From Bacteroidota bacterium (GTDB taxonomy: Bacteria; Bacteroidota; Ignavibacteria; UBA10030; BY39), in contig JAUXOG010000038.1 of NCBI GenBank assembly GCA_030682385.1, forward strand, positions 1-46,937: DNA of 46,937 nt. Direction: 5' to 3'. The notes beneath the pieces were generated by a model. The model had not been told where the DNA came from and did no database searches. It saw only the letters and a list, made by a program, of their open reading frames with translations. The translations under genes and the position numbers were made by a program. The first letter of the stretch is position 1, and each line of letters opens with the position of its first letter. This document shows positions 1 to 46,937 of this stretch, one piece after another.

Positions 1-24
1 AAGTTTTATATCTTCGTTACTCAT
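1..24 (-). CDS. Start of the gene behind hsdR (partial, cut by window edge)
   Basis: On the minus strand an ATG at 24-22 opens a frame reading MSNEDIKL up to the window edge. It begins 6 bases after the hsdR stop codon, so it is probably the next gene of the same operon. In type I restriction loci that position is usually hsdM or hsdS, but eight residues cannot decide this. No Shine-Dalgarno-like sequence is visible before it. The identity is an inference from gene order only. Confidence 0.35.
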
Positions 25-30
25 AATTAT

Positions 31-2823
31 TTACGCTACCAAATCCTCATTCATCTCGTTAATAATCTCATCCGTCTTTTCGCCAAACAATTCCCACATT
101 CTTCCCAATCCGCCGTTATCGCCAAAAGGTGATAATGCAAAATCGTCCTTATCAATATGGAAACTGATCGCAATGTGATCTTTAATCATTCGTAGCCACT
201 GCATTTGCTCTTCCGTAAACTTGAGAGCGCCCGCCTGTTTTTTAAAAACCCACTCCTGAAAATTTTTATCAACAGTTTTATCATACGGAGAAAGAACCTT
301 ATCAATGCCGGTTACTTTGCGAAGCAACGAGACGAGTGCAACTAATTCCGTTTTTGGCGAACTGCGTAGCGTTATACCCGCTAAGGCAGTTTCTTGTTGT
401 TCGTACGCGCTCCACAACCTCAGAGGCGCTAACGCCGGCTTATCGCTTTTCAGCTTGTCCAATAATTCTTTAATCATTGCAAACGTAAGCTCGCGCCTGC
501 GATATGGCTGGTTATAAAAAATCTGCAATGCAATAATTTCATTCTTGTGCGCTTCAATCCACGCGGTGAACTCTTGTATCAACTCATTTGCCTTCGCCTT
601 ATTCTGTCCATCCCAGCCGACATTGGTAAGTGTATCGCGGTTGAGCGTATCAATCAGTTGCTCGTGTGTTTTGCGAACATCTTCGATATATGTATTCAAT
701 TCTCCCGTAAACACTTTTGCAGCTTCTTCAATAATTGCCGAATGCGATTTCTGTATTGCAGATTCAATTACAACCGGAGATTCCCCCTGCATAGTATTCT
801 TTACTTTTTCTTCCAACTCTTCCACCACATCCGGATTGTAGACATGAAGCAATTTTTTGGCTATCTGCGTCAGAGATTTGCCTTGTGTTTTCTCGATAAC
901 CTTTGCCCGCTCCTGGTCGTTGATTTGTCTTTCAAGCCGTATCAAACGATTTGCCAGCGAGGTAAATAAGTCTTCGTCTCGTGCCCCTACTGCAACTGCG
1001 CCGAGCAAATCTTTTAACGGCACGGAAGGTTTCTTCTCTAATGGACGGCTGTCGGTTTTCAAACTTTTAGTAACACCGATGGCATCCACAATCACAAAAT
1101 GGTCTTTAGTATATTTTGCGCTTGGCGTTACTTTCTTCAATTCGTCTAATGTGATTGTACGTGTGCCGCGCCCTTTCATCTGCTCAAAATAGTTGCGGCT
1201 TTTCACATCGCGCATAAAGAACAAACACTCCAGCGGACGCACGTCGGTTCCCGTGGCGATCATATCTACTGTAACGGCAATACGCGGATAATAATCGTTG
1301 CGGAATTGTGCAAGTGTGCTTTTTGGATCATCGGCGGTGTAAGTGATTTTTTTGCAGAACTTATTTTCTTCTGCAAATTCCTCCCGCACTATCTGTATAA
1401 TGTCATCGGCGTGCGAATCGGACTTTGCAAAGATAAGCGTTTTAGGAACTTCAAACTTGCCGTCGTTATCAAAACGTTCAGGAAATATTTCCGGGAAATG
1501 TTCTTTCAATGTCTTCACAATCAGGCGAATCTGATTAACGTTCACGACCGTGTCATCCAACTGTCTGGCTGAATAAGAAACGTCCTCATCAGTTTGCTGC
1601 CAGCGTTTCTTGCGGGTCAATTTATCGCGGTGGTCAACGTATTGACCTTTCCAGACAACGCTTCCCTTTTTCGTAATATCTGTTTCGATGATGAAGACAT
1701 CACTGCCTACATTCACACCGTCGGTAACAGCTTCTTCGTGTGTGTATTCGCTGACAATATTCTGGTTGAAGAAACCGAATGTTCTATTGTCCGGTGTTGC
1801 CGTAAGCCCTATCAGGAAGCTGTCGAAATAATCGAGCACCTGCTTCCACAAATTGTAAATACTGCGGTGGCATTCATCAATAACGATGAAATCAAAAAAC
1901 TCTATCGGAACTTTTTCGTTGTAAACAACGGGCACTGGTTCTTTCGGCTGGAATTTGCGTTCGTTCGGATTTTCCTCTTCCGCGCTTTCGTCTAATTCCG
2001 TTCCTTTTAGAATCGAATACAACCGTTGAATAGTGCTGATACAAACCTGCGCATCACTTGGAACCAAGCTGCTTCTCAATCGCTGAACGTTATACAGCTC
2101 TGTGAATCTGCGATTATCGTCATTCGGCTGATACGCCAGAAATTCCTGCTCGGCTTGTTCGCCTAAGTTTTTCGTATCAACCAAAAAGAGAATGCGTTTG
2201 GCTCCGGCAAACTTGAGCAAACGATACACTGCGGTAATAGCAGTAAATGTTTTTCCCGAACCGGTTGCCATTTGTATTAATGCACGTGGGCGGTTTTCTT
2301 TGAACGATACATCCAGCTTGGTGATTGCTTTAATCTGGCATTCACGCAGTCCATCCGTCGGCAAATCAGGCAAACTCAATACTCGTTTACGAAGCGATGA
2401 ACCTCTTTGTATCCAATCGCTGAATGTTTCGGGACGATGGAAGGAAAACACTTCACGGGAGCGCGGCTTAGGGTCGGTATAATCAGTAAACCGGGTAACA
2501 TCGCCGGTGCTTTCAAACAAAAACACTAATGGTTCGTTATTCAGGTATTTCAGTTTTGATGTTGCGTATTCTTCGGTTTGAGATTCGTGAGTTGTTAAAT
2601 GTATGCCTTCTTCTTTCCGCTTCGCCTCGATAACACCAACCGGTTTCCTGTTCACAAACAGAATGTAATCGGCAGGACCAATATCCGTTTGATATTCGCG
2701 AACCGCAACGCCAACACCTGCCGCAAGATTGATTTTATCCTTGGTTTGTATAACCCAGTCCGAAGCGATGAGTTGCTCGTCGATATTATCCCTTGCTATT
2801 TGTTCCGGGTTTTGGTTAGGCAT
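31..2823 (-). CDS. hsdR: Type I restriction enzyme R subunit (EcoEI-like HsdR)
   Basis: Motor and nuclease subunit of a type I restriction-modification complex. It would translocate unmodified DNA with ATP and cut it, acting with HsdM and HsdS in the cytoplasm. The 930-residue protein has a PD-(D/E)xK-type nuclease segment at the N-terminus (D52, then E66-A-K68). A superfamily 2 helicase core follows: Walker A ATGSGKT (186-192), DECH box (316-319), TAT (341-343) and a late QMKGRGTR motif VI. The roughly 300-residue C-terminal part resembles the EcoEI-type HsdR C-terminal domain. The length fits the family. The gene starts at ATG 2823 and is preceded by about 440 bases of non-coding DNA. The next gene begins 6 bases after its stop. 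The rest of the system lies outside the window. Confidence 0.93.
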   Translation of the reverse strand: MPNQNPEQIARDNIDEQLIASDWVIQTKDKINLAAGVGVAVREYQTDIGPADYILFVNRKPVGVIEAKRKEEGIHLTTHESQTEEYATSKLKYLNNEPLVFLFESTGDVTRFTDYTDPKPRSREVFSFHRPETFSDWIQRGSSLRKRVLSLPDLPTDGLRECQIKAITKLDVSFKENRPRALIQMATGSGKTFTAITAVYRLLKFAGAKRILFLVDTKNLGEQAEQEFLAYQPNDDNRRFTELYNVQRLRSSLVPSDAQVCISTIQRLYSILKGTELDESAEEENPNERKFQPKEPVPVVYNEKVPIEFFDFIVIDECHRSIYNLWKQVLDYFDSFLIGLTATPDNRTFGFFNQNIVSEYTHEEAVTDGVNVGSDVFIIETDITKKGSVVWKGQYVDHRDKLTRKKRWQQTDEDVSYSARQLDDTVVNVNQIRLIVKTLKEHFPEIFPERFDNDGKFEVPKTLIFAKSDSHADDIIQIVREEFAEENKFCKKITYTADDPKSTLAQFRNDYYPRIAVTVDMIATGTDVRPLECLFFMRDVKSRNYFEQMKGRGTRTITLDELKKVTPSAKYTKDHFVIVDAIGVTKSLKTDSRPLEKKPSVPLKDLLGAVAVGARDEDLFTSLANRLIRLERQINDQERAKVIEKTQGKSLTQIAKKLLHVYNPDVVEELEEKVKNTMQGESPVVIESAIQKSHSAIIEEAAKVFTGELNTYIEDVRKTHEQLIDTLNRDTLTNVGWDGQNKAKANELIQEFTAWIEAHKNEIIALQIFYNQPYRRRELTFAMIKELLDKLKSDKPALAPLRLWSAYEQQETALAGITLRSSPKTELVALVSLLRKVTGIDKVLSPYDKTVDKNFQEWVFKKQAGALKFTEEQMQWLRMIKDHIAISFHIDKDDFALSPFGDNGGLGRMWELFGEKTDEIINEMNEDLVA

Positions 2824-3266
2824 TTGTTTTTAGTTTTCATTGGTAAGAACTTACGAAAAATAGGCGAGAATGGCAATTTCAAATATCTGAATTTACTCTG
2901 GTTCATCAGATCGCACACCTTCCCAAGCGAAGCGACGGGCAGGCTTTGTCATCGAGTTTGTGTAAAAAGTTTATAATTTGTTTTTACTCAGACTCTACCC
3001 TTTCGGGATTCTCCGCGATGACTATTACTTCTTTGAAATCTCTTAGAGAATTATTTATATTTTCACAAACAAAATATCAACATTCCGCTCCTCCGGAGCG
3101 GGAACACGTTTTAGAATACCTTGCTACAAACATGCGAGTCCTACGGACTCGATTAATGGTAATAATGAAATACAAAGATAATATTGACTTCAGCGGGGTC
3201 TAATTGACAATTGTTAATTGGCAATTATCGATTGATAATTAATTAGGTTCACGACCTGATGCAAAC
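2824..3266. other. Non-coding stretch upstream of hsdR with small palindromes
   Basis: About 440 bases with no convincing gene. It holds two short perfect or near-perfect hairpins: GCTCC/GGAGC around 3087-3100 and CGAGTCC-TAC-GGACTCG at 3135-3151. An AT-rich run at 3201-3245 contains several overlapping inverted repeats of the AATTGTTAATT type. The hsdR promoter must lie here but no clear promoter was recognised. The hairpins look like members of dispersed repeat families. Confidence 0.5.
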
Positions 3267-3304
3267 AAAAAAGGCCGTCCTGCTGAACTGCCTTTTCTTT
3301 TTTA
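3267..3304 (-). terminator. Rho-independent terminator after ahcY
   Basis: Read on the minus strand, AAAAGGC (3296-3290) can pair with GCCTTTT (3275-3269) around a 14-base loop, followed by a run of T. It lies about 30 bases beyond the ahcY stop codon. The flanks are A-rich on one side and T-rich on the other, so it could also stop transcription on the plus strand. Confidence 0.65.
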
Positions 3305-3330
3305 AAGCAAATTAATATTTTCTCAGCCGG

Positions 3331-4611
3331 CTATGTTCCTGCCGAGTAATCATCCATATACTTTTTTTGTTCGGGAGTAAGTTTATCAATTTTTATTCCC
3401 ATCGTTTTTAATTTCAATTCAGCGATGTATTGGTCCTGCTCTACGGGGATATCGTGAACTCCGTTTTCGAGCCGCCGACCTTTTTTATGAAGTTCAACAA
3501 TTCGTAACTGCGATAAAAATTGGTTAGCGAACGACATATCCATAACTTCCGAAGGATGCCCCTCTGCTGCGACTAAATTCACTAATCTTCCTTGAGCTAA
3601 TACGTAAATGCCTTTGCCGTTTTTAAGTGTGTATTCTTCGTTGTTAGGTCTAACATCTCTTTTAGCGTCCGATACTTTCTCCAATTCAACCAAATTAATT
3701 TCACAATCGTAATGTCCGGTATTACAAACGATGGCGCCTTCTTTCATCGTCTTGAAATGCCGTTCAACAATAACATCCTTCACTCCTGTTGCAGTGATAA
3801 ACACGTCTCCGATTTTTGCGGCTTCATCCATAGTCATAACGCGCATACCGTCCAGATTAGCTTTGAGTGCGGCTGTAGGTTTTACTTCGGTTATTATTAC
3901 ATTAGCGCCCATACCTTTTGCCCGCATTCCGACACCCTTGCCGCAGTGTCCGTAACCAGCGACGACAACATTTTTGCCTGCAAGTAAAATACTCGTTGCT
4001 CTTAAAATTCCGTCTAATGTCGATTGACCGGTTCCATAAACATTATCGAAATCCCATTTCGTTTCAGCATCATTCACAGCTATAACGGGATATTTTAAAG
4101 CTCCATCGTCAGCCATTGAACGTAAACGGTGAACTCCGGTAGTTGTTTCTTCAGTCCCTCCGATAACATATTTCTCTGCAAATTCGGGATGCTTATTATG
4201 AATTGTAAAAATCAAATCTGCACCGTCATCCAAAGTTAAGTTCGGATGAAATTTCAGTGTCTCTTCGATGCACCAGTAAAAATCTTTTACCGACATTCCG
4301 TGCCAGGCAAAAATTGAAATGCCATCATGAGCGAGCGCCGCGGCAACTGAATCGTTTGTAGAAAGGGGGTTACAACCGCTCCAACTCACCTCGGCGCCTG
4401 CTTCAACAAAAGTTTTAACGAGTACGGCAGTTTCTTTTGTAACGTGCAAACAGCCGGCTATTTTATAACCTTTGAATGGTTTTGTTTTACGATACTTTTC
4501 CTGCAACGCCATCAACACAGGCATGCGCGATTCTGCCCAGTCGATTAATTTCTTTCCTTCTTTTGCTAATTTTATATCTTTAACTTTATACTTTCCAGCT
4601 TTATTATCCAT
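3331..4611 (-). CDS. ahcY: Adenosylhomocysteinase (SAH hydrolase)
   Basis: NAD-dependent hydrolysis of S-adenosylhomocysteine to adenosine and homocysteine in the cytoplasm, closing the methyl cycle. The 426-residue protein shows the family's conserved segments: CLHVT (54-58), EETTTG (154-159), the K185/D189 region, the Rossmann motif GYGHCGKG (219-226) and a C-terminal NTGHYD-EI segment. At 426 residues it is the shorter class of the enzyme, lacking the roughly 40-residue insertion found in many proteobacterial and eukaryotic versions. It lies 27 bases behind metK in the same direction, so the SAM-making and SAH-removing steps are probably co-transcribed. A terminator follows. Confidence 0.97.
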   Translation of the reverse strand: MDNKAGKYKVKDIKLAKEGKKLIDWAESRMPVLMALQEKYRKTKPFKGYKIAGCLHVTKETAVLVKTFVEAGAEVSWSGCNPLSTNDSVAAALAHDGISIFAWHGMSVKDFYWCIEETLKFHPNLTLDDGADLIFTIHNKHPEFAEKYVIGGTEETTTGVHRLRSMADDGALKYPVIAVNDAETKWDFDNVYGTGQSTLDGILRATSILLAGKNVVVAGYGHCGKGVGMRAKGMGANVIITEVKPTAALKANLDGMRVMTMDEAAKIGDVFITATGVKDVIVERHFKTMKEGAIVCNTGHYDCEINLVELEKVSDAKRDVRPNNEEYTLKNGKGIYVLAQGRLVNLVAAEGHPSEVMDMSFANQFLSQLRIVELHKKGRRLENGVHDIPVEQDQYIAELKLKTMGIKIDKLTPEQKKYMDDYSAGT

Positions 4612-4638
4612 ATTTTACCAATCTATTTTTATAATTGT

Positions 4639-5802
4639 TTAATGAGCTTTTTTAAAAATTTTAACTAAGTCTAATTTTTCCCAACTGAATTCTGCATCGT
4701 CCCGTCCGAAGTGTCCATAAGCAGCAGTCTTTCTGTAAATCGGACGTCGCAATTTTAATCGTTCTATAATTCCTTTCGGTGTAAGGTCGATTTCTTTTTT
4801 AATGAACTCGGCTATATACGTATCGGGGAGTTTGCCCGTGCCAAAAGTGTTCACATAAATTGAAACAGGTTGATCGACACCAATCGCGTATGCGACCTGA
4901 ATTAAACACTCATCTGCGAGTTCGGCAGCGACGATATTTTTGGCTAAGTGGCGAGCAGCATAAGCGCCACTGCGGTCAACTTTTGTCGGGTCTTTCCCCG
5001 AGAATGCACCGCCGCCGTGAGGAGCTTTTCCACCATAAGTATCAACAATAATTTTTCTACCAGTCAAACCGCTGTCGCCGTGAGGTCCGCCAATCTCGAA
5101 CGACCCGGTAGGATTGATATGATAATTAATTTTGCTATCAAGATATTCGGATGGAATAACTTTTTTAGTTACATGTTCGAGAATATCTTTCTTGATTACA
5201 CTTTGTGTGATAATTTTATTCCGATATTTTGGATCGTGCTGTGTTGATACCACAATCGTGTGGACACGTTTTGGTATCTTTCCGTTGTACTCGATGGTTA
5301 CTTGCGATTTTGCATCGGGACGCAAGTACGGAATTAATTCAGGTTCTTTTTTCCGTATGTCTGCCAAACGCTTCACGATTGAGTGGGCAAACATCAGAGG
5401 CATCGGCATATATTGAGGCGTCTCGGAAGTTGCATAACCGAACATCATGCCTTGATCGCCGGCACCGCCTTTATCTACACCTTTTGCAATATCGCCCGAT
5501 TGTTTGTGCAGCTTATTTTCGATATGGCATAAGTTTGCTTCGAACAAATATTCTGGCTTTGTATAACCAATCTCACGAATTGTTTTGCGGGCTATTTCCA
5601 TTATCTCTGCATCGGAAATTTTACATTTCGATTTAACTTCCCCGCCAATCAATACGTAGTTAGTAGTTACAAACGTTTCACACGCTACACGTGAGTTTTT
5701 ATCTTTACTTAAATAAGCATCTAAAACTGCATCCGAAATCTGGTCTGCAATTTTATCAGGATGCCCTTCAGAAACTGATTCCGAAGTAAATAAATATGAC
5801 AT
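4639..5802 (-). CDS. metK: S-adenosylmethionine synthase
   Basis: Makes S-adenosylmethionine from methionine and ATP in the cytoplasm. The 387-residue protein has all the hallmark motifs: SEGHPDK with the active-site histidine (H14), the adenosine-binding GAGDQG (113-118) and the P-loop-like GGGAFSGKD (263-271). The length is typical. It sits between the nucleotidyltransferase gene (21-base gap) and ahcY (27-base gap) in one minus-strand operon. Nothing looks broken. Confidence 0.97.
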
Positions 5803-5823
5803 TAAAATTTTTCCTTTAATTTA

Positions 5824-6798
5824 TTAATAAAAATCTATTTCCGATGAATCGCCGATGTTAATACGCCGGAAGGCGCCAATAACAACTGCTTTATTACCGA
5901 TAAGTGAATTGTCCAACAACGATTTTTGTATTTCTGCTTCTTCGCTGACTATCGAGTTCCGAACTATTGAATCATAAATAACTGCATCATCAGCCACAGT
6001 GGTGTAAGGACCGATAATTGAGGCGCTGATTTTGGCTTTGGGTGAAATATAAACCGGTGGTATTATTACAATACCATTGGTTTTTTCAATTGTCGATTTT
6101 TTATCCAACAAATGTTTGTTCGTCGAGAGAAGTGTTTCGGGTTTACCGCAGTCGTACCAGCCCTCCACATCGAATGTAGAAATCTTTTCGCCATCGTCTA
6201 TCATTTTTTGCAGTGCATCGGTTAATTGAAACTCGCCGCGTGTCTTTATATTATTTTCAATAATATCTGAAATGCATTTCACTAAAAGTTTTGGATTTTT
6301 TATCCAATACAAACCTACTAAAGCCATATTACTTGTAGGAATTTCGGGCTTTTCTATCAGATTGGTTATCACACCGTTTTGAGTTTTAGCTACACCGAAG
6401 CGGCGGGGGTCGTCAACATATTTTACACCCAACGAGGAGTATTTACCTGAAATAACCGGTTTGAGATCAACATCAAAAATTGTATCCCCTAAAATTATCA
6501 GCACAGGTTCATCAGGAATAGTAGCTTTCGAAACATAAATCGAATGTGCTAATCCCAAACGTTCTTCTTGTTCGACAAAATCAACTTTCAGTTTGTAATT
6601 TGATGTTACATAGTCGATAATTTTTTCTCCCATATACCCGATGATAATAGTCGCTTCATCAAACCCATCCTCGATAATTTTATCCAAAATGTGCCCGATG
6701 ATAGGTTTCCCGGCAACATTGAGGAGAACTTTCGGAAGAGTATATGTATGTGGTCGAAGCCGGCTACCTTCACCGGCAACAGGTATTATTGCACGCAT
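5824..6798 (-). CDS. Sugar-1-phosphate nucleotidyltransferase with hexapeptide tail
   Basis: Predicted to activate a sugar-1-phosphate with an NTP (RmlA/GalU/GlmU-like), feeding polysaccharide or glycan synthesis. The N-terminus carries the nucleotidyltransferase signature GEGSRLRP (9-16) followed by PK (22-23). A GD pair at 104-105 is in the place of the metal-binding aspartate. After about residue 245 the sequence turns into the alternating hydrophobic pattern of a left-handed beta-helix, as in GlmU-type proteins. At 324 residues it is shorter than GlmU. The sugar and the nucleotide cannot be told from the sequence. It is the first gene of the metK-ahcY operon, an uncommon pairing whose functional link is unclear. 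Confidence 0.85.
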   Translation of the reverse strand: MRAIIPVAGEGSRLRPHTYTLPKVLLNVAGKPIIGHILDKIIEDGFDEATIIIGYMGEKIIDYVTSNYKLKVDFVEQEERLGLAHSIYVSKATIPDEPVLIILGDTIFDVDLKPVISGKYSSLGVKYVDDPRRFGVAKTQNGVITNLIEKPEIPTSNMALVGLYWIKNPKLLVKCISDIIENNIKTRGEFQLTDALQKMIDDGEKISTFDVEGWYDCGKPETLLSTNKHLLDKKSTIEKTNGIVIIPPVYISPKAKISASIIGPYTTVADDAVIYDSIVRNSIVSEEAEIQKSLLDNSLIGNKAVVIGAFRRINIGDSSEIDFY

Positions 6799-6859
6799 TT
6801 TTTCCTAATTTATTGAATGAAACGGGAATAATATATGCAATTCCCTGATAGATTTCAAA

Positions 6860-8836
6860 TTATTTCTTTACTCGAGTAACACTTGCCTGTATTATTTCTT
6901 TAGTAACATTGTTCTGAACAAATGCCACTAAGAATAAATTATCAGGATTTATTTGATATTTCTTTTCTTTAAATACTTTCCGGTTAGCCCGTTTCTCCAT
7001 CGAATCCAAATAAACTTTTAAGGAATCTTCTAGTTGATTGAGATTTATATTGTTTGAATAGGTAAGCTCTTTCTGATTTCCGAAAGCGAGTCCTTCTGAT
7101 GAGGGGAACATCTTCCTAACAACGAACCTGTGCTCGGCAACAGTGTTGTATCCTTTATAGTGGACTTTTTCTTCAGCTAAAACTATATGTAACCGTAAAT
7201 CGTTTGTGTTTATTTCAGATGTAGAAGAATTACAACTTATTGATAAGTTTTTCTTTTTGATAGAACTTTTTAAGGAGATGTTTGCTTTCGGATCGTTCGA
7301 TAAAAAATTTTCGATTGTAGATGTAAATACATTGAACCTGCTTTTTGCGACTGCCTTGTTACCTCCTGCCGATGATTTATCTGTTCCTTCAATAATTGAA
7401 GTTGGTGTGCTGTTAACTCCGTAGAACTTCGCACGTGCCTCTGTATCCGAGTTAGTCATCGGGTCGGGTGCGGGAATGTGCAGGTGATATTCTAAAACTG
7501 CAAGTGTGTTCGAATCGTATCTCTCAATTAATTTATCGTAAGCATAATCTGAAGCCAAACAAGGACGGCATTCGGAACCTGTGAACAATTCAGCGAGAAC
7601 TACTTTGTTATTGTCCTTCGGTTTATTAAAATGTGCAACTTCAAAATTTTCTGTTTTAAGAACTTCCGTTTTTATTATTTCATCAAGCGCAGGCCCATGA
7701 ATATACAAAACAGGATGCAGAGCTTTGAGACGCTCCATAATATTTTCCGGAGAGAAAGCCAAAACCCCTGCTAAGTAAGTATCGAATGCTTTTTTATTTT
7801 CACCAATCTGTTCGTATGCTTTACCCAAATAGAAATACAAATCGGTATCGTATGGTGTGCTATATTTGATTGCTCGATTTAGATTTTCGATACCGGTTTT
7901 ATAATCCCCGCGGATAACATTAATTACTCCGAGTGTCGTATATCGGTTGGATTCTTGCTCGAAAGAAGTATTCGCATCTATTGCATCCACACCTGCGTTT
8001 GCTAACTCATAAGCTTCATCCAGCAGTCGACCTCCGGCGGATTGTTTTGCCAAACCGAGTGCAACTACTGAGCGGGCAACATTAATATCCGTTGCTGCTT
8101 TTAAATACTCATCGGCAGCGGCTTTGTAAATATCGGACTTTGTAAATTGTAATTTTTCTTTTTGAAATATCTCGTCGAGCAGCTTCGTAGCATCCTCAAA
8201 TCCGAAAAATGAAGTCCGCGCCATCAGGCGTAACCCGTCTTGAAGTAAATTGTTTTGATACATATATAATGCAAGGTTAAAATAATACTCTGCATAATTC
8301 GGGTCCCACTCTCTTTCTTTCGGATAAATTGCGAGTGCCTGACGCTGAGTTTCAAGGGCTTGAGTGTATTCACCCCGTTTGAAATAAACACGAGCTTTTG
8401 TATCCATAAACGGAACACGTTTACGACCTTGAGCTTTTTCGTATTCTTCATTTGCTACTGTCGAATAAGCCAATGCCGAATCTAACCAAAATCCGTTCGC
8501 GGCAAAATAGTAGGCAACACGATTATAAATTGTGGCAACATCGACAGCATTTTTTATTAACTCCTGAGCTTTTTGCATCACTAACAAAGTATCTTTCGTC
8601 TCTAATGATGTTATGAAGAGAGAAGATCGTATCCCCTCCGCATTGTCGATTGTGGGATACTTATTCAGTAAGTCATCTAATGCTTTTATTTTTTGTATCG
8701 GATCCTTCATAGCAACTGCAGCATTGTAAAGCGAGTCGGTGTTCACCTGTGCATTTGTTTGTATGAAAAACATACATATTAGAATAAAAGCCACCATTAA
8801 AATTTTGTAATATATATTAGCCATTTTTGATTCCAT
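6860..8836 (-). CDS. Exported TPR protein with a thioredoxin-like domain
   Basis: A 658-residue protein with an N-terminal signal peptide ending near TNAQ (about residue 30). Helical tetratricopeptide-like repeats follow (clear units about 145-210 and 295-365), and then a thioredoxin-fold segment. That segment has a CRPC motif (C423, C426) and a probable cis-proline in STPT (P478). The remaining 150 or so residues are beta-rich and not recognised. Family knowledge suggests a periplasmic redox or disulfide role, with the repeats binding a partner. The substrate is unknown. ATG at 8836 is the longest start; the ATG at 8824 (MANIYYK) would give a more compact signal peptide. It lies 61 bases upstream of the nucleotidyltransferase gene and may be co-transcribed. 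Confidence 0.7.
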   Translation of the reverse strand: MESKMANIYYKILMVAFILICMFFIQTNAQVNTDSLYNAAVAMKDPIQKIKALDDLLNKYPTIDNAEGIRSSLFITSLETKDTLLVMQKAQELIKNAVDVATIYNRVAYYFAANGFWLDSALAYSTVANEEYEKAQGRKRVPFMDTKARVYFKRGEYTQALETQRQALAIYPKEREWDPNYAEYYFNLALYMYQNNLLQDGLRLMARTSFFGFEDATKLLDEIFQKEKLQFTKSDIYKAAADEYLKAATDINVARSVVALGLAKQSAGGRLLDEAYELANAGVDAIDANTSFEQESNRYTTLGVINVIRGDYKTGIENLNRAIKYSTPYDTDLYFYLGKAYEQIGENKKAFDTYLAGVLAFSPENIMERLKALHPVLYIHGPALDEIIKTEVLKTENFEVAHFNKPKDNNKVVLAELFTGSECRPCLASDYAYDKLIERYDSNTLAVLEYHLHIPAPDPMTNSDTEARAKFYGVNSTPTSIIEGTDKSSAGGNKAVAKSRFNVFTSTIENFLSNDPKANISLKSSIKKKNLSISCNSSTSEINTNDLRLHIVLAEEKVHYKGYNTVAEHRFVVRKMFPSSEGLAFGNQKELTYSNNINLNQLEDSLKVYLDSMEKRANRKVFKEKKYQINPDNLFLVAFVQNNVTKEIIQASVTRVKK

Positions 8837-8888
8837 AATTTTTAAATCTGCTAAATATTAGATTTTTCAGAGATAAAAACAAATTGGA

Positions 8889-8927
8889 GAGCCGATCCAT
8901 CCGTTCGCTAACGGACTGAATCGGCTC
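8889..8927. repeat. Hairpin repeat containing the GCTAACGGA palindrome
   Basis: An outer stem GAGCCGAT (8889-8896) / ATCGGCTC (8920-8927) encloses an inner stem TCCGTT / AACGGA around a CGCT loop. The same core with nearly the same flanks recurs at 14061-14095, and the bare palindrome at 11864-11879 and 36297-36312. Placed just beyond the gene ending at 9056, it may also act as a transcription stop. Confidence 0.7.
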
Positions 8928-8930
8928 TGT

Positions 8931-9021
8931 AAAACTTCCGATTTCTGACCTTTCAGAAGCAAGTAAGTCGGATTTTGTTCAAATCCGACCTACACGCACG
9001 AAGAAAAAAATCGGAAGTTTT
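8931..9021. repeat. Nested inverted repeat
   Basis: A perfect 14-bp inverted repeat, AAAACTTCCGATTT (8931-8944) and its complement (9008-9021), encloses a second hairpin GTCGGATTT (8967-8975) / AAATCCGAC (8981-8989). It follows directly on the 8889-8927 hairpin, so the whole gap is packed with repeat units. No terminal feature of a transposase gene is present. Confidence 0.65.
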
Positions 9022-9055
9022 GTCCACTAAAATCTACAATCTGAAATCTCAAATT

Positions 9056-11851
9056 TTACCTCATCAGCAACATCTTCTTCACATCGTAGAATTTACCAGT
9101 TTGAATCCTATAGATGTAAACACCACTCGTTAGATTACTTGCATCAAAATGGAAAGACTTATAACCTGCTTTCTGGAATTCATCGATGAGTGTCGCAACC
9201 TCCCTTCCTAAAATATCGTACACCTTTAACACAACGTGTGCATCTTCGGGTAAGCCGTAGTGTATTTCTGTTGTTGGATTGAAAGGATTGGGATGATTTT
9301 GCGATAGGATAAATCTATCCGGGACACTGACCGTATTTATTTCTTCTGATGTTGGTAGATATCCTGATTTGTAGGCAATCGGATCGCACGGTGGACCTAT
9401 TGCTTGTATAGCTACTTGACCAGCAATAGGCAGACAAGGATCTGGCGGTGGCGGGGGTGCGCTTCGTGTCGTAAATTGCCAAACATTCGACCAAGGACTT
9501 GTACCGTAACTGTTTGATGCACTGACTCTCCAATAGTAACTTGTGTTGTAACCTAACGGACCTATATATTGAGAGGTTTGTGTAATAGAAGCATTATCAT
9601 AAACTGTAGGATTGAAACTCGAACTTGTTGCAACCTGCAGGCGGTACGAAGTTGCTCCTGCTGATGCGTTCCAACTTAGAGTTACACCAACTGAAACTCC
9701 TGTTGCACCGTTGGTTGGTGATGCAAGCAGCGGGGCTTCTGGTAGAAGGTCAATTTTATAAACACCACCTGCTGTTGCTGCATAGATAGCAACATTACTC
9801 GTGGGATCACGACGCAGATCATAAATAGGTATTGGTAGGTTATCAGTTACATCTGTCCACTCATATCCTCCGTTTACAGTTTTATATACTTTTGTTCCGC
9901 CGGCGGCAAGAACAAAAAAATACTGATTAGACGCTGGGTAAGCTGGGTGAAAGACAATTTTGTTAACTTCTTCGTCTTCGGTCATGAAAGAGATTGTTGA
10001 CCATGATGTGCCGCCATTTGTGGTTTTCCTCAGCCACCAGGCATCGCTGTAATCGATGTAACTGCCGGCAGCGTAAAGCACCGATGGAGCGTTCGGGTTC
10101 AGCCCAAGTACTTTCACCGGATCGGTAAGCGATGGGAGGCGTGTCCATTGGTCAGCCACACCACCGTTTGTTGATTTCCAAACTCCTCTTTTTGCCGGGT
10201 CTGATGAACTAGAAGCAGCATAAAGTATGTTTGAATACGTTCCAGGATTTGTCGGGTCCACGACCAAATCTTCAATGATAAAATCCCCTATTGTGCCGAC
10301 ACGCCGTTCTTCAAAACTTACGCTACCACCACCGCTGAGCGATATGCCAAGATTTGAAGTCGCTGTATACCTACCAAATGCAAAGACCTTGTTTGAGTTA
10401 TATGGATCAATAGTAATACCCTTGATAACTCCAGATGTGAATGATGTATTGGTTAATACTTCAGTCCAAGGTGCTGCACCGGAGTTCGTGCTTCGATAGA
10501 CTGAGGCGTTAGTGCCGCTGACTTGCCGGTAGCCGGCAGCAAAGACATCATTGCTTGTAGATGATTTGAACACGATAGCTTTAGCACGAAAGTTTTGATC
10601 GTTTTGAGTACTCCCAAGCCCAACGCTGTTCCACCCTGTTCCTGTGTTTCGCTCAATAACGGCGTAATTAGATGGGGCAGAAAGAATGGTTGTTCCTTTT
10701 GCAGCTACAGTGATGACTGGCATAATGGTAATGTCTGCTGCGGCATCGGTCCATAGTGAGCCGCCGTTGGTCGAGCGGAAGATTGTTGTTCCAGAACCGA
10801 CAAACACATTACTTGCATTTCCCGGATCTACAACAACACGTCGCAGATTGCTATTATCATAGAGTCCCTGATCAACAAGTGTCCATGTGCCGGTGGGTAG
10901 TGTTCTTTTATATACACCATTGGCTGTAGCCGCATACAGCGCACTTGTGCCGTCATAGCGCAGATCGTTGACTGTTACATTTACTGTAAAGCCATCACCT
11001 GTCCAAGTGGACCAAGTGTCACCGTTATTAGTTGAAGTTCTCCGATAAATTTTTTGGTCTGCAAGCGTTGCAACAACACCAGCAAATACATAGATTGTGC
11101 CGCTGTATGTAAAGCCAGCCACAGAGAGAATGTCTTTATCTTTTAAAGGTAACACATTTATCCCAAACTGGCTCCAGTTCACACCAGCATCCGATGAATA
11201 AAAAACTCCTTTGGTATAATCGGCAGTTTGTTCACCAAATCCTCCTTCCTTCATTATACCCATTGTTGCCGATGTTTTCCCAGTAGCCCAGATTTTGTTC
11301 ACATCGGTTGGATGTGGGGCAATTGCAACCACATCGGTCTGTATGGAATTAAAAAAATCAGTAACATCGTTCCAATAACCTGCGTCGCCGTTTTGAGGGT
11401 TTCTCATCATTGATACTGCGCCGCCGTACTTCTTGATGCCGAGAAACATCAGGCTTTGATTAGCAGGTGAGATTGCAAGCCGCAGTGGATCGAAATAAGA
11501 AGATTGAATATAAACATTATCCCATGAATCACCGCTGCCCGCGCTTTTCTTAATTGCACCAGTAATTGCCGCCAACACAACTGATGGTGTGCTTTGCTTG
11601 CATGCCACCGTGAGTGGATTACCGCCGAGAGAGCCTGTTGCAGTCCACGAAACGCCATCGGTTGAGCGATACAATGTTGTTGCATCGGCATTGTACAGCG
11701 TTGCGGTTGTGGCACCGACTGCACGACCAATGGCAAGGTCTGTAACATTTGCCCGCCATGGACCGTTTGTCGATTGCCAGGATTGAGCAAATGCAGCACC
11801 GTGCAAAAGCATTACTAATGATACAATTAATATGTGAATTACTTTTTTCAT
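9056..11851 (-). CDS. Exported BNR/sortilin-like repeat protein with Fn3 and type IX sorting domain
   Basis: A large exported protein of 931 residues. The start at ATG 11851 (MKKVIHIL) is chosen because it follows GGAGA and opens a normal signal peptide ending at AFAQ. The open frame runs 14 codons further up through a palindromic repeat. Most of the protein is a beta-propeller-like series of Asp-box units (for example [24 protein letters not shown]), as in sortilin/VPS10 or glycosidase-type propellers. A fibronectin III-like domain lies at about 699-797 and a Por/type IX sorting domain with PNPFNP near 854-859. It is expected at the cell surface or secreted. No catalytic residues are recognisable, so its ligand is unknown. 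Confidence 0.8.
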
Positions 11852-11863
11852 TTTTTTTCTCCT

Positions 11864-11879
11864 TCCGTTAGCTAACGGA
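11864..11879. repeat. Palindrome TCCGTTAGCTAACGGA
   Basis: A perfect 16-bp palindrome just upstream of the start codon at 11851. On the minus strand it extends the open frame with residues PLANG. It is one of four sites in the window (see 8889, 14061 and 36297). Confidence 0.75.
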
Positions 11880-11939
11880 TTATTGTTAAACAATTGTTAT
11901 TTATTGAAATTATTTATAATTTGGAGATGTAGAATCGGT

Positions 11940-12030
11940 GAGGGACAAACTCATCAATATCTACACCCGGACGTGGGTGCACCGCGTGTTACCCTGTTGG
12001 CATCCACGGGGCGCCCGCGTTCCTAATTAT
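11940..12030 (-). other. GC-rich structured leader-like segment
   Basis: A compact GC-rich island in AT-rich surroundings, within the 239 bases between two exported-protein genes. It contains CACCC/GGGTG (11964-11968 with 11975-11979), the palindrome GGTGCACC (11976-11983) and the palindrome GGGCGCCC (12009-12016). It lies about 90-180 bases upstream of the start at 11851. It could be a 5' leader structure, the terminator region of the upstream gene, or a dispersed repeat. No known riboswitch was recognised. Confidence 0.35.
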
Positions 12031-12090
12031 TTTGACAGCTAATCTATTTTCACCTCCTTTCTTGCCTAAGGATATTATCAATATTTATTT

Positions 12091-13611
12091 TCATTTTAGA
12101 AATACTGCCTTTCCTACCGAAGTAAAATTTCCTTGGACAATCCTGTAAAAATAAATTCCGCTTGCCAGCACTTGCCCTGAGCCGCCGTCCTGAGCGGAGC
12201 CGAAGGATGTCGAAGGGTCCCATTCTACCTCATGCTTGCCTGTTTCTAATTTTTCGTTTACTAACACTGCTACTTCCCTTCCAAAGATGTCGTACACCTT
12301 CAGCGACGTGAAACCTGAAACCTGTAACCTAAAGCCAATCTTTGTCTTTGGATTAAAGGGATTCGGGTAATTCTGCGCCAATATGAACGTGTTCTTAGGC
12401 AGCTCCCATTCTTGAACACTTGTGGGAAGTAATTCCGCACGACGGTAAAGTAACTTGTCAGGCCCAACCTGTGCAGCAGATGTTCCTACAAAGTGGACAG
12501 AATTTCCAATCAATACAGATGAAGACGCAAGACCTGTGTTATTACTGTCGTAGACTTCACAGACAGTGGACCACGTTGTGCCTCCGTCAACCGAGAATCG
12601 AAAGTTAGCACGGGCGTTAAGATCGTTCACCCAAAGTATGTTAATATGCTTTTCTCTTATTGATATATTGGGGTTATACCCATTTGGCCGCTCCGTCAAC
12701 AGATATTCGTTCGTCCATCGCCCAATATCATCAAGGTGCCTTTCCATCACACTGCATCCAACGAGTGCCTCGCAGCCGTATTTTGCGTCTCTCCATGCCG
12801 CCACAATTTTCCCTGTAGTTGGGTCTGCGGCAATCTTCGAATCTGCAGTAAAACTACCGCCACGCACAGTTGATAAATTGATGGAATCCGACCATGTCTC
12901 TCCTAAATCGGTGCTGACTTTGTATTGAATAACATATTCTGCATTGTGTCCCGATGAATCATAAAGCCAACGTGTAATGCGGTAAAGTTTTCCCGGAACA
13001 TATGCAATGTCAGGACTATTTCTCTGGGCTATCGGACCCAGCAGTGTCCATGTTTTTCCTGCATCCGTTGTCCGCAAAATGCCGTGAATGTTGCCTGTCC
13101 CCTGATAACGATTAACTCCTAACAGAATCGTATCCTCTATTCCAGCCCGATACCAAGCGGTATATGCCATTGAATCCATGACCATTCGAGGTGTGGTCCA
13201 ATTCAAGCCTTGGTCTGTACTTTTCATCATATACAGAATGTTTTTTACTGCATCTCTCCAGAAAGCATAGAGTGTCGTTCGGGTATGAACAAGCACACAT
13301 GATGAGACAATATTGATAGTAGTATCACGAACAAGTTCTCTCAATGTCTCGAATGTTCTTCCGCCATCCACAGAGCGTATGTAAGGATATTTTATGCCGC
13401 TGTCGTTTGTGAGCATGGTAATATGCAGCGTGTCCCCTTGGTTTACAATAATGGGGAATCCAGCATCAATGTTATCCGGCGTCAACTGCCACACCGGTCC
13501 CCAGATCAGTCCGCAGCTTGTATCTATGCGGTTGTCGTAAATGTGCTGGGCAGTGCAGAGCGTAATGCTCATCAGTCCAAGAAATAGTATGTACTGTAAT
13601 CGTTGTGTCAT
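12091..13611 (-). CDS. Exported sialidase-like BNR repeat protein with sorting domain
   Basis: A 506-residue protein with a signal peptide ending near LCTAQ. At least five Asp-box (BNR) motifs of the S-x-D-x-G-x-x-W/F type follow (SVDGGRTF, STDQGLNW, TTDAGKTW, STDLGETW, SVDGGTTW), predicting a sialidase-type beta-propeller. The C-terminus from about residue 407 is a type IX sorting domain (NYPNPFNP, LKVYDIFGREV, ASGIYFYR). Residues about 465-480 are encoded by an in-frame repeat (12175-12219) not seen in the sister proteins here. The start at 13611 follows AAGGAG. A catalytic sialidase arginine triad is not obvious, so enzyme activity is uncertain. It lies upstream of the 931-residue propeller protein. 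Confidence 0.78.
   Translation of the reverse strand: MTQRLQYILFLGLMSITLCTAQHIYDNRIDTSCGLIWGPVWQLTPDNIDAGFPIIVNQGDTLHITMLTNDSGIKYPYIRSVDGGRTFETLRELVRDTTINIVSSCVLVHTRTTLYAFWRDAVKNILYMMKSTDQGLNWTTPRMVMDSMAYTAWYRAGIEDTILLGVNRYQGTGNIHGILRTTDAGKTWTLLGPIAQRNSPDIAYVPGKLYRITRWLYDSSGHNAEYVIQYKVSTDLGETWSDSINLSTVRGGSFTADSKIAADPTTGKIVAAWRDAKYGCEALVGCSVMERHLDDIGRWTNEYLLTERPNGYNPNISIREKHINILWVNDLNARANFRFSVDGGTTWSTVCEVYDSNNTGLASSSVLIGNSVHFVGTSAAQVGPDKLLYRRAELLPTSVQEWELPKNTFILAQNYPNPFNPKTKIGFRLQVSGFTSLKVYDIFGREVAVLVNEKLETGKHEVEWDPSTSFGSAQDGGSGQVLASGIYFYRIVQGNFTSVGKAVFLK
12175..12219. repeat. Dispersed repeat inside a sorting-domain coding region
   Basis: The stretch reads, on the minus strand, GACCCTTCGACATCC, then TTCGGCTCCGCTCAGG and further bases, which is a repeat type often seen between genes. 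Here it is in frame and codes for the residues STSFGSAQDGGSGQ, extending a loop of the sorting domain compared with the other copies in the window. Confidence 0.6.
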
Positions 13612-13701
13612 AGTAAACTCCTTGTATTTTTTATGTTGTTGTTTATGGTTGTTATTCTGCCTCGAATAATAAAATATTTTATTAGTAATGTATCTTGCTT
13701 G

Positions 13702-13761
13702 CCTGTCCCGACCTTGTCGGGATGCTGCGCACCTGTCCCGACCTTGTCGGGATGCGACGCA
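13702..13761. repeat. Two tandem 30-bp hairpin repeats
   Basis: Two back-to-back 30-bp units (13702-13731 and 13732-13761) share the first 24 bases, beginning CCTGTCCCGACCTTGTCGGG. Each contains the hairpin CCCGAC-CTT-GTCGGG. They lie upstream of the gene starting at 13611. An 84-codon open frame across them has no family signature and is not called a gene. Confidence 0.75.
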
Positions 13762-14141
13762 CTTATGATTTGAAGAGGGATAAAATGTTTGAACTGAAGA
13801 ACGTGTTCAATATAAAACTGCTTTACCAATTTTGAAATCTCCATTTTATTATTAAATATCAATGTTAATGCCCATTACTAATTGGCTGAAGTAACTGCAA
13901 GAATGTAAATTTAAATCGACTGATAGTCAAGTATTTTTCTAAAAATATCGTGTTTTTTGAGCAAATATTTTTATACTATACACCGAATTCAGGCTGTTTT
14001 AGAGGTATTAGTTAATCCCTACTGTCGAAATAAAATTCTGACCTACAAAACAGAATATTCGATCCATCCGTTAGCTAACGAACTGAATCGACTCCTTTAC
14101 TCCTTATAAAATATTACTAAATTCCATAAATCAATAAAGTA
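13762..14141. other. Non-coding stretch with a palindromic repeat copy
   Basis: About 380 AT-rich bases without a credible gene. The only structure seen is at 14061-14095, where GATCCATCCGTTAGCTAACG and its flank match the hairpin repeat at 8895-8927 with small changes that weaken the outer stem. The promoter for the gene at 13611 probably lies in the left part of this gap. Confidence 0.5.
14061..14095. repeat. Diverged copy of the GTTAGCTAAC hairpin repeat
   Basis: The core TCCGTTAGCTAACGAA is one base away from the perfect palindrome. The flanks GATCCA and CTGAATCGACTC correspond to GATCCA and CTGAATCGGCTC of the copy at 8889-8927. It sits in the intergenic gap next to the LtaS-like gene. 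Confidence 0.65.
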
Positions 14142-16097
14142 TCACTCTGATTTATAAACCTTGTTACTCCTGAGTAAGTATGTTGAAACCTGTAGATATG
14201 ATAACATTTCCTTCCTCAAAACGTTAGCAGTGTTCGGATTCAGATTCAATTTATTCTCACTCAAATGTCTATCGGTTTTATAATTATATAATGCAATATT
14301 TTTGTCGAAATCGCCCACTGACAGCCAATCTCCTTTAATCCAGCCGTGCAAACCGCCGCTCGGGAGGTAGGCAAAGCCATTGTTCCCGGCAATTGCCGAT
14401 AATCCAAACGATGAGTGTTTTGTTTGCAATTTCAATATATCAATAATCGTGGGGAGAATATCTACTTGACTGTGAACAGAAGAAATAATGTCCGGATTTA
14501 AAAATGCAGGTGAATAAAGTAAACAAGGAATCTTGAAAAGTTCATAAATATTTTTTTCTCTTGTCCCCTCAGCATGATCCGCGGTTATAATAAAGAGTGT
14601 ATTCCGAAAATATTCTGCCTTCTCCGCTTCTTCAAAAAATTTGCCTAAACTCCAATCCGAATATCTTAATGAATTTAAAAATTTGTAATTGGCAATAGTC
14701 GAATCGTAAACTTCATATTCTCCCGACGGCAGTGCATAGGGTGCGTGCGATGAAAGCGACATCACTAAACCTAAAAACGGTTGCTTTATTTTATTAAATT
14801 CTTGATTCGACCTCTCGAATACGAAATGATCGAATATTCCCCACGTCCCGTCGTCTTTTACTTTGTTCAAATCGAAATCAGATTTTGAAATGTAAGTATC
14901 AAACCCCGCCAATTTAGAAAATGCCTCGAAGCCCATCGAACCGGAACGCGCACCGTGAAGAAAAATCGTGCTGTAACCACCCTCTTTTAGTATCACACCT
15001 AAAGGTCGTAGAAAATTTTGCTCAATCGGGCTTCCCAATATATCGTCGTAAACAACATTTGGAATTGAGCCGACAACTGCCTGCATCCCTTGAATTGTTC
15101 TTTGTCCTGCTGCAAAGAAATTCGAGAAGTAAATACCTTTGTTCATCAGTTTTCGAAACTCGGGCATCGGAAAAGGTTTGATTGTTTCGAGTTCGGCAAA
15201 ATTTCCGGGCCAACTTTCCATTACTATGATTACGACATTCAGCTTGTTTTGGTGTTTAGTTTCAGGAAGTGTTTGCCTCATCAATGGATATTCTTCATCC
15301 AAATAAATTTCTTTCGGACTTTTTAGTAAATCTCTCATCGATTTTATGGCTTCATTCATCGGAATAAAATTATAAGATTGAATATCCCCTCTGTTCAAAG
15401 TCCGTAATGTTGTAAAGACGGCATTCAACGAGAGATGCCCTAAAGCAATATTATCGTTTCTGAAAGCATAACTTTCGCGAAGTGGCTTCAACTGGAAGCC
15501 GCCCCGTATTGAAATAACTATCACACCAATCAATAAAATAAAATAGATTAAATCGTTGACAATTCCTTTGTAAGAGGAGCTTTTATATTTTCCAAAAAGT
15601 TTAAACCATAAATATCCAAGCAAGATAACTACTGCAACTGCAATAATTAAAGGGACGAGATAATCGTTAAGAATAATCGTTATTAATTCGGGAATCGATT
15701 TAAAAAGATTAAAAATTTCATACGAGATTCTACGTTTTGCGTAGGGATAATAGAAAATATCTCCCAGCGATAATATGATAGATGCAATCACTACAAGAAA
15801 CAACAAACTTATTATTGAAATTTTATAAAAGCGTTTGAATTTAAATCTACCCGGTAAATTAAGAAGCAGCAAAAACAATCCACCCACCAACAGCGTTGAA
15901 GCTAAATCAAAACGTAAGCCGATTAGAAACGATAACCCGATCTCACTAATCGGAACACCATAAAACTGCGGCGAGTAAAGAACGTAAAATACAAACCGAA
16001 GCAGCGTGAAAATAAACATCATTAAAAGCAATACCTTCACCGAGAGGATGATATTTTGATGTGGCAATAAATTATCGTAACTGAATTTATTTTTCAT
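14142..16097 (-). CDS. LtaS-like sulfatase-fold membrane phosphotransferase
   Basis: Predicted inner-membrane protein with about five N-terminal transmembrane helices followed by an extracytoplasmic alkaline-phosphatase/sulfatase-fold domain. Visible elements are VVIIVMESWPGN (metal ligand), the QRTIQG segment where the nucleophilic threonine would lie, and FIITADHAEG (metal-binding D-H pair). In this family, members move glycerol-phosphate, phosphoethanolamine or similar groups onto envelope polymers. In a Gram-negative host the product is not predictable. The start at ATG 16097 (MKNKFSYD) is preferred because it leaves an 11-base gap to the upstream stop. The longer frame from 16133 would overlap that gene by 25 bases. 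It is the second gene of an envelope operon behind the glycosyltransferase. Confidence 0.83.
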   Translation of the reverse strand: MKNKFSYDNLLPHQNIILSVKVLLLMMFIFTLLRFVFYVLYSPQFYGVPISEIGLSFLIGLRFDLASTLLVGGLFLLLLNLPGRFKFKRFYKISIISLLFLVVIASIILSLGDIFYYPYAKRRISYEIFNLFKSIPELITIILNDYLVPLIIAVAVVILLGYLWFKLFGKYKSSSYKGIVNDLIYFILLIGVIVISIRGGFQLKPLRESYAFRNDNIALGHLSLNAVFTTLRTLNRGDIQSYNFIPMNEAIKSMRDLLKSPKEIYLDEEYPLMRQTLPETKHQNKLNVVIIVMESWPGNFAELETIKPFPMPEFRKLMNKGIYFSNFFAAGQRTIQGMQAVVGSIPNVVYDDILGSPIEQNFLRPLGVILKEGGYSTIFLHGARSGSMGFEAFSKLAGFDTYISKSDFDLNKVKDDGTWGIFDHFVFERSNQEFNKIKQPFLGLVMSLSSHAPYALPSGEYEVYDSTIANYKFLNSLRYSDWSLGKFFEEAEKAEYFRNTLFIITADHAEGTREKNIYELFKIPCLLYSPAFLNPDIISSVHSQVDILPTIIDILKLQTKHSSFGLSAIAGNNGFAYLPSGGLHGWIKGDWLSVGDFDKNIALYNYKTDRHLSENKLNLNPNTANVLRKEMLSYLQVSTYLLRSNKVYKSE

Positions 16098-16108
16098 TTC
16101 AATAAGTT

Positions 16109-17572
16109 TTAATAAATTTTGAAGACATAACATGTCCGCGATTTGTTGAACTTTGGATTCAATTTATGAGCTATGAGATCTCCAATACTCGGTTCGATAG
16201 TTTTTTCTAAAACAAATTTTCTCTCCATTATTTTTTCTAAATAATTTTTGTCTTGTTCCAACGAGTCAGTATATAATACACAGTAGTTGATTATCATTTC
16301 TTGTTGTTGCAGTTTCTTTTTATCATCAATGATATGAATAGGAATTGTTTTCCCAAGATAGTAATCGGGCACCAAAAATGTATAACTGAATTGAGCAATT
16401 AAAACACCGGCAGCATCCTGTTTATCATTTATGTAAACGAGCGGTTCGACGCGGTCTTTCTTCCCGTAATGGAAAATAAAAAACATCAATAAAATTGAAT
16501 TCAGCACCCAAAAGTAAATCCAGTTGTATTTATAAATTTTTGACAGATTTTTTTTCTGAAACCACTGTTTCAAATTATTAAATCCTGCGACAGCTAAAAT
16601 TATTAACATCGGAATAATTGGAAGTAAGAACCTCTCCTGCTTGTTTTCGATTACACTGTGAGCAATCAGAAAAGCCAATATCGAAAGACCGATGATAATA
16701 AATTTCTTGCTTCCCCTTAACGCCGAAATAAGAAACAGAATTGAGAAGGGTGGTATGAACGCAGCTAAAAGTGTTAGCAGGTATCTTGATGGCGGTCCGG
16801 CAGGATAACCATCGGATTTTATGATGCTGTTATAATCGCTTAATATAAAACCGTAATTTTGGGAAAATGAGTAACCGAATTCTCCGTTCACATATAAATT
16901 ACTCAGCGACTGCAAGAAAATAATTACAAGAAACCCGAATAGAAATAAGAACGAAAGCTTGCGGCTGCTTTTATCGATTACTACCCCAAGAAGAAACGGA
17001 ACCACAAACGAGATAAGCGGAAACCGAAGGATAAGTGCAACGCCGATGAATAGACCCGATAAAAATAAGTAGAGATTTATATTTTCCTTTTCAAAGCGAA
17101 TAAAATACCATACCGACGCAAGCAAAGGAATTTGACAAATTACTTCCTCAAATTGATGAACTGAAAAAATCGGCATAACGAAAAACGCAGCCATAAAAAT
17201 TCCGCCGATTGCAGCACTTCGTTTATCCACTTTAGCTTCTAAAATTTTAAAGACGAGATAAATTCCGACTACTGAAAATAAACCGTGCGCCAATCTAACA
17301 AAGACCATTTCGGTATCAGGAGAATTTATACCGAAGACCCGCACGATTTGCATAATGAGCGATACGATGAAAGGATACAACGCCGAATCTTTAAAATCTG
17401 CGGGCAGCGATAATCCACTTGCAAGCAAATCAGCATCAACTACCAAATTGTGATGGTCGTCGAGAGTAAGAAATCCTTTGCTAAAAAAGGAAGCAAGAAT
17501 ACGCAAAATAATCCCGAAAATAATCAGAATAACAAGTGGATATTTTTCAAAAAGTCTTTTCATTTCAAGCAT
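16109..17572 (-). CDS. GT-C fold polytopic glycosyltransferase (family 39/22-like)
   Basis: A 487-residue protein with roughly ten hydrophobic segments. It shows two features of GT-C enzymes that use lipid-linked sugars: an acidic pair in the first extracytoplasmic loop (LTLDDHHN, about residues 36-43) and the NKQERFLLP segment resembling the HKE-RF-P motif of Alg9-like and PMT-like transferases. It would act in the inner membrane on the periplasmic side. The acceptor is unknown. It precedes the LtaS-like gene and diverges from a family 2 glycosyltransferase, so the cluster looks devoted to surface-polymer modification. Confidence 0.78.
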   Translation of the reverse strand: MLEMKRLFEKYPLVILIIFGIILRILASFFSKGFLTLDDHHNLVVDADLLASGLSLPADFKDSALYPFIVSLIMQIVRVFGINSPDTEMVFVRLAHGLFSVVGIYLVFKILEAKVDKRSAAIGGIFMAAFFVMPIFSVHQFEEVICQIPLLASVWYFIRFEKENINLYLFLSGLFIGVALILRFPLISFVVPFLLGVVIDKSSRKLSFLFLFGFLVIIFLQSLSNLYVNGEFGYSFSQNYGFILSDYNSIIKSDGYPAGPPSRYLLTLLAAFIPPFSILFLISALRGSKKFIIIGLSILAFLIAHSVIENKQERFLLPIIPMLIILAVAGFNNLKQWFQKKNLSKIYKYNWIYFWVLNSILLMFFIFHYGKKDRVEPLVYINDKQDAAGVLIAQFSYTFLVPDYYLGKTIPIHIIDDKKKLQQQEMIINYCVLYTDSLEQDKNYLEKIMERKFVLEKTIEPSIGDLIAHKLNPKFNKSRTCYVFKIY

Positions 17573-17614
17573 AATTTTTTATATTAAAGCAAAAATTAAA
17601 AAGATTTCCAAATT
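17573..17614. promoter_or_regulatory. Divergent promoter region
   Basis: These 42 AT-rich bases separate the starts of two divergently transcribed glycosyltransferase genes and must hold or overlap the promoters of both. No -10/-35 or -7/-33 pair could be assigned with confidence. Confidence 0.4.
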
Positions 17615-18475
17615 ATGAAAGTTAGCGGCTTCACTATCCTCCGTAATGGTTCAAAATACGGATATCCGTACATCGAATCGATTAAGTCTATTTTGCCAAT
17701 ATGCGATGAGTTCATTATCATTGTTGGAGATTCTGAGGATGATACATTTCAACAAATTGATTCACTCAACGATTCGAAAGTAAAAATTATTAATACAGTT
17801 TGGGACGAACGCTTACGAACAGGCGGGAAAATATTGTCGCAACAAACCGACATTGCTTTATCGTATATTACAGGCGACTGGGGAATTTATTTGCAAGCCG
17901 ACGAAGTTATTCACGAAAAATATTTAACAACAATTCAAACTGCTATGCACGATAATTTTCAAAAAAAGGAAGTTGAAGGATTACTCTTAAAATACAAACA
18001 TTTCTATGGAAGTTACGATTATGTTGCAAATTCAAGGAACTGGTATCGTCAGGAAATTCGTGTAATAAGAAACGGTATTGGTGTAAAATCCTGGAAAGAT
18101 GCTCAAGGATTTAGAATCGACGGAAGGAAAATGTTCGTAAAAGCTGTTGATGCTTATGTTTACCACTATGGCTGGGTGAAGCATCCGAAAGTTATGCAAG
18201 ATAAGATAAAATCATTCAACAAACTTTGGCACGACGATGAATGGGTTGATAAAAACATTCCTGAAATTTCTGAATTCGATTACTCACAAATTGATTCAAT
18301 AGAAAAATTTACAGAAACACACCCGAAAGTGATGGCAGATAGGATATTAAAATACAACTGGAGTTTTATACCACCTGAAGATTGTAAACAAAAAATAAAA
18401 TACCGGTTGCTTCGAAATATTGAAGAAAAGACGGGCTTGAGAATCGGGGAGTATAAAAACTATAAACTTATATAA
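17615..18475 (+). CDS. Family 2-like glycosyltransferase
   Basis: The only plus-strand gene in the window, 286 residues and soluble. The N-terminus VSGFTILRNG and the CDEFIIIVGDSEDDT segment match the nucleotide-binding half of a GT-A (family 2) glycosyltransferase. The segment LQADEVIH takes the place of the DxD metal site. A downstream YHYGW segment is common in short family 2 enzymes that begin with an 'N-E'-type LRN motif. It probably adds a sugar to a surface glycan in the cytoplasm. It ends 13 bases from the convergent gene at 18489 and no strong terminator is visible between them. Confidence 0.78.
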   Translation: MKVSGFTILRNGSKYGYPYIESIKSILPICDEFIIIVGDSEDDTFQQIDSLNDSKVKIINTVWDERLRTGGKILSQQTDIALSYITGDWGIYLQADEVIHEKYLTTIQTAMHDNFQKKEVEGLLLKYKHFYGSYDYVANSRNWYRQEIRVIRNGIGVKSWKDAQGFRIDGRKMFVKAVDAYVYHYGWVKHPKVMQDKIKSFNKLWHDDEWVDKNIPEISEFDYSQIDSIEKFTETHPKVMADRILKYNWSFIPPEDCKQKIKYRLLRNIEEKTGLRIGEYKNYKLI

Positions 18476-18488
18476 TGAATGCAAATTT

Positions 18489-19190
18489 TTATTTTAAAAA
18501 CATCATCTTCTTCCGTGCCGTGGTTGTTTTGCTTCTTTCATCTTTAGCAGTAATCTGGTAAAAATATATACCGCTGGAGTAATTAGTTCCCTGCCCGTCT
18601 ACACCGTTCAGGCGGGCATCAATTTCTACCTGATGGTAACCGGCTTCTTTCATCTCATCTACGAGTGTTACTACTTCTCTACCTAATACATCGAATACCT
18701 TCAGCGTTACCCAACTAGCCCCGACTGCTGTCGGGGGCGACTGCCAACTGATAACTGTTGACGGGTTGAACGGATTCGGATAGTTCTGATATAACTCAAA
18801 CCTTTCAGGCGGTGTTACTACGATTTTTACTTGCTTCGTCCATACTTCTCCTGATGGCGTTGAGATAGTAAATGATACCGACTCTTCTTTATTTACAACC
18901 GCCGACTTATCAACCGAAAAACTAAACTCAGCACTATTTTCTCCATTCGATGCAATCGCATCAATTGTTTTCTGCTTGGATTTAAAATTCATCCAGGATG
19001 GCGCATCGATAACGTTTATCTTGATACCCGATAAAGATTGCTCCGATATATTTTGTACAGATAATTCTATAACATTACCGGATGATAAGAACGGAACTCG
19101 ATGAATTTGTTCTCCTCCATCTGTATTTTCTTGTGAGTACAAAATTACTTCCAAAACAAGAATCAATATAAGCGACGTAAATAATTTCAT
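18489..19190 (-). CDS. Small exported protein with a type IX sorting domain
   Basis: A 233-residue protein with a signal peptide ending near LYSQ, a single beta-sandwich-like module (about 35-125) resembling Ig-like or CARDB-type domains, and a full sorting domain with YPNPFNP (137-143). The domain contains two in-frame hairpin repeats, coding residues about 151-159 and 191-203. The start follows AAAGGAG. It is the last gene of a three-gene operon, 29 bases behind a 687-residue protein that lacks its own sorting domain. It has its own signal peptide, so the two are not a frameshift-split gene. No enzyme motif is present. Confidence 0.75.
   Translation of the reverse strand: MKLFTSLILILVLEVILYSQENTDGGEQIHRVPFLSSGNVIELSVQNISEQSLSGIKINVIDAPSWMNFKSKQKTIDAIASNGENSAEFSFSVDKSAVVNKEESVSFTISTPSGEVWTKQVKIVVTPPERFELYQNYPNPFNPSTVISWQSPPTAVGASWVTLKVFDVLGREVVTLVDEMKEAGYHQVEIDARLNGVDGQGTNYSSGIYFYQITAKDERSKTTTARKKMMFLK
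18592..18618. repeat. In-frame hairpin repeat in a sorting domain (copy 1)
   Basis: TGCCCG (18592-18597) pairs with CGGGCA (18613-18618). The stretch codes in frame for part of DARLNGVDGQG in the sorting domain of the 18489-19190 gene, a loop about eight residues longer than in the 931-residue protein. Confidence 0.55.
18718..18737. repeat. In-frame hairpin repeat in a sorting domain (copy 2)
   Basis: GCCCCGAC and GTCGGGGG form a stem around a four-base loop. In frame it codes for residues SPPTAVGA between the first two strands of the sorting domain, making that loop about four residues longer than in the sister proteins. The CCCGAC/GTCGGG stem is the same as in the tandem repeats at 13702-13761. 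Confidence 0.55.
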
Positions 19191-19219
19191 ATTTATTTCT
19201 CCTTTAATGAATCCATGAC

Positions 19220-21283
19220 TTATCGTAGATTATTTTCACAAGGACCGGGCAGTACTGCCTGTGCCTCGATTTGTATATTCCCTTTTATTCTTTCATCTAA
19301 TTCGATTGAACCTTTACCTGTTAATTTTAGCGGGTTGCCTGTTGGTTTTAGCAACCAGTATTCAACACCGTTGCCTGCAATTATGTCCCAATTTATTTTC
19401 AACGGATATTTTGCATTCTTTACTTTTACAGATATTTTCCGTTTTACTTTATCAGGTGGTATGCTTTCGATATATTTTCCTGATTGATTTCGGACGTTAA
19501 ATATTCCTTCTAATTGTTCAGGTGGGAGTTCTTCTGCATAACTCAACTTTTTACTGATTAACCTGCCGCCGTTTCGCACATATAAATTTTGTCTTTTACC
19601 TTCTGCATCAGCAACTGAAAATTGGTCTAATGCAGATAACTCCTCAACTTCAGGACAGGGTTCAAATAATGTCTTCCCTCTCGTTTTAAAATTCCGGACA
19701 TTCGACCAATCACTTGTTCCGTTTGTATTCGTTGCACTTACTCGCCAGTAATACGTTATGCCGCCATACAATGGACCTATTTGCTTCGTTTCTGTTGTTA
19801 TGTTTGCATCATTAATTAATAAACAAGTGAAGTTAAAGTTGGTTGATACCTGTAAATGATATGTTCCAGCGCTATGCACCTCGATCCAGCTTAAAGTTGG
19901 AGTGATAGATATATTAGTTGAGCCATTCGCTGGCAATTGAAGCACCGGTTTATTGGGTATGCCGGGAGCTTGAGCGGTGGGGTGTTCGTTAAAGTTGGGA
20001 TATGCACCGCTTACTGAATAATTTGAATTCAATATTAAGTTTCCGTTCCCATTTACTTTTATCCAATATCCTTTTCCCGGTTGTAATATGGTATCAATGG
20101 TATATCCTTGTGTGCTATAACCATAGAATTTTGATGTTAATGAGGTTGTACTGTCGGCTCTGACTTTTGAATGATGAAGTGCAGATGATACAGACCCAAT
20201 CATATTCCAGCCGTTTTTAACCGGGACTCGTAATGAATCGATTTTCATTCCTTTATAATTAACTATTTGGTTTGAATTCATTTTTATCCAGTAGCCCTCA
20301 CCATTTTTGAGTGTTGTCCTTTTGATGTAGATGGTTTCATAAGTATAAATTGGTGATTGCATATTTGGATATATAGCTGAATCCGAAAAATTTTGGATAT
20401 AATTTGGGACGCTGACCATATTCCATCCAATGTTTATAGGTGAAGCTATTGCTATAGTACCTGGCATATTATCGATTAAATATTCAGTATTAAATTTTAT
20501 TAGCGCGTAAGCTTCGCTTGATAGTAAGCCGCTGCTGTCGCGCTTAACATGTGCAATTACGGTATCAAGTGTAAAGCGTGCCGACCAGTTGCGGTTTTGC
20601 TGTATCTGAACTTTTGCTGTATCAAAAAATGTTAAATATTTATTTCCTGTTGTTTGATTCGCAATCCAACCGAGCGACAGTGATTGCGTTGTGTAGGATT
20701 TGAGTGTGTCGAGAAAAATTAAACTGTTGAAGGGAGAGGGTGGATTTGTTGGAGCGATTGTTTTTCCTTTGAAACTATTTTCAAAAATATCGTCTCCATA
20801 TGTGATATCAGGAGTATTTCCATATTCAAACTCTGGTTCGGGGAAATAGCCCCTAATATAAAATGTAAAAACCGACGGCAGACCTGGACTTAATAAACTA
20901 TAGTATTTTAATTCTTGACTTGGCTTTATGATGTATAAAGTATCTTCTGCAAACCACATTATTGAGCGTCTCGTATCAGAAAATAAAGAAAACCAATTAA
21001 TTGGGCTATTTACAATAATAATATTTGAGTTATAATCAATAAAAAAACTCTCAGCACTTTGTTGACTATTTAAATTATTGAATAATTGGTAATTGAATAA
21101 GTAACCATTTTTTATTCTTAATACATTACTTTTTACACTTACTGTTATATTAGATGCCGATGGAAAAGTATAAATCCACAAAGAATCTTCTTGTGTATAT
21201 ATTATACTAGGAATTAAAAACAACAACCATAAAAATAAGGTCATTCTTTTTATTGAGTGTTTTCTTTTAAGCAAATTTTTCAT
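19220..21283 (-). CDS. Large exported protein with GWNM-type repeats and an Fn3 domain
   Basis: A 687-residue protein with a signal peptide (Arg/Lys-rich start, hydrophobic core to about residue 31). Two related modules lie in the middle: GWNMVSVP with EGYWIKMN, and GWNMIGSV with KGYWIKVN, each ending in a G-Y-W-I-K strand. A fibronectin III-like domain follows at 443-535 and then a roughly 150-residue C-terminal region. No YPNPFNP sorting domain is present, unlike the neighbours. The start follows AAGGAGAAATAGGG, a good ribosome binding site that overlaps the upstream stop by spacing (2-base gap). It is the middle gene of the operon. The function is unknown; adhesion or a structural surface role is a guess. 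Confidence 0.72.
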   Translation of the reverse strand: MKNLLKRKHSIKRMTLFLWLLFLIPSIIYTQEDSLWIYTFPSASNITVSVKSNVLRIKNGYLFNYQLFNNLNSQQSAESFFIDYNSNIIIVNSPINWFSLFSDTRRSIMWFAEDTLYIIKPSQELKYYSLLSPGLPSVFTFYIRGYFPEPEFEYGNTPDITYGDDIFENSFKGKTIAPTNPPSPFNSLIFLDTLKSYTTQSLSLGWIANQTTGNKYLTFFDTAKVQIQQNRNWSARFTLDTVIAHVKRDSSGLLSSEAYALIKFNTEYLIDNMPGTIAIASPINIGWNMVSVPNYIQNFSDSAIYPNMQSPIYTYETIYIKRTTLKNGEGYWIKMNSNQIVNYKGMKIDSLRVPVKNGWNMIGSVSSALHHSKVRADSTTSLTSKFYGYSTQGYTIDTILQPGKGYWIKVNGNGNLILNSNYSVSGAYPNFNEHPTAQAPGIPNKPVLQLPANGSTNISITPTLSWIEVHSAGTYHLQVSTNFNFTCLLINDANITTETKQIGPLYGGITYYWRVSATNTNGTSDWSNVRNFKTRGKTLFEPCPEVEELSALDQFSVADAEGKRQNLYVRNGGRLISKKLSYAEELPPEQLEGIFNVRNQSGKYIESIPPDKVKRKISVKVKNAKYPLKINWDIIAGNGVEYWLLKPTGNPLKLTGKGSIELDERIKGNIQIEAQAVLPGPCENNLR

Positions 21284-21285
21284 CC

Positions 21286-22683
21286 CTATTTCTCCTTTAC
21301 ATAAATATGAAAATGTGGTGGATTCGCCTCATATTTAGGTTTAATTCCAGTTTTACTAAATATTGTTGCTTTCAGTTTGATTTTATTAACTTCAATGCAA
21401 GAATCTTGAGCATTAAGACCTTTAATTCCTATATCGGTATTTATACCTTTTCTATGTTCTTTATGGCTACCACTCCAATTATTTCCAATATCAAATCTTC
21501 CTCCAAATTTTAAACTCATATCATTAATTCGCAATCTAATCCCGGGATATAATGAATCATAAGCAGCAGCAATTTTTGGTATAGCTTCAATTAGGTTCTG
21601 TGTCCCATAGTGGTTATCATAATGCTTAGAAGTAGAAGTATTGCACGGGTCAAAATCATCTGGTGCACCTATTAAAACATATTTATCACCAGTGGGAATT
21701 GAATACAGCGAATCAACTTTAACTTTAATTCTTAACGTATCAAAACTTGTTGTGTCACTTAATAACTTTGCAGTTATTTTTTCAATTCCTCCAAACTGTG
21801 AAGCTAAATATCCAAATTTCAATACACCAGTAGAATCTGTTTTTCTTGTGAATGTACTTACAGTATCATAGCCCGAAGCAGGTGGTAACTTTGGAACGCG
21901 ATATTTACCCATAGGCCTGTTTCCATTATGTGAATGACCTCCGCTATCGGCAATCGCAGCCGTGTCAACTTTCACCCAAACATTTTTCATCAACGAATCT
22001 CCAAACGTTGCTTTTAGCTCTAAATCTATCCAGTTCCTTCTTGATAAATTATCGTTATATCTTGTAATATTTGGGCATATACTATCAGATGCCGGTTTAG
22101 TAAATTTTAACACTGTATCTGCTACACCTACAAAAATATTTAAAATTTCTTCCTGACAAGTGTAAGGTGCATAAAAAGTGACATTCCAACCATATTGTGT
22201 TGTATCTGCCGAATAAATTCCAAGCGTATCCATTGTTCCATCTATAGGATGTAAGTCAGTAACATATACAAACACAACAGTATCACCTCGTTGTACAGGA
22301 ACCGCTGAAAAAGGCGTATAAGGATAAGAAATATAATAGTTATATCTTAAAGTTTGAACACCGTAACAATTCCAGTAGTTAGAAGATGTATCATTAAAAC
22401 GTGGTACAACAAGATCGGTTAAAACCGTATCGCCGTTTCTTATATCTAAATATACATGGCTATTAAACGGTATCGGACTTTTATCCCTGTGTGCAAACGA
22501 ATGCCATATTTGTAGTACACCTCTTTTCTTCATTACAAAACCAGATACAATTCCTTCTGTTCCTTCTTGTCTAATGATATTGATATTTTGTAATGATTGT
22601 TGAGGATTTATTACAACTTTTTCCTTTATCCTCACCTGTGCCTTCAGCACCTGTGTAATAAACAGATCGCTAAAGAATAGCAT
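21286..22683 (-). CDS. Exported protein with a predicted LAS-type metallopeptidase domain
   Basis: A 465-residue frame from the internal ATG. The C-terminus carries H407, H410, D417 (H-x6-D) and H457-F-H459 (HxH). That arrangement matches the zinc ligands of LAS-type peptidases (M15/M74, cell-wall peptide hydrolases) and is preceded by a GGRFDIGNN segment. The first 350 residues are beta-rich and unrecognised. The ATG at 22683 has no ribosome binding site and gives a signal peptide without a basic start. In-frame codons continue upstream to a TAG through a (CT)9 tract. A GTG at 22748 with AGGA before it would join this frame if the tract lost one CT unit, giving 486 residues with a classic signal peptide. 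As read, that start is out of frame. It is the first gene of the operon. Confidence 0.7.
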   Translation of the reverse strand: MLFFSDLFITQVLKAQVRIKEKVVINPQQSLQNINIIRQEGTEGIVSGFVMKKRGVLQIWHSFAHRDKSPIPFNSHVYLDIRNGDTVLTDLVVPRFNDTSSNYWNCYGVQTLRYNYYISYPYTPFSAVPVQRGDTVVFVYVTDLHPIDGTMDTLGIYSADTTQYGWNVTFYAPYTCQEEILNIFVGVADTVLKFTKPASDSICPNITRYNDNLSRRNWIDLELKATFGDSLMKNVWVKVDTAAIADSGGHSHNGNRPMGKYRVPKLPPASGYDTVSTFTRKTDSTGVLKFGYLASQFGGIEKITAKLLSDTTSFDTLRIKVKVDSLYSIPTGDKYVLIGAPDDFDPCNTSTSKHYDNHYGTQNLIEAIPKIAAAYDSLYPGIRLRINDMSLKFGGRFDIGNNWSGSHKEHRKGINTDIGIKGLNAQDSCIEVNKIKLKATIFSKTGIKPKYEANPPHFHIYVKEK

Positions 22684-22713
22684 TAGGAAAATTATGGTAA
22701 GTCTAAATCCCGC

Positions 22714-22731
22714 AGAGAGAGAGAGAGAGAG
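22714..22731. repeat. (CT)9 dinucleotide tract in the 5' coding region
   Basis: Nine AG units on the plus strand (CT on the minus strand) lie between the GTG at 22748 and the body of the metallopeptidase gene. With nine units, translation from the GTG stops after 18 codons. With eight or eleven units it runs into the main frame. Tracts of this kind are typical of slipped-strand phase variation. Confidence 0.8.
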
Positions 22732-22772
22732 TGTTTTCTATGTTTCACAATAATAAATCCTATTTATTTACT

Positions 22773-22889
22773 GAAGTTACGCAGAATCGACTTTTTGTCA
22801 TGTTGAGCGAAGCGAAACATCTAAAAACAGCTCAAAATTGAGGTTTAAGATTCTTCACTTCGTTCAGAATGACTGTTCTGCGTAACTTC
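22773..22889. mobile_element. 117-bp palindromic MITE-like element, copy 1
   Basis: The element is bounded by perfect 14-bp terminal inverted repeats GAAGTTACGCAGAA and TTCTGCGTAACTTC. The inner arms are also imperfect complements: GTCATGTTGAGCGAAGCG on one side, and on the other the complement of GTCATTCTGAACGAAGTG. The whole unit can therefore fold into one long hairpin. It carries no gene. A second copy of the same length at 36844-36960 differs at about two positions. It lies in the gap behind the ABC transporter and upstream of the metallopeptidase operon. Confidence 0.85.
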
Positions 22890-23138
22890 AGTTATTTATT
22901 AAATTACGAATGTCGAATTACGAATAAAGAATATAAAAAACCAAAAACTCTGTGTGCATTATAGGAAAATATTTTGTAAGTGTCAAGGATTATTTTCTAA
23001 AAAATGTTTTATAAACTTGTAAATCCTCTGTTCCCCTTCCTCGTCATTCGGAGTTCAAGATTCGATATTCAATTTTTTTTCCGAGTCACCGGCTCACCAA
23101 TTCCCCCATCCACCGTTTCGTCGCCTCCCCTTATCTCC
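22890..23138. other. Non-coding stretch downstream of the ABC transporter gene
   Basis: About 250 bases without a gene, terminator hairpin or clear repeat beyond short TTACGAAT-type direct repeats near 22913-22930. The right part is pyrimidine-rich on the plus strand. I see nothing else in it. Confidence 0.4.
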
Positions 23139-24962
23139 TTAAAGCCGGAACTGCAACTCATACAACTTCTTAAACAATCCCTCCTCTGTAATTAACTCAG
23201 CAAACTTCCCGATCTGAGCTATGCTTCCCTTTTCCATAACTACAACTCTATCGGCATTCTGTATAGTTGAGAAGCGGTGAGCGATAACAAAACTCGTTCG
23301 GTTTTTCATCAACCGTTCTAATGCTTCCTGAACTAACATTTCAGATTCAGGATCGAGAGCTGAAGTTGCTTCATCAAGAATCAGTATCGGCGGATTTTTC
23401 AAAACAGCCCGTGCAATAGCCAGACGTTGACGCTCGCCACCCGAAAGTTTTATCCCCCGGTCGCCGATTGTAGTATCGTATCCGTTTTGCATTTTCTCGA
23501 TGAAGAAATGTGCATTAGCTATTTTGGCCGCTTCAATTATTTTTTGGATTGGAACATCTTTAACTCCGTATCCGATATTGGCAGCGATTGTATCATTAAA
23601 CAGGATGGTTTCTTGTGTTACAATTCCCATCATATCGCGAAGCGAATCCTGAGTTACATTTTTTAAATTAATTTCATCTATAAAAATATTTCCTTCAACA
23701 GGGTCGTAAAATCTGGGAACCAAATCGACAAGTGTAGATTTTCCCGCACCGCTCGGTCCTACGATGGCAATCACTTCTCCCTTTTTGACTTTCAGATTTA
23801 TATTTTTTAAAACTAACGATGTAGTATCGTATTTGAAAGAAACATCATCAAAGGTAATTGTATCTTTAAACTCTTTTAGCTCAGTTGCATTCGGCGCGTC
23901 AATTATTCTTGGTTTGATATCCAAAACTGCGAACACTCTTTCGCCGGCAGCCGTTCCCTCTTTCACAGTATTAAAAACTTGTGTAACAATTTTTATCGGT
24001 TGTAGCATAGTTATCAAAATTGTGAGATAAAAAATGAACTGCCCCGCAGTCATTGGACTTGTTTTATCGATTATAGCCGAACCGCCAAACCACATCACGA
24101 TGACAGCGATAACAATTCCTGAATATTCGCTAAACGGACTTGAAATATTTCTGATTCTTTGGAGCTTTACAAAAATTTTGTATAACTTCGATGTGTGAGT
24201 TTCGAATTTTTCGATTTCGTGTTGCTCCATCTTGAATGCTTTAATCACACGCACTCCCGATATGCTTTCATCAATCAAAGTTGTAATTTCGGAAAGCTTT
24301 TCCTGAAAAAGTAAACTGTATTTTTTGAGTTTCTCACCAATCCTGCCTATAAAATAACCGACGACTGGAGTAACAATAAGAATTGTAAGTGTTAACTGCC
24401 AATTGAAAATAAAAAGGATAACCGTGCTAACAATAATTGTGAGAGGGTCGCGAAAAAAAGAGCCTAACAAAGCCATAATAGATTCTGTAATCATACGAAC
24501 ATCGTTCATCACGATGCTGATTAACCGCCCCTTCTTGGTTGCCATAAAAAAATGGAGTGAAAGTTTATGCAAATGGCGATGGAGTTCGTTTCGGATATCG
24601 CGTAGTATTCCTTGCTCGATAGCCGCATTCATAAACATTTGCATATAAGCGGTAAGGTTTTTCAATAAAAAGCCAACTGCAATAAATATACAAACATAAA
24701 ACAGCGCCTCTTTTTTAGGATATTGTCCTAACGTGTGATACAACCAACCCATCAACTGATCTTTGATATTCCCTTTTGTAAGATCGATTTGAACCTCCGC
24801 AGCAGTTTGAGTTACATCGGTGAAGATTACGTCGATTAGAGGAACCACCATTGCAAGCGAAAATATATTCAATACAACATAAAGAAGCATCGAAAAAATC
24901 AGCAGCAATACAGTTTTTTTATAAGGGAGTAAATACTTAAGTATTCTTAAAAAAGTTTTCAT
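23139..24962 (-). CDS. MsbA-like ABC exporter (fused membrane and ATPase domains)
   Basis: A 607-residue half-transporter that would work as a homodimer in the inner membrane. It has six transmembrane helices in the first 330 or so residues. The nucleotide-binding domain carries Walker A GPSGAGKS (402-409), the Q-loop in VTQET, the signature LSGGE (506-510), Walker B LILDEA and the switch histidine (H562). The family includes MsbA lipid flippases and multidrug exporters. The sequence does not separate them, though lipid or lipopolysaccharide export is common for this subgroup. Its ATG overlaps the stop of the aspartate kinase gene (ATGA), so the two are translationally coupled. Confidence 0.9.
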   Translation of the reverse strand: MKTFLRILKYLLPYKKTVLLLIFSMLLYVVLNIFSLAMVVPLIDVIFTDVTQTAAEVQIDLTKGNIKDQLMGWLYHTLGQYPKKEALFYVCIFIAVGFLLKNLTAYMQMFMNAAIEQGILRDIRNELHRHLHKLSLHFFMATKKGRLISIVMNDVRMITESIMALLGSFFRDPLTIIVSTVILFIFNWQLTLTILIVTPVVGYFIGRIGEKLKKYSLLFQEKLSEITTLIDESISGVRVIKAFKMEQHEIEKFETHTSKLYKIFVKLQRIRNISSPFSEYSGIVIAVIVMWFGGSAIIDKTSPMTAGQFIFYLTILITMLQPIKIVTQVFNTVKEGTAAGERVFAVLDIKPRIIDAPNATELKEFKDTITFDDVSFKYDTTSLVLKNINLKVKKGEVIAIVGPSGAGKSTLVDLVPRFYDPVEGNIFIDEINLKNVTQDSLRDMMGIVTQETILFNDTIAANIGYGVKDVPIQKIIEAAKIANAHFFIEKMQNGYDTTIGDRGIKLSGGERQRLAIARAVLKNPPILILDEATSALDPESEMLVQEALERLMKNRTSFVIAHRFSTIQNADRVVVMEKGSIAQIGKFAELITEEGLFKKLYELQFRL

Positions 24963-26356
24963 CTGATTTCTTCGAATATTTTTGAATCGGTTTCACCTTC
25001 GAAGAATAATTTATGAATCGACCGAACAACAGGTTTAGTATCCTCTTCATTGATCAGGATACTCATACTCATTTCTGATGCCCCGAAGGAGATAAAGTGA
25101 AATTTTATCGAACTCAACACCGAAAACACATTTTGAACAATTGTAGAATTATGATTTATCTTTTGACCCATCAAGCTAATGAGGCATAAATTTCCAAGTT
25201 CTTCAACTTCGCCTAACGTGGATAATTCGGTTTTAATAGAATCGAGCATATACTTAGTTTCAATGGCTACTGCAAATTGATACTCGGAAGTTGAAGTTAC
25301 AATCGGTACAACTTTGTATTTATTCAGGATGCTGAAAATATTTTCCCAAAAAATGTAAGGACTGAAACGATTCGTGGGTTTTATGTTTAATAGCGAGACC
25401 TGTGATTTGTATGTAACCGATTTGATGATAGAATCGGATGTGGCAGATGAAGAGGATGTATTAGAGATTAGCGTGCCGGAAATTTTTGGACGTTTTGAAT
25501 TATAAACATGAATCGGAATATTTTTTTCGGCGGCAGGAATCATTGTGTTGGGATGTAAAACTTTTGCTCCGAACAGCGACAATTGGAAGGCTTCTTCGAA
25601 GGAAAGCTCCTTTATTTTTTTAGGATGCTCAATAATATTCGGGTCGCCGCTCAGCACACCGTCAACATCGGTCCATATTTGAACATCATCAACATCTAAC
25701 ACAGCGCCGATAACGGCAGCCGAGAAATCGGAACTTTCGCGTCCCATAGTAGTTCGTTCACCTGTTGGTGTAACGCCTATGAAACCTTGAGTTACAATTA
25801 CTTTTTTTTCTTCAATCAACTTGAGAGCGAGAGGACGCAATTTTTCTTCAACCACTGGCATATTTGGCTTCGCCTCAGTAAAGGTATTATCGGTAACCAT
25901 AAAATCTTTTGTATCTAACCAAACCGTATCGATACCATTTTCTTTCATCACTTCTGAAATTATATAAGATGATAATAACTCACCGTAGGAATAAAACCTG
26001 TCGAGAGTCTGCGGAGTTAACTCGCGAAGTATTGAGACCCCTGTAATAATCTCCAAAATTTCTTCGGAGTAAGAAAAGATTTTCGTTCTTATTTTATCCT
26101 GAGTGTCCGGCTTCAGACCTACAGTTTCGACGATAGCAAGGTGTTCGTCTATAAAATATTTTAAGACTTTTTTAGCTTCAGCAGCTTTGTTCGATTTGGA
26201 TAGACTTCCCATAGTCTCAAGTTGGTTAGTGGCTTGAGCAATGGCTGAAATTACCACCACAGGATTTTTAGAAGTTCTCGATTTTACAATCTCAGTTACA
26301 TTCAGCATAGCAGCGGCATCTTTCGTTGAAGTACCGCCAAATTTCATAACGATCAT
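24959..26356 (-). CDS. lysC: Aspartate kinase
   Basis: Phosphorylates L-aspartate, the first step towards lysine, threonine and methionine. The start is placed at ATG 26356 (MIVMKFGGTS) because KFGGTS is the conserved N-terminal motif. The longer frame from 26422 adds 22 residues unlike the family. The 465-residue protein has the amino-acid kinase core (motifs MGRESSDFSA and WTDVDGVLSGDP) and two C-terminal ACT-like segments, which usually give feedback control by lysine or threonine. No fused homoserine dehydrogenase is present. It overlaps the downstream ABC transporter gene by four bases. Methionine supply connects it loosely with the metK-ahcY operon elsewhere in the window. Confidence 0.93.
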   Translation of the reverse strand: MIVMKFGGTSTKDAAAMLNVTEIVKSRTSKNPVVVISAIAQATNQLETMGSLSKSNKAAEAKKVLKYFIDEHLAIVETVGLKPDTQDKIRTKIFSYSEEILEIITGVSILRELTPQTLDRFYSYGELLSSYIISEVMKENGIDTVWLDTKDFMVTDNTFTEAKPNMPVVEEKLRPLALKLIEEKKVIVTQGFIGVTPTGERTTMGRESSDFSAAVIGAVLDVDDVQIWTDVDGVLSGDPNIIEHPKKIKELSFEEAFQLSLFGAKVLHPNTMIPAAEKNIPIHVYNSKRPKISGTLISNTSSSSATSDSIIKSVTYKSQVSLLNIKPTNRFSPYIFWENIFSILNKYKVVPIVTSTSEYQFAVAIETKYMLDSIKTELSTLGEVEELGNLCLISLMGQKINHNSTIVQNVFSVLSSIKFHFISFGASEMSMSILINEEDTKPVVRSIHKLFFEGETDSKIFEEIR

Positions 26357-26446
26357 TTGACTCTTTTGTAATTGTTCCTCAATTTTGTGGAAAAATATAC
26401 AAAAGATAGGTTTAACAAACAAACGTTTGTATTAGAAGGATTTCTG

Positions 26447-26608
26447 TTAGTTTGATTTTTTTCGGAAGGATGAGAGCTTTTGTTTGAGATAATGCAGGAA
26501 TTTAGATGCCATCCGATTTTTAATTTGAAATGCAACTACAAGTAAAAGAATTGCTAAAATTATTCCGGCGACAAATACGTTAATGTTGGTAAAAAAATAT
26601 GATTCCAT
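26447..26608 (-). CDS. 53-residue single-pass membrane protein
   Basis: A short frame from ATG 26608 to TAA 26447 codes for 53 residues. It has a short N-terminal part, one strongly hydrophobic helix (about residues 11-27) and a very basic tail with ten or more Lys/Arg. The positive-inside rule predicts an N-out, C-in inner-membrane protein. The pattern of a clean helix plus a basic tail is unlikely by chance. It sits between the response regulators and the aspartate kinase gene, 61 and 90 bases away, in the same direction. No family is recognised. Confidence 0.6.
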   Translation of the reverse strand: MESYFFTNINVFVAGIILAILLLVVAFQIKNRMASKFLHYLKQKLSSFRKKSN

Positions 26609-26669
26609 CTGATAACTAATTTTTATAATATTCTATGATATTATACGTAAACTTTGAATAATCTACAAT

Positions 26670-27083
26670 TTAATCTGAAACGCTGGAGAATGGATGAGAT
26701 GCGTGACTCATCAAAAAGGCATGAATAACTTCGGGGAGTTCGCTAATTAAATTTTCCTTAAGAATGAAGGCATCGACGAGTATTTTTTTTGCTTCGAGCC
26801 GGTATTCGTTCTCATCGTAATTAGTTAAAATAATTATCGGGATAAACGGATAATTTTTCTTAATTGTCAATGCAGCTTCGAAACCTGAAATTTCAGGCAT
26901 GTTGATATCTAATATCACTAAATCAGGGATTAGTTCATCAGTTTTCATTATAGCTTCACGGCCATTTGCAACCTGAATTACTTTCACTGAATCGAATTGA
27001 GCTTTCAAAAAGTGGACAATGGTTCTACGAAAAGTTAAATTATCGTCCGCTATTAAAATTGTTGCATTTTTTTGAATCATCAA
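26670..27083 (-). CDS. Receiver-only response regulator
   Basis: A 137-residue CheY-like protein with the acidic pair D13/D14, phospho-acceptor D59 (LVILDINMP), a TN switch residue after the fourth strand (ILTNYD) and a conserved-position lysine in FILKEN. It has no output domain, so it would act through protein contacts or as a phosphorelay intermediate. It is the second of two regulators in tandem, 5 bases behind the one at 27089-27550. The cognate kinase may be the one at 29324-32434. Confidence 0.88.
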   Translation of the reverse strand: MMIQKNATILIADDNLTFRRTIVHFLKAQFDSVKVIQVANGREAIMKTDELIPDLVILDINMPEISGFEAALTIKKNYPFIPIIILTNYDENEYRLEAKKILVDAFILKENLISELPEVIHAFLMSHASHPFSSVSD

Positions 27084-27088
27084 AATCC

Positions 27089-27550
27089 TTAAGTATTTGA
27101 ATGCCGCCGTGAATGTTCTTCTAATTTCTCACGGGTAAAAGCCAAATCAAACATCAGGCGGCTGTTTTCCTGTCGCATCCATCTTCTTTCTAAACACTTG
27201 AGCGAGAGGGCAATGATTTGATTTGAAACAATAGGCTTTTGTACGAACAAACTTGCACCGCTTAATAATGCTTCGCTTAATAAATCGGGGTTCTGAAAAT
27301 TTGTCATAACAATAATTTCTACATCGGGTGAGGCTGCTTTCAAACGATTAATCAATGTTACTGCCGATGTATCAGGTAACAACAAATCCATAATTACTAA
27401 ATCAACATCGCGTTCCTGCAGCGCTTCAATTGCCGACTCGCCATCGGGAGCTAACCCGACTGTATAGTTTAAAGACTTGTAGATTTCAGCTAATTCCGCT
27501 GAAGTTTCTTCATTATCATCAACTACTAAAATTGTTTTTATATATTTCAT
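27089..27550 (-). CDS. Response regulator receiver protein
   Basis: A 153-residue protein with D11/D12, phospho-acceptor D55 (LVIMDLLLPD), switch threonine in MTNFQ and lysine in VQKP. After the receiver domain there are about 30 helical, charged residues that do not match a known output domain, possibly a short interaction helix. It precedes the receiver gene at 26670 with a 5-base gap. A strongly structured segment lies upstream (27688-27771), which may separate this pair from the kinase operon. Confidence 0.85.
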   Translation of the reverse strand: MKYIKTILVVDDNEETSAELAEIYKSLNYTVGLAPDGESAIEALQERDVDLVIMDLLLPDTSAVTLINRLKAASPDVEIIVMTNFQNPDLLSEALLSGASLFVQKPIVSNQIIALSLKCLERRWMRQENSRLMFDLAFTREKLEEHSRRHSNT

Positions 27551-27922
27551 TAGAATTTTCTATAAATAATTTATCTATTGAATGATAACATTATTCCAAC
27601 TCGCATACAATAAGTTAATTTACTTGATTTTAAGCTGATGCTTTTACGAGGAAAGTTACTGTGGAAACTACGAGGTTTAATTAAAAACGGGCCGAAGCTC
27701 GGACCCCGCGTTAAGGGGGTAGGACCGCAGGGCCCGGCTTCATTTAAAGTATCACGGGAGGAATGATACTTACCCAAATTACTATAAAAATTATTTCTAA
27801 CTTAAGAACAACAGAACTTTCAAAGTAGTTCAATGCTCTGATATAAATTTAATGTATCGTTTATTAAAAAACAATATGTAAAACTACTTGTTTTAAAAAC
27901 TCGTATATATACGAGGTTGCTG
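27551..27922. other. Non-coding stretch between response regulator genes
   Basis: About 370 bases between the receiver genes ending at 27923 and starting at 27550. The middle holds a GC-rich structured segment (separate entry at 27686-27775). The rest is AT-rich with no credible gene. A 68-codon frame at 27571-27777 runs through the structured part and is not believed. The promoter of the tandem regulator pair probably lies between 27551 and 27680. Confidence 0.45.
27686..27775 (-). ncRNA. Structured RNA segment or compound terminator
   Basis: On the minus strand an 8-bp perfect hairpin (AAGTATCA / TGATACTT, 27747-27771) is followed by a GC-rich fold. CGGGCC (27736-27731) pairs with GGCCCG (27693-27688), enclosing ACCCC/GGGGT (27720-27716 with 27707-27703). 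The fold ends in TTTTT. The last helix with its T run looks like a Rho-independent terminator for the operon ending at 27923. The first hairpin and the enclosed helices are more than a terminator needs, so a small RNA or a leader of the 27550 gene is possible. No known family was recognised. Confidence 0.45.
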
Positions 27923-28300
27923 TTATTTCCGTTTCCTTAAAGATTTAAAAATAGCGGGAATCAACTCGCTAACTAAATTTACTTTATTTACGAAACCATT
28001 TAGCTTCAATTTTTCAATCATTTCACGTGCATCGGTAACCTCGTTGCCGGAAAGAATAATAATCGGCATATCAGGAAACTTACTACGAATTATTTCAGAT
28101 GTTTCAAACCCGTTTAAATCCGGCATAACAATGTCCATGAGTATAACTTTTGGTGTAAATTTTTCGAGGCTCTCGATAGCTTCCTTCCCCGATACCGCCG
28201 TAGTTACTTTTTGAACTTCCTGTTGCTGTTCCAAAAAATCTTTAATTAATTCCCTAAAGTTTTCCGAATCATCAACTACAAGTATGTCGATCTTTTCCAT
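27923..28300 (-). CDS. Receiver-only response regulator
   Basis: A 125-residue single-domain receiver with D10/D11, phospho-acceptor D56 (LMDIVMPDLNG), switch serine in ILSGNE and lysine in VNK. No output domain. It follows the small lipoprotein gene by 6 bases and is the last gene before the structured segment, so it appears to end the histidine-kinase operon. It may serve as an alternative phosphate acceptor beside the NarL-type regulator. Confidence 0.88.
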   Translation of the reverse strand: MEKIDILVVDDSENFRELIKDFLEQQQEVQKVTTAVSGKEAIESLEKFTPKVILMDIVMPDLNGFETSEIIRSKFPDMPIIILSGNEVTDAREMIEKLKLNGFVNKVNLVSELIPAIFKSLRKRK

Positions 28301-28306
28301 ATTTGG

Positions 28307-28639
28307 CTAAGGTTCAGTTACTCTTATGTATGGTATTTGTTTATCGCTAATATTTATTTCAATCGTGTATTTTTTGTTTTTAGAAGCTTGAAAAGAACCG
28401 GCAACGGCAACATCTGTCGAAGTGATGATATAAAAGCCATCGGGTATTTTGGCATAATCCGTTGTACGTCCCGCATCAACTTCTTCAAACAACTTAGTAT
28501 ATCCATCTGTTTTTTTCAACTCAACTTCTGTATAAATTGCCAAATTATTTGAAACCCGAACTAACGGGTCTTCTTCTTTCTCACACCCGATAAAAGAAAA
28601 AATAATTAATGCAGAAATTATGAGGTTACTTATTTTCAT
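28307..28639 (-). CDS. Small predicted lipoprotein
   Basis: A 110-residue protein with a signal peptide ending in a lipobox-like FSFIGC, so the cysteine at about residue 19 should be lipidated. The mature part is acidic at first (CEKEEDP) and then beta-rich, possibly one small sandwich domain. No family is recognised. Its ATG overlaps the stop of the NarL-type regulator gene (ATGA) and it lies 6 bases before a receiver gene. A lipoprotein inside a two-component operon suggests an envelope sensor accessory, but this is inference. Confidence 0.72.
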   Translation of the reverse strand: MKISNLIISALIIFSFIGCEKEEDPLVRVSNNLAIYTEVELKKTDGYTKLFEEVDAGRTTDYAKIPDGFYIITSTDVAVAGSFQASKNKKYTIEINISDKQIPYIRVTEP

Positions 28640-29319
28640 ATATTCTCCTTGATTGAATTAATTTGTACAATTCCTTTTTGAATTGTGTATTTTATTAAAC
28701 TTGCTAAATCGTTCAATTGTAATTTGTGCATAATATTTGCACGGTGAAATTCGACTGTACGCACACTAATGAATAATTTTCCGGCGACTTCCTGATTTGT
28801 ACTCCCTTCCGCTATCAGTTGTAAAACTTCTTTTTCACGATGAGTAAGTTCGGGTGCTTTATTCTCAGTATGTAAACCTTGCGTACGTTTTATATAATCG
28901 TCTAATATCATTCGCGATATTGAAGGGCTAAAAAACTTTTCCCCTTTTTGAATTTCTTTTATAGCTTTGATCAAATCATCGGAGACCGATGTTTTTAAAA
29001 CATAACCACTTGCACCTGCTTTTATAATTTGCATTACATACTCTTCATTTTCATGTTGAGTAAGAATCAGTACTTTAACGTTAGAAGTGTCTCGTTTAAT
29101 CTGGTGTGTGGCTTCCAAGCCGTTCAAATTTGGCATACTCAAATCCATTATAACGATATCAGGATTAAGTTTTTTAGCAAGCCGAACTGCTTCAATACCG
29201 TCGGAAGCTTCACCGATTACTTCCATATCCGATTCAACATTTAGTAAAGCTACTATTCCTTGTCGAACAAGATTATGGTCGTCAGCGACTAAAATTTTTA
29301 TTCGATTATCTTTTTTCAA
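28636..29319 (-). CDS. NarL/FixJ-type response regulator
   Basis: A 227-residue DNA-binding regulator. The receiver domain has D13/D14, phospho-acceptor D59 (VIMDLSMP), a switch threonine (ILTQHE) and a lysine (YVLKTS). The C-terminal LuxR-type helix-turn-helix begins at LTHREKEVLQLIAEG and contains the recognition segment VRTVEFHRANIMHKL. It lies 4 bases behind the histidine kinase gene and is its most likely partner, since kinases of this HisKA_3 type usually phosphorylate NarL-like regulators. Confidence 0.93.
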   Translation of the reverse strand: MKKDNRIKILVADDHNLVRQGIVALLNVESDMEVIGEASDGIEAVRLAKKLNPDIVIMDLSMPNLNGLEATHQIKRDTSNVKVLILTQHENEEYVMQIIKAGASGYVLKTSVSDDLIKAIKEIQKGEKFFSPSISRMILDDYIKRTQGLHTENKAPELTHREKEVLQLIAEGSTNQEVAGKLFISVRTVEFHRANIMHKLQLNDLASLIKYTIQKGIVQINSIKENI

Positions 29320-29323
29320 TTGT

Positions 29324-32300
29324 TCATTTCTCTTTCAGCACAATTTCAACAGATATTTCTGTACCTTTTCCCATCGTAGAGTCAATATATAATTTTCCAC
29401 CTAAAAATTCAACTCTCTCCTGAATATTTCTCAATCCGAAATGTGCTTCCTGCTCTTCACGTTTAGTTAACTTATCCATATCAAATCCAATCCCGTTATC
29501 CGAAACGGTGAGGGCTAAAACATTATCACGTTTAAAAAGCTGAATACTTACCTGAGTAGCTTGCGAGTGTTTTACGATATTCGTTAAAATTTCTTGCACA
29601 ATCCTGTAAATTACAGTTTCAATCGTGGGATCAAAACGGCGGTCTTCTACTTCAAGATTCAAGATAGTCGAAATACCAACCCGTTTTTGAAATTGTGATG
29701 TTTGGAGTCGTAGCGCTGCATTCAATCCGAAGTCGTCCAAAACTGAGGGCCTCAAATCGTAGGATATTTGCTTTACTTCACGAACTGCTTCGTCAACCAA
29801 ATTCCGGCATTCCTCGATGTACTCTTTTGATTTCAAGATATCTTCCTGCATAGTCGCGTCGGATAAATCTAAATTTATTTTTAATGTAGTTAGCACTTGC
29901 CCCAAACTATCGTGCAATTCACGTGAAAATTTTTTCCGCTCTCTTTCTTCTACAAAAACGAGGTCGTTCGATAATTTTTCTAACTCTGTTTTACGTTTCG
30001 TGGATTCTTTCAACAAGTGTTCTAATGTTAGATTTGCTAATCTAATTTCCTGTTCTGCCTTTTTGCTGCCTGAAATATCGCGTCCGCTCCCGATTATTGC
30101 CACAACATTACCGTTTTCGTCCAACTCAGATTTATACGACCACGCTAACCAACGCCAGCCATATTTTGTTATTGCCCGCTGTTCAACATAGCAAGTGTAA
30201 GGTGGTTTAAAAAGAGATTTCATCGCCTCGGCAGTTTGCTCTCTGTCTTCTTCGTGAACTAAAGGCATAAATATTTTACCCAATAACTCTTCCTTAGTTT
30301 TCCCGAATAGGTCGCAATATGTTTGGCTCACGAACAAGAAACGCCCGTCTAAATCGACTTTAACAAGCAGGTCAGATTGATTATCGACTAACAGACGGTA
30401 TTGTTCTTCGCTTAAACGTAAAGCTTCTTCCGCTTTTTTAATTTCAGTTATATCACGGATTATGGTGGAAATATATTCAACGTTTTCTGATGTATCTTTA
30501 TGAGCAATGATAACCTGAGAGACAGGGACTTCTTTACCATCGCGATGAAGTAAAGCAGTTTCGCCAAGCCAAGTTCCATTCCGCAGCGTGGCGGGCATAC
30601 CAACTTTTAAGATAATATCGCTTGCCCATTTCGGATGAAAATCAGTTATTTTTAGATTAGTTACAGTTTCAAATTCACCTATTCCAACAAGTTTTCTGCC
30701 TGCACGATTTATGAATAGAATATTATGATTCAAATCAGCACTTGATACAAAGTCGGAAGTTGCCTCGAGAATTGCAGTGAGTCGCTTTCGAGTTTCTTCG
30801 GTGCGTTTCCGTTCTGTAATATCGCGCGCAGTGGAGATGAAATGTGTTATCTCCCCCTTACTATCCTTAATTGGTGTGATGATACTATCCTGTTGATAAA
30901 GCGTTCCGTCTTTTTTCCGATTAACAATTTCAGCTTGAAACGATTTTCCACTGCATATTGTGTTCCAAAGTTTTTTATAAAATTTTGAGCCGTGTTTTCC
31001 CGATTTTAGAATACTTAGTTTTTTACCGGTAACTTCTTCGGGAGTGTATCCTGTTAATTGAATAAACGAGGGATTCACGAACTCGATACTGCCTTCTTTA
31101 TCCGTAATAACAACGCTATCGCCTGTTTGTTTTACAGCGCTTGAAAGTTTTTCAAGTTGTTTCTCTACAACTTTTCTCTGTAATACGTTTGCGATAATTT
31201 CTCCAAGCATCAACAATGATGTAGCAGCTTCTTCGCCCCAAATTCTTTTTTTCTGAACTGAATCGAAACCCAAAAAGCCCAATAAATTTTTCCCATGAAT
31301 TATTGGAACACATATCAACGATTTTATATCCTGAGATAAGAAAATTTCTTTCTCATGAAATGCTTCTTCAGGAAGCTCGTTAACATTTGGGATATTGATG
31401 ACATTGTATCTTACAATTTGTTTTATCCACCAAGGCATCAGTGTGGTCGGAACATTTTTTAATTTTTCGATTTCTGATTCAATTCCTCGGGCACACCACT
31501 CATGTGTATTATCCATCCTCCTCATGTTATCAGAAAATAAAAAGACATAACTTCGGTCAACACCAATAAATTCACCAACTTCTTTCAATGCTCTGTCTAT
31601 GCCAATATCGATTTCATCGGCAGAAAGATTCACAAAATTTGTAGAAATTTTTACAAACAGTTTCTCGATGTCGTAATGATAACGCAATGCCGCCTCTGCG
31701 TTTATCCTTTCTGTGATATCCAATAACGTACCGATAATAGCCGGTTTCCCCCCGAATACCGTCGTTGTGCTGTGCACTTCAACGAATACGATATTTCCAT
31801 CTTTCCTCTTCCCTCGAAATGAATAGCGTATTTCACCTGTTTCGCCAGTCAGTTTTTTCTGTATGTTTTGGAAAACCATCTCCTTGTCTTCCTCATAAAC
31901 AAGGTCGGCAATTGTTTTGCTGCTGATTATTTCCTGCTGAGAATACCCGGCGATTTCTGCAAAATGAGGGTTCACGTATAAAAATTTTCCGTCCTGAATT
32001 ATGTAGATTCCTATAAGAGATAGTTCAACAAGCGTACGGAATTTTTCTTCCGCTAACCGATAGGCTTCCTGAATAAGTCGCTGCTCAGTGATGTCTTTTA
32101 CTAATACAAATCGCGCGGGACGTCCTTCAAAAGTTGTTTCATGGGCTGTTATTTCAACCCAGATTATAGAGCCATCTTTTTTCAAATGCCTCCAACAACC
32201 CGATTTTTCGATTTGCCTGTGGATTTTTTTGAGGTGTTCCAAAATCAATGGAATGTCTTCGGCAGGACGAATATCGAGAATTGTCATTTGCAAAAATTCT

Positions 32301-32434
32301 TCCAGCGAATATCCGTAATGAAGCAGAGCTGCATCATTTACTTCAAGAAACTTAAAAGTCCCTACATCATAAACAAACATAGGAAGCGGACTTTCCTTGA
32401 AAAATAATTTATAAGGGTCTGTCGCTGCGATCAT
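29324..32434 (-). CDS. Multi-PAS/GAF sensor histidine kinase (HisKA_3 type)
   Basis: A 1036-residue kinase without membrane helices, so probably cytoplasmic. The domains in order are two PAS domains (about 1-120 and 128-245), a GAF domain (about 255-420), three more PAS domains (about 425-545, 550-675 and 680-805), a HisKA_3 dimerisation domain with H841 in RELHDSLGQ, and a HATPase domain with an N-box (LTNIVKH) and G-box (SDNGIGFD). Several PAS domains end in DITER-type linkers. The signal is unknown; no haem or flavin cysteine motif is obvious. It is flanked by an exported protein gene (2-base gap) upstream and the NarL-type regulator downstream. Confidence 0.93.
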
Positions 32435-32436
32435 AT

Positions 32437-33099
32437 TTATTTAATAATTTCGATTTCTTTTATCTTATCCAATGTTATTCTGAAGTATGTAAAAGCATCA
32501 GTAACTCCTGTTACTACGCCCGGTAAATCGCCATTATGAATACGCCGTTTAATTACATATTGAAGACTTTGCTGTTTACCATCTTTGTATTCAACTGCAA
32601 CAATCGCCGATTTAATGTCCATTTGCAATTTTTTAATTTTGGAAAACTTCAACTCATCACCGTTGCGTAAAAGCAAAACAGGTTTATGCCATTCCGGTAG
32701 TGCTTCCTTTTTGGCTGCTGAAGATAACGGGTATTTGATTGAGATGCAATTTACCGTGTGTGTTGCACCATCGGTTAAAATTACTTTTGCAGTGAATGCT
32801 TGTTTTTTCCAATTTGTAATAATCCTCCGCCGATCATCGTCGGAAGATTTAATTGCAACCGCACATTGATCATCGCCCCCTTCTGTTTTATTAGCAAGCC
32901 GGGGTTCAGGCGATTGGAATTCTTTGTTGAACTGCAGATAGCGGATACAGTTCTGTGTTTCTTCGATAACGATTACATCCTTAACAGTAACTTTTTGAAA
33001 TTTTTTACCAACTTTCCTTTCGAGATTAATCTCGTCGGCAGACACCGAAAACGTAAACAAAAGCGACGAGAAAAGTAATATTACTTTTGTGTAACACAT
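32437..33099 (-). CDS. Exported protein of unknown function
   Basis: A 220-residue protein with a signal peptide ending near SVSADE. The mature part is basic and beta-rich, with two cysteines (C52, C80) and no known motif. Repeated short strand patterns of the [16 protein letters not shown] kind suggest one or two small beta-barrel modules. The start follows AAAGGAG. It ends 2 bases before the histidine kinase gene, so the two are probably co-translated. It might deliver an envelope signal, but the kinase has no periplasmic domain, which argues against direct contact. Confidence 0.68.
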
Positions 33100-33120
33100 G
33101 GAACTTTTCTCCTTTCATAT

Positions 33121-34647
33121 TTAACCTTTTGATTTTGGTAAAAACCAACTTACAATAAATCCGAGTATTACGATGATTAAAGCTACAAAAAAAACATTTT
33201 GCAAACTATTTGTAAAAACTGATAGAACCGTTACAAGGTCTTGTTGCTGCATCAGACCACGCAAGTGCGAACTTAGTAATTCGTGCGGCTCGCCTAAATT
33301 ATTTTGGACTACTTCCGGCAGTGAATGTAGTTTCCCGGTTATTGATAATTCACTAAATTCATTCAACATCGAACGGGCTAACGTAGTGCCCATAATGCTA
33401 ACGCCCATTGTACCGCCGAGTGTTCTTGCGAGCATTTGCGAAGAAGTTGCTACACCGATGACGTTTTTGTTCATACTATTTTGAACTGTAACTAAAATTG
33501 CGGGAGTATTGAAACCCATACCGGCGCCGATTAATGAGACAAATAGTATTACAAAATACATCGGCGAATCGTAGTGAACAAATGTTGCTGCTAAAAATCC
33601 GATTGCCATTAATACCAAGCCGAGCCGGATAAACAATTTTTCGCCGTACTTCTGAATTAAGCGGCCTGATGAAAAACTTGCTGCCGACCATGCAAGCGCC
33701 ATAGGCATAATGGCTAAGCCAGCCGTTAACGGACTTCCACCCTGAATAGATTGCACGAACAACGGAACAAAACTGATAATTCCATACATCGCAAACCCTG
33801 CAAGAAAGGCAAGCAAATTTCCGACACCGAACGCACGGTCGCGATAATAATCGATTCGAATAATCGGATCTCCGAATTTTCCTTCATTAATAATAAAAGC
33901 GAATATTAAAATTACAGAAACTATTATTAATCCTGTTACATCAAACGACAAGAAAGCCGATCCTTTTCCAAACAGAAGAAAAGCCATCAACAACGAAAAC
34001 ACAGCGGCAATAAAAATGGCAGCTCCTGCATAATCGATCCGTTCTCTTTTTGTTTGTGGAATTTCTTTCAAATTAATTTGAACGATCATGATTGAAAGGA
34101 TACCAACCGGAATATTAATAAAGAATACCCACTGCCAATCGAAGTGAGTAACTATAAAACTTCCGGTGAGCGGACCTAGCAGACTTGAAATTCCCCATGT
34201 AGCACTCAAAGCTCCCGCACCCCGTCCTCGTTTTTCCGGCGGGAATATTGTTCCGATTAATGCGTACGACACTGCCGCCAAACCTCCGGCGCCAATTCCT
34301 TGAACTCCTCGAAATATAATTAACTGAACCATATTTTGAGAAGCCCCTGACAGTATTGAACCGATTAAAAAAAACAAAACCGCAATTTGAAAAAGCGTTT
34401 TCTTTCCATATACATCCGACAGCTTGCCCCAAAGGGGCATCGAGATTGCCGTAGTTAGCATATAAGCCGAGAAGACCCAGGTATAAAGTGCCATACCTCC
34501 AAGAACGGAAATTATTGTAGGCATAGCAGTGCCAACAACAGTAGCATCGAGTCCGGCAAGCATTACGCCGAACATTACACCGATTACAATCTTTACGCGG
34601 TTCTTCTCGTTCAGAGCAACTTCATCTATAGTTTGTGCTTGATTCAT
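33121..34647 (-). CDS. MFS drug exporter, DHA2 (EmrB/QacA) type
   Basis: A 508-residue inner-membrane transporter with about 14 hydrophobic segments. It shows the DHA2 pattern: D-A-T-V-V-G-T-A in the first helix (LDATVVGTAMPTI), motif A GKLSDVYGKK between helices 2 and 3, and motif C-like GPLTGSF in helix 5. Members expel drugs or other amphiphiles with proton exchange. The substrate is not predictable. It starts 4 bases after the endonuclease III stop and is followed by the exported protein and kinase genes, so it may belong to one long transcription unit. Confidence 0.9.
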   Translation of the reverse strand: MNQAQTIDEVALNEKNRVKIVIGVMFGVMLAGLDATVVGTAMPTIISVLGGMALYTWVFSAYMLTTAISMPLWGKLSDVYGKKTLFQIAVLFFLIGSILSGASQNMVQLIIFRGVQGIGAGGLAAVSYALIGTIFPPEKRGRGAGALSATWGISSLLGPLTGSFIVTHFDWQWVFFINIPVGILSIMIVQINLKEIPQTKRERIDYAGAAIFIAAVFSLLMAFLLFGKGSAFLSFDVTGLIIVSVILIFAFIINEGKFGDPIIRIDYYRDRAFGVGNLLAFLAGFAMYGIISFVPLFVQSIQGGSPLTAGLAIMPMALAWSAASFSSGRLIQKYGEKLFIRLGLVLMAIGFLAATFVHYDSPMYFVILFVSLIGAGMGFNTPAILVTVQNSMNKNVIGVATSSQMLARTLGGTMGVSIMGTTLARSMLNEFSELSITGKLHSLPEVVQNNLGEPHELLSSHLRGLMQQQDLVTVLSVFTNSLQNVFFVALIIVILGFIVSWFLPKSKG

Positions 34648-34651
34648 TTGC

Positions 34652-35314
34652 TCATTTAATAATTTTTAACTTTGAAAAACAGTAGCCGTTGATAGAACAA
34701 TCGAGACATTTTGGTTTACGAGCCTGGCAAGTTTTTCTGCCGTGCCAAATCAGGTAATTTCCAAAATCGATCCAATATTTTTGCGGAACGATTTCCATCA
34801 AATCAACTTCAATTTTTTCGGGATTAGATTGCGGTGAGAAGCCAAGCCGCTCGGAAAGTCGTTTTACATGAGTATCAACTACAATCCCGGAAGTAATACC
34901 GAATGCGCCGCCTAAAACTACATTGGCAGTTTTGCGTCCCACACCGGGTAATTTAATCATCTCGTTAATATCTTTGGGTATATTCCCGCCATAATTTTCG
35001 ACCAATACTTTGCAGCAATTGATTATACTTTTTGCTTTTGCACGATAAAAGCCGGTCGATTTGATTATACCTTCAAGTTCTGCAACATTCGCTTCGGCAA
35101 ATTGCTTTACAGTTTTATACTGTTTGAATAATTGTGGAGTAACTTTATTAACCCGTTCATCGGTGCATTGAGCTGAAAGAATTGTAGCAACTAATAATTC
35201 GAGTGGGTTATTGTGCGTGAGAGCAGTTTGCGCTGATGGATACTCTTTTTGTAAAACTCCGATAATTTTTTTGGTGCGAAGTTTTAATTCGTCGAATGTT
35301 TCCTTTGACGGCAT
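34652..35314 (-). CDS. nth: Endonuclease III
   Basis: Base-excision repair DNA glycosylase/AP lyase for oxidised pyrimidines. The 220-residue protein contains the helix-hairpin-helix LPGVGRKTA with the catalytic lysine (K128), the catalytic aspartate (D147 in VVDTHV) and the C-terminal iron-sulfur loop with spacing C-x6-C-x2-C-x5-C (C196, C203, C206, C212). The length is typical. Its start overlaps the stop of the preceding gene (TAATG), so translation is coupled. Confidence 0.96.
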   Translation of the reverse strand: MPSKETFDELKLRTKKIIGVLQKEYPSAQTALTHNNPLELLVATILSAQCTDERVNKVTPQLFKQYKTVKQFAEANVAELEGIIKSTGFYRAKAKSIINCCKVLVENYGGNIPKDINEMIKLPGVGRKTANVVLGGAFGITSGIVVDTHVKRLSERLGFSPQSNPEKIEVDLMEIVPQKYWIDFGNYLIWHGRKTCQARKPKCLDCSINGYCFSKLKIIK

Positions 35315-36243
35315 TACTTAATCAATTTTTTAGTAACTAATTTCCCTTCATCAATCAGTGCGTGCCGCACAAAACCAACTTCTTTGTACATCGAAAGCCA
35401 ACGTAGAGTTTCCGTCAAATGTTCGTGTGCTTCCGGTAGATACAACCGCAGAACAAACTCGGAGCCTTTTCCAAAGCCTAATTTTCGTCTCATTAAGGTG
35501 ATATACGGAATTTTGAGGGAGACCCATAATTTATCGAGCATCTCGTTCATCGAAGGTTGAAATGTTTCATCCGGAACATCTTGCGGTTGTGCAAAAAAGA
35601 ATGCAACTTCGAAAACTTCTTTCTCTAATAGCTTATTTGCCGCGGCACCAGATGAATAAATCAGGTTATATAATGAGTTTTGTGAATTATCAATATGCAG
35701 TTGGTCTTCATAATTTTTTTTAAGAAGCATCTGTTCTATCAAATCGAGATTAACGCTGCTTTCAAAAATCAAAAGCGTTTCATAAATCTTCCGGTGTTCC
35801 TTTCCTGCCTCGAAACCGATTGTTTTCAGATAATCGCTCCCCGCTTTTTCGAGACGCTTCAGCAGTGCATACTGAGTCGGCAACACGACAACTTCAGAAA
35901 TATATGCTAACTCGAGTCCGTATTTTATGTTTAACGAAAACTGTGTTGTCAGCTTTTCTAAAGAGTCTCTCAGAGTCTTTCGGATTTCTTCGTGATCTTG
36001 TTGCAACGGAGTTTGCAAGTATTCACCCAAAATGGTTGTAAGCATTTCGGTATTTTTATCTAAAATTTTTTCAGAATACTTGGTTAAAGTTTTTTCGATT
36101 TTCTCGGTTTCTTTTTCCAAATGCTGCTGCATACTCTTAAAAGATTTCAAGTATGTTTCTTTGATTTCACCCTCTTTTAATTGATAAAGGGATGAACAGC
36201 AAATCATTCGTGGTTCGTGCGATAAAGCTTTGTATATACTCAT
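35314..36243 (-). CDS. Coiled-coil protein of unknown function
   Basis: A 309-residue soluble protein. The first 110 or so residues are strongly helical and charged, with heptad-like spacing (KETEKIEKTLTKYSEKI), predicting a coiled coil. The rest is mixed helical, with no catalytic motif recognised. It overlaps the LiaF-like gene by four bases (ATGA) and nth by one base, so it is firmly embedded in this operon. A link to membrane stress or to DNA repair would be a guess from position only. Confidence 0.6.
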   Translation of the reverse strand: MSIYKALSHEPRMICCSSLYQLKEGEIKETYLKSFKSMQQHLEKETEKIEKTLTKYSEKILDKNTEMLTTILGEYLQTPLQQDHEEIRKTLRDSLEKLTTQFSLNIKYGLELAYISEVVVLPTQYALLKRLEKAGSDYLKTIGFEAGKEHRKIYETLLIFESSVNLDLIEQMLLKKNYEDQLHIDNSQNSLYNLIYSSGAAANKLLEKEVFEVAFFFAQPQDVPDETFQPSMNEMLDKLWVSLKIPYITLMRRKLGFGKGSEFVLRLYLPEAHEHLTETLRWLSMYKEVGFVRHALIDEGKLVTKKLIK

Positions 36244-36818
36244 AATATTCTCAAATCACCAAAAATTTGTGAGACCTGAATTTTTATTTTTTTTGCTCCG
36301 TTAGCTAACGGAGTGTGATAATCGGGAGAAGTAAATTTAATTTCTTTAAATAATCCACCGGCTTTTTCGTTAAAGACTTTCAAATCGCCGAACACTGCAC
36401 TTGCCGTAACTGCAATACCGCAGTCTTTTGGAGCTTGAACGATAGTATCGCCAAATACTGAATTGAGCCGGAGAACGTGTTCGCCGTCAGCGATTATGGC
36501 TTTCGACAAATCTAAATCGATATCCCCGAAAACATTTGAAATAGAACCGCCTTTAAAATTTTGTGAATTTACAGAAAAAGATTCATCACCAAAAATATTT
36601 GAACGATGAATCAAATGGCCGACTGACTCCGACGGCTCGGTAGTAATTTCAATATGGCTTTGCTGTTTTTTTCTTAATAAAACGTGAATACCCCATAGGA
36701 TAAAAATAACGGGCCAATAAGTTCGTATTAAATAACTAAAGTCAGCAATTTCCATATTATCTAATAGGAAAAGAACACCTAAAGTTATTAAAACCAAACC
36801 CCAGAATAAATTTCTCAT
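36240..36818 (-). CDS. LiaF-like membrane protein with five FGD repeats
   Basis: A 192-residue protein with two N-terminal transmembrane helices (about 5-20 and 34-48), the first in the pattern of the LiaI/LiaF-type TM region. The C-terminal domain is beta-rich, in which the triplet FGD recurs five times (76-78, 97-99, 122-124, 143-145, 186-188) at 21- to 43-residue spacing. This is the turn pattern of a right-handed beta-helix-like LiaF C-terminal domain. In Firmicutes LiaF restrains the LiaSR envelope-stress system. Here no LiaSR pair adjoins. Residues 170-174 (PLANG) are encoded by the palindrome at 36297-36312. Confidence 0.75.
   Translation of the reverse strand: MRNLFWGLVLITLGVLFLLDNMEIADFSYLIRTYWPVIFILWGIHVLLRKKQQSHIEITTEPSESVGHLIHRSNIFGDESFSVNSQNFKGGSISNVFGDIDLDLSKAIIADGEHVLRLNSVFGDTIVQAPKDCGIAVTASAVFGDLKVFNEKAGGLFKEIKFTSPDYHTPLANGAKKIKIQVSQIFGDLRIL
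36297..36312. repeat. Palindrome TCCGTTAGCTAACGGA inside a gene
   Basis: A perfect copy of the 16-bp palindrome lying within the LiaF-like gene. On the minus strand it codes in frame for PLANG at residues 170-174 in the loop before the last beta strand. The sequence is thus tolerated in coding DNA. Confidence 0.75.
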
Positions 36819-36843
36819 ATCGTTTATAAGTTATTTAATATTT

Positions 36844-36960
36844 GAAGTTACGCAGAATCGACTTTTTGTCATGTTGAGCGAAGCGAAACATCTAAAAATA
36901 GCTCGAAATTGAGGTTTAAGATTCTTCACTTCGTTCAGAATGACTGTTCTGCGTAACTTC
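36844..36960. mobile_element. 117-bp palindromic MITE-like element, copy 2
   Basis: Same length and terminal repeats as the copy at 22773-22889, differing at about two internal positions (a C/T and an A/G change near 36899 and 36905). It fills most of the gap between polX and the LiaF-like gene. Its right end overlaps the last two bases of the polX stop codon (TGA, 36961-36959), so the element supplies that stop. The long hairpin could act as a transcription terminator for polX. Confidence 0.85.
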
Positions 36961-38698
36961 AGTTAATATTTAAGTATTTAGTAATTTCCTTGAGCGTGCC
37001 GGTATTTATAACATCCGATTTTTCGAGCCATCCTTTGCGTGCAATTCCAACTCCGTAAAAAACGTCCGTCAAACTATTTATGTTATGCGCATCCGGGTTT
37101 ATCGCGATTTTTACACCTGTCTCTTTTGCGAACTTGCACAATCTCCAGTCAAGGTCGAGCCGCAACGGGTGTGCGTTAATTTCAACAACTTTTCCGAAAT
37201 CGGATGCTGCTTTAATTATTTCAAGCATATTCACAGGATAAGGTTCGCGCTCGAGCAGCAATCTTCCGGTCGGATGAGCAAGCATTGTAACATATTTATT
37301 TTTCATACCTTTTATAATCCGCTTGGTCATATCTTTTTCCGGCATATTAAATTTAGTATGAATTGCACAAATAACAAAATCAAACAGTTCTAAAATTTTA
37401 TCGGAAAAATCTAAACTTCCGTCGGGAAGAATATCAACCTCAATCCCTTTCAATATACGAAAATTTTTGTAAGATTTGTTCAAGTCATCAATTTCTTTTA
37501 GTTGATGCTTAACCTTGCTTTCATCAAGCCCGCCGGCATAAGCTGCCGATTTGCTATGTTCGGCGATTCCAAGATATTCCCAACCCAACTTTTGCGAAGC
37601 TTCAGCCATTTCGGCAAGTGTGTTGAAACCGTCGCTGTATTTTGTATGGCAGTGAAAAGTGCCCCGGATATCTTTTTCTTCTATCAAGTTTGGAAGTTTA
37701 TTGTTTGCCGCAGCTTCAAGTTCTCCGAAATTTTCACGTAATTCGGGGAGAACGAATTCAAGTCCGAGTGTTTTATAAATTTCCGATTCGGTTTTACATT
37801 TTATTTTTTGTTTTGCTTTGCCTCGTGTTTCTTCAGCTCCAAGTTCAGAGAAACCGTATTCATTCAAACTCAAACCAAATTTTTTTGAGAGTGAGCGCAT
37901 TTCCACATTGTGCTCTTTGCTTCCAGTGAAATAAGCAAGGGCAAACGGAAATTCTGCTTCACTTACTACACGCAAATCGCAGTGGATCCCGTTTTTCAGG
38001 ATAACGCTCAATTTTGTTTCACCTTTTGCAGCAACTTCAGCGACATCAGGATGTTTTACGAAAGCATCCATTATTTTGGTTGCATCTTTTGCACTTACAA
38101 GAATATCAATATCTCCGATAATCTCTTTCTTACGCCGCAGGCTTCCGGCTAATTCAATTTGGATAACGGATTTTAGATTTTTCAACTCACTGATTATTTT
38201 ATCAGCAGATTCTTTTGCTACAGGATATAGAAATTTGTCGGCATGTTTTTTTAGCTGCTCGATACCTTTTAAAATATTCACTTCTATTTTTTCGCCGAAC
38301 CCTTCGAGTTTCTCAAGCTGTTTCTTTTCAGCAGCTTCCTTTAGTTTCTCGATAGATGTGATGTTCAGTTTGTCGTATAAAACTTTGATTCGCTTTGGAC
38401 CTAATCCCGGTATCCGAAGCATGTCGAGCAATCCTGATGGAAGCGAATTTTTTAACTCTTCATAATATTTTAGTTTACCGGTAGTGATAAGCTCTTTTAA
38501 CTTTTCAGTTAATCCTTCACCGATTCCTTTTACTTTTTTAATCTCACCACTCTCGATTAACACTTTCAATTCCGTTGTGAGAGCAGCAACAACACGTGAA
38601 GCATTATGGTATGCACGGCACTTGAAGGGATTTTCACCCTTTAACTCAAGCAGTGTTCCGATTTCTTCCAATATTTCAGCGATTTGTTTGTTATCCAT
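36959..38698 (-). CDS. polX: DNA polymerase X family with PHP domain
   Basis: A 579-residue repair polymerase with a 3'-5' exonuclease. In order: an N-terminal 8-kDa-like domain with helix-hairpin-helix motifs (KGIGEGL about 57-63, IPGLGPKRI about 96-104), the pol-beta palm (GSLRRKK at 185-191, catalytic D196 and D198, third acidic residue D241), and a C-terminal PHP domain starting with TFHCHTKYSD (H349, H351) and ending in INPDAH. This is the standard bacterial PolX layout and length. Its stop codon lies in the 117-bp mobile element, so the last residues (LNIN) may have been altered by the insertion. Confidence 0.95.
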   Translation of the reverse strand: MDNKQIAEILEEIGTLLELKGENPFKCRAYHNASRVVAALTTELKVLIESGEIKKVKGIGEGLTEKLKELITTGKLKYYEELKNSLPSGLLDMLRIPGLGPKRIKVLYDKLNITSIEKLKEAAEKKQLEKLEGFGEKIEVNILKGIEQLKKHADKFLYPVAKESADKIISELKNLKSVIQIELAGSLRRKKEIIGDIDILVSAKDATKIMDAFVKHPDVAEVAAKGETKLSVILKNGIHCDLRVVSEAEFPFALAYFTGSKEHNVEMRSLSKKFGLSLNEYGFSELGAEETRGKAKQKIKCKTESEIYKTLGLEFVLPELRENFGELEAAANNKLPNLIEEKDIRGTFHCHTKYSDGFNTLAEMAEASQKLGWEYLGIAEHSKSAAYAGGLDESKVKHQLKEIDDLNKSYKNFRILKGIEVDILPDGSLDFSDKILELFDFVICAIHTKFNMPEKDMTKRIIKGMKNKYVTMLAHPTGRLLLEREPYPVNMLEIIKAASDFGKVVEINAHPLRLDLDWRLCKFAKETGVKIAINPDAHNINSLTDVFYGVGIARKGWLEKSDVINTGTLKEITKYLNIN

Positions 38699-38828
38699 AA
38701 ACCGAAAACCCTCTTGTCAGTTTTCATCAAATTTTAAAAATAGTCGGCGCGAAAACGACAAGTTTTTAGGGAGATTTTTTGTGAAAGGTCTATCTGAATG
38801 TAAGAATTACTTGGATAAGATTCAAGCT

Positions 38829-38999
38829 TCAACCGAGTTTTTCTGAAGTCTCCGCAAAATACTTTCCCAATTTTTCTATAATCGGCTCAATTTCATTGAA
38901 TTTCATCAATTCTGACCGGAATTTAGCCACATCAGGAAAGCTCCGCAGATATCCGGAATAGTATTTCCTAAACTCCATTACACCACGCCGCTCACCTTA
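38829..38999 (-). pseudogene. 3' fragment of a dihydrouridine synthase gene
   Basis: Reading on the minus strand from the junction at 38999, the frame codes for GERRGVMEFRKYYSGY and onward to a TGA at 38831-38829. It matches the last 46 or so residues of the intact dus at 42383 with roughly three quarters identity (35 of 46 by eye). DNA similarity begins at AAGG-GAGCG exactly beside the stop codon of the small gene at 38997. It has no start codon of its own. It looks like the displaced 3' end of a dus gene after insertion of the 3.4-kb island, or a remnant of a second dus. Confidence 0.85.
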
Positions 39000-39305
39000 C
39001 CAAATGATTTCGTCACATTTAGGTCCATGGTACAAGGTGTTCTTGAATCCATCATTGCGGCATTTGGGACAACGATAATAGATTTCGAGCCGACACTCGT
39101 TCAGCATACACATTTGCTGTGCTTTGTTTGATATATATACCATTCCACTCTTGGGTTCCCGCCGGATATGAACATCGTCGGGCGAAAATCCTGTAGGTAA
39201 TTCTTGAACTCTCATAGCTTGTTCTAACTTCATTGCTTGAGAATTCTGTTTAGATGTGAATTTGGAACGATCCCTATCTGGATCGATTAAGTTGATTAGT
39301 GACAT
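38997..39305 (-). CDS. Small zinc-ribbon-like protein
   Basis: A 102-residue protein. The N-terminal half is polar and probably flexible. The C-terminal half has five cysteines (C66, C71, C79, C82, C97), including a CPKC knuckle, arranged like a zinc ribbon. The function is not recognised. It may bind nucleic acid or be an accessory of the island. Its stop codon coincides with the boundary to the dus fragment. A 210-base non-coding gap with an attC-like inverted repeat lies upstream. Confidence 0.6.
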   Translation of the reverse strand: MSLINLIDPDRDRSKFTSKQNSQAMKLEQAMRVQELPTGFSPDDVHIRREPKSGMVYISNKAQQMCMLNECRLEIYYRCPKCRNDGFKNTLYHGPKCDEIIW

Positions 39306-39363
39306 AAACGTTTTTCAATCTTTAATTCGGGGTAACCAAACCGTTTATTCCGGGCAGCGGCAC

Positions 39364-39496
39364 ATAACATACTGCGTAAAAATGCCGTTGCGTTGTGAAC
39401 TATAATAAAACAATTAACTGTGAGCGAAGCAATGGTTCATAAGCAAGATGTTAGATTTAATTAAGTTAAACTCTGTTCCATTTTTACGCTTGTTAT
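39364..39496. repeat. attC-like imperfect inverted repeat
   Basis: Outer boxes ATAAC (39364-39368) and GTTAT (39492-39496) and perfect 11-bp inner boxes GCGTAAAAATG (39374-39384) and CATTTTTACGC (39479-39489) are separated by unequal spacers (5 and 2 bases). A 94-base centre lies between. Total length is 133 bp. This box layout resembles integron attC sites, although the outer boxes do not fully fit the consensus. No integrase gene is in the window. It follows the lipoprotein gene. Confidence 0.45.
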
Positions 39497-39516
39497 CCAC
39501 AGTGCCTACTTGTTGA

Positions 39517-40254
39517 TCAATATAGCAAATCAGCTGTCTTGATAATACAATCGGCACAGTGGGTTTCGAATAGGTTGTCATTACTTAGCATTAACTTCTT
39601 AGTTGGGACACCGTCGATGGTTAACCAAATTAACCAGTAATATGCCTCACTTGAATCTATAATCTTACGGCTGGATTTGGCTGCAATAGCGTATTTCCCT
39701 GGTTTCAACTTAAAATTGAACTCACCGTCTGAGTCAGTTTTGGTAGTCTGAAGTGGCTCTGGAAGACCTGATAAATAAAACTCGCCTTCCAAATAGCTAT
39801 GAATCAATTTAAGGACATCAAAATGTTCCTTGAGTCTCTTATCGTGACGTTCCCCAGCCTCCTTGAACAATAGTAAGTTCTTGATTTGCCAATCTAAACG
39901 GTACCTCAGCTCATTGAGTGATAGCTCATCTGTTCCTTCTGAATTTACTTTCATTTGCTTTCTCAGGTACGCCAGTTCCTTGGCCGATTGCTCAGATGCT
40001 TTTTTAACGCTGTCAAGAACGGTTTCCAGTTCTCTTTTTTCATACTTGGCTCTTTGAAGCTTCTTTTGAATAAAGGGGATAATGTCTGATTCAGCAAATA
40101 CACCTACTTCGACGAGCCCCAACCTAATGTTTTGACCACCTTGAGTAACGACAAATACTTCACCATTGAGTTCTCTTTCGGACGGGCCGCAGCCAACTAG
40201 ACAACCGAATAGAATCAGTAAGAATGTTAATAGACATATCGTGCGTTTACGCAT
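39517..40254 (-). CDS. Lipoprotein with coiled coil and carboxypeptidase-regulatory-like domain
   Basis: Start placed at ATG 40254 (MRKRTICL), which opens a lipoprotein signal peptide ending in LVGC. The frame extends 70 codons upstream without protein-like character. The 245-residue product has a first beta segment (LNGEVFVVTQGG), a helical coiled-coil insertion of about 100 residues, and then TDSDGEFNFKLKPGKYAI, typical of carboxypeptidase-regulatory (transthyretin-like) domains, and a C-terminal pair of cysteines (HCADC). It is expected to be membrane-anchored. The function is unknown. It lies 196 bases behind the DUF262 gene in the dus-flanked island. Confidence 0.65.
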   Translation of the reverse strand: MRKRTICLLTFLLILFGCLVGCGPSERELNGEVFVVTQGGQNIRLGLVEVGVFAESDIIPFIQKKLQRAKYEKRELETVLDSVKKASEQSAKELAYLRKQMKVNSEGTDELSLNELRYRLDWQIKNLLLFKEAGERHDKRLKEHFDVLKLIHSYLEGEFYLSGLPEPLQTTKTDSDGEFNFKLKPGKYAIAAKSSRKIIDSSEAYYWLIWLTIDGVPTKKLMLSNDNLFETHCADCIIKTADLLY

Positions 40255-40450
40255 AAGTCCTTGAGGGTTCATATTATGGGAGTAGGCATTGCGGTTATCG
40301 TCCTGCAAAATAACGCAATACTTTTGTGAACTCTCAATAGACTCATTTTTTGTGAACAAAAGCATTGAGAGACAACCATAATTTCTTTCTATCATAAATG
40401 GAGCGTCGTTGTTTGCCGTGTTAGGTGTTCGTTTGCGCCAAGTGTTTTGT
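40255..40450. other. Non-coding stretch between two island genes
   Basis: It holds two inverted repeats. One is CTCTCAAT (40331-40338) with ATTGAGAG (40365-40372), enclosed by a direct repeat TTTTGTGAAC. The other is ATTGCGGTTAT (about 40288-40298) with ATAACGCAAT (about 40309-40318). Just behind the DUF262 stop, ACCTAAC on the minus strand (40428-40422) fits the RYYYAAC box of attC sites, but no complete partner was found. Confidence 0.35.
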
Positions 40451-42118
40451 TTATAGAATTTCAAAGTCGTTCATGAAGCTGAAGAGTGAAGCAATCTCTT
40501 CCATCTTTTGAATATTCTCCATTTTATTTCCACTTACGTCTATCCATAGGATCTCTCCTTCAAGGTTATCTACTCTGAGTGATTTGAATTTCTTTGCATC
40601 CTTCTGACTACGGCTGCTAAGTTCCCTCTGTGTGCCCACGAATGTAAGTGAGCTTAGCCGCCTGATTGTATAGGCATCGTCAGTGGTCATATTGTTCCTG
40701 AGATATTCTATCAGGAAGTCCCATGTATCCGCAGAATCGTCCATCTCGTAATCTATGCTATCAAGATGAAAACGTATTGCTGTCGATCTCGTCCTTGAAG
40801 TTTGTGGAAGTGGACGAAAAGCTCGATGGTAGAGATGACCATTCTCAAAGTATGCTTCTTCAATAGTTTCTATTCTTCGGCGAGAGATCTCACATATTGG
40901 ATTATTATTAAATAGTTGAACCTTAGCCTTGAATTTGTTTGTGAATTGATCCGGATTTTCAATAATCTGAGATAGGCGTTGTCGCCAAATATTCATTCGC
41001 TCATTGACTTTGACCTTATTATTGGTCCCGATTTTGGTTGCATCAATGAAAATCTGGACATAACTGGAAACATCCAGAAATGAATCGTAAATAGTATCAG
41101 CCGATTTATATATCTGTTCAATGGTGTACTCAGTAAAACCGAGCATCTGGGTGTCAAAAACAGCCTTATTGAAGCTGGTATGGACATAGTCAGCATCTGT
41201 ACCCGAGTTTACCTCAAAACGTTTAAACTGATTGCCCTTGAATACTATTTTAATTGCTTCCAATACTTTTAGAAATATTGCTTCAAGTTCTTCGGGGGTC
41301 TTGAGCTTTGGCAACTTTTCGGGAATTAAGTGTGACACTTTTCCTGTACGAATCCTCATATATAGGTTCAAAGTATCTGATTGAGCAGATAGAAATTCGC
41401 CCGGATTTGCAAACCCAAAGAGTTCATAGATTGCAAAGAATCGAAGTATCAGTTCAACATCAAGCATTCTATTCCTGTCGGTTCTACCTTCGAGTGCATG
41501 CTTGAATTTTCCGAACGGTGAAAGTAACTCTCGATATAGGGGATTACGACTCAGGTGATTGAGAAAATCGTTGAACTCACCGTGAAAGATACAGTTCCTT
41601 AATTCTTGATCATTCAATGACACCGATCCTTGATTAAGCCGAGCAAAGACTTCAAATTGAATTTCTGGGTGAGTCTCCTTGTGTATTGTAACTGTGTGAA
41701 GCTCACGTTTAAGAAAGAATTCTTGCACATTCTGTGGGAGATTATCAAAAGTTGTCTGGTTCAAATCTGGAAGTGAGAGTAACCCCCGTAATTTGAGAAG
41801 TCCGCCGTAAAAGTTGACAAGCGTAATCAAGCGTTGAACTCCATCGATTACCTCGAACAATGGTTTCTCGAGATTCTTCTGATTCTTGGAAAGCAGAAAG
41901 ATTGGAGGTATCGGAATATTCATAAAGAGAGATTCGATGAACCTGCATTGCTTCTCATTGTCCCAAACAAATGTACGCTGGTAAGGTGGTATATGAATCC
42001 TTTTGTTCTGGAAATCAATAATCAGTTCCTTGACAGATTTGAGTTTCGTGTCTTGGATAACCTTTGTCTTGCCTAACTGTGTTAGAAATTCAGTATCTAC
42101 TGGCATCGTGTTCTCCAA
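40451..42118 (-). CDS. DUF262 (GmrS/ParB-like) protein
   Basis: A 555-residue protein whose N-terminal 150 or so residues carry the DUF262 signature: IPPYQRTFVW (43-52), PIPPIFL and IDGVQRL (91-97). DUF262 is a ParB/sulfiredoxin-like NTPase or nuclease module found in GmrSD-type modification-dependent restriction enzymes and other phage-defence proteins. The usual DUF1524 HNH nuclease (H-x-x-P) is not visible in the remaining 400 residues, which are helical up to about 400 and then unrecognised. A restriction or defence role is therefore plausible but unproven. It is the first gene of the island, with a long repeat-bearing gap before it. Confidence 0.75.
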   Translation of the reverse strand: MENTMPVDTEFLTQLGKTKVIQDTKLKSVKELIIDFQNKRIHIPPYQRTFVWDNEKQCRFIESLFMNIPIPPIFLLSKNQKNLEKPLFEVIDGVQRLITLVNFYGGLLKLRGLLSLPDLNQTTFDNLPQNVQEFFLKRELHTVTIHKETHPEIQFEVFARLNQGSVSLNDQELRNCIFHGEFNDFLNHLSRNPLYRELLSPFGKFKHALEGRTDRNRMLDVELILRFFAIYELFGFANPGEFLSAQSDTLNLYMRIRTGKVSHLIPEKLPKLKTPEELEAIFLKVLEAIKIVFKGNQFKRFEVNSGTDADYVHTSFNKAVFDTQMLGFTEYTIEQIYKSADTIYDSFLDVSSYVQIFIDATKIGTNNKVKVNERMNIWRQRLSQIIENPDQFTNKFKAKVQLFNNNPICEISRRRIETIEEAYFENGHLYHRAFRPLPQTSRTRSTAIRFHLDSIDYEMDDSADTWDFLIEYLRNNMTTDDAYTIRRLSSLTFVGTQRELSSRSQKDAKKFKSLRVDNLEGEILWIDVSGNKMENIQKMEEIASLFSFMNDFEIL

Positions 42119-42125
42119 CTTTTAA

Positions 42126-42252
42126 ATTTAACATAGCGTATAAGCTAATGTAAATACGCATATATCTGCCCGACCTGTCTGCCGACAGGCAGGCGGCTGC
42201 GAAGCAGTCCTTTGGACAGGCGGGTATGCGTTTTTATTTCTTATGGTTTAAC
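42126..42252. repeat. Compound repeat between dus and the DUF262 gene
   Basis: Outer arms AAATACGCATA (42152-42162) and TATGCGTTTTT (42225-42235) pair with one mismatch. Shorter pairs lie outside (ATAAG with CTTAT, TTAAC with GTTTAA). The centre holds a GC-rich palindromic repeat, CCTGTCTGCCGACAGGCAGG (42174-42193), and a related GGACAGGCGGG. The left arm shares TAACATA-GCGTA with the attC-like repeat at 39364-39496. Confidence 0.5.
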
Positions 42253-42382
42253 TTATCTTGTGATTAATATATTAAAAGGTCTTGTTATTGTCAATTAAAT
42301 TTTTCTGAAAGCGTATCACTCTTTACGGCTGATAATTTTTGCCAATTTATTGATTTTTTTACCCAATTACAGAAGTTGAAAG

Positions 42383-43351
42383 CTATGCTGAATATTTTTC
42401 CAAATATTTACCTAGTTCCGTGGCGATTGGTTCAACTTTATCGTACTTCATCAACTCAGCCCGGAGTTTAGCAACATCGGGAAAGCTTCGTAGGTACCCC
42501 GAATAATATTTTCGAAACTCAATCACACCACCCCGCTCGCCTTTATATTGGACGGATAATTTAAGATGTTCGATAAGCATTTCTATTCTTTCTGCCAATG
42601 ATGCGGGCGCGAGATGATTTCCTGTTAATAGATAACTTTTTATCTCTTTAAATATCCATGGATTTTGTATTGCACCCTGACCGATCATAATTCCATCGCA
42701 ACCTGTTGACTCGAAAACATGCTTTGCAATTTCCGGTGAAGTAATTCCGCCATTAACGATGATCGGAATTTTTACAGCCGATTTTATTTTCGGTATCCAG
42801 CTATAATCTACTTTGCCCTTGTGAGCTTGTGAACGAGTTCGGCAATGGACTGTCAAAGCTGCAGCACCGACACATTCTACCATTTTTGCAACTTCGATTA
42901 TTTTGATATTGCTATCGTCCCATCCCAAACGGGTTTTTACAGTTACAGGTAACGTAACGGCTTTAACTACAGTTGAAACTACCCGTTCCATTTTTAATAA
43001 ATCTTTCAGTAGTCCGGCGCCGGCACCCTGACCAACTACGTTTCTTACCCAGCAGCCGGCATTGATGTCGATGAAGTCGGGCTGCATTTCTTCAGCCATT
43101 TTTGCAGCACCTTCCATTGATGTTTCGAGTCCTCCATAGATTTGAATACCGAGTGGACGCTCTTCTTCGGTGAAAAACATTTTATGTTTTGTCTTCTCCG
43201 ACAGACGGACTAATCCTTCGGCATTTACAAACTCGGTATAAACGAGATCGGCGCCGAGGCGTTTACAGATTATTCTGAAGGAAGTATCCGTAATACCTTC
43301 CATTGGTGCGAGTGCGATTGGATAAGCGATATTTATAGTGCCGAGTTTCAT
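42383..43351 (-). CDS. dusB: tRNA-dihydrouridine synthase (DusB type)
   Basis: FMN-dependent reduction of uridines in the D-loop of tRNA. The 322-residue TIM-barrel protein shows APMEGITD near the N-terminus, the catalytic cysteine C100 in DINAGC, TVKTRLGWDD, LTVHCRTRSQ and VNGGI. The residue after the catalytic cysteine is W101 where most family members have proline. The length is normal. The last 46 or so residues have a diverged second copy at 38829-38999 on the far side of a 3.4-kb island, so the present 3' end may be a replacement brought in with the island. Confidence 0.93.
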   Translation of the reverse strand: MKLGTINIAYPIALAPMEGITDTSFRIICKRLGADLVYTEFVNAEGLVRLSEKTKHKMFFTEEERPLGIQIYGGLETSMEGAAKMAEEMQPDFIDINAGCWVRNVVGQGAGAGLLKDLLKMERVVSTVVKAVTLPVTVKTRLGWDDSNIKIIEVAKMVECVGAAALTVHCRTRSQAHKGKVDYSWIPKIKSAVKIPIIVNGGITSPEIAKHVFESTGCDGIMIGQGAIQNPWIFKEIKSYLLTGNHLAPASLAERIEMLIEHLKLSVQYKGERGGVIEFRKYYSGYLRSFPDVAKLRAELMKYDKVEPIATELGKYLEKYSA

Positions 43352-43444
43352 ATTTTTATTTTAAGAAGAATTTGTGTGGAATGCAAAAAACTTTGCACGA
43401 ACATATAGTTCGGCAAGCTCACTATCCAATGGATGTGCTAAACG

Positions 43445-43468
43445 AAAAAAGACTCATAAATGAGCCTG
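43445..43468 (-). terminator. Probable Rho-independent terminator after the protease gene
   Basis: On the minus strand GGCTCAT-TT-ATGAGTC is followed by TTTTTT, in the 325-base gap between the Ste24-type protease gene and dus. Beside it, on the plus strand, AGAATCG-TTTA-CGGTTCTTTTTT (43479-43500) could stop transcription the other way, although no plus-strand gene is near. Confidence 0.5.
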
Positions 43469-43676
43469 CCTTAAAGCTAGAATCGTTTACGGTTCTTTTT
43501 TCGTGAAGCGTTACCGTTCACGGTGATGCGTGGGTTGAGCAAAATCTACATCCTTCGTAGTTCTTCGCTCGATTTTAATCAGATTCTTCGTGGAGCTGCG
43601 TGTAATTCCAAATCAGAAAATAAATACTTCGATCAATCAGTATCAGTCCTAACGGCGCTTGCATTTCTTTTCTTTT
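43469..43676. other. Rest of the non-coding gap between dus and the protease gene
   Basis: Besides the plus-strand hairpin at 43479-43500, a small hairpin CGTGAA/TTCACG lies at 43502-43522. An open frame on the plus strand (43523-43711) overlaps the protease gene and has no family character. Nothing else was seen. Confidence 0.35.
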
Positions 43677-44945
43677 TTATTCATTACTATAATTTGATTT
43701 TTGAATTTTAATTTCTTTTATCCTCTCAACAACAGGCGGGTGCGAATAATTCATTTTAACATAAAAAGGATGCGGTGTGAGATGTGATAAATTGTCCTTT
43801 GATAATTTTTTCAAAGCATCTACAAATGGTTCTGAAGACTTCATTGTTTCGACGGCGAACCTATCTGCCTCGTATTCATTTTTCCTCGACAGGGCATTCA
43901 GAGCTAACGAAAGAATAAACTCAAGCGGTGTAAAAAGCATACCGAAGAACAACAATCCTGCATAAACAGAAACATTCTCCATAAAAAATGCATCGAAGAG
44001 TCCTGGCTGTGTTACGAATATCGACATCAGGAAGAACATCAATCCCATGTGCAATATACTGATGATTAATCCTTGTATAATATGTTTCTTTTTGTAATGA
44101 CCGATTTCATGCGCCAGCACTGAAACCAACTCCGGGATTGTATGTTTCTGAATTAATGTATCGAACAGGGCTATCCGTTTGTTCTTCCCGAATCCTGTGA
44201 AGAAAGCATTTGATTTGCTGGAACGCTTCGATCCGTCCATAACATAAATCCCCTTTAGCGGAAACTCTACCGACTTTGCATACGAAACTATCGCTTCTCT
44301 CAACTCTCCATCCTGAAGTGGAGTGAATTTGTTAAACAGCGGCATTATCCAGGTTGAGGCAATGAATTGAACAAAAAGTATAAAGACCGATGCTGCAATC
44401 CAGCAATACAACCATGCAAATTCACCGGCATACTCGAATAAGGCAAGAATTCCAATCAGCAGCGGAACACCAAGCACAATAGTAAGCAATAAACCTTTCG
44501 TTAGATCAGCAATAAAAACTTTTGGTGTAGTTTTGTTGAACCCAAATTTTTCTTCAATAACAAAAGTCGAGTAAATACTAAAAGGCAGCGACAGGATCGA
44601 CCTTACCAAAATTAAAATACCGATATAAACTAATCCGGTAAAAACAAAACCAAGCTGCAAATCGCGAACTATTACATCGAGGTAATTGAAACCACCTAGA
44701 AACCAGAAGAGCAGAGTTATAGTCAGACTAAAAGTGGATTCGAAAATTCCAAAGACTGTCCTTGTGCGTGTGTATGATTGAGATTTTTTGTAAGTCTCTG
44801 CTTCGTAGATGCCTTCAAATTCTTTCGGGAGATTTGCCGAGAGTGTTTTCAGGTTTAGCAGGTCTGCAACGAGATTTAAAAAATATTCAAGTAGTAAAGC
44901 GGTTAATATTATTAAAGCATAAGTATTCATATTATCATAATTCAT
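43677..44945 (-). CDS. Ste24-type M48 metalloprotease
   Basis: A 422-residue polytopic membrane zinc protease. Seven or so transmembrane helices surround the HEIGH motif (279-283), and the third zinc ligand is E359 in NEYEADR. The N-terminal domain (LNLKTLSANLPKEFEG) and length fit the CAAX prenyl protease 1 (Ste24) branch rather than the shorter HtpX. In bacteria these act in membrane-protein quality control. The start could be ATG 44945 or ATG 44930 (MNTYAL); neither has a clear ribosome binding site. A terminator follows in the gap before dus. Confidence 0.9.
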   Translation of the reverse strand: MNYDNMNTYALIILTALLLEYFLNLVADLLNLKTLSANLPKEFEGIYEAETYKKSQSYTRTRTVFGIFESTFSLTITLLFWFLGGFNYLDVIVRDLQLGFVFTGLVYIGILILVRSILSLPFSIYSTFVIEEKFGFNKTTPKVFIADLTKGLLLTIVLGVPLLIGILALFEYAGEFAWLYCWIAASVFILFVQFIASTWIMPLFNKFTPLQDGELREAIVSYAKSVEFPLKGIYVMDGSKRSSKSNAFFTGFGKNKRIALFDTLIQKHTIPELVSVLAHEIGHYKKKHIIQGLIISILHMGLMFFLMSIFVTQPGLFDAFFMENVSVYAGLLFFGMLFTPLEFILSLALNALSRKNEYEADRFAVETMKSSEPFVDALKKLSKDNLSHLTPHPFYVKMNYSHPPVVERIKEIKIQKSNYSNE

Positions 44946-44951
44946 AATTCA

Positions 44952-45016
44952 TTGTTCGTTATTCGTCTGCCGTATGCGGATTCGTTATTCGACCGCCATA
45001 GGTGGATTCGTTATTA
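44952..45016. repeat. Short imperfect tandem repeat
   Basis: Two and a half imperfect copies of a roughly 26-bp unit, with GATTCGTTATTCG and CCGCCATAGGTG-like halves, in the 80-base gap between truA and the protease gene. Confidence 0.5.
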
Positions 45017-45025
45017 CTTTTTATA

Positions 45026-45811
45026 TTATAATTGGACTATGTTTAATACAGGTTCAATTTTTTCAAGTTTCTTATCCCCCTCATAATAAACTCGCTCTAA
45101 AAAAAGCCCCGATGGCGGTGCGGTAAACTTTGCTGGCTCATCGGATTTTACTTTTATATAATGCTGAACCTGATCAAGCGTAAGTTTTCCTCTCCCCACT
45201 TCTACGATTACTCCTACGATCTGGCGAACAAGTTTCCACAAAAAATGAGAGCCGTAAATTCGTATCAGTATCAAGTCGCCGACTTCCCTCGTTTCAATTT
45301 CTTCAATCAATACTTTTGTGGATTTTTCTTCAGGGTCATCCGAGGTAAAGGATTGCAAATTTTTCATACCCACAAATAGTTTAGATGCTTCCTGCATTTT
45401 CTGAAAGTCAAGTTTTTCTTTGAGCCACCAAACGTAACGCTTAACGAATGCTGTTCTCCTTCGAGAGATTTGATACAAGTAACTGCGGGCTACAGCATCG
45501 TGGCGGGCGTGAAAATTCTTTGCGGCTTTTTCAACCTCGATTATATTGATATCTGCGGGCAATTCTTCGTTAAGTTTCATTCTTATAATCTCAGGAGCAA
45601 GCATAGTCTGAACTTCGAGATGAGCAATTTGTTGAAGAGCATGCACGCCGGCATCAGTTCTGCCCGAACCGTAAATCTCTAAATCTTGTGTTTGAAAAAT
45701 TTTATATGCCGCATCAAGAAACGCCCCTTGAACAGTGCGTGCATTTTTCTGCATTTGCCAGCCGCTGTAACGCGTGCCTTCGTATTCTATGTAGAGTTTA
45801 AAACGAGCCAA
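45026..45811 (-). CDS. truA: tRNA pseudouridine synthase A
   Basis: Forms pseudouridine at positions 38-40 of the tRNA anticodon arm. The 261-residue protein has the family motif GSGRTDAGVHA with the catalytic aspartate D53, an N-terminal YEGTRYSGWQ segment and a C-terminal FLWKLVRQIVG segment. The length is typical. It lies upstream of the protease gene and downstream of the aminopeptidase gene in the same direction, with short repeat-filled gaps on both sides, so it is probably transcribed from its own promoter. Confidence 0.95.
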   Translation of the reverse strand: MARFKLYIEYEGTRYSGWQMQKNARTVQGAFLDAAYKIFQTQDLEIYGSGRTDAGVHALQQIAHLEVQTMLAPEIIRMKLNEELPADINIIEVEKAAKNFHARHDAVARSYLYQISRRRTAFVKRYVWWLKEKLDFQKMQEASKLFVGMKNLQSFTSDDPEEKSTKVLIEEIETREVGDLILIRIYGSHFLWKLVRQIVGVIVEVGRGKLTLDQVQHYIKVKSDEPAKFTAPPSGLFLERVYYEGDKKLEKIEPVLNIVQL

Positions 45812-45894
45812 GAGGATTTGGGATTTGGGATGGTTCGACTATGCTCACCACAAGTTTTAGATTTGGGATTTGGGATTTATGATTTCGCTTGAGT

Positions 45895-46937
45895 TTATTT
45901 TATTAAAACTAATTTCTTTGTTTGCTTGTAACTTGTTTTATTCCCGTCGGTTACGGTTAAACGGTAAAAATATACGCCACTCGCCTGACCAGATGCGTTC
46001 CAACTAACATCATAGGAACCTAACTTTTTAAATTCATTAACTAATGTACAAATTTCTTGCCCCATTAAATTATACACCCTGATAGTTATCCAAGCAGGAG
46101 AAACTAATTGGTAATTTATGGTGGTAATTGAGTTAAATGGATTAGGATAGTTTTGTAAAAGTTTATATCCTAAAATATCAAATCCTACGACTGAATCAGA
46201 TGAGGTGATAATTTGTTTTAACACTTTTTTATTCGGATCAATCTTGAGACTATCAGGTCGAGATTGAAGTTCGAACTGAAAACTTTGAACACGCAAACTA
46301 TCCCATATTGTAACTAATGAATCTTTACCTTCTGTAAACATTTTAATTTCGATGGGCATCTTATAGGTGGGCCAAGTCGAATCCTGAAGTTGTTTTAAAG
46401 TAATTGTGTATGTTTTATTTGTACGATTCCATAAAGTTTCATAACCCAACTTCAACCAACCTTTTCCATATATCCACTGATTAAAAAACCAATCGTAATT
46501 TATACCTGTTGTTGTGTTCACAGCATCAATAAAATCTTGCGTGGTTGCGGTTCCGTAATAATGTGCATCGCGATAGTTGTGTAGTATTTTGAAGAAAGCA
46601 GAATCGCCAACTACATTTCTGAGCATGTGCAAAACCCAGCCGGCTTTTTGATATACGTTACCAGTAAACAAATTTATTCCCTGCCCCACTGGATCGTAGA
46701 TGGCGTATTTCCAGGAACCATCTGTAAAACGTGTGTAGCGATTGAGAAGCTCATCACGACTTTGAATTCCGTAAGCAAACTCGCGCCACAACATTTCTGA
46801 GTAGGTAGCAAAACCTTCGTTGAGCCAGATATCTTTCCATGTTTCACACGTAACTAAATTCCCCCACCACTGATGCACGAGTTCGTGAGCTATCCAATCC
46901 TCGTAAAATGGATAAGCGCCCACACTCAACCAACCTC
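45895..46937 (-). CDS. M1-family aminopeptidase with sorting domain (partial, 5' end outside)
   Basis: The frame is open to the window edge, continuing upstream of residue 1 with G-W-L, so only the C-terminal part is seen (346 or so residues). It begins near the M1 zinc site HELVHQWWG (H15, E16, H19 of the visible part), with the third ligand E38 in LNEGFATYSE. The gluzincin helical part follows and then a type IX sorting domain with NYPNPFN and GVYFYRL at the end. It is a predicted secreted or surface zinc aminopeptidase for peptide use. The usual GAMEN substrate motif would lie outside the window. Confidence 0.88.
   Translation of the reverse strand, partial: GWLSVGAYPFYEDWIAHELVHQWWGNLVTCETWKDIWLNEGFATYSEMLWREFAYGIQSRDELLNRYTRFTDGSWKYAIYDPVGQGINLFTGNVYQKAGWVLHMLRNVVGDSAFFKILHNYRDAHYYGTATTQDFIDAVNTTTGINYDWFFNQWIYGKGWLKLGYETLWNRTNKTYTITLKQLQDSTWPTYKMPIEIKMFTEGKDSLVTIWDSLRVQSFQFELQSRPDSLKIDPNKKVLKQIITSSDSVVGFDILGYKLLQNYPNPFNSITTINYQLVSPAWITIRVYNLMGQEICTLVNEFKKLGSYDVSWNASGQASGVYFYRLTVTDGNKTSYKQTKKLVLIK

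Follow-up and report, generated by a model that had tools for sequence, protein, structure and literature searches.

The open reading frame between positions 21286 and 22683 of contig JAUXOG010000038.1 (assembly GCA_030682385.1, a Bacteroidota bacterium of the class Ignavibacteria) raises two questions: what kind of exported protein ends in a LAS-type metallopeptidase signature, and is its production switched on and off? We analysed the whole stretch of 46,937 nucleotides that carries this frame, referred to below as the window, together with related genomes. The frame itself is called gene 1.

MepA-Like Domain at the C-Terminus of Gene 1

The initial annotation placed in this interval an exported protein with H407/H410, D417 and H457-x-H459 at its extreme C-terminus. 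The ORF listing gives a frame of 465 aa at 21286–22683 on the minus strand, and the plus strand contains many stops across the same interval; the claimed ORF is thus present, on the minus strand. All five residues were found at the positions claimed in the translation. In a seven-row alignment of homologues, the other rows of which are 21–82% identical to window gene 1, no row departs from H407, H410, D417 or H457, and six rows retain H459, the exception being the G023 protein. This conservation argues that the motif is more than a chance occurrence.

When aligned with E. coli MepA (family M74; PDB 1tzp/1u10), the five residues of gene 1 match MepA H110, H113, D120, H209 and H211, so that H-x-x-H-x6-D and H-x-H correspond one for one. 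The hhalign comparison of the gene 1 family with MepA (probability 91, E 1e-6) covers the part up to H-x-x-H-x6-D, and in a MAFFT alignment the C-terminal H-x-H of the window protein coincides with MepA H209/H211. A profile built from the seven homologues retrieved MepA first among PDB sequences (E 0.0077), with one unrelated second match; the gene 1 sequence used singly retrieved nothing from PDB. In scans of the window protein, the sole family listed by Pfam was M74 (E 0.0066, 16.5 bits against a cut-off of 25) and the sole family listed by NCBIfam was the MepA model (E 0.0024, 17.4 against a cut-off of 272); gene 1 was not reported when the Pfam M74 model was scanned over the genome. Several relatives gave comparable matches: L002 to M74 in Pfam (E 0.00045), G009 to M74/MepA in Pfam and NCBIfam (E 0.002 and 0.026), and G017 and G039 to the NCBIfam MepA model (E 1.7e-5 and 0.0011). 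The G013 protein matched weakly in Pfam (E 0.13) and had no NCBIfam match, and a 105-residue piece of the G039 protein had no match in Pfam.

Window gene 1 thus possesses the M74 metal residues (H-x6-D and the C-terminal histidine of H-x-H) and falls below the curated family cut-offs in both Pfam and NCBIfam, for which reason we call it MepA-like rather than a member of M74. Besides the two motifs, the proteins have in common the order of helices and strands ahead of the motif and the fact that both are exported; they differ in that the stretch between the two motifs is far shorter in gene 1, and in that its domain ends a long, Ig-like exported protein inside what looks like a switchable cassette. 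Judged by its sequence, the C-terminal domain is a remote relative of M74 (MepA), and it is most likely a putative zinc peptidoglycan endopeptidase. The LAS-type signature proposed at the C-terminus is therefore upheld and can be narrowed to the MepA/M74 kind. AlphaFold models of the C-terminal pair of domains and of the full-length protein, built from three input sequences, had mean pLDDT values of 37.5 and 31.5, too low for them to bear out either the beta-rich character ascribed to the protein or the geometry of the five residues.

In the protein as listed, the MepA/M74-like domain (residues ~350–465) is preceded by an Ig-like domain (~205–345), which aligns with homologues and bears an invariant GGHxH. 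The first ~350 residues were said to belong to no known family. This holds as far as scans of Pfam, NCBIfam, PHROGs and PADLOC go, none of which gave a family match there, but residues ~205–345 form a domain common to the homologues, and the signal peptide is followed at once by a motif that recurs in other proteins of the kind described below. When 245 genomes sampled from the class were searched with a profile of the two C-terminal domains, 17 had a match, which in some cases covers only one domain; viral contigs contained one distant relative of the domain (L100). The PHROGs and PADLOC scans, the latter of which covered five proteins, returned no match.

A CT Tract in the Leader of Gene 1

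Upstream of gene 1, at 22958–22986 on the minus strand, a consensus scan found a promoter-like site, TTGACA-17-TATAAT, that agrees with the consensus at 12 of 12 bases. The scan yielded two sites in the window against a mean of 1.4 in shuffled sequence, the other site having only 9 of 12 bases. Closer to the gene, a GTG at 22746–22748 (minus strand) follows an AGGA by ~10 bases, and the frame test also favours it, while the listed ATG at 22683 falls among the signal-peptide codons. Gene 1 probably starts at GTG 22748 rather than at ATG 22683.

A palindromic, MITE-like repeat element (22764–22898, minus strand; fold z −7.7) lies between the promoter-like site and this start. It occurs in at least 39 other places of the same genome at E ≤ 1e-36 (40 of 112 candidates were scored), with a further copy at window positions 36832–36973, and is absent from the corresponding leaders of genome G001, a sister species and the other genome of the genus compared. 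The element may affect expression of the genes downstream.

Within the signal-peptide codons, at 22714–22731 on the minus strand, there is a (CT)9 tract. Shuffling the window 100 times never produced such a tract, and it is the only place with seven or more CT units in the assembly of 3,383,374 bases. Translation from the GTG through nine units gives an 18-residue peptide and leaves the body of the gene out of frame; with 5, 8 or 11 units the full protein is obtained, the leader of which, VKHRKH...SLSAGFRLTIIFLMLFFSDLFITQVLKAQ, appears by eye to be a signal peptide. The body frame has a stop 6 bases before the tract and no start codon in between. The assembled state is thus OFF. Lying in the 5′ part of the coding sequence and having a unit that is not a multiple of three, the tract has the properties of a simple-repeat switch, and we propose that it works by strand slippage. 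The possible switch that had been suspected at this locus would then be a repeat-length one, seated in the leader.

CT Leaders in Related Genomes

Genome G001 contains five CT leaders. One (C32) is on the homologue of window gene 1, two on contig C104 precede a long protein (C104:40, or C104a; 892 aa as listed) and a shorter one (C104:5906, or C104b; 431 aa as listed), and contigs C4 and C121 end inside the tract. The full promoter-like element is seen upstream of the C32, C121 and C4 leaders; it is partly masked at C104:5906, and the contig at C104:40 begins after it. In a second family, four genera (G040, G044, G032 and G024) have one tract each, again in the leader of an exported gene. The same arrangement is therefore found, with different leaders, in six genomes of two families.

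The eight readable loci have 6 to 10 CT units, and seven of them are out of frame: the window, C32, C104a, C104b, G040 C9, G044 and G032 lack a body-frame ATG or GTG in the 40 bases leading up to the tract. The eighth, G024 (n = 6), has such a start and is in frame. The excess of OFF states is not significant, since random phase alone predicts two of three; it fits chance phase and is also compatible with some dead gene copies or an unseen rule. The bodies are open for 422–998 codons in the seven loci not cut by a contig end and for 231 codons up to the contig end in C32. The leaders of G024, (CT)6, and G040 C9, (CT)7, agree at 16 of 20 bases before the tract and 33 of 40 after it. Since the likeness is limited to 49 of 60 bases and the enzymes encoded behind these leaders are of different types, the in-frame G024 and the out-of-frame G040 C9 do not represent one gene in two states; tract lengths here are compared only between species or paralogues.

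The idea that CT tracts are simply common in these organisms was rejected, (CT)≥7 being found in only 11 of 98 genomes of the order. Nine of the 17 distinct tracts in these genomes are in signal-peptide leaders directly after the start codon (the window, the five of G001, two of which are cut by contig ends, and those of G040, G044 and G032). Three precede, or lie close to the start of, other genes for exported proteins that by eye look T9SS-sorted or repeat-rich (two in G018, one on G059 C150), and the remaining five (G059 C131, G036, G081, G057, where the tract is inside an ORF, and G021) are elsewhere or unclear. The 20 genomes of the two nearest families hold 10 further exact (CT)6 places, nine of them outside leaders and one being the leader of G024. 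The leader pattern had no exact match in viral contigs. As for homologues free of a tract, five of six (G040 C12, G017, G039, G009 and G023) offer an ATG in frame ahead of the motif that follows the leader, and the sixth, G013, has only TTG or GTG available.

Other sites were noted as well. On G013 C21 (L129, ~3300–3330), a (C)9 run occupies the spacer of a promoter-like site before an M74-like gene and is a possible promoter-spacer switch, as a single case. G018 has two (CT)13 tracts (C17, L095, and C43, L096) between a TTGACA-type promoter-like site and the gene start, i.e., in the 5′ untranslated part, possibly a second mode of repeat control; the two genes are similar, exported and FG-GAP-like, with ends that by eye resemble sorting domains. 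The CT leader on G001 C121 (L047, 2100–2315) starts just behind a sulfatase-type gene that corresponds to window positions 14142–16133. The counterpart of this site in the window, 13611–14142, has no CT leader, and next to it is a BNR-repeat gene (12091–13611) with a weak sorting domain.

Cassettes with Exchangeable Enzyme Ends

Two minus-strand genes follow gene 1. Gene 2 (19220–21283, 687 aa), which starts 3 bases after the end of gene 1, encodes an exported partner with a weak Fn3-like match; both of its Pfam matches, fn3 (E 0.6) and Ig_Rha78A_N (E 0.0084), are under the cut-off. Gene 3 (18489–19190, 233 aa) has a C-terminal T9SS sorting domain, TIGR04183, that is above the NCBIfam cut-off and misses the Pfam one; Pfam found the sorting domain in all seven further gene 3 proteins scanned, in six above the cut-off. 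The genome encodes the T9SS protein SprA. The tight row of a weakly Fn3-like gene and a sorting-domain gene corresponds to what the initial annotation described. The surface location that it gave the gene 1 product was not borne out by the scans: with Pfam and NCBIfam, neither of the first two window genes showed a T9SS C-terminal sorting domain, only gene 3 having one.

The order gene 1, gene 2, gene 3 is found in the window, G040 C12, G032, G044, G017, G009, G023 and G024. Gene 3 looks cut short in G001 C104a and G040 C9, and at G001 C104b, G013, G039 and C32 the contig ends before the cassette does. Cassettes stand in tandem in G001 C104, G009 and G023. In the first cassette of G001 C104 (L045, 5500–5560), gene 3 breaks inside the sorting domain and continues in another frame.

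Directly after the leader, 14 of 14 gene 1 proteins compared have the motif [AGTP]Q[VI]xI[KR][ED], which was read by eye first and then located by script, so that it is a description rather than the outcome of a blind search. Their C-termini are of three types: M74-like, SLT-like (ES/ET...SYGxxQ, a pattern that we take to resemble lytic transglycosylases) and HExxH. The SLT-like and HExxH proteins gave no meaningful PDB match with profiles and no Pfam or NCBIfam family, and these two names are therefore motif readings by eye. Gene 1 proteins thus combine a common N-terminus with exchangeable C-terminal enzyme types, the general pattern of polymorphic toxins. In G023 (C40, L133, 14550–15293, minus strand), a C39-peptidase-like end (HWVLITG...IIDPG, by eye) precedes a gene-2/gene-3 pair and is possibly a fourth enzyme type.

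The partner varies with the enzyme. Gene 2 is large and modular (270–1040 residues); in SLT-like cassettes it has an extra N-terminal part of ~255 residues (three of three, 46–50% identity), in HExxH cassettes a different N-terminal part (three of three, 35–53% identity), and in M74-type cassettes neither. At a partial HExxH-like locus of G009, recognized by eye, the similarity of gene 2 to the HExxH partners begins only at the linker part. A profile of the gene 2 module was considered as a counter of cassettes and dropped, the module looking common.

Selection and Possible Exchange

Comparison of window gene 1 with the G001 C32 homologue (240 codons) gave dN 0.089 and dS 0.342, and with G040 C12 (465 codons) dN 0.146 and dS 0.840, i.e., dN/dS of ~0.17–0.26. 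For a neighbouring ABC transporter, dN was 0.013 at dS 0.341. It follows that the body of gene 1 is under purifying selection and changes faster than its neighbour; this applies to the M74-type gene, the SLT-like and HExxH pairs being too diverged for the measurement. Genes 2 and 3 of the window and G040 are near saturation (dS ~2.5). Since gene 1 is so much closer than its partners, it seems to have moved on its own between the two families, a comparison in which only cassette genes of G040 were used.

Proposed Mechanism and Alternatives

We consider it likely that the locus represents slipped-strand phase variation of a polymorphic exported-enzyme cassette, in which gene 1 ends in a domain distantly related to MepA. 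The evidence for this is read from DNA: the motif match, the tract, the reading frames, one relative in frame and one out of frame with similar leaders on different bodies, and purifying selection on the window gene. According to this model, gene 1 would encode a phase-variable exported protein with a C-terminus like that of a zinc peptidoglycan endopeptidase. Slipped-strand mispairing would add or remove a CT unit and so bring the body into or out of frame with the start codon, (CT)9 of the window being OFF and 5, 8 or 11 units ON. In the OFF state, translation would stop after 18 codons, and polarity may also lower expression of genes 2 and 3. In the ON state, a wall-directed enzyme would be exported along with its partner and the T9SS-sorted protein. 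A cassette would accordingly consist of a switchable exported enzyme, a partner whose N-terminal part suits the enzyme type and, usually, a T9SS-sorted protein, with enzyme ends and leaders being exchanged between cassettes.

What the switched protein acts on can be read in two ways. An ON cassette may be a weapon, in which the exchangeable enzyme at the C-terminus is directed at the wall or the proteins of other cells, gene 2 protects or chaperones, and gene 3 anchors or carries the enzyme via the T9SS; we regard this as a real possibility, somewhat short of an even chance. It would account for exchangeable C-terminal types behind a common N-terminal motif, for the N-terminal part of gene 2 that goes with the enzyme type in three of three SLT-like and three of three HExxH cassettes, for tandem cassettes, and for a gene 1 that is closer between families than genes 2 and 3, as if exchanged alone. 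It fits less well with the size of gene 2, usual immunity proteins being far smaller than 270–1040 residues, with the G009 locus where the gene 2 match begins only at the linker, and with the lack of a PADLOC match in the five proteins scanned; the route by which gene 1, which has no T9SS domain of its own, leaves the cell is also left unexplained.

Alternatively, the switch may be real and its target the cell itself. Genes 1–3 would then build or trim a variable coat or wall of their own cell, the M74-like domain being a remodelling enzyme or a structural leftover; we hold this to be possible, though rather doubtful. MepA acts on the wall of the cell that makes it, genes 1 and 2 contain repeats of the Ig, Fn3 and InlB types, and one homologue lacks a metal histidine, all of which suits such a role, but the motif residues are retained in most rows of the alignment and variation is concentrated in the enzyme-like ends. 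Taken together, exchangeable C-termini, type-matched partners and the separate exchange of gene 1 make us lean towards an enzyme that acts against other cells rather than on the wall of its own.

Could there be no switch at all? The tract might be a sequencing or assembly error, or the gene might be dead with a body that is still open. In favour of this are the seven out-of-frame tracts among the eight that can be read, the two G001 contigs that stop within a tract, a kind of sequence that short-read assembly handles poorly, and the truncated look of gene 3 in G001 C104 and G040 C9. This is nevertheless unlikely: the arrangement recurs with different leaders in six genomes of two families, dN/dS of the window gene is ~0.17–0.26, G024 is in frame, and an in-frame ATG start is available in five of six homologues without a tract. 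More improbable still is that the tract plays no part and the gene is expressed constitutively from the internal ATG 22683: that codon is the mechanical start of the ORF, and C32 and C104b likewise have an in-frame ATG inside the leader, but starting there would leave MLFFSDLFITQVLKAQ without a charged start, and in C104a, G040 C9, G044 and G032 the leader offers no ATG in frame on the way from the tract to the body.

Relation to Known Systems

Phase variation of the proposed kind resembles that of H. pylori oipA, where, according to the available text of PMC10564699, an exported protein has CT repeats among its signal-peptide codons and the length of the repeat tract sets the frame. The present genes, by comparison with the oipA described there, belong to another phylum and encode exported enzymes instead of an outer-membrane protein; the CT leader is common to several different genes, and variation in its length is known from comparison between species and paralogues.

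In architecture, the closest systems are the TANFOR polymorphic toxins of Bacteroidetes, described in the available text of PMC7073777 as having a common N-terminus, an exchangeable C-terminal domain and a downstream partner, with T9SS-sorted and Fn3 neighbours as here. The toxin domains named there are mostly nucleases and others that act inside cells, and the word “phase” is absent from that paper. The TANFOR domain itself (TIGR02542) had no match in 11 gene 1 proteins, nor at gene 1 in a genome scan, whose two matches, both weak (E 0.05 and 0.16), fell elsewhere.

The open-licence literature gave no result for Ignavibacteria together with phase variation, and the combination of a switch with an exported-enzyme cassette was not found in print among the open-licence matches listed. 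The type of switch is already known, and the enzyme is distantly related to an established family; what appears to be new, judging from what was found in print, is their combination here.

Among the matches listed, repeat-driven phase variation is mostly that of host-adapted pathogens (Neisseria, Haemophilus, Campylobacter and Helicobacter); in the present case, the genes affected would encode exported enzymes of an uncultured lineage, and the pattern recurs with different leaders. For such genes, there is a risk of wrong-start annotation, as the listed ORF conceals the true signal peptide. Tentatively, and with some doubt, we suggest that bacteria of an uncultured FCB-group order, which have no known host, carry a repertoire of phase-variable, mix-and-match effector cassettes that amounts to a bet-hedged weapons system. 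If this is true, CT-repeat leaders pass between genes for peptidoglycan peptidases, transglycosylase-like proteins and HExxH proteins, and each enzyme would come with its own matched partner, while a surface protein sorted by the T9SS would serve in its delivery or in protection. Which secreted enzymes merit random switching would become testable by counting CT units in metagenomic reads, and a clonal population would hold cells with different sets of wall-directed enzymes ON.
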